Below are positions 1 through 36,126 of a stretch of 36,126 nucleotides of DNA, piece after piece. Source of the stretch: Candidatus Pacearchaeota archaeon. Lineage in GTDB: Archaea > Nanobdellota > Nanobdellia > Pacearchaeales > GW2011-AR1. The first letter of the stretch is position 1; every line of letters begins with the position of its first letter. The stretch lies in NCBI GenBank assembly GCA_016196285.1, contig JACPXY010000006.1, positions 1 to 36,126 on the forward strand, given 5' to 3'. A program made the position numbers and the translations under genes. The notes under the pieces were generated by a model. It ran no database searches, was not told the DNA's origin, and was given only the letters and a program-made list of their open reading frames with translations.

Positions 1-1
1 A

Positions 2-778
2 CTCCAATACAAGTCCAGCCTGCTCATATCTGGCGGGACTGGCTCTGGAAAGACTACTTTGCTGAATGCCCTTGCATTTTTCATCCCTCCGGAAGCGAGA
101 GTTGTTAGCATTGAAGATACGCGAGAGATTAATCTTCCTAGAGAAAATTGGCTGCCTGCTGTTGCACGACCCTCTGTTGGAATTGGTAAAGTAGGAGAAG
201 TTGATTTGTTCTCGCTGTTAAAGAGCTCGTTCCGCCAGAACCCCGATTATCTTATTGTGGGGGAAGTTAGAGGAAAAGAGGCATTCGTACTTTTCCAGGG
301 AATGGCTTCAGGACATGCTTCCTTGAGCACAATGCATGCAGACTCTGTTGATACGCTCATCCGAAGACTCCAGACTCCGCCTATTGAACTTTCTCCTAGC
401 CTGGTTAATTCGCTTGATTGTGTAGCAATCATGACTCATGCTGTTGTTGATCAGCATGAAACAAGAAAACTCAGAGAGGTTGTTGAGATTGTGAACGTTA
501 AAAATGATGGCACTGCCTTGGTGAATACTCCTCTTGTCTGGGATCCTGCGAAGAATGCTTTCTTTTTCAAGAAACAGAGCAAAGTCTTTGAGCGTATTTC
601 TGAAAGAACTGGTGTTCCCATTGCTACTCTCTACGAGGAGTTTTCGCGCAGAACTAAGTTTCTCTACCAGCTGTATAAACAAAAGACCTTCGGCTTTGAG
701 GAGATTGGACGCTTGATTAATGAATACTACAAGAACCCTGTCGCCATCATGAACAGATACTCTCTCGAAGCTCAATGA
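2..778 (+). CDS. Type IV filament / type II secretion ATPase (GspE/TadA/FlaI family), 5' truncated
   Basis: This is the C-terminal catalytic part of a hexameric secretion ATPase that powers assembly of archaeal pili or archaellum-like filaments. The reading frame is open from the window edge, so the ORF-track start at 59 (a TTG) is not the true start. Translating from base 2 gives the Walker A motif GGTGSGKTT. It is followed by an Asp box (IEDTREI), Walker B with the family motif YLIVGEVRG, and a His box (GHASLSTMHAD), all in the order of the VirB11/TadA/GspE family. The small archaeal C-terminal segment is present (EIGRLINEYYKNP). The platform proteins follow directly, as expected for a filament operon. 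The N-terminal domain lies outside the window, so pilus, Tad-like and archaellum ATPases cannot be told apart from this piece. Confidence 0.93.
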   Translation, partial: LQYKSSLLISGGTGSGKTTLLNALAFFIPPEARVVSIEDTREINLPRENWLPAVARPSVGIGKVGEVDLFSLLKSSFRQNPDYLIVGEVRGKEAFVLFQGMASGHASLSTMHADSVDTLIRRLQTPPIELSPSLVNSLDCVAIMTHAVVDQHETRKLREVVEIVNVKNDGTALVNTPLVWDPAKNAFFFKKQSKVFERISERTGVPIATLYEEFSRRTKFLYQLYKQKTFGFEEIGRLINEYYKNPVAIMNRYSLEAQ

Positions 779-811
779 AAGATATTTAAACGAAGAGCCT
801 TCTCTATAGTT

Positions 812-973
812 ATGGAACAAGAAGTGGTGATTTCTCTCGCTCATCTTCTGACTGCAATGAAAGAAGCTGCACAGAAACTTGCACAGGCATACCAACAACG
901 GGATGCTGAAAGAGTGACGCGCCTGAAACAAGAGATTCTTCAACTTCAGAGTGATATCGACAAGATGCTATGA
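812..973 (+). CDS. Small coiled-coil protein of the filament operon (53 aa)
   Basis: This ORF was too short for the ORF track. It encodes 53 residues starting MEQEVVISLAHLLTAMKEAA and ending LQSDIDKML. It is strongly helical, rich in A/E/Q/L/K, with heptad-like leucines and no membrane segment, so it is probably a short cytoplasmic coiled coil. Three things support it as real: a TATA-like element (gatatttaaa, 781-790) centred about 25 bases before the ATG, the usual leaderless spacing here; a 4-base ATGA overlap with the following platform gene; and its place between ATPase and platform genes. I do not recognise a family. An adaptor or regulator between motor and platform is an inference from position only. 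Confidence 0.72.
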   Translation: MEQEVVISLAHLLTAMKEAAQKLAQAYQQRDAERVTRLKQEILQLQSDIDKML

Positions 974-2256
974 TTGAGAGGCTCCTAAAAAATATTGACA
1001 CTGAACTTGCCATGCTCCGCGAGATATCAGATTCTCTGAAGCGGCTGCCTGGTGCATCGGCGCGTGAACACTCAATGCTCTCTTCGAGCATTGAGTCTCT
1101 GCGGAACAGCATAAAATTGATTAATGCAAGCATCCCGCAGATTCTGAAGTACATCTCTCTTGCACAGCCTCTGGGAGAGAGCGCAACCTCTATGGAGAAG
1201 ATTGAGGTAATCAAGGGTAAAGACTCTTTGAATGTGACACTTGATAAGAAAGCAAGAGCACAGTTTCTCGATGAACTTCGCATAAATCAGCAGGCACTTT
1301 CCCAGCTTAGAAAAAAAGAGGGCGCTGTTGAGCAGATTGAATTCAAGAGTCCGCGCACATATATCAAAATTGCCAATAAATTCTGCATTGGATTATCCCG
1401 CTCGTTCATTGAACATGGAAGATTTAAACAATTAGGCATAGGATTAAAGAAATCGAACATGGATATTCTTCTTGAGAGCTATGTTTCTATGATGCTTTTC
1501 ACTACCTTCCTCTCCTTCTTCGCAGGAGTGCTGCTTGCTGTATTCTTGCTCTTCTTCAGTGTCAGCCTCAGCGCACCTTTTTTTAGTATATATGCCGGCA
1601 GTTATCTCTCCCGCTTGCTCTGGACCGTCTTTGTCCCTTTTGTGGTTCCATTGACTGTATTTTTTGCTCTTTATCTCTATCCTGCGACTGAACAGAGCTC
1701 GCTGGCCAAGCATATTGACCAGGAGCTTCCTTTTGCAGTTGTCCATATGAGCGCCATCTCCGGCTCAGGTGTCGAACCAACTAGCATCTTTAGAATCATT
1801 GCATTCAGCACTGAATATCCCTATCTCCGCAAAGAGATTAGAAAAGTGCTGAACCAGATTAATTTGTATGGCTATGACTTAGTGACTGCCCTTGGTAATG
1901 TTGCACGCACATCTCCCAGCCAGAAACTTGCAGAGCTCTTTGCAGGACTTTCCACAACTATTAGCTCTGGAGGAAGTCTTTCCGATTTCTTTGAGAAACG
2001 CGCTGAGACCCTGCTTATTGGCTATCGTCTTGAGCGCGAGAAGTTTACTAAAGCTGCTGAGACTTTTATGGACTTATACATTACTGTTGTCATTGCAGCC
2101 CCCATGATCTTGCTCCTTATCTTCGTACTGCTGTCTATCAGTGATTTCGGAACAAGCTTCTCCCCTACATATATGACTTTCATTATCATTACGCTTATAG
2201 CTTTAGTAAACATCATCTTCCTGGCTGTCTTGCATATCAAGCAGCCTAAATACTAG
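970..2256 (+). CDS. Type II secretion F-domain platform protein (TadB/FlaJ-like)
   Basis: Integral membrane platform protein of a type IV filament machine, thought to couple the ATPase to pilin extraction from the membrane. The 428-aa product has a long N-terminal cytoplasmic region (about 1-170) with predicted helices, two closely spaced TM segments (about 175-240), a T2SF-type cytoplasmic domain with the pattern ELPFAVVHMSAISGSGVEP, and two C-terminal TM segments ending near ILLLIFVLL. A single F domain is visible. The start overlaps the stop of the 53-aa coiled-coil gene (ATGA) and the next platform gene begins one base after its stop, so the genes are translationally linked. Having two F-domain proteins in tandem resembles TadB/TadC more than a single two-domain PilC. 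Confidence 0.9.
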   Translation: MIERLLKNIDTELAMLREISDSLKRLPGASAREHSMLSSSIESLRNSIKLINASIPQILKYISLAQPLGESATSMEKIEVIKGKDSLNVTLDKKARAQFLDELRINQQALSQLRKKEGAVEQIEFKSPRTYIKIANKFCIGLSRSFIEHGRFKQLGIGLKKSNMDILLESYVSMMLFTTFLSFFAGVLLAVFLLFFSVSLSAPFFSIYAGSYLSRLLWTVFVPFVVPLTVFFALYLYPATEQSSLAKHIDQELPFAVVHMSAISGSGVEPTSIFRIIAFSTEYPYLRKEIRKVLNQINLYGYDLVTALGNVARTSPSQKLAELFAGLSTTISSGGSLSDFFEKRAETLLIGYRLEREKFTKAAETFMDLYITVVIAAPMILLLIFVLLSISDFGTSFSPTYMTFIIITLIALVNIIFLAVLHIKQPKY

Positions 2257-2257
2257 C

Positions 2258-3112
2258 ATGGAACTAAAAAAAGTGCACTGGATTGGAATAGGGTTTGGGC
2301 TACTCTTGGTGTTGCTTGGCGCTGTCTTTTTCTTCACGCAGCAAGAGAAGAATATCTTCCTCTTCTTTCTTGGCCTGGCAGTCACTGCGATAGCTATGCC
2401 TTTTGTCGCCGAGATTGTTCTTCAGAACAAGCGCGAGCAAGAGATAAACCAAATGTTCTTGGAGTTCTCTCGTAACCTTGCTGAGAGCGTTGCTACCGGG
2501 ACTCCGATTAGCAAAAGCATTGTAAATATGAGCAAGAAGAATTACGGCTCGTTGAGCCAGTACATCGTCAAGCTGGCAAATCAGATATCTCTGGGTATAC
2601 CTTTGAGCAAGGCACTGCAGACTTTTGCACAGGATGTCCGCAATCCTGTCATCAGCAGAGCTGTCGCGCTTATCAGCGAGGCTGAACGGGCTGGCGGAGA
2701 AATCGACAGCATACTTGATTCAGTAGCTAAATCCATCTCGGAAATTGAAAAATTAAAGAGTGAGAGGCGCGCAGCAATCTCGAGCCTTATTGTACAAGGA
2801 TACATTATCTTCTTCATCTTTATCGGCATCATGCTTGTTATGGAATTCAAGATTCTGCCTCTTGCTATTCAAGTGAATTCGATTACAGGAATTAGCCAAG
2901 GTACTCTTGGTGTAAACAGCGCACCCTCTGGAATCTCACAAGAGAGTCTGGCTGATTTATTCCTCTACCTGCTGCTGGCACAAGGCTTCTTCACAGGTTT
3001 TGCAATTGGAAAACTCGCAGAAGGCTCTCTCAGATCAGGCATCAAGCATTCTTTTGTGCTCACTATCTCGGCTGTCCTCATATCTACAGGAGTAAGAGCA
3101 TTATTTACTTAG
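2258..3112 (+). CDS. Type II secretion F-domain platform protein (TadC-like)
   Basis: Second platform protein (284 aa) of the same machine. Two N-terminal TM segments (about 7-26 and 32-50) lead into a T2SF domain (about 60-170) with typical pieces such as FSRNLAESVATGTPISKSI and ERAGGEIDSILDSVAKSI, followed by TM segments around 172-190, 235-255 and 265-282. It lacks the long cytoplasmic N terminus of the upstream protein, so the two are paralogues with different lengths rather than a split gene. The gene converges on the methyltransferase gene and their 3' ends overlap by 8 bases. Confidence 0.9.
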   Translation: MELKKVHWIGIGFGLLLVLLGAVFFFTQQEKNIFLFFLGLAVTAIAMPFVAEIVLQNKREQEINQMFLEFSRNLAESVATGTPISKSIVNMSKKNYGSLSQYIVKLANQISLGIPLSKALQTFAQDVRNPVISRAVALISEAERAGGEIDSILDSVAKSISEIEKLKSERRAAISSLIVQGYIIFFIFIGIMLVMEFKILPLAIQVNSITGISQGTLGVNSAPSGISQESLADLFLYLLLAQGFFTGFAIGKLAEGSLRSGIKHSFVLTISAVLISTGVRALFT

Positions 3113-3878
3113 TAATATGATATACCAGCTCATTCTTGAGCTTGAGAAGCTTGAATGTGTATCCTTTCCGCTTAACCAGTTGTTCAATCCATCCGCGCTG
3201 AGGATGATTCATCGGCTTTCCCGAGAGGGTTTTCGTCGAGAAACTGACCAATAAATTTTGTGCAGGAACCTTCTCGATGATTCTCTCAGCAAGCTTGTGT
3301 CCTCGCTGCTCCAGCACATCAAGAACTTTCAGGAGCAAGGCGACATCCGCTCTGGGAAGTGAATCGTCAATTTTCCTAAGATCATAGATAAATGTCTTTC
3401 CTGAGATATTATTCTTGGCAAAGAAACGCTTGATGATTGCTAATTCGTCTTCTTGAATATCTGATGCATAATAGTTTATTTTTGGATGAGCGAGCGCGAG
3501 CGGATTGAGGCCGCAACCAAGGTCTAGAATAGAGTGCGGCTTTAGACTCGCAAGATATTCTCTGAGCAGGGGGTAGCTCTCGTATCTCTCTCTGGTTGAA
3601 CTGTGTGTTCTTAAAATCGCTTCTTTATCTAAAGATTCCAGTACATCTGAGCGATTTTTCTGAGAGACATTGAACCTTCCAGTCAATTTCCTTAATTCTG
3701 CACGCACTTCTTTTACCACCAGCCTCTGCTCTGCTGGAGAGAACACTACGAGAGATTCGGATGATAGTTGATGCATCTTGCAGTATATCTTGAGCTGATC
3801 GCGGATTACTTCTTCTGCAAGACTTTGAAGTTCAGCTTTCTCTCGTATCTTTTCAATGAAATGTGCTAAAGAGTCCAT
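3105..3878 (-). CDS. ArmA/RmtB/FmrO-like 16S rRNA (guanine-N7) methyltransferase homologue
   Basis: SAM-dependent methyltransferase related to the aminoglycoside-resistance enzymes that methylate N7 of G1405 in 16S rRNA. The 257-aa product has the family's helical N-terminal region (about 1-85) with VVKEVRAELRKLTGRF and the hallmark HSSTRERY. The SAM motif LDLGCGLNPLAL comes next, then YYASDIQ, the segment VALLLKVLDVLEQRG, the late motif LLVSFSTKTLSGKP, and a C-terminal NELVYHITK. These match the Arm/Rmt plan in order and spacing as I know it. Length is normal for the family. A TATA-like element on this strand (plus 3897-3908) sits about 25 bases before the ATG, so a leaderless transcript is likely. 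The family assignment is strong. The target base in this archaeon is unknown; a housekeeping role or self-protection are both possible. Confidence 0.85.
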   Translation of the reverse strand: MDSLAHFIEKIREKAELQSLAEEVIRDQLKIYCKMHQLSSESLVVFSPAEQRLVVKEVRAELRKLTGRFNVSQKNRSDVLESLDKEAILRTHSSTRERYESYPLLREYLASLKPHSILDLGCGLNPLALAHPKINYYASDIQEDELAIIKRFFAKNNISGKTFIYDLRKIDDSLPRADVALLLKVLDVLEQRGHKLAERIIEKVPAQNLLVSFSTKTLSGKPMNHPQRGWIEQLVKRKGYTFKLLKLKNELVYHITK

Positions 3879-3924
3879 GAAGCAGAAAAGAAGATAGATT
3901 ATAAAAAGGTGTTGTCATGGCAAG

Positions 3925-3933
3925 CTATATAAA
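3925..3933 (+). promoter_or_regulatory. TATA box of the pilin-like gene pair
   Basis: The element ctatataaa is centred 26 bases before the ATG at 3955. This is the distance expected between an archaeal TATA box and the transcription start, so the transcript should start at or next to the ATG (leaderless). This decides the start against the GTG at 3943 used in the ORF track. Confidence 0.65.
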
Positions 3934-3954
3934 TTTGATTGTGTGAGAGAGAAC

Positions 3955-4647
3955 ATGTCTAGAAGAGGGTTCTCGCATATTGAGATGGTACTTGCATTCC
4001 TTATATTTATTGCAGTGCTCTTCTTCAGCCTTTACTTTCTCAGCGTGAAAAGCAGTTCGCAACTCGCTGAAGCTTCCCTAGAGCATGCTACTGAAGAGTT
4101 TATTGAGAATGTGAGTATTGATGTTCCCAGTTATACACTGAAACTCAACTCAGGAAGCGGCATTATTGCAGTCTCTCTGCCAGGATATGGAAATGCAAGG
4201 TCTGCTGTAGAGAATGAAGAAGAAGCTCTTGTACCCAGTATCTATGAGAATAATATTCTTTACTTTGACAGCTCTGGAGGAAGCAGGTACTTTATTGTGC
4301 GTTTAAGTCCTGATATTGATCTAGCTGATCCGTTCAGTGAACGGCCATTGGTAAACCCTTTGGCATATCAATTAAGCGAATCGGCTCCTCTTCGAGTGCT
4401 CTCTGAAAGAAAGATTCTTGCTCTTAATGAAACCTATTATCGCGCCTACCCTTCCTTGCAAGAACGTTTTACTCTCGGACAGAATGTGCAGATAGGGTAT
4501 CAAATTATCTTTTCTGACAGTGAGATGGTTATTCTTGAGCAGCCCATTCTGGAGCGCACTGATGTGTTCTCGTCATCAGCACGAAAAGAAGTCATTCGCA
4601 CCTCGGGAGCCATAGTATTTGCTGAAGTTAGGAGTGCAGTATGGTAA
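3955..4647 (+). CDS. Type IV pilin-like (pseudopilin) protein
   Basis: Secreted filament subunit or minor pseudopilin, 230 aa. The N terminus MSRRGFSHIEMVLAFLIF is a class III signal: a short basic leader ending in RRG, cleavage before Phe, a glutamate at mature position 5 as in classical type IV pilins, then an uninterrupted hydrophobic helix of about 20 residues. The rest is a beta-rich extracellular domain without cysteines. The ATG at 3955 is preferred to the GTG at 3943 because of the TATA spacing. Its 3' end overlaps the next pilin-like gene by 7 bases, so the two are made together. Cleavage by an archaeal prepilin peptidase (PibD/EppA type) is inferred; none is seen in the window. Confidence 0.82.
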   Translation: MSRRGFSHIEMVLAFLIFIAVLFFSLYFLSVKSSSQLAEASLEHATEEFIENVSIDVPSYTLKLNSGSGIIAVSLPGYGNARSAVENEEEALVPSIYENNILYFDSSGGSRYFIVRLSPDIDLADPFSERPLVNPLAYQLSESAPLRVLSERKILALNETYYRAYPSLQERFTLGQNVQIGYQIIFSDSEMVILEQPILERTDVFSSSARKEVIRTSGAIVFAEVRSAVW

Positions 4648-5051
4648 ATAAAAAAGGCTGGTTGAGGATTGTTGAGGCAATTGTTGCAGTGCTGATAATT
4701 CTGACCTCTGTGTTGATTGTACTGGCGAACAAGAAAGTTCAGGAAGAGGGAGATGTCTGTACTATGATTCCTGAGTTGCTTGATGAGATTGCTAAAAATC
4801 AGACGCTCCGTGAAGAGATTCTCAATGGAGACGTGACAGGAACTACTATGTTTCTTCAGACACAGATTAGAAATCCTGCACTCAATTTTGAGGTGCGTTC
4901 TTGCGAACCAGACGATTTATGCGGGTTGGTGCAGGGAGAAGCTGATCAGATAGATATCTGCGCCGGCGAGCGTATTATCAGTACGACGCGCGGACAGTCT
5001 GAGTTTAATCCAAAGAAACTTAAGTTGTTTCTCTTTAAAGTGCCTGTGTAG
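4641..5051 (+). CDS. Type IV pilin-like protein, small
   Basis: A 136-aa product with a class III-type N terminus: MVNKKG, then WLRIVEAIVAVLIILTSVLI as the hydrophobic helix, with a glutamate near mature position 6. The short globular part contains four cysteines (DVCTMIP, RSCEPDDLCG, IDICAGE), suggesting disulfides outside the cell. It overlaps the upstream pilin-like gene by 7 bases. It is probably a minor pilin of the filament whose motor and platform are encoded just upstream. The exact type of filament cannot be set from sequence alone. Confidence 0.78.
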   Translation: MVNKKGWLRIVEAIVAVLIILTSVLIVLANKKVQEEGDVCTMIPELLDEIAKNQTLREEILNGDVTGTTMFLQTQIRNPALNFEVRSCEPDDLCGLVQGEADQIDICAGERIISTTRGQSEFNPKKLKLFLFKVPV

Positions 5052-5095
5052 ATAGGCAGCAAAAGCTTTTTAATGAATGCCTGCATGAGAAGACT

Positions 5096-7369
5096 ATGAG
5101 TGATACGAAAGAGGGAAGGCAGTGCACCGTATCTCTTCGCTCTCAGATTACCCTATTTCTTTTGCTTCCTGCTCTTGTTCTTATGCTCTCTCAAACTACT
5201 GCTCTGCCTGTGCAGTGCAGCAGTGTGAACCAGACTATTCTCTCGCTTTATAGTGCAAGCAATTCTCATGCTGTACTCTTCAATGCAACATATAATGATA
5301 CTGGAGCAACGATGCAGATATGTTATGATGAAGTATTTGGAAGTCTGTATCAAGGCACTTCTCCTTGGAACTGCACTGGTTCCAATAGAATTATGAATCT
5401 TGTGCAAGAAAAAAATGCTCATGTTGAAAATGCTTCTCGCACAACCTACTCTGTGCCTGTCTGTTATGGAGATTTAAGCTGTACGCTTCGGCGAGCTGAA
5501 GCATGCCTTCCTGGCGAATATGCGATGCTCTCCCTGTCAAGTGAGGCGAATGCTCATGTTGGTGCAGGAAACGTGAGTGCATATCCCTTCAAAATATGCT
5601 GCTCAGTTGGAGAGTCCGGTGCTTTCAACAGCATAAGCTGGAAGAATCGTCAGGGCATCTCCATCAGCGCAAGTGCAGTGAATCAAACAATCATTCTTGA
5701 AGCAAATACTAGCTGGACTTCTGGAAAAATAATGTTTGAAGTGTATGAACAGGACTGTCTTAATGGTAATCCTCCTTGTGCACTTGATGATATTATTCTT
5801 GCTGGAACTGAAAGCCTTCAAGCTGATGTGCAGAATGGCATAGCAAAAGCATCTTGGAGAATCAGCGATACTGCTATACAACGAGCTCTCTCTCAGGACG
5901 CTGGGGCGGAATCCTTAGAATTCTATTTTATCGCTAAGCGAGGTATTGCTGCACTGCAGAGTACGCAACTTGAAGTTAGCAAAATCTCCCTGCCTCCTTC
6001 AGATGCACTAAACATCTCGATAACAGGCATATCTGATAGAGAACTGTATCTCAAAGGAATACCTGTTGAGATTAACTATACTCTGGAAGATGCATCAGAA
6101 GAGTATCTTCTCTCTCTTGAATGGACTATTATCGAAGATAAATACACTACCTCACAGAAAACCTTCATGCATAACTTTACCTCTCCTGGTCAAAAGACTA
6201 TTCTTCTTAAAGCATGGAATGGCTATGGGGTCTACACTGAACGGCAGATTAACCTGCTTGTTCTTGCAAGCCCAGGCATCCTTGCATTCATTCATGAACC
6301 GCGATTTAATGAAGTTATTCCTGTTGGAGGCCTGAGCTCAGTGAATGTGTTCTATAATGCGAGCAAGAGCTATGTGGTTGACAGTAACTATAATACTTCA
6401 GATTGCACAGGAACGATTACATGCCTTGCTGGTATGTGCCCTGACTCTGTGCAGAACCCTCCTCCATGTACAACGAATTTGCCTGTCTTGAATACACCTC
6501 AGCCGCTCACTGCTACTTTATTCAGCTGGATTCGCTATGGCAAGGGTACTGTTGAGCAGATAGATACCGGTCTTGGGAGAGTGAGCAACAGTACGCGATT
6601 TGGCAGCGACGAATATTCGACGCGTAGACAAGACCGCTCTATTAGCCTTATTCTTAATTATACAAACACCAGTGCAGGTCTTGCACTTCAGCAGAAAGTA
6701 ACACGGAACATTACTCTCGGACAATGCATCGATAATGGCTTGAATTTTACAGAGATTACAGAGGATGGCAGTATTATCCGTATTGTAGGCACAACAAATG
6801 GCACCGGCAATGCGCGATTCAGCCCTACGGCGTGCCAGGGAGCTGATGGAAGAACCTGCTGCCCAACGAATTATGCTTGTGGATCTCGTGGATGCTATAT
6901 CCCTGCCCAACAGCCAGGCATAGTTGATCTTCCGGGATGCGCACAGTATCGGACTCTCTCTTTGTGCGAGAATGCAACTAGAACTGGTGATGCGCTTGCT
7001 TGTTCTGGATTGACATCAACAACTCGCTGCTTCTGGTCTGGCAGTGCTTCACAAGGAGCGTGCAGAGAGAATAGAACATGGATTGATAGCGGAACTGGAG
7101 CATTCGTTGCAAGCTGCCAAGAGAGCGCAGTCAATACTAGTGCATGCATTAATGGATACTATACATTAGATGTTCAGGCAACCTTCTTAGGAAGCAGCAG
7201 CTGCCCTGCCAGCGCGTGCCAATCAAGAACAGGAATAATTCCATGTGGAAGGCCGAGTTTTGAACTGCCTTTCTTTGAGACTCCTCAGATTATTATCACA
7301 CTTGTAATTGTTGCCGGGCTGTATATCCTTTTGCTCGTGAGAAGAAGATTACGAGCGGTATATTTTTAA
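5096..7369 (+). CDS. Large cysteine-rich secreted protein with C-terminal membrane anchor
   Basis: A 757-aa surface protein. After a short charged start comes a signal or anchor helix (about 18-36, ITLFLLLPALVLMLSQ). A long extracellular part follows with many NxS/T sites, beta-rich Ig-like stretches (for example about 300-400), and a cysteine-rich region (about 575-710) with clusters such as GRTCCPTNYACGSRGCY. A single TM helix sits near residues 731-748 and ends in the basic stop-transfer tail RRRLRAVYF. A TATA-like run (gctttttaat, about 5064-5073) lies about 27 bases before the ATG. The gene directly follows the pilin-like pair and precedes another anchored surface protein, so an adhesin or filament-associated role is likely but unproven. 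No catalytic motif was recognised. Confidence 0.8.
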   Translation: MSDTKEGRQCTVSLRSQITLFLLLPALVLMLSQTTALPVQCSSVNQTILSLYSASNSHAVLFNATYNDTGATMQICYDEVFGSLYQGTSPWNCTGSNRIMNLVQEKNAHVENASRTTYSVPVCYGDLSCTLRRAEACLPGEYAMLSLSSEANAHVGAGNVSAYPFKICCSVGESGAFNSISWKNRQGISISASAVNQTIILEANTSWTSGKIMFEVYEQDCLNGNPPCALDDIILAGTESLQADVQNGIAKASWRISDTAIQRALSQDAGAESLEFYFIAKRGIAALQSTQLEVSKISLPPSDALNISITGISDRELYLKGIPVEINYTLEDASEEYLLSLEWTIIEDKYTTSQKTFMHNFTSPGQKTILLKAWNGYGVYTERQINLLVLASPGILAFIHEPRFNEVIPVGGLSSVNVFYNASKSYVVDSNYNTSDCTGTITCLAGMCPDSVQNPPPCTTNLPVLNTPQPLTATLFSWIRYGKGTVEQIDTGLGRVSNSTRFGSDEYSTRRQDRSISLILNYTNTSAGLALQQKVTRNITLGQCIDNGLNFTEITEDGSIIRIVGTTNGTGNARFSPTACQGADGRTCCPTNYACGSRGCYIPAQQPGIVDLPGCAQYRTLSLCENATRTGDALACSGLTSTTRCFWSGSASQGACRENRTWIDSGTGAFVASCQESAVNTSACINGYYTLDVQATFLGSSSCPASACQSRTGIIPCGRPSFELPFFETPQIIITLVIVAGLYILLLVRRRLRAVYF

Positions 7370-7392
7370 AAGAGCTGTGGCTCTAAGTCTGA

Positions 7393-10029
7393 ATGAAAAA
7401 AGCGGTGCTGTTCCTCCTCCTTATCTTAAATTGTGCAAGTGTGCTTGGAGCAGTGGTAGTTATCTCGGAAAACTTGCCGCGCACCTATCAAGGAGGCTCT
7501 CTTGTACAGGGGGATATTTACTTGAATCTTACGCAGGAGCCTGCACATCAACTGCTCACCAGTACTTTTCCAGGCAATAGCACGCTGATTGATGTATTAA
7601 GAGCAGGTAATGCGAGCGAAGGCGTAGACTTCTCGTGCAATATACCTGGATGTGCGATTGATTATATCGAAGATGGATTAATTAACGGCCTCTCTTTGTC
7701 CTCTAGTACAGGCAGTGCTGGCTTCAAATTAATTCGTGCTGATCGTATTGAGGGAGTAAATCTTACGATTAGCAGCTCAGCTGCTCCATCATGCTCTCCT
7801 CAGGTGCTCATTGACGTGCTTGGACGCGGGGAAGTAATACTCAGCACTACTCGCTACCTTCCTGAAGCATGTGGGGAGAAACGTTTAGGATGCTTTAATG
7901 AGAATGCTGTATTGAAACAAGTTCAATTGACAACTGATGGTGTGTGTGAACAGATTACCCTTGACCCTGCACCTGCGTACCGTGTTGGCGCGCGTATAAC
8001 TAATACTAGCCAAGGATTATCTGTTCTTGAAATGAGTCTGCTTGACCAAGAGCTGCGCGAGCGAGGCACCTGTACTTTACCAAGGCATAATCAGACACGC
8101 GAGGAACTTTCGTGTATTATTGAACAACCGCTTACACGAACAGGAGTCTATTACGTATGCGCTCATGCAACTGGAAGCGGAACTTACACTATTGAAGCTG
8201 AGGAAAGCTCTCCTGTATGCGGCAGTGCAGCGACGCGTTTGGGATCAGGATTCAGCTTTGACTATGGGATTCATGCACAAGGCCTGAAGTATGGTGCAGT
8301 TAATATCCCTCTTGCTCACGCATTTGCTAAAGAGTCTGGCCGCGACCTTGTGCAGTACCTAGATGATTATTTATTTGAAAGATACAGCGGCAATTGTTCG
8401 CAGGGCTGTTATCTTCCTTTTGTCTTTTCAGGCACGCAACAGGAGCTAGTATTTAGTAATTCTTCTATATCATATTCCTATGAAGACAATCATCTCCAAG
8501 ATGAAGCTATTTATGCCTTGAAGCGTACAGATGCCTTACTTACTGGACAAGGAGTTGTATTGGAGATAGAACATGCTGGATTTACCGTTCCACTGCTCTC
8601 CACTGCACGCACGCTTGACCTTTTCCTTGGCGGGCGGAGATTTGCGACGATACCTATTAATGTCACCCCTGGGTTTGAATTTGATATCCTTCCAAGATTT
8701 GCACTGATTGCAGTGCCAACCAGCTTTAGCATATTAAGTTCCGAGAATATCACCCATACCTCTTGGGATTTTGGCGATGGAAGCAACATGCAGGCTTCTG
8801 GCAGAAGTGCAGTTCATGCGTACAAGAATGTGAGCAATTATACACTCACTGTCACTGCAACTACTGCACGCGGCTACAGCCGCACGAAATCATTTACCGT
8901 TTACTCTGGAAATATCAACGAATCAATGCAGCAGCTACTCAGACTCAGCGAGAGCCGGTTACAACGAGCGCAAGCATTTATGCAGGCACAGCCTATTTGG
9001 ATTCGGCAAGCGCTGAGCACAAGATTGAATCTTTCTGAACTGGAGTACTCTATTACCCAAATCAGGCAGAATGCAAGCCAGACGAATCGTGAAGAAACAC
9101 AGATTGCTTTAATTGAAGAACTATTGAATTTAGAAATTCCAGAGAGCATCAGTGCGGGCAAAACAGGAAATCTCCCTCTTGCACTTGGCTTTTCTTCAAT
9201 TGAGACTGACACTATTCAGTCTATCTCTAAAATACGTGTTCCTGAAGATGCACAAGACGAATTCCGTGAGAACCTCATCTACTGGATACAGCAGCACTAT
9301 GATAGCAAGGTCTCATTTGAAACTATTTATCTCCAGCGAGCTGGCAGACAAGAGTCTTTGGCCACACATTTAACAATCATACTGAACAAAAAAATGGAAA
9401 CTCCTGCTGAAACATTTTTCATCATCGGTTATCCTCAGGCTGAGCTGACTTTCATGCAAGCTTATTCTTCCAGGGAGTTAAGCGACGAGTCTGGTGCAGC
9501 AACCTACCTTCCACTTGGCACATTGAATGAGCTGCAGTTCCTCATTCCTGGAGAGGTTGATTTTGTCAATCTCGGCATGTACCCTGCTCCTTTGGTCCCT
9601 GTTATCGGTTCATATGAACAACGCACCTTCACTAATCCTGAGCTACCTACTGGATGGCTTATATTCTGGATTGCAGTGCTTGTTATAGGTATTCTGGCAA
9701 TGTATCTTGTTTTGCAGGAATGGTATAAGAAAAGGTATGAATCCTACTTATTTAAGACAAGTGACGAATTGTATAATCTAATCAATTTTATCTTCAATTC
9801 AAGAAACACAGGTCTAGGAGATGCAGACATACGCAAGAAACTTATCAGCCAGCACTGGACAGGCGAGCAAGTTACTTATGCATTCAAACGGCTTGATGGC
9901 AAGCGGACAGGCATGCTTGAGATTCCGCTGCTTCGGTCGTTTGAGCAGAAGAAGATTCGTAAAGAGATTGCAAGCCGGCAAGGGGGAGGAGACACAAGAT
10001 TTATTAAAAGACCCTTGTATAGAGTATAA
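7393..10029 (+). CDS. Large surface protein with PKD domain, TM helix and cytoplasmic tail
   Basis: An 878-aa protein with a cleavable-looking signal peptide (MKKAVLFLLLILNCASVLGA) and a long extracellular region with N-glycosylation sequons and cysteine pairs. It has a PKD domain at about 440-505 (TSWDFGDGSNM, then VHAYKNVSNYTLTVTAT) and a helical stretch after it (about 510-580). One TM helix lies at about 755-775, followed by a cytoplasmic tail of about 100 residues. The tail contains a small helical pattern, IRKKLISQHWTGEQVTYAFK, resembling short winged-helix or UBA/SHOCT-like tails seen on archaeal membrane proteins. A TATA-like tttttaaaag (7363-7372) is spaced for a leaderless start at 7393. 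The stop overlaps the GTPase start by one base (taATG). Confidence 0.8.
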   Translation: MKKAVLFLLLILNCASVLGAVVVISENLPRTYQGGSLVQGDIYLNLTQEPAHQLLTSTFPGNSTLIDVLRAGNASEGVDFSCNIPGCAIDYIEDGLINGLSLSSSTGSAGFKLIRADRIEGVNLTISSSAAPSCSPQVLIDVLGRGEVILSTTRYLPEACGEKRLGCFNENAVLKQVQLTTDGVCEQITLDPAPAYRVGARITNTSQGLSVLEMSLLDQELRERGTCTLPRHNQTREELSCIIEQPLTRTGVYYVCAHATGSGTYTIEAEESSPVCGSAATRLGSGFSFDYGIHAQGLKYGAVNIPLAHAFAKESGRDLVQYLDDYLFERYSGNCSQGCYLPFVFSGTQQELVFSNSSISYSYEDNHLQDEAIYALKRTDALLTGQGVVLEIEHAGFTVPLLSTARTLDLFLGGRRFATIPINVTPGFEFDILPRFALIAVPTSFSILSSENITHTSWDFGDGSNMQASGRSAVHAYKNVSNYTLTVTATTARGYSRTKSFTVYSGNINESMQQLLRLSESRLQRAQAFMQAQPIWIRQALSTRLNLSELEYSITQIRQNASQTNREETQIALIEELLNLEIPESISAGKTGNLPLALGFSSIETDTIQSISKIRVPEDAQDEFRENLIYWIQQHYDSKVSFETIYLQRAGRQESLATHLTIILNKKMETPAETFFIIGYPQAELTFMQAYSSRELSDESGAATYLPLGTLNELQFLIPGEVDFVNLGMYPAPLVPVIGSYEQRTFTNPELPTGWLIFWIAVLVIGILAMYLVLQEWYKKRYESYLFKTSDELYNLINFIFNSRNTGLGDADIRKKLISQHWTGEQVTYAFKRLDGKRTGMLEIPLLRSFEQKKIRKEIASRQGGGDTRFIKRPLYRV

Positions 10030-10667
10030 TGCTACGCATTATTAAAAGTTTTTCGAGAAGGGTTCTTGCGAGCTTATTCGGGCGCAAAAGCACTGTTAAG
10101 ATTGGATTCTATGGCCCTCCGAATGCTGGGAAAACCAGTTTAGCAAACCGCATTTGCAAAGACTGGACAGGTGAAGAGATTGGTGTTGTCAGTAAAGTGC
10201 CACATGAGACTAGACATGTGCAGTTCAAAGAAAAGGTGGAGATTAAGCACAAAGGGAAGAACCTTACCTTTAAGATGGTAGACACTCCTGGAATTGCAAC
10301 TAAAATTGATTATGAAGATTTTCTTAAATATGGCATTAAGAAAAATGAGGCAAAGAGGCGGGCAAAAGAAGCAACTCAAGGAATCATTGAATCTATCCAG
10401 TGGCTCGATGATATGGAAGCGGTAGTCATTGTCCTAGATGCGACTGAGAATCCATACTCTCAGGTTAATATCACTATTATTGGGAATCTTGTTGCAAGGA
10501 AGATACCTATCCTCATTGTTGCAAATAAAATTGACTTGCGCAAGGCAGACATCAAGAAAATCGGAGCGGCTTTTCCTGAATATGAGATTGTTGGATTGTC
10601 TGCTAAGGAAGGAACCAACATGGACGAATTTTATGAGGCGCTCTTTAGATTGGCGAAGAAAACATGA
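10029..10667 (+). CDS. Era-like GTP-binding protein (archaeal, TRAFAC class)
   Basis: A 212-aa P-loop GTPase. G1 is GFYGPPNAGKTSLANRI (about 27-43), G3 is MVDTPGIATKID (about 83), G4 is VANKIDL (about 164) and G5 is GLSAKEG (about 193). After a short basic N terminus the whole protein is the G domain, with no KH domain as in bacterial Era. The start overlaps the previous stop (taATG) and the stop overlaps the DUF2073 start (ATGA). An Era-like GTPase next to DUF2073 and a DUF2072 zinc ribbon is a recurrent archaeal arrangement; a ribosome or RNA-related role is usually inferred from the relatives. The link to the upstream surface protein may be transcriptional only. Confidence 0.9.
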   Translation: MLRIIKSFSRRVLASLFGRKSTVKIGFYGPPNAGKTSLANRICKDWTGEEIGVVSKVPHETRHVQFKEKVEIKHKGKNLTFKMVDTPGIATKIDYEDFLKYGIKKNEAKRRAKEATQGIIESIQWLDDMEAVVIVLDATENPYSQVNITIIGNLVARKIPILIVANKIDLRKADIKKIGAAFPEYEIVGLSAKEGTNMDEFYEALFRLAKKT

Positions 10668-11053
10668 GCAAGAGAACATTCAAAGGACTGAGCCTGCATG
10701 TGATACCTTATGCTGAGATTGAGCCGATGGGCATTTCTGAACGTGTTAAAAAGATACTCAGTTTGGTTCTTGGCAATAAGATTGTTATAATCCATGGCAG
10801 ACTGCGTGCCGAAGAGGAGGCGCGGCTCATTGAAGACACTATGGCTATGGTTGACCATATTAAGCATTTTAAGGGCATTGAGCTGGCAGTTATTGAGCCG
10901 AACCTGAGTGATAAGAGTTTGCTTGTCAAAATGAGGTACGGCCTTGCGAAGCGCTTGGTAGGGGACAGTTCTGCATTGACGATTATCGGCCCGAGCAGCA
11001 TTGTCAAGGAAATCAAGAGAGATCCGAGAAAAATTGAGCTGCTTCTGAGCTAA
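10664..11053 (+). CDS. DUF2073 family protein
   Basis: A 129-aa archaeal protein of unknown function, recognised by its overall sequence, including the N-terminal LHVIPYAEIEPM and C-terminal TIIGPSSIVKEIKRDP. It is an alpha/beta protein without membrane segments or cysteines. It overlaps the Era-like GTPase gene by 4 bases (ATGA), which indicates translational coupling. The DUF2072 zinc ribbon of the same conserved neighbourhood lies about 280 bases further on, separated by a probable pseudogene. A shared complex of GTPase, DUF2073 and zinc ribbon is an inference from conserved neighbourhood. Confidence 0.85.
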   Translation: MSKRTFKGLSLHVIPYAEIEPMGISERVKKILSLVLGNKIVIIHGRLRAEEEARLIEDTMAMVDHIKHFKGIELAVIEPNLSDKSLLVKMRYGLAKRLVGDSSALTIIGPSSIVKEIKRDPRKIELLLS

Positions 11054-11093
11054 CTCAATCTTTTGCTATAGGGGACATGAAGTAAATTCCTAA

Positions 11094-11312
11094 ACTCATT
11101 ACGGAGTATTCAACTCAGAATGTAGTGAAGAACCCTATAGCATCAGACTAAGAAAAGAAGAAGATCATTATCCAGAATACGATGAGCTTTGTAGACATCA
11201 GCTAATATTATTTAACTTTGATATTTATCTCCTACCTGGCTTTATCCCAAGGTAATACTTTAGAGTATTAGAAGATAATAAAGAAATTATTGAAGAGCTA
11301 AATCTTTATTAA
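11094..11312 (+). pseudogene. Probable remnant of a small protein gene
   Basis: The gap between DUF2073 and the zinc ribbon gene contains a frame that reads like a protein but has no intact ORF. From 11094 it gives 53 codons with balanced, charged composition (for example EEDHYPEYDELCRHQLILFN and DIYLLPGFIPR), a TAA at 11253-11255, then YFRVLEDNKEIIEELNLY and a second TAA at 11310-11312. The frame can be followed further upstream (FCYRGHEVNS) across another TAA at 11091-11093. Three stops in about 85 codons fit a decayed gene. The family is not recognised. The final stop overlaps the ATG at 11312. An inverted repeat in the same stretch offers a rival RNA explanation. Confidence 0.4.
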
Positions 11313-11332
11313 TGCTTAGAGTATACGGGTGT

Positions 11333-11710
11333 ATGCCTTATCGATGTGTCCATTGTACAAAGACTTACCGTGACGGCTCCCAGGAAGTACTCCAAGGATG
11401 CACGTGCGGAAGCAAGTTTTTCTTCTATATTAAAGAAGAGAAGCTGCGCGAAATTACATCGCAAGCTCCTGAAGAATTCGAGCTCACTCCTACTGAGAAG
11501 AAGCAAGTCGAGGAAGATGTCCGGGAGATTGCAGGTGTCACGGACGAAGAAATGCCTGTATTTCTTGACTTTGAAAGCATCAGAATCATCAAACCTGGCA
11601 AGTATCTCCTTGATCTGGGTAAACTATTTGCAATTGACAAGCCTAGAGTTTATAAGCTGGAAGATGGCAAATATATTGTTGACCTTGCTGCAAAAGTAAA
11701 GCCCAACTAA
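11333..11710 (+). CDS. DUF2072 zinc-ribbon protein
   Basis: Archaeal zinc-ribbon protein. The N terminus MPYRCVHCTKTYRDGSQ plus GCTCGSKFFFY supplies a CxxC...CxC zinc ribbon, as in DUF2072 proteins, which usually begin MPH.C..C. For that reason, and because a TATA-like tttattaat (about 11305-11313) lies about 24 bases before it, I choose the ATG at 11333 rather than the ORF-track start at 11312. A charged linker and a small beta-rich C-terminal domain (about 65-125) follow. The family neighbours the Era-like GTPase and DUF2073, encoded just upstream; the function is unknown and probably RNA or ribosome related. Confidence 0.85.
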   Translation: MPYRCVHCTKTYRDGSQEVLQGCTCGSKFFFYIKEEKLREITSQAPEEFELTPTEKKQVEEDVREIAGVTDEEMPVFLDFESIRIIKPGKYLLDLGKLFAIDKPRVYKLEDGKYIVDLAAKVKPN

Positions 11711-11739
11711 TTTAAAAGTAACGTTGTTCTCCTCTGGTT

Positions 11740-13005
11740 ATGAACTTTGCTTCATTCTATCCTGCTCGTGTATTGCCCGATGTTGCTGAGATGCGTGAGT
11801 TGAAAAAGAAAGCACAGATTGTTACTCAGGCGATTAAACTATCACTGAATACTACAAAAAAGAAAGCGGATGTATTTATCGGAGGCAGCTTCGCTCGAGG
11901 AACGCTCCTCAAGCGCGACCAGTACGATATCGATCTTTTTGTCAGATTCAAAGAATCTGGAGATCTTTCAGCTTTACTCGAGAAGATAGTCAAACAAGCT
12001 GCGCAGCAGCTTGGTATCTCGTATCAACGTGTACATGGGAGCAGAGATTATTTCTCATTTATGTATCAAGAGGTTGAGTTCGAGATTGTTCCGGTTAAGC
12101 ATATACGCCGGCCGCAGGATGCTGAGAACGTGACTGATCTCAGCTACTTCCATGTCGCTTATGTCACCAAGGCTCTGAGCAAGAGACTAAGATATGAAGT
12201 CGGTATTGCGAAAGCATTCTGCAAAGCGCAGAAAGTGTATGGTGCAGAAAGCTGGATTGGCGGATTCTCAGGATATGCGCTAGAATGTCTAATTATCCAG
12301 TATGGTTCCTTTCTTTCCATGCTTAGGGCATTTGCAGGTGCATCGCCGCCAGTCATTCTTGATCCGAGAAAACACTATGCAACAAAACAGGCAGTTCTGC
12401 GGAACCTGCAGGAAGGAAAATTGCAAAGCCCGATTATATTTATAGATCCTACTTGGAAGGAAAGAAATATTCTTAGTGCTCTGCGTCCTGAAACATTTCA
12501 ACGGTTCCAGAAAGCTGCGCAGATTTTTCTAAAGAAACCTAGTACTTCTTTTTTCACTGCTATCCCTATCAAGTTTGAAGCTGTGCAGAAAGAAGCACGG
12601 AAACTAAAGAGTAAGGCTGTATTTGTCAGACTGGCAACAGACCGGCAGGCAGGAGCAATTGCAGGTGCAAAGCTGGTAAAAGGCGGTAACTATCTTCTAC
12701 AGCTCTTAAAAAGAAGCTTTGAGGTCAGGAAACAATTCTTCCACTATGCTGATGCACAGGATGCTACTTTTATTCTTGTTCTTGCGCCAAAAAAAGAAAT
12801 GTTGATTATCGGTCCGCCTATAGGCATGAAGAAACATGTGTCTGCCTTTAAGAAGAAACATCGAAATGCGTTCGTCAAGAGAGGAAGAATCTATGCAAAA
12901 GGGAAGAAGACGCACGATGCAGTCACTGCAGTAAAAGAGCTTGCAACACAATATGCATCTATCTTTGAGGGAATGGGCATCACCCAATTGTCGGTTGAAG
13001 AGTGA
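11740..13005 (+). CDS. cca: CCA-adding enzyme (archaeal class I tRNA nucleotidyltransferase)
   Basis: Adds or repairs the 3' CCA end of tRNAs using CTP and ATP. The 421-aa protein has the class I nucleotidyltransferase signature FIGGSFARGTLLK followed by the metal-binding DIDLFVRF (two aspartates at about 66-68) and a third acidic strand in VEFEIVPVKH (about 115). Central and tail domains have normal archaeal length. The tRNA-Thr gene in this window lacks an encoded CCA, so the enzyme is needed for it. A TATA-like atttaaaag (11710-11718) is about 26 bases before the ATG, fitting a leaderless message. Confidence 0.93.
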   Translation: MNFASFYPARVLPDVAEMRELKKKAQIVTQAIKLSLNTTKKKADVFIGGSFARGTLLKRDQYDIDLFVRFKESGDLSALLEKIVKQAAQQLGISYQRVHGSRDYFSFMYQEVEFEIVPVKHIRRPQDAENVTDLSYFHVAYVTKALSKRLRYEVGIAKAFCKAQKVYGAESWIGGFSGYALECLIIQYGSFLSMLRAFAGASPPVILDPRKHYATKQAVLRNLQEGKLQSPIIFIDPTWKERNILSALRPETFQRFQKAAQIFLKKPSTSFFTAIPIKFEAVQKEARKLKSKAVFVRLATDRQAGAIAGAKLVKGGNYLLQLLKRSFEVRKQFFHYADAQDATFILVLAPKKEMLIIGPPIGMKKHVSAFKKKHRNAFVKRGRIYAKGKKTHDAVTAVKELATQYASIFEGMGITQLSVEE

Positions 13006-13011
13006 AAATTC

Positions 13012-13464
13012 TTATCTAGCTAGTGCAAAAGAACCGAAATGATATTGAAATAAGAATCTGCTTGTATCATCTGAGAGAGGTCTATTCTGAATAGAATACC
13101 TAAATAATACCCTTTTCCCGTTCTTAAGTCCTCTCCTATCTACAAGAATGCTTGCTCCTTGAGTAGTATATTGTAAAGTTAGTAACTGTGTATCTTTATC
13201 ATGGGCTTCTACCTCTAAAAGAAGAGGCAGGTAGTCTATTGATACTTGTGGGAAGACTTCAAGTGAGTGAATGAAAGGTATATGTGCCTCAGATGGAGTG
13301 TGTACTTTCCCTCGAGCGAAAAGCTTTTCGATAATGTTTGTGCCATTTTCAGATGGTCTAGTTACAGATACTCCTGCTTCACAAAGAACGTTCAGAGCCG
13401 TTAATACTTGCCGAGGGCTCATCTCCTTATTTGTTCTATATGCTTTTATAATATCAGAAGCCAT
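13012..13464 (-). CDS. Hypothetical protein coupled to the TrmB regulator
   Basis: A 150-aa protein that I do not recognise. The N-terminal half is helical (IIKAYRTNKEMSPRQVLTAL, about 4-23), possibly a small helix-turn-helix-like domain with VLCEAGVSVTRPSENGTNII after it. The C-terminal half is beta-rich (QVSIDYLPLLLEVEAHDKD and on). No cysteines suitable for zinc and no membrane segment are seen. I prefer the ATG at 13464 over the TTG at 13470 because a Shine-Dalgarno-like GAGG lies 8 bases before it. It follows the TrmB-like gene almost without a gap, so the two are co-transcribed and may act together. Confidence 0.7.
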   Translation of the reverse strand: MASDIIKAYRTNKEMSPRQVLTALNVLCEAGVSVTRPSENGTNIIEKLFARGKVHTPSEAHIPFIHSLEVFPQVSIDYLPLLLEVEAHDKDTQLLTLQYTTQGASILVDRRGLKNGKRVLFRYSIQNRPLSDDTSRFLFQYHFGSFALAR

Positions 13465-13466
13465 TT

Positions 13467-14243
13467 TCAATTCCTCAATGTCTTTTCTACCAGATTATGC
13501 AATGATTCGGTGAAGAATTCCGAATTAAGCCAGACACCCATCTCCTCTTCTGAGGTTTCTGGGGTCAGCATCAGCAATGCCTGCTTCTTGTCTGCCATAA
13601 AGAATCTGGCAGATGCTTCAACATGTTTTGCTTTGAGATTGAATCGTGCATTAAGCCTCTTGACGCGCTCAGCATCGCCGGAGAGGGCTATCTTAACCTT
13701 TATATTGCTCTTAATAAGCTTCTCTAAAGCAGGGATTAAAACGCGCGACTTATCCTCTAGGTCGAGTGCTGAGGTGCAAATCAATACTTCTTTTGTAGAA
13801 CTCTCGATAAGATCGCGAAGCTTTGAGATAACATTTGACCTGCCCTTGAGTGAGCCGGTGATATCGCTTGACTTAATCGGAGCAATGCCTGCGTTGTGCA
13901 GCTGCTCTAGCTCGAGATATTCATTTGTATCCTTTAGAACTACTAAAGACTTTACGCGCTCATGAGCTTCATGGAGAGTCTCGGTTTTCATCTTCTCAAT
14001 AATTTCTGTCGGCTTTATTGAGATGTACTTTACTGGCTTGCCAATCTTCACTATGGCAAATCCTCGCTTCTCAAGAGATTCCAGCACATCATATGTTCGT
14101 GAACGAGGAACATTTGAAATCTCCGCAATCTCTCCTGCAGAGGCTATTCCTTTTGATAGCAAAGCCAGCCAGACTTTCGTCTCGTAAATGTTCAAGTTAA
14201 AGTAATCCTTGATTCTCCTAACCAACTCTGGTTTAATTATCAT
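13467..14243 (-). CDS. TrmB-family transcriptional regulator
   Basis: A 258-aa regulator. The N-terminal winged helix-turn-helix (about 10-78) has the TrmB pattern LNIYETKVWLALLSKG, then SAGEIAEISNVPRSRTYDVL and a wing (KRGFAIVKIGKPVKYISIKP). A helical linker leads to a C-terminal effector domain (about 125-255) of the phospholipase D-like fold used by TrmB-type regulators (KEVLICTSALDLED, KVKIALSGDAERVK). Family members bind sugars or other ligands; none can be named here. The promoter (atttaaata, plus 14266-14275) is spaced for a leaderless start at 14243. It shares a 103-base divergent intergenic region with the AT-rich gene at 14347, which may be a target. Confidence 0.88.
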   Translation of the reverse strand: MIIKPELVRRIKDYFNLNIYETKVWLALLSKGIASAGEIAEISNVPRSRTYDVLESLEKRGFAIVKIGKPVKYISIKPTEIIEKMKTETLHEAHERVKSLVVLKDTNEYLELEQLHNAGIAPIKSSDITGSLKGRSNVISKLRDLIESSTKEVLICTSALDLEDKSRVLIPALEKLIKSNIKVKIALSGDAERVKRLNARFNLKAKHVEASARFFMADKKQALLMLTPETSEEEMGVWLNSEFFTESLHNLVEKTLRN

Positions 14244-14346
14244 GTTTTAGTGGTGAATATAGGGTATTTAAATCTTTCGGAATGTTGTAACTTATGAGTA
14301 ATAAGAGAACAGGAAGGTTTAAAAAAATGAAAAATGGGGTAAATAA

Positions 14347-15012
14347 ATGTTAATTAAAAAATTTCCAAATTGGAGAAAACTAGTTCATAAATTGAAAGAG
14401 GGACCAGATTTTGGTATTCATGGGGCTAAATATGAAAATGCCCTTAGAATGTTAGATGAAACCTATACTGCTAGAGGGCATTATTTTGTTGTTGGACAAG
14501 ATGAAAAAGCCTTGGAAAATCAAGATTTTTATAGTCGCCTTTTTGCAAGCATAAATTTTGCTGTAAGAATCTCTGCAAAATTAGAGAGAAATATGAGATA
14601 TGTAGATCTACCTTCGCTCATTATTGGAATAAATGATAGTGAAAGAATTCTTGGAAGACACCTTGATGTTCTTTGTACTGATGATTCCCCGTTTATTACA
14701 CATTATAATAACCAAGAAGGAAAAAGAGTTTTTACTCTTCCTGTTGGAGAAGATTTTATGAAATCATTAGGTATTAAGACTGAGATGGTACATTTGAGCG
14801 GGCAAGAGCTAGATAATGTTTATAAAAGAGCATTAGAATTCTCTAGAAGATCTGGAAGAGATAAAAGATATGGTAATGAAATTGGAATGACTTATCTAAT
14901 AGAAGCAGAGGTTGTCAGAAGACTAATTCTTAAGACTGAAGGTGTTGTTCAGAATTATCTAAAAGTCAAATCAAATACGCAATCCCGAGTCCAAGAAGGC
15001 AGCCAGCAGTGA
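14347..15012 (+). CDS. Hypothetical protein, AT-rich orphan gene
   Basis: A 221-aa soluble protein that I do not recognise. It has no signal peptide, TM helix or cysteine cluster. Segments such as GPDFGIHGAKYENALRML, PSLIIGINDSERILGRHLDV and GIKTEMVHLSGQELDNVYKR suggest a mixed alpha/beta fold. Base and codon use differ visibly from its neighbours: much AAA, ATT and AGA. This suggests transfer or a fast-evolving gene. A TATA-like ggtttaaaaaa lies near 14316-14326, about 26 bases before the ATG. Its 3' end overlaps the opposite-strand protease gene by 47 bases, unusually long here, and the last residues (TQSRVQEGSQQ) are read from that overlap, so the original stop may have been lost. Confidence 0.65.
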   Translation: MLIKKFPNWRKLVHKLKEGPDFGIHGAKYENALRMLDETYTARGHYFVVGQDEKALENQDFYSRLFASINFAVRISAKLERNMRYVDLPSLIIGINDSERILGRHLDVLCTDDSPFITHYNNQEGKRVFTLPVGEDFMKSLGIKTEMVHLSGQELDNVYKRALEFSRRSGRDKRYGNEIGMTYLIEAEVVRRLILKTEGVVQNYLKVKSNTQSRVQEGSQQ

Positions 15013-15889
15013 TAAAGGGCATTGCTGGATAGAACTTGCCTCTCTCCGAGAACATGAAGAGGAGAGCCAGAGCAATGGTTGAACCTAGACTAATCGCGAG
15101 CGCAGGCAGCAATCCTAAGACATGCAGCACCACACCTGCAAGAATTATCGGGAAGACTATGTCTCCTCCACCTAGAATAGCTACATGCACTTTCATTGAG
15201 GCTTGTTTTTTCCCGCTTTTCTTAAGACGAGCCATGAGTGCGCGTTCTTTCTGACTGAGGTAAGGAACAAAAAATCCTGAGAATACCTTTAGTGTTTTTA
15301 TCTGGTACTTTGCCATTCTCTGCATGAATCCTGAATGCCAGACTGCGTACATATCGTATAGGGAGATAATGAATAAAAGTGCGACGGTTGTCCCTATTGA
15401 AAGCAAGGGCACAAAAATTGCTGCAATACCTGGATAAATAAATAATTCAGTAACGTTATGGATGATTACGTTTCTCCGATACATCTTCCAGAACGAGAGG
15501 GGTAATGCGATTCCTAAAGAGAGGATTGCGGCATCTGATACTCTTAGGCCAAATAATAGTGCGTATATGCTCACTGCAAGCGCAAGTGTAATCACTAGAA
15601 AGAACCAAAGACGCAGAAATAGCTCTGCATTGACGCGCATCAGTACTACCATCAGTCCGATAGCGAGAATGAATGCTAAGACAATGGAGAAGACATTCAT
15701 CTTGGGAGTCGTGTCTTCGGGCGGCTCTAAACCATATGGCAAATTATAGTTTGTGACATTGACTGTTGTATTCGAGACTATCACTTCGTTTATTGTTGGT
15801 GCATATACACTTGTAACCGCTATACCGATTATCTGTGCTATGATAAACATCACTAAGAGCAGAGCAGTTACCTTAAACGAGTGCTTCAT
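14966..15889 (-). CDS. Presenilin-like (A22-type) intramembrane aspartyl protease
   Basis: A 307-aa membrane protein with about nine hydrophobic helices. It carries both catalytic signatures of the presenilin/signal peptide peptidase superfamily: YD in LYDMYAVWHSGFM (about residue 180) and GxGD in ILGGGDIVFPIILAG (about 238). It also has a C-terminal PAMPF that probably corresponds to the PAL motif. These place it with archaeal presenilin/SPP homologues, which cleave substrates within the membrane. The first extracytoplasmic loop (about 30-60) carries several sequons (SNTTVNVTNYN). Substrates are unknown; the pilin-like and anchored surface proteins nearby, or signal peptide remnants, are possible. 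Confidence 0.88.
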   Translation of the reverse strand: MKHSFKVTALLLVMFIIAQIIGIAVTSVYAPTINEVIVSNTTVNVTNYNLPYGLEPPEDTTPKMNVFSIVLAFILAIGLMVVLMRVNAELFLRLWFFLVITLALAVSIYALLFGLRVSDAAILSLGIALPLSFWKMYRRNVIIHNVTELFIYPGIAAIFVPLLSIGTTVALLFIISLYDMYAVWHSGFMQRMAKYQIKTLKVFSGFFVPYLSQKERALMARLKKSGKKQASMKVHVAILGGGDIVFPIILAGVVLHVLGLLPALAISLGSTIALALLFMFSERGKFYPAMPFITAGCLLGLGIAYLI

Positions 15890-15987
15890 TCAAGAACTCC
15901 TGTGAGGGCATATAGATTCTGACAATTAATAGAATGAGAATGTGTCATGGATATTTGTATGAATGAGAGTTTAATAAGCTGCTTATC

Positions 15988-17868
15988 TTATTTCAGTCTA
16001 ATTGTCTCAAGATTTCTTGGAACAACTGTCTCGATGCGATTTTGCTTATAGAGTGTTGATGCCAAATCTAGGCAGCGAGAGACCTCGCCGTGATTGATGA
16101 TGATACGTTTTGGCCTCGGCACCATGCGGCTGATATACTGCAATAATTCATTCCTGCCTGAATGAGCTGAAAATCCGTTGAGTGTTTCAACCTGCATCTT
16201 AAGAGAAACTCTCTCCCCATCAACGCTGAATTCCTTGCCTCCTTCTTGAACCTGCCTTCCCAATGATCCAATTGCCTGATAACAGCCGAATACAATTAAG
16301 TTGTTCTCGCTTGAGGCAAGATTCTTGAAATACTCAACTGACGCTCCGCCAACCAGCATTCCTGAAGTTGCTATGATAATACATGGGCCTCCTTCAAGTA
16401 CTTGCTTTCGCTCAGCAGGGCTTCCAACACGCTTGAAAACATCTGTAGTGAATGGGTTATTATCCTGAAATATCTGGTTTCTGACTGAAGCACTAAGGAA
16501 GTCAGGATAGGCTGTGTGTATCGCATTGATATCCCATACCATCCCATCAATATACACCGGCACTCGCGGCAACTCACCTGTACGCATCGCTTCCTCGACA
16601 CGTAGCACGGTTTCTTGCGCGTGACCGAGTCCAAGCTCGGGAAGCAATATCTTGCCGTTGCGCTGAATCGTTGCCTTTGCTAAATCAAGGAACTTGCGCT
16701 CTGTTTCCTGTCTTGGAGGCAGTACATTCTCCCTTCCACCGTATGTTGCTTCAATAGTTATGGTCTCAACGCGTGGAAAGTGATTTACTGCTGGATCAAG
16801 CAAACGAGTCTTCCGATAATTTGTATCTGCACCATAAACAAAATTGTGCAAACCATTGCCGATGTTGATATGCACCTGGGCTGAGCCGAGCACGTGACCT
16901 GCATTATAGAGTGTTATTCTTATGTCTGGGGTGATATCAGTTACTTCTCCATATTCTAGACAAATAGAATGTCTGACCATCTCCTTAATATCTTCTGCTC
17001 TGAAAAGAGGGGAGGCTGCTTGTTTATATGCAACTCCGACAAAATCCAATGCAAGCAATGCGGAGATATCTCGTGTGGGAGCAGTCATATAGACTGGGCC
17101 TTTGTATCCCATTTTATACAAGTAAGGAATAAGACCAGAATGGTCAAGATGGGCATGTGAGAGAATAATCGCGTCTATTGTACTTAGGTCGCCTATCTCG
17201 CATACATCCATATAAGGAAAGCGCTCTTGTCCTTCCGCATATGCTGGATTGACTCCGCAGTCTAGAAGTATTTTTGATTTTGGTGTATGCAGCATAAGGC
17301 ACGAACGGCCAACCTGCCTTCCTCCGCCTAGATAGGTCAGGCGAACCCACATATCCATCTTTTCAGCTGTCCAACCTTCGAATATCTTCTTGCCAATATC
17401 GTTCAAGAACTTACGGCGATATGTGTTGTTTGCATAGAGAACAGAACGAATCTTCTCGGTAATCTTGCTTTGAATTGCTGAACTGCGCTGGACTGTCGGA
17501 GACCAGAAAGTTGAGCGACGTATATCATTTAGCACCGAGCCTTGTTTTCCAATTACCATGCCGGGCTTTTTTGCTTCTACTATAACTGAGCTTCTCTGAA
17601 CATCGAAGATTATTGAAGTAATTTCTGCTTCTTCTGGAACCAGTGCACGAATGCTCTTCTCAGTCTCCTCCTCTGGAGCAAGTATTCCTTTATCAGCTCG
17701 CAATTCAATGCGCTTCTTAATTTTGTCAACAATTCGTTTTATCTCTTGCTCTCCTGTCTTGAAAAACTCCTTATCGTCTGTATAGAGCACTATGTTCGCG
17801 CCTTCGAACGTCGCGTCACTGATAACCTTCGGTAATTCATCTTTAATGCTTTTTAAAATATCTGCCAT
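15988..17868 (-). CDS. fttA: aCPSF1/FttA: KH-metallo-beta-lactamase-beta-CASP ribonuclease, transcription termination factor
   Basis: A 626-aa archaeal CPSF-type nuclease. The N-terminal KH region (about 1-145) includes KKPGMVIGKQGSVLNDIRR. The metallo-beta-lactamase part has ILSHAHLDHSGL (HxHxDH, about 240), the AGHVLGSAQ histidine motif and VYGADTNY (about 344). The beta-CASP part has ATSGML, the late GFSAHSGRNE histidine (about 567) and INHGE (about 591). All metal-binding motifs look intact. In archaea this enzyme cleaves U-rich 3' ends and terminates transcription. It follows psmB with a 22-base gap, and psmB-fttA adjacency is common in archaea. Since U-rich sites rather than hairpins end transcripts in these organisms, the hairpins in this window probably do other jobs. 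Confidence 0.96.
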   Translation of the reverse strand: MADILKSIKDELPKVISDATFEGANIVLYTDDKEFFKTGEQEIKRIVDKIKKRIELRADKGILAPEEETEKSIRALVPEEAEITSIIFDVQRSSVIVEAKKPGMVIGKQGSVLNDIRRSTFWSPTVQRSSAIQSKITEKIRSVLYANNTYRRKFLNDIGKKIFEGWTAEKMDMWVRLTYLGGGRQVGRSCLMLHTPKSKILLDCGVNPAYAEGQERFPYMDVCEIGDLSTIDAIILSHAHLDHSGLIPYLYKMGYKGPVYMTAPTRDISALLALDFVGVAYKQAASPLFRAEDIKEMVRHSICLEYGEVTDITPDIRITLYNAGHVLGSAQVHINIGNGLHNFVYGADTNYRKTRLLDPAVNHFPRVETITIEATYGGRENVLPPRQETERKFLDLAKATIQRNGKILLPELGLGHAQETVLRVEEAMRTGELPRVPVYIDGMVWDINAIHTAYPDFLSASVRNQIFQDNNPFTTDVFKRVGSPAERKQVLEGGPCIIIATSGMLVGGASVEYFKNLASSENNLIVFGCYQAIGSLGRQVQEGGKEFSVDGERVSLKMQVETLNGFSAHSGRNELLQYISRMVPRPKRIIINHGEVSRCLDLASTLYKQNRIETVVPRNLETIRLK

Positions 17869-17889
17869 TTCTTATAAATTGAATGAATA

Positions 17890-18558
17890 TTATTTATATT
17901 GTGGAACGATCTCTTCAGAAACCGCTTGGGTAATGCCTGATTTCGTTATTGTATAAATGTCTATGCCATTCCCAGAGCCGACATCTCTCTGTGTTGAAGC
18001 CTTTAATGCTTCTTTTGCAAGTTCAATTGCTTCCTTGACAGTAATCTCTTTCTTGTACTGTCTCTCCAAAAGACCTAGGATATAAGGCATTCCTGAGGAG
18101 AAGTTTGCGTCGAAATCGTTTACTTCGTACACTCCTCCTGCTGGCTCGATAGTGTACAATGAAGATTCCCCATTTTCGTCTACTCCTCCAACTAGCAATC
18201 CTAGAATTCCTGGTATCATGCTTGGAGTCCTGATATGACGGTAAATCATCATTGCAATCATATTTGCTGATTCTTTGACACTCGGCCTTGACCTCGTCTT
18301 TAAGTGCTTTAAACGCAGTTCAGCAGCGATAATCTTTTGATGTAAGTCTATATCTGAAGAGAGTCCTGTACCTGCTGTAATAAGATAGTCATTTACGGGG
18401 ACAACTTTCCTTGAAGTCTTGCTCATTATTATCGAGCCTGCTGTCGCCCTTCTATCAGCGCCAATGACAACTCCATCCTTGCATTTAATTCCAACTAGAC
18501 TTGTGTTTGAACGAATCACATTCTGATTTAATTCATTCATGGTGTGTATATTATTCAT
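17890..18558 (-). CDS. psmB: Proteasome beta subunit
   Basis: Catalytic subunit of the 20S proteasome (222 aa). Aligning NTSLVGIKCKDGVVIGADRR with the family puts the nucleophile Thr1 at residue 19. From it Asp17 (GADRRAT) and Lys33 (SRKVVPV) fall exactly at their expected numbers, and RDVGSGNGIDIY supplies the later active-site serine/aspartate motif. The propeptide would be MNNIHTMNELNQNVIRSN, with Asn instead of the usual Gly at -1. The TATA-like acataaataa (plus 18584-18593) is about 27 bases before the ATG at 18558, which favours the long start over the in-frame ATG at 18540. The alpha subunit is not in the window. Confidence 0.95.
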   Translation of the reverse strand: MNNIHTMNELNQNVIRSNTSLVGIKCKDGVVIGADRRATAGSIIMSKTSRKVVPVNDYLITAGTGLSSDIDLHQKIIAAELRLKHLKTRSRPSVKESANMIAMMIYRHIRTPSMIPGILGLLVGGVDENGESSLYTIEPAGGVYEVNDFDANFSSGMPYILGLLERQYKKEITVKEAIELAKEALKASTQRDVGSGNGIDIYTITKSGITQAVSEEIVPQYK

Positions 18559-18599
18559 AAGAGATAGAACCTCTGAACTAAGACATAAATAACAGGTAT

Positions 18600-20669
18600 T
18601 TAAGGTTTTTGGTAGACGCTCTGCATAGGCTCAATCACTGATGAGCCTATATCTTTTCGAATCCTGATAGTATGATCAATGAATCCTTCTATTTTTGGCT
18701 CGTGACTGACGATAATGAGCTGCTTAATCTTGAGCTGCTCAAGAACATCGCGAATCTTGTCCACCTGCGCCTCTGAAAAACCTTCTGTCGGCTCATCTAG
18801 AATAATGATATCTTTTGTCTTGATAGTGCTTAAGAGTGAATTAATGGTCTGATTTAATGCAAGGCGATATGCAAGAGCGACTGCTGTTCTCTCGCCTCCT
18901 GAGAGAAAGGCGTAGTCCATTTCAACTCCTGACTGGACAATGAGAGGTGTAAAGTTTTCATCAAGCTGAATCTCAAATGTTTCTCCTGCAATCATCTGGA
19001 ACCATCTGCTGAAGAGACGTGAGAACTCGTGGCGTAGCTTGAGCATTACTTGCCTCTCAATGAAATCAATCATGATTAGATAGTGATTAGCTATCCAATC
19101 GCTCGCTTCCAAAAGTGTGTTGAGATGTGTGCGTGTTTTCTCTTTCTCCTTGATTGAGATAATCAAGCGCGTCCGCTCTTTGTGCAGTAATTCAAGTTCT
19201 TTATTCAGCTCAGCACGCTTAATCTCAACTCCTTTCTCCTGTATGAATGCCTTCTTCAATTCCTCCAGTTTCCGTTTGTACGCTGCGTCAAATGAAGAAA
19301 GCTTGAGAATTTGTGTTTTCAACATATCAATATGAGCAAGTAAGAGCTCGATATCTCCCTTTAGGGTGATTTTCTGCTTGTTGATCTCTTCCATTTTCCG
19401 ATGCGCCTGCTCCCTAAACTGTTCTCTTGACTGTTGAATCTCTAGGTCTGCCTTTCGGCGCTCAAGGAGTTCAAGCTCCTCCCTGATAATCAAGCGCTGT
19501 GAAGAAACCTGCGCCCGAATTTTCTCTGCCTCGGAAATTTTCTTTCCAAGTTCAGAAAGTTTGTTTTCTGCTTCATTAAGTATGTTATGCTTGTGCGCAG
19601 GAGGCACATCCTGCAGGCACGTTGGGCACATCTCTAATGAAAAAACGCTGTCTTTCCGTGCTTGAATCTCGCGCTTCTGCTGCTGCAATAATTGAAGCGC
19701 TGCTCCTGTCTTAATATACTCTCCTTCCAAATTATCGCGCTGAGCTTTGCAGTAATGCAGACTTCGTACTGCTTCATTGTATGCTTCTGGCTTGAAAGGA
19801 ATAATGTTAGTAAGACTCTGTCTAAGCTCAGTCTCCTGCCGATCGAGAGCTGCAAGAGTTTCCTGCTTTGATACAATAAGAATTTTTGTCTTGGCGATCT
19901 CCTGCTCCAGGTGCTCTTTCTCCTTTATCCTGACTTCCAGATCTGCAATCTCTTTTTCCGTCAGCTTCCTGGCTTCAATGGCTCTCTGAAGCTTTTGCAT
20001 CGTCTCCAAGAAGGAGCTCTCTAGTAAACTTATTCTGCTTTCGGCTGCTGACTGCAGAGACCTTTCTTGTTCAATCAATTTGACCTCTGCCTGCAGTGTT
20101 TTGCTCTCGTCTTTGAACCTGAGCAATGCCTTGGAGGCATTCTCCCGTATGAGCTTGTATTTATCAATACCGAAGATATGCCTCAGAATTGAGAAGCGAG
20201 TTTCTGCATCTTCAAGAATAATCTGCTTCATGTGCTCTTGTGGAGTATAGACAGTGTATTTATAGAGCATGTTTGTTTTCTTGACAAACTCAGAGGGGTA
20301 ACCTAGTAGTTCAAGAATTTTTGTCTTAAGCTCGGTAGTGGAGTATTCGTTCTTTACTCCATTTATTGTGAGTGCTGCATAATCGCTGGTAATAGTTCTT
20401 GCTTCACGCTTCAGACGCCTCTCAATTAATATCTCTTTGCCTTCTATCTCGCATTCGACCTCGACCTCGGCGCTCTCTGCACCATTCCGCAAAAGGGATG
20501 CAGCCCGCTGTCCTGCTTGAAGGCCGAACAAAGCGTATTCTAATGCAAGAAGAATTGTTGTCTTCCCAGAACCAACATTTCCTGCAAGCAATACTGCACC
20601 ATCGGGGAACTCTATCTCTGCATCCTCGTAACTTCGCACGTTGCGCAATTTGAGCCGTTTAAATCTCAT
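18600..20669 (-). CDS. rad50: Rad50 DNA repair ATPase
   Basis: SMC-like ATPase that bridges and processes DNA ends with Mre11. Start set at the ATG that overlaps the mre11 stop by 4 bases, giving 689 aa beginning MRFKRLKLRNVRSYEDAEI; the longer ORF-track start lies inside mre11. Walker A is GNVGSGKTTILLAL (about 34-47). Long coiled coils flank a zinc hook EMCPTCLQD (about residue 349), exactly mid-protein. The ABC signature is FLSGGERTAVALAY (about 586) and Walker B is IIILDEPTEGFSE (about 625). It is shorter than typical archaeal Rad50 (about 850-900 aa), so the coiled-coil arms are reduced while both heads and hook are complete. Confidence 0.95.
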   Translation of the reverse strand: MRFKRLKLRNVRSYEDAEIEFPDGAVLLAGNVGSGKTTILLALEYALFGLQAGQRAASLLRNGAESAEVEVECEIEGKEILIERRLKREARTITSDYAALTINGVKNEYSTTELKTKILELLGYPSEFVKKTNMLYKYTVYTPQEHMKQIILEDAETRFSILRHIFGIDKYKLIRENASKALLRFKDESKTLQAEVKLIEQERSLQSAAESRISLLESSFLETMQKLQRAIEARKLTEKEIADLEVRIKEKEHLEQEIAKTKILIVSKQETLAALDRQETELRQSLTNIIPFKPEAYNEAVRSLHYCKAQRDNLEGEYIKTGAALQLLQQQKREIQARKDSVFSLEMCPTCLQDVPPAHKHNILNEAENKLSELGKKISEAEKIRAQVSSQRLIIREELELLERRKADLEIQQSREQFREQAHRKMEEINKQKITLKGDIELLLAHIDMLKTQILKLSSFDAAYKRKLEELKKAFIQEKGVEIKRAELNKELELLHKERTRLIISIKEKEKTRTHLNTLLEASDWIANHYLIMIDFIERQVMLKLRHEFSRLFSRWFQMIAGETFEIQLDENFTPLIVQSGVEMDYAFLSGGERTAVALAYRLALNQTINSLLSTIKTKDIIILDEPTEGFSEAQVDKIRDVLEQLKIKQLIIVSHEPKIEGFIDHTIRIRKDIGSSVIEPMQSVYQKP

Positions 20670-21814
20670 AGCTGCAAAACCTTCCGCACTTCTGAACATA
20701 AGCGATCTTCGAATATCTCTGCTTTCTCATCATCCATCTGCTCAATTTGGAATGCCCTGAGCAGAGAAGGTATCTGCGCATTGTATTTGCTTGGATGCAC
20801 TGCAATGAACTTCTCGATTATAGAAGATTCTAGATTCGCTGGATCAGTTACTTCCAGTTCTATCCCTGCTTCGTTATGAACAAGTTTTGTTGTGCTTTTA
20901 ATAAATGAATATGCGCCTTTCTTCCTCACTTTCTCTTCAATTCTTGGAAAGTCTATATCAACAATTCTTCCCTTTTCCACTAATCCTTTCAAGTGCAGAA
21001 TTACTATATTATCTTTTACCTTCTGGTTCTCAAAGAATTCTATTAACTGATGTGTTGCAGTAAGCGCATTGGTAATCTCAAATGTAAAAGAGCTTATCTC
21101 GCGTAGTTTGATGCTCTCTCTTCGAACCTTGCCATTGTCAAAGATGTAGAATGAGCCGCCTTTCAACTCCTCTAGCTCGGCAAGAGTATTTGGGAAAATC
21201 GGGCCAGAATATACTCTATTCTCTTTCTGATAAATCACGTGAAGATGCGAGAGTGCTAGATAATCCACTTTTGGCAAGCGCTTTTCTTCCACCGCAGGGA
21301 TAGGCAGGCTGCCGACTGCATCGCGAATTGCAGTATGAAGCATGAGAATCTTGAACATGCCTGGTGCGTCCTGCAGATGTATGCGCTTGATATCCTCTAC
21401 CTCCAAGCCGGACTTCCTTCCAGGATAACCGTAGAGTGCAACATTCTTGTGCAATGTTGGAAGCAGCATCAATGCCATCTTATGCTCCTCGAAGACTGCG
21501 GTATTTGTACAGAATCCTGCTTTCTCTAGAACATCAAGAAAAGTCTTGCCTGATGCGGAATAATCGTGGCTTCCTGCAATAAGAAAGACAGGAATCTTTG
21601 CCTCTTTGAGCTTGCGGAACTCATTGAAAGTCTCTTTCAGCGTTTCAATCGGCGGATACGCAGAATCAAACAGATCGCCAGATATGAGGATAAACTCTAC
21701 TTTCTCTTTGATGCAGAAGGAGACTGCATACTGAAACGATTGTAGGTTCAGCTCTTTTAATTCGGGTTGCCTCCAGCCACCGAGATGGCAGTCGCCCATG
21801 TGTGCAAACTTCAT
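20666..21814 (-). CDS. mre11: Mre11 nuclease
   Basis: Mn-dependent nuclease of the Mre11-Rad50 break-repair complex, 382 aa from the ATG at 21814 (MKFAHMGDCHLGGWRQ). This start is chosen because it places the first metal motif at the very N terminus, as in the family, and because a TATA-like ttatatatag (21834-21844) is about 25 bases upstream. Phosphoesterase motifs are GDCHLGG, ISGDLFDSAYPP, AGSHDYS, ILMLHTAI and LSHLHVIY. The third motif has Ser where many Mre11 proteins have Asn (GNHD). The C terminus (about 300-382) should bind the Rad50 coiled-coil base. It is transcribed with rad50 from a promoter overlapping a 36-bp palindrome. Confidence 0.95.
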   Translation of the reverse strand: MKFAHMGDCHLGGWRQPELKELNLQSFQYAVSFCIKEKVEFILISGDLFDSAYPPIETLKETFNEFRKLKEAKIPVFLIAGSHDYSASGKTFLDVLEKAGFCTNTAVFEEHKMALMLLPTLHKNVALYGYPGRKSGLEVEDIKRIHLQDAPGMFKILMLHTAIRDAVGSLPIPAVEEKRLPKVDYLALSHLHVIYQKENRVYSGPIFPNTLAELEELKGGSFYIFDNGKVRRESIKLREISSFTFEITNALTATHQLIEFFENQKVKDNIVILHLKGLVEKGRIVDIDFPRIEEKVRKKGAYSFIKSTTKLVHNEAGIELEVTDPANLESSIIEKFIAVHPSKYNAQIPSLLRAFQIEQMDDEKAEIFEDRLCSEVRKVLQL

Positions 21815-21833
21815 AAAATTTTCTGACAAGGAA

Positions 21834-21844
21834 GTTATATATAG
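21834..21844 (-). promoter_or_regulatory. TATA box of mre11-rad50
   Basis: On the minus strand this reads ctatatataa and is centred about 25 bases before the mre11 ATG at 21814, the leaderless spacing seen elsewhere in the window. The left end of a perfect palindrome (21839-21874) runs into it, so a protein on the palindrome could block or help TBP/TFB. Confidence 0.6.
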
Positions 21845-21874
21845 ATTGTGGCAATATATTGCCACAATCTATAT
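21839..21874. repeat. Perfect 36-bp palindrome upstream of mre11
   Basis: Each half reads atatagattgtggcaata from the outside to the centre between bases 21856 and 21857. I checked all 18 base pairs by hand and they match, with no spacer. It overlaps the mre11 TATA box and covers the TFB/BRE side of the promoter. A symmetric operator for a dimeric regulator is the simplest reading. A cruciform-forming site is an alternative. Confidence 0.9.
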
Positions 21875-21951
21875 TAGAAAAGCTTGAGTTAAAAAGATTT
21901 ATTCCTGGTGTGTTGGATGGAATTGATTTAAAACGGAGAAGAGTTCAGAGA

Positions 21952-22494
21952 TTACGTGCACGTTATCGGCTGTATTATTACAGCATTTGAACAAAGTGCA
22001 AGCTCGTCATTGGTATATGCTGCCGGCTGAATCTCAATTTTGTACTCTCCTGGAGAGTCAATTATATCTGCAGGTACAAAGTAAGAACGAGAGAACTGTT
22101 TTGCAGGAGGAAGCCCTTGTGCATTAGGATTTGTGCAGTCATCTGAAAGAAAGAATGAGCAGTGGCCCTGACCTTCCTCTTCTTCGGGATTGTTCAATAA
22201 GGTGCCAACACGCCTTCCTTCTTTGCTGATACGAATGTAAGCTGCATCTACCGTGAACAGCCCTTTGTTAACTAATACAATTGATAATGAGGTCTGCCCA
22301 TTCTGTGCGTAGGTGCAGGTGTATGACTGAAGAGCAAGAGCGATGTCGTCTGAACATTGCAGCTTATTCTTTGGCACGTAAACTGAGAGGTAATTGAAGA
22401 CTAAAGCGCTCAGTCCGACAGCGATGATGACTAGTAGAACATAACTGAGCATCTCAGTCACTCCGCGTTTATCGGTAGACAACCACTTCCTCAT
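21952..22494 (-). CDS. Archaeal type IV pilin-like protein
   Basis: A 180-aa secreted filament-type protein. The N terminus MRKWLSTDKRG is followed by VTEMLSYVLLVIIAVGLSAL, the typical class III signal and helix of archaeal adhesion pilins (cleavage after KRG). The mature domain has several cysteine pairs (KLQCSDD, SYTCTYAQ, GHCSFFLSDDC, LALCSNA) likely to form disulfides. Its start lies 26 bases inside the upstream pilin-like gene, so the two are one transcription unit. It is separate from the filament locus at the left end but may feed the same machine. Confidence 0.8.
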   Translation of the reverse strand: MRKWLSTDKRGVTEMLSYVLLVIIAVGLSALVFNYLSVYVPKNKLQCSDDIALALQSYTCTYAQNGQTSLSIVLVNKGLFTVDAAYIRISKEGRRVGTLLNNPEEEEGQGHCSFFLSDDCTNPNAQGLPPAKQFSRSYFVPADIIDSPGEYKIEIQPAAYTNDELALCSNAVIIQPITCT

Positions 22495-23074
22495 TCTTCA
22501 CCTTTTTTCTGATTACTAGATAAAAGTTCTTTCCTTCCTGTACTTCAAATTCGCGCTCGACAATACGCGCTTGTTTGCCTTCCTCGCGGTCGAGCACAAG
22601 TTGAATCTTGAGAATCTTCTTTTCACCGCGTTCCTCGAGCTTCACACCAGTTCCCTTGCCTTTTACTTTATCCTCTTCGCCAAGAGCATCTGAGCTTCCT
22701 GATCCTTCTGATTCACCTGAAGTGAGGTCAAGCGTCTCTACTACTACTTCCCGCTCTTCAGATGCTGCGTTATACTGTATGCTCTTCAGCTCTGTTTCGT
22801 TGCCGAACACAATGTCGATATCACTGTCTGGATTTAAGGAAGCATAGTATTGAGTAAGATTTCTGAGATTGCCTTCGATTACCTCGGAAGATTGCTCTGT
22901 CAAGAAACCATTATCTAGTACCTGGCTGGTCTCGTAGCGAATCTCCTCCGACAAATCATAAACTCTAGTATTCTCTGCCTCAAGTTTTGAAGTCGTATAT
23001 GCATTGCCAAAGCTCAGGATAATGCCTGAAAGGATTAATGCTGCGATGAGAAAAAACTGCGCCCTCTTGTTCAT
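22469..23074 (-). CDS. Pilin-like secreted protein
   Basis: A 201-aa product. MNKRAQFFLIAALILSGIILSFG looks like a short basic leader with a processing site near KRA/Q and a hydrophobic helix, as in archaeal class III signals. The rest is acidic and repetitive in E/S/G (for example LTSGESEGSGSSDALGEEDK, about 118-137), followed by a basic, beta-rich end (KNFYLVIRKKVKNEEVVVYR). A TATA box on this strand (plus 23095-23105) is about 25 bases before the ATG and sits right behind the 3' end of the SRP RNA gene. It is the first gene of a two-gene operon with the pilin-like gene downstream. Confidence 0.75.
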   Translation of the reverse strand: MNKRAQFFLIAALILSGIILSFGNAYTTSKLEAENTRVYDLSEEIRYETSQVLDNGFLTEQSSEVIEGNLRNLTQYYASLNPDSDIDIVFGNETELKSIQYNAASEEREVVVETLDLTSGESEGSGSSDALGEEDKVKGKGTGVKLEERGEKKILKIQLVLDREEGKQARIVEREFEVQEGKNFYLVIRKKVKNEEVVVYR

Positions 23075-23114
23075 GAAAACATGAGTGGTTGATTGTTTTT
23101 ATATGTTATCAAGT

Positions 23115-23368
23115 GTAGACGGGGAGATTGCTCGGCTTTCATACAGAGTATCTTGAGCCATTCTCAGCTTTGTTCCCCTGCAAGCACCATACGTCCTGTT
23201 GAGGGCTGCTTCATTCCTGACCTGACCCAGTTCCCAGGAGTACGATCGAGCAGGACAAAACGTCAACGTTTGACACGAGACTTTTGTATGTCTGCTTCAC
23301 GCACTCCTTTAAGCCCGCCATAAAGCCCGTTTGCGGATAGCGTGGGGCTAGCACGCCGGCTCGTCTAC
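23115..23368 (-). ncRNA. ffs: Signal recognition particle (7S) RNA
   Basis: On the minus strand the SRP54-binding helix 8 is unmistakable: gtcaggtcaggaatgaagca (within plus 23203-23228), with the GGAA tetraloop and the asymmetric loop nucleotides of the family. The enclosing stem GUCCUG/CAGGAC is present. The termini GUAGACG (5') and CGUCUAC (3') pair, giving helix 1 of an archaeal SRP RNA. A TATA-like element (plus 23391-23398) sits about 26 bases before the proposed 5' end. The length of about 254 nt is a little short for archaea (about 300). The ends are estimates from this pairing and may be off by a few bases. Confidence 0.92.
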
Positions 23369-23390
23369 GATATAGACGAGGGGATAGGGT

Positions 23391-23398
23391 ATTTAAGA
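23391..23398 (-). promoter_or_regulatory. TATA box of the SRP RNA gene
   Basis: Minus strand cttaaata, about 26 bases before the inferred RNA 5' end. It lies directly after the stop codon of the 53-aa membrane protein gene (stop at 23400-23402). A short inverted repeat (cgtcta...tagacg, plus 23362-23378) spans the start region. Confidence 0.6.
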
Positions 23399-23399
23399 C

Positions 23400-23561
23400 T
23401 TATGCATCTTCTTCGAGAATGTGCTTCTTCAGTTTTGCGACCTCTACCGGTGATGTGTATGCGTCGTGTAATGTTGGTCTCCTAAATGATATTGTAATCA
23501 TTAATAAAAGCAATACCGACAAGCAGGTTGTGCTTCCCAGGAGAAGATAAATTGGTTCCAT
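23400..23561 (-). CDS. Small membrane protein (53 aa)
   Basis: Absent from the ORF track. The product starts MEPIYLLLGSTTCLSVLLLL and continues MITISFRRPTLHDAY: one TM helix (about 4-25) with a basic RR stop-transfer signal, then a polar cytoplasmic tail ending VAKLKKHILEEDA. A TATA-like element (minus gttaaaatac, plus 23585-23594) sits about 26 bases before the ATG, supporting a leaderless gene. It lies between argS and the SRP RNA on the same strand, and its stop abuts the SRP RNA promoter. No family is recognised. Confidence 0.68.
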   Translation of the reverse strand: MEPIYLLLGSTTCLSVLLLLMITISFRRPTLHDAYTSPVEVAKLKKHILEEDA

Positions 23562-23600
23562 GCTTATAGAAGCTGTGAGCGGGGTATTTTAACCTTGCGA

Positions 23601-25283
23601 TTACATCTCTTCGAGAACTCTAATGTTCAATAGCTCAAGTGCATTCTTCAGAACGTATGCGTACGCTTGAATAAGAACAAGCTTGAATTCTTCTGTCTCA
23701 GATCCCACTACCTTTTCTGCATGATAAAACTCATTAAAAAGCTGTGCCAACTGAAATGCATAATTAGCTATGATGCTCGGTGCTTTCTCTTCGTATGCTT
23801 GAGTTACCATTTCGGGAAAAGTCTTGAGGGAGAGCAGTAATCTCTTCTCAATATCAGAGATGGCGGAGATGTGCAAACCCGGCTTTTTTGCTGCTTTTGC
23901 AAGGATACTCTGTGCACGGGCATAGGAATATAGTAAATATGGCCCGGTGTCTCCTTCGAACTGTAAAGACTCTTCTGGTCTAAACGTCAAGTCCTTGGTA
24001 CGTTCAACCTTTAAGAAATAATACCTCAGGGCTGCCAAGGTAATTGCTACTGCACGTTCCTTCTTCTCCTTGATAGGAAGGGCTGGATGACGTTCACTGA
24101 TTGCTTGAACTGCGAGGTTCTGCATGTGAATCAAAAGATCATCTGAATCGACAACTGCGCCTTCACGTGACTTCATTCTTCCTGATTCAAGATTGACCAT
24201 TCCGTAATTTAGGTGATAAAGCTTATCTGCCCAAGGATATCCCAGACGCTTGAGAGTGGCGAAGAGCACTTTAAAATGATGATTCTGCTCGATGGCACTG
24301 ACATATAAAGAAGTGTCTGCTTTGAAATCCTTGTGTTTCTGCGCTGCAAGATACAAGTCTTGTGTAATATAAATAGAAGTTCCATCTGCGCGTAGGAGCA
24401 CTTTCTCTCCTAGACCTTCTGTGGAAAGGTCAATTGCAATGGCGCCATCAGATTTCTTATAGACAATGCCTCTCTTTAGTGCGTCCATTACTATCTTCTT
24501 TCCGGCATTGTATATCTTTGACTCAAAATACTCTTTGTCTATCTTTAAATCAAATTGTGCATAGGTCTCCTTGAATCCTTTGAATGCCCAGGCATTCATC
24601 TTCTTCCAGAGCTGGAGAGTTTTCCGATCTCCTGATTCCCATTTCTGCAGGCACTTCTGCGCTTCCTGCTCAAGCTCTGGATGCTCCTTGAGCATTTGTG
24701 CAAATTTTACATAATAATCTCCAACAAAATGGTCTGGCTTAATCTTTCTTTTCTCAGGTGAATCGCCTGCCCCCCACTTTTCATAGGCAACCATTGACTT
24801 ACAAATGTGGATTCCTCTATCATTGTTCAAATTGACAACCTTAACAGTATTCCCTCTGAAACGCAAGATATTGGTGACCGCTTGACCAAGGGCAATATTG
24901 CGTGCATGGCCTATGTGCAGCGGCTTGTTAGTGTTCGGACTTGGAAATTCGATAACTACTTTCTCTCTTTCCTTGCCTGCTCCGAATCTCTCTTTTTCTT
25001 TAAGAATCTTTTTCAGAGTATCTTGAGCTAGTGTCTTCCTGTTAATAAAGATATTAATGTATGGTCCGACTGCCTCAACTTTCTCGAAGCCTGTGTCTGT
25101 CAGTTGAGAAGCAAGATCGGCAGCAATCTGGATAGGAGATTTCTTCATCTTCTTTGCTAGCTCGAAGCACGGTAAAGAATAGTCTCCTAGTTTAGGGTCA
25201 GGAGGAGCAGTCAGCAGAGAGATTGCTCCTGCCTCGGAGAGGGGAGTGAATTTCTGCAGCTTCTTGGCAATGAGCTCTTTCAT
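23601..25283 (-). CDS. argS: Arginyl-tRNA synthetase
   Basis: Class I synthetase that charges tRNA-Arg (560 aa, normal length). The N-terminal Add-1 domain (about 1-105) is followed by FPSPNTNKPLHIGHARN with the HIGH signature (about 121-124), the YFESKIYNAG and LRADGTSIYITQDL segments typical of ArgRS, a KMSKS-like GRMKSREG (about 367), and the helical DALR anticodon-binding domain (about 440-560, with GPYLLYSYARAQSIL). A TATA-like element (plus 25299-25312) is spaced for a leaderless start at 25283. Confidence 0.97.
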   Translation of the reverse strand: MKELIAKKLQKFTPLSEAGAISLLTAPPDPKLGDYSLPCFELAKKMKKSPIQIAADLASQLTDTGFEKVEAVGPYINIFINRKTLAQDTLKKILKEKERFGAGKEREKVVIEFPSPNTNKPLHIGHARNIALGQAVTNILRFRGNTVKVVNLNNDRGIHICKSMVAYEKWGAGDSPEKRKIKPDHFVGDYYVKFAQMLKEHPELEQEAQKCLQKWESGDRKTLQLWKKMNAWAFKGFKETYAQFDLKIDKEYFESKIYNAGKKIVMDALKRGIVYKKSDGAIAIDLSTEGLGEKVLLRADGTSIYITQDLYLAAQKHKDFKADTSLYVSAIEQNHHFKVLFATLKRLGYPWADKLYHLNYGMVNLESGRMKSREGAVVDSDDLLIHMQNLAVQAISERHPALPIKEKKERAVAITLAALRYYFLKVERTKDLTFRPEESLQFEGDTGPYLLYSYARAQSILAKAAKKPGLHISAISDIEKRLLLSLKTFPEMVTQAYEEKAPSIIANYAFQLAQLFNEFYHAEKVVGSETEEFKLVLIQAYAYVLKNALELLNIRVLEEM

Positions 25284-25317
25284 ATCTCTGTATTAACAAG
25301 ACAATTAATAAATCTGT

Positions 25318-25602
25318 TTATGGAATAAGCTGGTGACCGCATTCTGTGCAAAACTTTACACCTTCATCAATCGGTTTCTTGCATCCTGGGCAATGCGTCA
25401 TGGGAACAACCATCTTCCCTCCACACTGCGGGCAGAACTTTTGCTCAGGATCGCCGCCACGCCCGCATTTGGTGCATTTAGGTGTCGGCTTCTTGCGCTC
25501 GATTACTGCCTTGTATCCTGTTTTGCCAGACACGATCTTAGAAAACGCATCCTGAATAGACGTAGGATCCTGGTACTTGCGTAAGTCTATATTGCTGCCC
25601 AT
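25318..25602 (-). CDS. Double zinc-ribbon protein
   Basis: A 94-aa protein with two zinc ribbons in its C-terminal half. The first is KCTKCGRGGDPEQKFCPQCG (about 40-59) and the second is HCPGCKKPIDEGVKFCTECG (about 69-88), each CxxC-x(n)-CxxC. The N-terminal 35 residues are polar and helical (YQDPTSIQDAFSKIVSGKT). Such small proteins often act as adaptors in archaeal membrane or nucleic-acid complexes; no specific partner can be named. The promoter lies at plus 25635-25647 with a short leader of about 13 bases. It stands upstream of argS on the same strand with a 34-base gap and may also be co-transcribed with it. Confidence 0.8.
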   Translation of the reverse strand: MGSNIDLRKYQDPTSIQDAFSKIVSGKTGYKAVIERKKPTPKCTKCGRGGDPEQKFCPQCGGKMVVPMTHCPGCKKPIDEGVKFCTECGHQLIP

Positions 25603-25669
25603 CTTCTCTTTTTACTCTCCCAGTGTGTAATCAGTTTTTATAAATATTGTTATTGTGAATGAACAATCT

Positions 25670-26431
25670 TTATAATCCCCACAAGAACCCAGACTTTGAA
25701 CGATAATCTTCTCTAAATCTAAGAATCGATTTTGCTCTTCTCTCTATTTCGTATGCATCAAATGCTTTCTCAATAAATCTCGCTGCATTGCTCCTTTGTT
25801 TCTCCATGGTTTCTGGATCCAGTCTGTTTACTTTCCTTCTTCTCATCCATCTATAATCTTGAAAATCAACTAATCTCTGCTTATAGATTCTAGGAATTGA
25901 GGCTTCATTTAACTGAGGAAATAATCTGTAAAAATCTCTACGGGGATGACGCCCTCTTTGGAATCTATTGCTCCTATAAAATATTCCTACCTCGCGTGCA
26001 GCGCATTCTAAGTATTTTTCACTAAGAGCGCTTACAGATATAACACAATGTTTCTTTGTCGGGGATATACAAATAATTGTGTTCTCCTGGTCTGGCTGTT
26101 CTTCTCCAGATATATGGCACCAATCATAAATCTCTTTAGTAGCGTCCCATGTATGAGTCATTGCTAAAACATCTTGAGAATCCTTTAAAGTAACATTCAT
26201 TAATTGCTCGATATCTGAAGTATGCCAAATGTCTCCTCTTGATCCAGCTTGTTGTACTGCTGTATGTATTGTGTCTAAGATGCCCTTCATTTCAATGTGA
26301 AGCATTTTTCCATAAGTTATGTTGAAGCCTGTACAAGTTTCAATAAGCTGTTCCGCAACATGAAAGGGATATCTTCCATAGTGAACTTGGTAATCGTGAA
26401 TTGCAAGATGATTTGCTTTTTGATGAGACAT
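25670..26431 (-). CDS. Hypothetical protein
   Basis: A 253-aa protein that I do not recognise, beginning MSHQKANHLAIHDYQVHYGR. The ORF-track version starts inside the neighbouring tRNA gene (its first 20 residues are tRNA sequence), so that start is wrong. A TATA-like cttttaagat (plus 26452-26461) lies 26 bases before the ATG at 26431; an ATG at 26446 is the alternative. The N-terminal half is histidine-rich (MLHIEMKGILDTIHTAVQQ, IWHTSDIEQL). The C terminus is very basic and helical (YRWMRRRKVNRLDPETMEKQ), which could bind nucleic acid. No signal or TM segment is seen. Its AT-rich composition and isolated position fit an accessory gene. Confidence 0.65.
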   Translation of the reverse strand: MSHQKANHLAIHDYQVHYGRYPFHVAEQLIETCTGFNITYGKMLHIEMKGILDTIHTAVQQAGSRGDIWHTSDIEQLMNVTLKDSQDVLAMTHTWDATKEIYDWCHISGEEQPDQENTIICISPTKKHCVISVSALSEKYLECAAREVGIFYRSNRFQRGRHPRRDFYRLFPQLNEASIPRIYKQRLVDFQDYRWMRRRKVNRLDPETMEKQRSNAARFIEKAFDAYEIERRAKSILRFREDYRSKSGFLWGL

Positions 26432-26502
26432 AAAAAGGGCATTCATACCTATCTTAAAAGTTTTGTTGTGATATGTGGTAGAGGCAGCTATGGCGATTAA
26501 GA

Positions 26503-26574
26503 AGCCTCTACCGGGGATTGAACCCGGGACCCCAAGTTTACGAAACTTGTACTCTACCACTGAGCTATAGAGGC
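26503..26574 (-). tRNA. tRNA-Thr (anticodon CGU)
   Basis: The 72-nt gene folds into a full cloverleaf: acceptor GCCTCTA/TAGAGGC, a short D arm (GCTC...GAGT), anticodon stem CAAGT/ACTTG with loop TTCGTAA (anticodon CGU, reading ACG), and T arm CCGGG-TTCAATC-CCCGG. The discriminator is U73, usual for archaeal tRNA-Thr. No CCA is encoded and no intron is seen in the anticodon loop. A TATA element (26592-26607) is about 26 bases upstream. Confidence 0.95.
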
Positions 26575-26591
26575 ATCAAGATTGCTTGGAA

Positions 26592-26607
26592 TGAATATAT
26601 TTAAATA
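26592..26607. promoter_or_regulatory. Shared, nearly symmetric TATA element between tRNA-Thr and the surface-protein gene
   Basis: The AT-only core tatatttaaata is centred near 26600. This is 26 bases from the tRNA 5' end on the minus strand and about 26 bases before a likely start near 26626 on the plus strand, leaving an 11-base leader before the ATG at 26637. One element could serve both directions, with TFB/BRE contacts deciding orientation. Confidence 0.5.
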
Positions 26608-26636
26608 ATCCTTTTTGTTGTTATTCTTGTAAAAAG

Positions 26637-29336
26637 ATGGTGAAGATGCAGAGCATCTCTGGAAGGGTTTTGGTTTTATCTCTAGTTGTTATCCTCTTAT
26701 TTTGTGGATCTGTTTGGGCAGAATCCTTTGCATTCAATGGAACAGTTAAAGACACTAGTGGGAATGCGCTGAATGCAGTGCTGGTAAATGTAACTATTCG
26801 TGACTCAACTTACACTTTGGTCGGCTCAAATACTACTACAACCAATGCCTCTGGCTGGTTCAATCTTACTGTTACTGGGCCGGATAATGGGTTCTACCAA
26901 CCAGTCATAACACTAATTAATCGGAGCTTCTCAAATGTCAACTTCACGCAATTTATCGGACAGAGTCTTCCTTCATTTCCAAGCATGGTATTTAATGAGT
27001 TAGGTGGCACTACCTTTTATCTGAGAGATGCTGGGACCATAGCAGTTACTGCTGTGAACGAGACTGGAAGCCCTGTGGCGTTTACCTATCAAATCAAAGA
27101 TACTAAGCTCGGGTATCCTGTAGCTAAAGAATGGCAAAACCTTGTTTTCAGCGTAAACATCACGGTACCGAAGGACAGAAACTACTCTATTATAATATTC
27201 CCCAATCAGAGTATGCCTGTCAGCTTTGACTGGAATAATTTTTCAACTACAAATTCATATAGTTTTACACCAGGCGCATCGTCTTATAATGCGACCACAA
27301 AGGTACTAAACAAGCAGTTCAACATCACCTTGCGGCTTGATCGAGTCAGTGGGTATGTGAACTACTCAGGCATAGATGGATGGAGCAACCTTGGAGTCGT
27401 GGCATACTTGATGGAACCGGGGAATATGATTAGCGCAGAGTATGGAGAATTACCTTATAACCTAAGCAGCGCTGTCGGCACTTCTGATTTAATCAACGCT
27501 ACAAGCGGATTCTTTAACATATCGTTGCCTGCCACGGTAGAAACCTCAAATATTCTTCTCTTCGCGACTACGAGAAACGGGACACGATACTTCGGAGCTT
27601 TCAGGAATGTGAGTCTGACCTATGGCTCTGCTGTAACTGAAACGAGAAACTTTAACTTCACTGCGATGAGCGGGCTCATGGGAACAAATTCAAGCATCTC
27701 TTTAAATACTCTGAGTGGAACTAATGTCAATATACCTACTGCGAGGCAGAATTTTACCCTTATCAATGCTACAAACACCACATTATCAAACCTCTATGCT
27801 CATGTTGAAGTCACTCTTGATTACTCGTCAATAGGTGGCACAGAATTTACCTGGATGACTGGCCCTCAACAAGATGATGGTATTGCAACATTTTCGGTCA
27901 TTCTCCTCAACAACACAGGCATAAAGGAGATGAATGTATATGCGGGAGGTGGCTCTGCCAACTACGCGCCAAAACGGACTGCGCCGACTGTTGCGGAGAT
28001 ATTGGCAAACAATAACATCACTATGAAATCATTCAACCCTGGAGCGATTGATTCACAGCTCTCTGCCTCACAGATACGAATGGTATTGTATATATCAAAC
28101 TCGACATGTGATGTACCAACACCTCCAACGTCATGCTTGATAGGCGGCACTGAAAAAGACATGAGTACTTTTAATCCGATGAGTGCCTTGCTTGGAGGCG
28201 GGAAGTTAAGCTTTAGAATGGGCACTGGAAATATCACTGTGCATTATGTGAATGTAGATATGATGGCTTCTGGTCCGCCTGATGCCTTGTTTGACAACAA
28301 CGTCAACAACAACAGCGGAAGTACTTTTGATGCGGCAGTGCGATTCGGTTCAGGAGGGCCTAGCATTTACGACTTTGTCTTAGTCTCTATGCCTTACGCT
28401 GAGACAGCCGGCACCGGCCTCAATGAATCTGCTCCAGTCAATATGTCAATTCCTGTTTTGTATGATGATAACTGGAATGTGCTCTGGAATGCAAGCCTTA
28501 ATGGAACGAATGCGAGTGTGCTTGCTGGCAACTACAGCCATTACGAAGCGCGAGAGAGTGAATGGGCATCTCTTCTAGCGACCTCGACCTGCACGCAGAA
28601 TGTGACTCTTTTCAATGCAACAACTCCATGCTTCATTAATACCACTGAGAATCTCATCTGGATACGCCTTCCGCACTTTTCAGGCACGGGACCGAGCGTT
28701 AGCGGGAGCGTTGTCGCCGCTGCTCCGAGCAGCAGTTCAAGCAGCAGTTCATCAGGAAGTGGAAGTGGAACAGGTGATACTGGCTTCTGGAAGACAACTA
28801 TTGCATACGACAGTAAGGAACTTCAAGACTTCAGCAGCGTCTCCCGAGAGCTACGTGAGAAAGAACGCCTTCGTATTAAGATTGGCGGCAGTATTCACCA
28901 TGTTGGAATTACCTCGTATGCAAGCAACCAGATTACGATTAATGTTTCCTCGGAACCGCAGAGCGCTACCTTGGCTCCTGGTGAATCTAAGAAGTTTGAG
29001 ATAACGAATGATTCCTACTATGACATTGCAGTCATGCTTGTAAGCATTAATGCAACTACTAAGAGGGCCAACTTGAGCATTAGCTATATCCATGAAGAGA
29101 TTATTGCACCTGTGAATGAGACTACCTCTGCTGAGACAAGTACGAGCACTGAAGGGAATAATACACCTGCAGCAAAACCAGAGAATGAGCGCTCCTCTGC
29201 AGGCATCATTACTCTAGTTGTAATTATACTGGTTATTCTTCTTTGCATCGGTATTGCATTTAAAGTGCGAGAGACACAATCTTTGAGAACACGCGTCAAA
29301 ATCAAACAGGAAAGCAGAAAGATAAAAGTTCACTAG
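26637..29336 (+). CDS. Large S-layer-like surface protein with C-terminal anchor
   Basis: An 899-aa secreted protein. A signal peptide (about 1-29, VLVLSLVVILLFCGSVWA) is followed by a carboxypeptidase-regulatory/Ig-like domain (VKDTSGNALNAVLVNVTIR, about 37-85). Long beta-rich regions with dozens of NxS/T sequons come next, suggesting heavy glycosylation. A Ser/Gly linker (SSSSSSSGSGSGTGD, about 700-716) separates this from a C-terminal beta domain (about 720-830) and a single TM helix (about 852-875, IITLVVIILVILLCIGIAF) with a basic tail. The segment WIRLPHFSGTGP before the linker resembles PGF-pre-PGF surface proteins. It is a candidate cell-wall or S-layer component; no enzyme motif is visible. 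Confidence 0.8.
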   Translation: MVKMQSISGRVLVLSLVVILLFCGSVWAESFAFNGTVKDTSGNALNAVLVNVTIRDSTYTLVGSNTTTTNASGWFNLTVTGPDNGFYQPVITLINRSFSNVNFTQFIGQSLPSFPSMVFNELGGTTFYLRDAGTIAVTAVNETGSPVAFTYQIKDTKLGYPVAKEWQNLVFSVNITVPKDRNYSIIIFPNQSMPVSFDWNNFSTTNSYSFTPGASSYNATTKVLNKQFNITLRLDRVSGYVNYSGIDGWSNLGVVAYLMEPGNMISAEYGELPYNLSSAVGTSDLINATSGFFNISLPATVETSNILLFATTRNGTRYFGAFRNVSLTYGSAVTETRNFNFTAMSGLMGTNSSISLNTLSGTNVNIPTARQNFTLINATNTTLSNLYAHVEVTLDYSSIGGTEFTWMTGPQQDDGIATFSVILLNNTGIKEMNVYAGGGSANYAPKRTAPTVAEILANNNITMKSFNPGAIDSQLSASQIRMVLYISNSTCDVPTPPTSCLIGGTEKDMSTFNPMSALLGGGKLSFRMGTGNITVHYVNVDMMASGPPDALFDNNVNNNSGSTFDAAVRFGSGGPSIYDFVLVSMPYAETAGTGLNESAPVNMSIPVLYDDNWNVLWNASLNGTNASVLAGNYSHYEARESEWASLLATSTCTQNVTLFNATTPCFINTTENLIWIRLPHFSGTGPSVSGSVVAAAPSSSSSSSSSGSGSGTGDTGFWKTTIAYDSKELQDFSSVSRELREKERLRIKIGGSIHHVGITSYASNQITINVSSEPQSATLAPGESKKFEITNDSYYDIAVMLVSINATTKRANLSISYIHEEIIAPVNETTSAETSTSTEGNNTPAAKPENERSSAGIITLVVIILVILLCIGIAFKVRETQSLRTRVKIKQESRKIKVH

Positions 29337-29370
29337 GAACACTTAAAAACTCTCCCTTGCCTGAAACTTG

Positions 29371-29565
29371 ATGCAGTATTACTCTCCACGGCTCTTCATC
29401 GATAAGGCAACGCCTCCCTGGCTGATCTTTGCTGCAGCTTTATTGATATTACTCATCGGAATAATCTCCTCATTGAGTGTGCTGACGAAGATAGGTGGAT
29501 TTATTATTGGATTTTTTATCTTGTTCTGGCTCATTAGCTTTTGGTTTAGGTATCGTGAACACTGA
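29371..29565 (+). CDS. Small membrane protein with two TM helices
   Basis: A 64-aa protein starting MQYYSPRLFIDKATPPW, then two closely spaced hydrophobic helices (LIFAAALLILLIGIISSLSVL and GGFIIGFFILFWLISFWF) joined by a short turn, ending in a basic tail. The ATG at 29371 is preferred to the TTG at 29368 because the TATA-like ttaaaaac (29343-29350) sits about 25 bases upstream. No family is recognised. It lies alone between the surface protein and FKBP genes on the same strand. Confidence 0.72.
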   Translation: MQYYSPRLFIDKATPPWLIFAAALLILLIGIISSLSVLTKIGGFIIGFFILFWLISFWFRYREH

Positions 29566-29599
29566 AAAGACTTAAATAGGCTGTTTTGTCCTGGGAGGC

Positions 29600-30031
29600 A
29601 TGATTAAGAATGGAGATAAAGTTTCGCTAGATTATGAAGGGCGTCTAGAGACAGGCGAGATATTTGATTCTTCTAAACACGGTGATCACTCTCATCCTTT
29701 AGAGTTTCAGATAGGCTCAGGACAAGTGATTCCTGGATTTGAGAAAGCTGTCCTAGGCATGCAAGTTGGACAGGAGAAAGAATTTACACTAAAGCCTGAA
29801 GAAGCATACGGAATGCCTGATGCTGCTCGAGAGAAACAGATTCCTCGTACAATGCTGCCGCCTGAACAGGAACCTAAGGTAGGCATGATGTTAGTTATGC
29901 AGACCCCTGATGGAAAGCAGGTGCCTATGCGTATCAGTAGAGTTGATAAAGAGAACATTACGCTGGACTTGAATCATCCGCTTGCAGGTAAGACTTTGGT
30001 GTTTAAAGTTACGATTCTAAAGATCAATTAA
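29600..30031 (+). CDS. FKBP-type peptidyl-prolyl isomerase (archaeal short SlyD-like)
   Basis: A 143-aa cytoplasmic prolyl isomerase and chaperone. The FKBP core is seen in GDKVSLDYEGRLETGEIFDS, then FQIGSGQVIPGFEKAVLGM and KEFTLKPEEAYG. The insert-in-flap region (about 75-120) carries the chaperone part, and the core closes with DLNHPLAGKTLVFKVTILKI. Length and domain order match archaeal short-type FKBPs. The TATA-like cttaaatag (about 29571-29579) is 26 bases before the ATG. The gene converges on the DUF5654-like gene, and their stops overlap. Confidence 0.95.
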   Translation: MIKNGDKVSLDYEGRLETGEIFDSSKHGDHSHPLEFQIGSGQVIPGFEKAVLGMQVGQEKEFTLKPEEAYGMPDAAREKQIPRTMLPPEQEPKVGMMLVMQTPDGKQVPMRISRVDKENITLDLNHPLAGKTLVFKVTILKIN

Positions 30032-30300
30032 TCCTCATCTGATAACCATGCAGTAGTTCCCCAGATAATGATAAGACTGATAATTGTAATTGAGAGTGAA
30101 GAGAGAATGCTGAGCCCTGTTGTATCCTGCACATGAGTTATGAGTTGAACTATGCGCTGGGTGCTGTCAAAGAATGTTTGTCTCCAGGAGAACGCAATGG
30201 TAAATCCTAGCGTGACTACAATTAAGAGGCGCAGTTGCGCCTTGAATTCTTGCTTGAAATTCTCGCCACCAAATAAAAACCTTTTTATGTGCTCTCGCAT
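30028..30300 (-). CDS. DUF5654-like membrane protein
   Basis: A 90-aa protein beginning MREHIKRFLFGGENFKQEFK. The longer ORF-track version runs through the promoter and is not used. An amphipathic N terminus is followed by LRLLIVVTLGFTIAFSW (TM1) and a second TM helix (about 62-83, LSILSSLSITIISLIIIWG), ending in WLSDED. The layout resembles the archaeal DUF5654 family. A TATA-like element (minus cttaaatg, about plus 30332-30339) leaves a short leader before the ATG. Function unknown. Confidence 0.72.
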   Translation of the reverse strand: MREHIKRFLFGGENFKQEFKAQLRLLIVVTLGFTIAFSWRQTFFDSTQRIVQLITHVQDTTGLSILSSLSITIISLIIIWGTTAWLSDED

Positions 30301-30354
30301 GCGCTCTTCTACCCATATTATACTGGTGTGCTTAAATGTTTTTCCTAAGCAAGA

Positions 30355-30364
30355 TTTATAAATA
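30355..30364 (+). promoter_or_regulatory. TATA box of the DoxX-like gene
   Basis: tttataaata lies about 25 bases before the ATG at 30384, which again predicts a leaderless message. The divergent DUF5654-like gene uses its own element about 20 bases away on the other strand. Confidence 0.6.
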
Positions 30365-30383
30365 CTATTTATGATAGAGAGGT

Positions 30384-30770
30384 ATGAAAGGTGATACATT
30401 TAGGTCGAGCATGCTTCTGATTCTGCGTTTGTATCTTGCGTTCGTCTTTCTCTGGCATGGAATTCCAAAACTTCTTGATATCGCTGGAACTATGGGTTTC
30501 TTTGTTACGCTTGGTCTGCCTGGTTTTGTAGGCATCGTTGTAGGTATTGTTGAAGTGCTCTTTGGAGTGTTCATGCTTCTGGGTTTCTGGTTCCCTGTTA
30601 CACCTTATATCCTTAGTGCAGTCATTGTCGGGGCTCTGGGTCTTGCCCAGATTCCTGGAGCAGTCTTAAGAGGATTTGGCGCAGGCATTGAACGAGACAT
30701 TCTTATCTTAATCTCGTTAGTGGTCTTGGCTGCTTTTGGCCCTGGAAAAGCTGCACTACGCCGATCGTAA
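30384..30770 (+). CDS. DoxX family membrane protein
   Basis: A 128-aa protein with four TM helices. The first is LILRLYLAFVFLWHGIPKLLD, containing the family's R...F...H...K pattern. GFFVTLGLPGFVGIVVGIVEVLFGVFMLLG and the remaining helices match the DoxX/SURF4-like architecture. It ends in a loop with RGFGAGIERDILILI and a basic tail. DoxX proteins are implicated in membrane redox homeostasis and thiol stress in bacteria; a role here is inferred. The pirin gene nearby is also of a redox-linked family, though on the other strand. Confidence 0.88.
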   Translation: MKGDTFRSSMLLILRLYLAFVFLWHGIPKLLDIAGTMGFFVTLGLPGFVGIVVGIVEVLFGVFMLLGFWFPVTPYILSAVIVGALGLAQIPGAVLRGFGAGIERDILILISLVVLAAFGPGKAALRRS

Positions 30771-30868
30771 AAGAAAGCGAAATGCTTAACTATGCTTATG
30801 TTCCCGAGCAATGCTGATGGTCTTGCGCATACCTTAAGGTTTAAAATGGGTCTTTTTCTCTTTAGAGT

Positions 30869-31024
30869 ATGAAACAGCACCAGCCTGGCTTGTTTACACA
30901 AATGGGTAACGAGCTGCACTCTTACAACCATTGGACGAAGCTACTCCATGCAGCCCATATAGTGCTAGCTGCTGCTTTGCTCTTATATCGAACTAAGATG
31001 AAACAGCGAACGGCACATCGATAA
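30869..31024 (+). CDS. Small membrane protein (51 aa)
   Basis: Not in the ORF track. Starts MKQHQPGLFTQMGNELHSYN and has one hydrophobic helix, LLHAAHIVLAAALLLY (about 25-40), then a basic tail RTKMKQRTAHR. A TATA-like gtttaaaatg (30839-30848) is centred about 26 bases before the ATG, the leaderless spacing typical of this window and the best support for the gene. Its 3' end overlaps the 3' end of the opposite-strand pirin gene by 32 bases. No family is recognised. Confidence 0.6.
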   Translation: MKQHQPGLFTQMGNELHSYNHWTKLLHAAHIVLAAALLLYRTKMKQRTAHR

Positions 31025-31706
31025 CAAGTAAATGTGTATCTTCCCTTGGTTGAAAAGTGAGCAATGGTTCATCATACACTTCTATGCTGTCCCCTTCGCG
31101 CACCAGTTCCCCTGTAATTAAGCAGGAACCTTTTATGATGAAGCAAAAGACCCCTCGATCTGTTCTGGTAACGTACTCGTGTACACTTCCTGCTACCAGC
31201 TTGCCAAGTAAAAGCTTTGCGTCTTGATGAATTAAAAGCGCGCTTCGCTCACCTGTCCCAGAACAAACTACTTGAAGTTTGTTCTTCTGCTCTGTATTCT
31301 TAAGAGTCTTGGAGGAATAAGATGGAGTAAGATGTGATGAACCTGGTTCAATCCAAATTTGTAAGAAATGAACTGGATAATCTTTTGAGCCGTTTAGCTC
31401 ACTATGCTGGATACCTGTACCGGCAGACATTACCTGCACTTCTCCTGGCTGTAGAACGCCTTTATTGCCAGCAGAATCATTGTGTGCCAACTTGCCTGAG
31501 AGTACAAGAGAGACTATCTCCATGTCCCGATGAGAATGCATGGAGAACCCCTTGCCCGGGGCAATAGTGTCTTCGTTGACAACCAGCAATGCGCCGAACT
31601 TTCCGCGCTTTGGATTTTGATAGCTATTAAAGCTAAATGAATGCTTACTGAATAACCATGCTGTCTTCGTAATGCCTCGCTCAATAGATCTCTGAATAAA
31701 ACGCAT
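30993..31706 (-). CDS. Pirin family protein
   Basis: Bicupin of the pirin family (237 aa, normal length). The N-terminal cupin contains FSMHSHRDMEIVSLVLSG (HxHxxxE metal ligands, about 56-62) and MSAGTGIQHSELN (a further His and Glu). The C-terminal cupin is more degenerate, as is normal. Pirins bind iron and some have quercetin dioxygenase activity; the biological role here is unknown. The ATG at 31706 is chosen over the upstream TTG because a clear Shine-Dalgarno GAGGTGA precedes it by a few bases, and a TATA-like element lies at plus 31739-31748. Confidence 0.92.
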   Translation of the reverse strand: MRFIQRSIERGITKTAWLFSKHSFSFNSYQNPKRGKFGALLVVNEDTIAPGKGFSMHSHRDMEIVSLVLSGKLAHNDSAGNKGVLQPGEVQVMSAGTGIQHSELNGSKDYPVHFLQIWIEPGSSHLTPSYSSKTLKNTEQKNKLQVVCSGTGERSALLIHQDAKLLLGKLVAGSVHEYVTRTDRGVFCFIIKGSCLITGELVREGDSIEVYDEPLLTFQPREDTHLLVIDVPFAVSS

Positions 31707-31754
31707 TGTCACCTCGCTCTGTCATTTCAACACGCGTGTATTTAAGATTATCGT

Positions 31755-32114
31755 TCAGCATCTTGCTAAAGCGAGCCGAATCTTTCGCTCAGATGCTGTC
31801 TCTGTGTCTTCGATAAAGAAGGAGTACTCTGATTGAGTATGCACGAGCATAACCTGCGCAGCACTGCCGGAAAGATGACGGTAAGTTCGAAGAGAGAATC
31901 CTTCCAGCTTGCCTGAAGCATCTGGCGCAAGAGAGAACCCTTTCTGTTGATACCATTTATCTAAATAGAGGTATAGTATAGGGGGTGCACAGGATAGTGA
32001 AAGATTAAAGTATACTGTGTGATGACTTAAGTCTTGTTCATTTTTTCTGACATGCGCTCTGAAATGTGCTGCACATTCCAAGGGGAGAGATGAGGAATAC
32101 ATTCTATCTCTCAC
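31755..32114 (-). CDS. Hypothetical protein, second of a two-gene operon
   Basis: A 119-aa soluble protein that I do not recognise. It starts at a GTG whose GTGA overlaps the upstream stop by 4 bases, with an alternative ATG at 32102. Contains HTVYFNLSLSCAPPILYLYL, YQQKGFSLAPDASGKLEGFS and a C-terminal EDTETASERKIRLALARC. Beta-strands appear to dominate the middle. No signal peptide or metal site is seen. Translational coupling implies that it works with the 188-aa protein upstream. Confidence 0.65.
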   Translation of the reverse strand: MRDRMYSSSLPLECAAHFRAHVRKNEQDLSHHTVYFNLSLSCAPPILYLYLDKWYQQKGFSLAPDASGKLEGFSLRTYRHLSGSAAQVMLVHTQSEYSFFIEDTETASERKIRLALARC

Positions 32115-32677
32115 AGATATTCTGCCTGCTCGGTAACATTATCTGTATCAAATGAAAGAAATGGCGGGAATTCAGACGAGAAGGCGTATCCTTCAGGAAA
32201 CATACTATCAAGTTTCTTCTTAAGCAGGTTTTCTTGCTCTGGTTTGCCTGTAAAAAGAAACATGGAGGAATCTTCCCGCTTGGAATAATCTGATACAACT
32301 GGATACGTAGCGCGCTGGAATGTGCCATGCCAGGTCTCCTCTTGAAGAGATTCTCTGAGAGCATGTGCTTCATGAAGACTAATTCGTGGAAAGAATTCAA
32401 GGATAGATACTGAATTGCCTTTAGCAAGAACAACTATCTCATCAATGACCTGAATATCTCTCTTTCTAAGAATGTTCTTTGGTGGAATCATCCCTCCATG
32501 AGGCCCATGATAAGTCACATGAGCAAGATACCCTTCTTGTAGGTTCTCCTGTGCTTGAGGTGCGCCTAGCGCAACGCTTTTCTCTCCTAGTAGACAAACC
32601 AGTCCTGCCTGCTCTAATTCTCGCTGTAATCGGGGACCAGGAAAATGATTCAAGAAAAGTCTATATTGCCGGTTCAT
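32111..32677 (-). CDS. Hypothetical protein, first of a two-gene operon
   Basis: A 188-aa soluble protein, MNRQYRLFLNHFPGPRLQRE..., with no recognised family. It includes GYLAHVTYHGPHGGMIPPKN (histidine/glycine-rich), EIVVLAKGNSVSILEFFPRI and a helical C-terminal part. A TATA box on this strand (atataaaaag, plus 32699-32709) lies 26 bases before the ATG at 32677, so the start is well supported. The gene is divergent from the cyclic-nucleotide-binding protein, and the two promoters share about 95 bases. Confidence 0.7.
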   Translation of the reverse strand: MNRQYRLFLNHFPGPRLQRELEQAGLVCLLGEKSVALGAPQAQENLQEGYLAHVTYHGPHGGMIPPKNILRKRDIQVIDEIVVLAKGNSVSILEFFPRISLHEAHALRESLQEETWHGTFQRATYPVVSDYSKREDSSMFLFTGKPEQENLLKKKLDSMFPEGYAFSSEFPPFLSFDTDNVTEQAEYL

Positions 32678-32771
32678 AGGAATGCTGTTTATACTGTCTT
32701 TTTATATCTTTCGTTGCCAGTTTTCTATGCATAACCGCAAAGTTTTTAAGGCATGGTGCAACGAGAGCTCT

Positions 32772-33476
32772 ATGAGAATCATTGCTCCTGAAGGTACTTT
32801 GGAGGGAATCTTGCCGTATGAATTCCAGATAGCAAGAGACGAGCGATTGCCTCCTGTACGAGATCCTACAACTGCTATTGAATTACAGGTGTTATTGAGC
32901 GGGCTCATTACACAGAACTCGCGCGCACGAGAGCAGGCAAGGGAACGTACAAGTGAACTGTCTGTATTTGATCGAGTTAGAATGAAAGAGGCGATCTCTA
33001 CATTTGCTCCTGCTTTTCAACCAGCACTTCGAACTGCATTTAGGCCATATCGTGTCGGCTTGGATGCGGAGGATTTTGCTCTGCCTCTGGAAACTAGAGA
33101 GTATGCCCAAGGTACTCCTCTTTTTATCGAAGGGGAAAGAGGGCATGAGGCATATGCTGTCCGCAGAGGTCGTATCGCAATACTCAAGGAAGGCAAATGC
33201 TTGCATACATACTCTCCTGGAGATGTTTTCGGTGAATATGCTCTGCTTTTTGAAACACAACGAACTGCGCATGCTATATCTCTTCTGCCTGCGCAAGTCG
33301 CAGTTATCGATGCAGCGCTCTATTATGAAACACTTCGCGGAAGAAATGCTCAACAGGTTAAAGATGAAATTATTCTTGCCCGAAAACGGCTTGCTGACGC
33401 GCGCCTTGACTCCACAATGCTCCTCAGAGAAGAGATCTTCGATTTACTCATTGCCTTGGAAGCTGAAGCAGAATAG
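32772..33476 (+). CDS. Cyclic nucleotide-binding domain protein
   Basis: A 234-aa protein. The N-terminal region (about 1-95) is helical and not recognised. The C-terminal part (about 100-205) is a cNMP-binding domain: LPLETREYAQGTPLFIEGER, HEAYAVRRGRIAILKEGK, and the phosphate-binding cassette DVFGEYALLFETQRTAHA with the conserved Gly-Glu and Arg. The cassette therefore looks competent for a cyclic nucleotide. A helical C terminus follows, with no DNA-binding domain visible. The start is set at 32772 because the TATA-like agtttttaag (32741-32750) is 26 bases upstream; the ORF-track start at 32682 would run through this promoter. Confidence 0.85.
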   Translation: MRIIAPEGTLEGILPYEFQIARDERLPPVRDPTTAIELQVLLSGLITQNSRAREQARERTSELSVFDRVRMKEAISTFAPAFQPALRTAFRPYRVGLDAEDFALPLETREYAQGTPLFIEGERGHEAYAVRRGRIAILKEGKCLHTYSPGDVFGEYALLFETQRTAHAISLLPAQVAVIDAALYYETLRGRNAQQVKDEIILARKRLADARLDSTMLLREEIFDLLIALEAEAE

Positions 33477-33525
33477 AAAGTTAGGGAGCATTTATCTCTT
33501 AAACGAACGTAAATTTGTATGGGGA

Positions 33526-33762
33526 TTAGCTATCTTCAGCCCATCTTCCATCATAACTGCTGGATAAAGTGATACCTCTCAAATTATTCATCTCTTGGGG
33601 TGGCTTTTTAGCATTAATTCTATAGTATTGTACGGGACAGTATATTTCCCAATGGTGTAATGAAGCTGTTCTGTTTAGATGTTTAGGTATATGCTTTAGA
33701 AAAGTCGAGCTATCATTCCTACCTATGGCACTACTTGCACAACCCTTGGTCTCTCTACCCAA
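33526..33762 (-). CDS. Possible small protein overlapping the upstream gene
   Basis: The frame could encode up to 78 aa from a TTG at 33762, with a GGAG about 8 bases before it. The composition from about residue 15 on is protein-like (FLKHIPKHLNRTASLHHWEI, then YYRINAKKPPQEMNNLRGIT). It overlaps the end of the 92-aa gene by 40 bases in another frame. It may be a coupled gene, the tail of the upstream gene after a frameshift, or a remnant. No family is recognised. If it is not real, the 246 bases between 33477 and 33722 hold nothing else that I can support. Confidence 0.35.
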   Translation of the reverse strand: MGRETKGCASSAIGRNDSSTFLKHIPKHLNRTASLHHWEIYCPVQYYRINAKKPPQEMNNLRGITLSSSYDGRWAEDS

Positions 33763-34001
33763 ACGGGTTTCTCCACTTTCTCACCCAAGAAATATGCATT
33801 TGCGCCACGAGGTGGTTGTTCTTCTGCCATTTTTTGGAGGGTCTCTTCAATATATTCGCAAACTTTTCTTCTTTTTGCTGTATTCTGCCCAGGTTCAACA
33901 TACAAAGCACAGATATACTCATTTGTGCCAAAATTTAAAAGATTAGATTCACCAATAGGTCTTGCTCGAGAAGGTATCTTAATTAAACGCCTAACTTTCA
34001 T
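33723..34001 (-). CDS. Hypothetical protein (92 aa)
   Basis: Soluble and basic, starting MKVRRLIKIPSRARPIGESN. The middle (NEYICALYVEPGQNTAKRRK) and a helix (VCEYIEETLQKMAEE) precede a proline/valine-rich end (VEKPVWVERPRVVQVVP). A Shine-Dalgarno-like GAGG lies 6 bases before the ATG, and an AT-rich TATA-like stretch (about plus 34018-34031) lies upstream. No family is recognised. It lies downstream of the VapC-like toxin gene on the same strand, separated by a GC-rich hairpin. Confidence 0.55.
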   Translation of the reverse strand: MKVRRLIKIPSRARPIGESNLLNFGTNEYICALYVEPGQNTAKRRKVCEYIEETLQKMAEEQPPRGANAYFLGEKVEKPVWVERPRVVQVVP

Positions 34002-34043
34002 AAAACCCTCACTTATTACTTATTAATAAAGATTATTGTAGTC

Positions 34044-34067
34044 GGGCGCGTTCGGCGCTTCGCGCCT
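34044..34067. repeat. GC-rich hairpin element in AT-rich DNA
   Basis: The core ggcgc-ttc-gcgcc (34054-34066) is a perfect 5-bp stem with a 3-base loop. A second arm, gggcgcg (34044-34050), can also pair with cgcgcct (34061-34067), so two alternative folds exist. Its base composition contrasts sharply with the flanks. It resembles short dispersed palindromic repeats; no second copy occurs in the window. Confidence 0.6.
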
Positions 34068-34110
34068 CCTTAATATTGCAGCTATTTTTTCTAAGAATTG
34101 GGGCAAAAAC

Positions 34111-34482
34111 TCATTTTTTAACAAACTCCACGAAAGGTAAATGTTCAAACTTGCTATCACCTGTCAAAAACTTGAGATTATTCCTCTTTGAATATATAAA
34201 ACCAATGCAGTCTGTATATGAAAAGTCTTGTTTTTTATGCTCTTTTCTAAATTTTATTGCTTCTTTTAGAGTTTCGTCATCTATTTCTACAACATTCTCT
34301 CTAAATTTTGAATAAACCTCGTCTGCCTTTTCTTCTCCATAGTCTAATGAAGACGACCAGTATATTTCTGCCAGATTAAAAAGGGTTAAAACAATATCTT
34401 CTTCTGAATAAGGCAGATACTTTGGATTATTCTTTACTATTTCTATTATTGCATAACTATCAAAGAAATACCTTAATCCCAT
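34111..34482 (-). CDS. vapC: PIN-domain ribonuclease, VapC-like toxin
   Basis: A 123-aa PIN-domain protein of normal VapC length. The acidic residues expected for metal binding are visible: YFFDSYAIIE (Asp8), LFNLAEIYW (Glu), FSYTDCIGF (Asp) and LTGDSKFE (Asp). Family members cleave RNA, often tRNA or rRNA, until neutralised. The start ATG overlaps the antitoxin gene by 10 bases. The gene is AT-rich compared with the central window, which fits mobile accessory DNA. Confidence 0.88.
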   Translation of the reverse strand: MGLRYFFDSYAIIEIVKNNPKYLPYSEEDIVLTLFNLAEIYWSSSLDYGEEKADEVYSKFRENVVEIDDETLKEAIKFRKEHKKQDFSYTDCIGFIYSKRNNLKFLTGDSKFEHLPFVEFVKK

Positions 34483-34691
34483 CCCTTCCTTGCCTCTTGT
34501 ATTATCTCTTCAGTGGGCTTCTTCCAATCTTTCAATAGTCCAAAAACATCTTTAACTTTCAATCTCCTGCTCTTTTCAACCTTAAACTTTACCCTTTCAT
34601 TTTCTTTTATCTTTTGCTTTTCGACAATATTTGCAGGTATAACCACGACTATTGAATTTCCCCATCTTCTTGTTGTTGTTTCTATTTCCAT
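34473..34691 (-). CDS. vapB: AbrB/SpoVT-type antitoxin (VapB-like)
   Basis: A 72-aa protein with an N-terminal swapped-hairpin AbrB domain (TTRRWGNSIVVVIPANIVEK and VKFKVEK), the usual DNA-binding part of VapB-type antitoxins. Its C-terminal tail (VFGLLKDWKKPTEEIIQEAR) should wrap the toxin. It precedes and overlaps the PIN toxin gene, the standard order. The TATA box lies at plus 34712-34721, 26 bases before the ATG, and direct repeats sit between the TATA box and the start. Confidence 0.87.
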   Translation of the reverse strand: MEIETTTRRWGNSIVVVIPANIVEKQKIKENERVKFKVEKSRRLKVKDVFGLLKDWKKPTEEIIQEARKGWD

Positions 34692-34707
34692 GATACAATA
34701 ATGATAC
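34690..34707. repeat. Direct repeat at the vapB start, possible antitoxin operator
   Basis: Two copies of atgatac (34690-34696 and 34701-34707), 11 bases apart, about one DNA turn. They lie between the TATA box and the start codon of the leaderless vapB message. An AbrB-fold repressor bound here would block transcription start, giving autoregulation; this is inferred. Confidence 0.45.
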
Positions 34708-34763
34708 GGAAGTATTTATATTTTTCGGCTTTCTTTTATCTTAAAGTCTTAGGAAAATTTAGC

Positions 34764-35114
34764 TTAGAGAAGAGGGTAATCTTCCTCTCTTATTAATTCG
34801 GATGGGGCTTTTTCTGTTTTATGTGCTAACTGTCTTTCTAAAAAAGAATTTAATAGCTTGTGTACCTCATGATCGTTTGCTTCTCTGTCATCTAAATGTT
34901 TGCCCACCACTAGTAAATCTGAATAATTATCTGGGATAAATACCACTCGAAGCGTAAGAATTCCAGAACTGGGTTCTCCTCTCCCTTCAAATTGCCTAAT
35001 TTCTGTGACTTGATACATGGGATTTTCAGGATCGTAGGTAGTGTTATGAAAATACCTCCCAATTACCTGTCCATTTCCTAAAAGTTGCAAGAGGGTTTTG
35101 TGGATAACGCCCAT
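34764..35114 (-). CDS. Hypothetical protein (116 aa) with tandem-repeat promoter
   Basis: Soluble protein, MGVIHKTLLQLLGNGQVIGR..., not recognised. The first part is beta-rich (YFHNTTYDPENPMYQVTEIR, GILTLRVVFIPDNYSDLLVV). A charged helical end contains the histidine pair DHEVHKLL. No TM helix or signal is present. Four 14-bp repeats start at the base next to its ATG and supply its only visible promoter. It lies between the two toxin-antitoxin modules, so an accessory or defence-linked role is conceivable but not shown. Confidence 0.6.
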   Translation of the reverse strand: MGVIHKTLLQLLGNGQVIGRYFHNTTYDPENPMYQVTEIRQFEGRGEPSSGILTLRVVFIPDNYSDLLVVGKHLDDREANDHEVHKLLNSFLERQLAHKTEKAPSELIREEDYPLL

Positions 35115-35170
35115 AAGATCTAGTATTAAAGATCTAGTATTAAAGATCTAGTATTAAAGATCTAGTATAA
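35115..35170. repeat. Four tandem 14-bp repeats upstream of the 116-aa gene
   Basis: Unit aagatctagtatta, exact in copies 1-3 (35115-35156) and with one change in copy 4 (aagatctagtataa, 35157-35170). Each unit contains the 6-bp palindrome agatct, and on the minus strand the unit junctions give a TATA-like ctttaata. The array begins at the base next to the ATG at 35114, and a junction TATA is about 27 bases from it, the usual leaderless spacing. Confidence 0.92.
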
Positions 35171-35249
35171 AAATAGTCTATTTAAAGATTATTGTGGTTG
35201 TTCTTTTGAATAATATTATGTGGAATGAAATGGGCATTAATGCGAACTT

Positions 35250-35375
35250 TTAGAGTTCTTGGATATGCATGAGATACAGTCCAACTGCCCAGCGAAGTAG
35301 GCCTGAGAAAGCAAGAACTAGGATACCTAGTATAATTGCAACAACTGCGCCGATGGTTATGGATAATAGGGCCAT
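35250..35375 (-). CDS. Very small membrane protein (41 aa)
   Basis: Not in the ORF track; the 140-aa ORF listed here is a shadow in another frame. Starts MALLSITIGAVVAIILGILV and continues LAFSGLLRWAVGLYLMHIQEL, a single long TM helix or two short ones with one arginine near the end. The candidate TATA box is either in the hairpin region (about 35402-35408) or at plus 35467-35478; the latter implies a structured leader of about 70 bases. No Shine-Dalgarno is seen. No family is recognised. Confidence 0.55.
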   Translation of the reverse strand: MALLSITIGAVVAIILGILVLAFSGLLRWAVGLYLMHIQEL

Positions 35376-35392
35376 ATAAGTATAAACCCGAA

Positions 35393-35434
35393 GAGAGGAG
35401 GTTTAATTGAAAGAGGGTAATTAAACGTCCTCTC
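35393..35434. repeat. 16-bp inverted repeat with one mismatch (hairpin, 10-base loop)
   Basis: Left arm gagaggaggtttaatt (35393-35408) pairs with right arm aattaaacgtcctctc (35419-35434). Fifteen of 16 positions match, with a G/G mismatch at 35400/35427, around the loop gaaagagggt. It lies upstream of the 41-aa membrane protein gene on the minus strand. It could be a leader RNA hairpin or a symmetric operator. Archaeal termination does not normally use hairpins. Confidence 0.8.
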
Positions 35435-35478
35435 CTGGGAAAAAGGGGTAGAATACTAAAGAGTTTGAGATATAAAAG

Positions 35479-35505
35479 AAGATGTAGTCTAACAAAAGAC
35501 ATCTT
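35479..35505. repeat. Second inverted repeat in the same intergenic region
   Basis: aagat-gta-gtct (35479-35490) pairs with agac-atctt (35497-35505): 9 paired bases with a 3-base bulge and a 6-base loop. It lies about 28 bases upstream of the TATA box of the RHH/RelE-like module and next to a second TATA-like sequence (35467-35478). It is a possible operator. Confidence 0.55.
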
Positions 35506-35532
35506 AAAGGGCGAACTTGTTGTAATAGACGG

Positions 35533-35541
35533 ATTTAAATA
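35533..35541 (+). promoter_or_regulatory. TATA box of the RHH/RelE-like module
   Basis: atttaaata is centred about 26 bases before the ATG at 35563. It predicts a leaderless message and rules against the ORF-track start (GTG at 35548). Confidence 0.6.
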
Positions 35542-35562
35542 CTTCGTGTGCATCCGATGTGT

Positions 35563-35826
35563 ATGGAGAATACACAAATATCTGCTCGTGTTGAATTGAG
35601 TCAATATGCAAACAAAATACTTGCAGTTATTAAGGCAAAATATGGCTTAAAAGATAAATCTGAAGCAATTAATAAATTTGCTGATATGTATGGGGATGAG
35701 ATTGTTGAAAAAGAGGCAAAAGATGAGTATATAAAAGAGATGATTGAGGGTGTGAATGAGTATATTAAGAAACATGGGCACAAAAGTATGGGTGGTAAAG
35801 AACTAGATGAATTATTTGAGGTATAA
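35563..35826 (+). CDS. Ribbon-helix-helix-type antitoxin (DUF2683/RelB-like)
   Basis: An 87-aa protein starting MENTQISARVELSQYANKIL. The N-terminal beta-strand and two helices (RVELSQYANKILAVIKAKYG, then DKSEAINKFADMYGDEI) fit a ribbon-helix-helix antitoxin like those grouped in DUF2683. The acidic helical C terminus (EYIKEMIEGVNEYIKKHG) would bind the toxin. The TAA stop is followed at once by the toxin ATG (taaATG), so the pair is co-translated. The codon use is very AT-rich. Confidence 0.8.
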   Translation: MENTQISARVELSQYANKILAVIKAKYGLKDKSEAINKFADMYGDEIVEKEAKDEYIKEMIEGVNEYIKKHGHKSMGGKELDELFEV

Positions 35827-36099
35827 ATGTTTGACTTTGATTTGTCTGATAACTTAAAGCTTAAAATAAAGAAACTTGTTAAGAAAGACAAGAAAAGAGC
35901 AGAGATTATTTATAAAAAAATTAAGGAAATAATTAATAACGACGCTGAAACAATAAAAAGATACAAGAATTTAAGGCATGATTTGAGTGACTTGAAAAGA
36001 GTTCATATTGACAAGTCATTTGTCCTTACTTTTAAGGTTGATTTAACAAATAATTTTATTCTTTTCTGGGATTTTGATCATCATGATAATGTTTATTGA
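35827..36099 (+). CDS. RelE/ParE-superfamily toxin
   Basis: A 90-aa basic protein with the RelE-like plan: two N-terminal helices (LKLKIKKLVKKDKKRAEIIY), then the beta-sheet with LRHDLSDLKRVHIDKSFVLT, and the closing strand ILFWDFDHHDNVY, like the D..H..VY ends of family members. Length is normal for RelE/YafQ-type mRNA interferases. It follows its antitoxin without a gap. Whether it is an active ribonuclease cannot be judged, since catalytic residues vary in this family. Confidence 0.83.
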   Translation: MFDFDLSDNLKLKIKKLVKKDKKRAEIIYKKIKEIINNDAETIKRYKNLRHDLSDLKRVHIDKSFVLTFKVDLTNNFILFWDFDHHDNVY

Positions 36100-36126
36100 T
36101 CTAGACAAGATTATTGCCTTTAGAAA

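Follow-up and report, generated by a model that had tools for sequence, protein, structure and literature searches.

A perfect 36-bp palindrome on the mre11-rad50 promoter of a Pacearchaeota archaeon and its suggested origin by inverted duplication of promoter DNA

Why does a long and perfect palindrome lie on the promoter of the mre11-rad50 operon in a Pacearchaeota archaeon, and does it serve a regulator, a DNA structure or nothing in particular? The palindrome is located at positions 21839-21874 of the analysed stretch of 36,126 nucleotides (hereafter the window) and reads ATATAGATTGTGGCAATA / TATTGCCACAATCTATAT. The direct reading of the pairing confirmed what the first-pass annotation had described: all 18 of the 18 pairs match and the spacer is 0 bp, so that the feature (18+18, with no strand of its own) is fully symmetrical.

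The 36-bp palindrome is not a product of chance. In stretches of the host genome totalling 358 kb, window included, perfect spacerless palindromes with arms of 6, 7, 8, 9 and 10 bp occur 50, 14, 6, 1 and 3 times, respectively. Above 10 bp, there is one palindrome with 12-bp arms and then the one with 18-bp arms. The longest arm in a third-order Markov control was 12 bp, the longest ones in two relatives (200 kb each) are 9 and 8 bp, and the next best inverted repeats of the window are imperfect or reach 11 bp. Extrapolation of the approximately four-fold drop per added pair gives an expectation of ~1e-5 palindromes with 18-bp arms per whole genome. The second longest palindrome that we found in the same genome, a draft of 72 contigs that is about 81% complete, is a perfect one of 24 bp (TTAAGGAAACCGCGGTTTCCTTAA, L106:10419-10442), which is intergenic and directly precedes an apparent tRNA gene.

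The surroundings of the palindrome are those of an ordinary operon start. On the minus strand, mre11 (20666-21814, ATG at 21814) encodes a calcineurin-like phosphoesterase and rad50 (18600-20699) a protein with AAA_23/SMC_N domain matches and the zinc-hook CPTC. The upstream gene (21952-22494, minus strand) codes for a small protein that appears pilin-like, judging from its N-terminus, but gives no Pfam match above the cut-off, and it adjoins mre11 in several relatives too. An SRP RNA gene recognised with Rfam models is located further upstream (23113-23370, minus strand). At the Rfam gathering threshold it is labelled Bacteria_small_SRP, while the archaeal SRP model gives a full-length match that remains under that model's own cut-off, as is the case in the relatives. 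We therefore regard the bacterial label as a labelling quirk and the gene as an ordinary archaeal SRP RNA. The window also encodes the origin-associated proteins OapB and OapC (10664-11053 and 11312-11710, plus strand), given which a replication origin may be located nearby.

The relation of the two arms to the mre11 promoter is the key to the history of the palindrome. With a promoter matrix built on 26 relatives, the window being left out, the site at 21852-21833 on the minus strand ranks first among the 72,214 sites of the window, and its score of 24.1 is close to the median of the relatives (24.6). This core promoter (BRE/TATA, 21833-21852) precedes the mre11 ATG at 21814 on the same strand, so that the overlap with the BRE and TATA box, which had been noticed before, is real. 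The matrix match also identifies the promoter-proximal arm (21839-21856, minus strand) as the old BRE plus the first half of the mre11 TATA box, and this arm matches the consensus ACAACAATCTATAAATAACC, the core promoter common to the mre11 upstream regions of the closest relatives. In contrast, the promoter-distal arm (21857-21874, plus strand), an inverted copy of the proximal one, has no counterpart that we could find in the relatives. Its mirror site at 21861-21880 on the plus strand scores only 1.3 with the same matrix, since the TATA box is truncated where the distal arm ends, and the mirror promoter is thus incomplete. The distance of 25 nt between the centre of the TATA box and the mre11 ATG, which is the same in most relatives, implies that the mre11 mRNA is probably leaderless.

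The comparison with relatives speaks against an old and maintained element. While mre11 is present in 169 of 180 family genomes, we read its upstream region in 42 relatives, the nearest of which are only about 66% identical in Mre11, so that the comparison covers no shorter divergence. None of the 42 has an inverted repeat with perfect arms longer than 8 bp within 130 nt upstream of mre11. The 20-bp core of the palindrome, allowing up to three mismatches, is found in no other mre11 promoter of the 179 family genomes searched, and near-matches in two of them (G106 and G126) are neither at mre11 nor palindromic. It had been proposed earlier that the preservation of such a palindrome next to this operon is a sign of selection, that related genomes should be inspected for it, and that its absence from close relatives would count against the idea. 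As none of the 42 relatives inspected has it at the mre11 promoter, this proposal is not borne out, and the perfect arms are therefore better read as a sign of recent origin than of long maintenance.

The intergenic region itself has also grown. From the upstream stop codon to mre11 there are ~40 nt in relatives with the same upstream gene, such as G002, G049, G069 and G058, versus 137 nt here, and the additional 97 bp or so correspond to the distal arm and a spacer of 77 nt (21875-21951, minus strand) between the stop codon and the palindrome. This spacer is without counterpart in the relatives, and no second copy of it was found in the genome. The order of SRP RNA gene, upstream gene and mre11 is kept in the relatives G001 and G002. 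In another relative, G172, promoter DNA has been duplicated at mre11 too: a 53-bp unit, which includes a small hairpin and the upstream portion of the promoter itself, is repeated perfectly in tandem (2.6 copies) ahead of the mre11 promoter (L075:1191-1326). Related units precede mre11 in L072 and L076 as well.

Taken together, we slightly favor the explanation that the palindrome goes back to an inverted duplication of promoter DNA specific to this lineage, which probably arose via template switching. According to this explanation, the starting state would have been the old mre11 promoter, whose BRE and half TATA box make up one arm. The reverse complement of this arm would then have been inserted directly upstream, most likely in a single template-switch event during replication, and this duplication would fall within the approximately 97 bp that the relatives are missing. 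Transcription of a leaderless mre11-rad50 mRNA would still be driven by the old arm, and the palindrome would accordingly be located upstream of the transcript and outside its 5' end, whereas the new arm would yield only an incomplete promoter in the opposite direction. A dedicated function of the palindrome would not be needed.

Several observations fit this scenario. The identity of the arms is perfect out to the last base of both, which points to a copying event, while operators would usually tolerate changes between the contacts. Template switching has been documented to create perfect reverse-complement stems in a single event (PMC8794818), and the pattern to be expected from it, one ancestral arm and one derived arm that is absent in relatives, is the one found here. 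With regard to the switch points, the nearest relatives have only ~66% Mre11 identity and the intergenic region has also gained 77 nt. Two observations speak against a reading as duplication only, namely the placement on BRE and TATA box and the occurrence of the same core in bacterial regulatory regions. However, a palindrome that arose by duplication could still have acquired a function later.

The main rival explanation, which we consider possible but clearly less probable than the duplication, is that the palindrome is a repressor operator on the mre11 promoter, bound by a hypothetical dimeric regulator. A dimeric regulator had been considered in the first-pass annotation, and the overlap with BRE and TATA box is what one would expect of an archaeal repressor operator; the repressor TrmB, for instance, acts over BRE/TATA at the Pyrococcus malE promoter (PMC4158304). 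The conservation at orthologous promoters that one would expect of an operator, provided that the relatives share its regulator, is missing, however, since none of the 42 relatives inspected possesses the site (nearest ~66% identical in Mre11). Furthermore, no regulator gene adjoins it. The nearest one identified, about 8 kb away, belongs to the TrmB family (13467-14243, minus strand), and no other regulator was recognised among those proteins of the window that were scanned.

Further support for an operator comes from bacteria. In a search of 264 Gb, the palindromic core TGTGGCAATATATTGCCACA was matched over 20-24 bp in two spirochaetes and in Clostridium tyrobutyricum. All three sites are intergenic, single copy in their genome and near a gene for a winged-helix regulator, and since they are single copy as well, the occurrence of only one copy in the archaeon does not count against an operator. 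In the two spirochaete genomes (L150:224-245 and L151:272-295), the intergenic palindrome TTGTGGCAATATATTGCCACAA has a gene for NrpR (PF01995 and PF08461) close by, and in the latter genome it is located directly before the glutamate synthase gene gltB. It is a candidate for a bacterial NrpR operator, although the NrpR site in methanogens, GGAA-N6-TTCC, is unlike it. In C. tyrobutyricum (L149:7346-7377), a perfect palindrome of 32 bp (ATTAATTGTGGCAATATATTGCCACAATTAAT) is flanked by an ABC transporter operon on one side and by a divergent gene of the Rrf2/HTH type on the other, and its central 24 bp are shared with the palindrome of the window.

The spirochaete matches suggested NrpR as a regulator of mre11, a candidate that we rejected because NrpR is absent from the archaeal genome (about 81% complete). 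PF01995 was detected neither there nor in 19 relatives, and the HTH_12 domain of NrpR (PF08461) was not detected in this genome either. Since the C. tyrobutyricum genome lacks NrpR as well, a regulator shared by the archaeal and the clostridial site is not indicated. Moreover, if palindromes are as frequent elsewhere as in the host genome, matches of 20 bp among unrelated palindromes are expected about once to a few times in 264 Gb. On the same assumption the 24-bp match is less expected (estimated at about 0.04 to 0.1), which makes the likeness to C. tyrobutyricum a mild puzzle. We consider the resemblance of the core to the bacterial palindromes as probably coincidental. The more specific proposal that a 36-bp operator controls mre11-rad50 in this archaeon with a reduced genome and that the half-site of its hypothetical dimeric regulator, TTGTGGCAATA, is common to regulators of unrelated bacterial operons is accordingly a rather doubtful one.

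The remaining explanations are all very improbable. The first-pass annotation had considered that the operon might be controlled by a structure recognised by its own products. A cruciform or hairpin would then be bound or cut by Mre11-Rad50 at its own promoter. A single strand is indeed predicted to form a hairpin, with 16 bp in the stem and 4 nt in the loop (-15 kcal/mol, z -7.6), and yeast Mre11 complexes attack hairpins with loops of <9 nt (PMC8053094). However, the palindrome is located beside mre11 in one genome only, and the cutting of the operon's own promoter would be costly. In addition, the SbcCD/Mre11 targets within cells are much longer in the papers found, namely 460 bp (PMC4245961) and 160 bp (as cited in PMC8053094). 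This idea finds no support.

Equally improbable is a role as RNA, in which the hairpin would belong to an mre11 leader or would terminate or process transcripts that read through from the upstream gene. The minus strand RNA is predicted to form the same strong hairpin, but the stem is not followed by a T-run, a search for terminator-like sites found none, and the 25-nt distance between TATA box and ATG puts the mre11 start at the ATG and the hairpin outside that mRNA.

We also give very little credit to the assumption of a mobile or dispersed palindromic repeat or of an assembly artefact, even though the host genome is a draft of many contigs. A REP- or MITE-like dispersed repeat would need several copies per genome, whereas no second copy of the whole palindrome was found in the host genome (about 81% complete). 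The search for further half-sites, as had been suggested earlier, revealed only one other exact copy in the genome (C52), and this copy lies within an ORF. With up to two mismatches there are 33 matches, and as these are mostly within ORFs, a regulon is not visible. Viral contigs matched neither the core nor its relaxed form, and matches in plasmids were at chance level only. With respect to an artefact, the two arms have different flanking sequences, and the gene order on both sides is as in G001 and G002, which rules out a chimeric join.

The palindrome is thus a striking feature of a single genome, for which the simplest account is a mutational one. If the inverted duplication is true, the locus represents a clean case of a promoter whose inverted copy has stayed free of changes. 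It would also illustrate a one-step route to operator-like palindromes ahead of their use by any regulator. If, on the other hand, the palindrome is an operator, it would offer an entry to the regulation of double-strand-break repair by mre11-rad50 in a poorly studied group of archaea.

Compared to known systems, the palindrome resembles the TrmB operator at malE of Pyrococcus in its overlap with BRE and TATA box. However, that operator (TACT-N3-AGTA) is short, has a spacer and a known regulator (PMC4158304), whereas the mre11 palindrome comprises 36 bp, is perfect and not conserved, and no regulator of it was found. With the palindromes of the spirochaetes and C. tyrobutyricum it shares the core of 20-24 bp, the intergenic position and the single copy, but the neighbouring genes differ. 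Like the targets of SbcCD/Mre11-Rad50 it is a perfect palindrome with a predicted small-loop hairpin, but it measures 36 bp instead of hundreds of bp. With respect to template-switch palindromes and quasipalindrome correction, the event is a proposed one here, and a 0-bp spacer with 18-bp arms on a promoter is unusual in this genome. Nevertheless, the mre11 palindrome has in common with template-switch palindromes the perfect reverse-complement arms, the restriction to one lineage and a possible origin in one event beside existing sequence (PMC8794818, PMC7202029).
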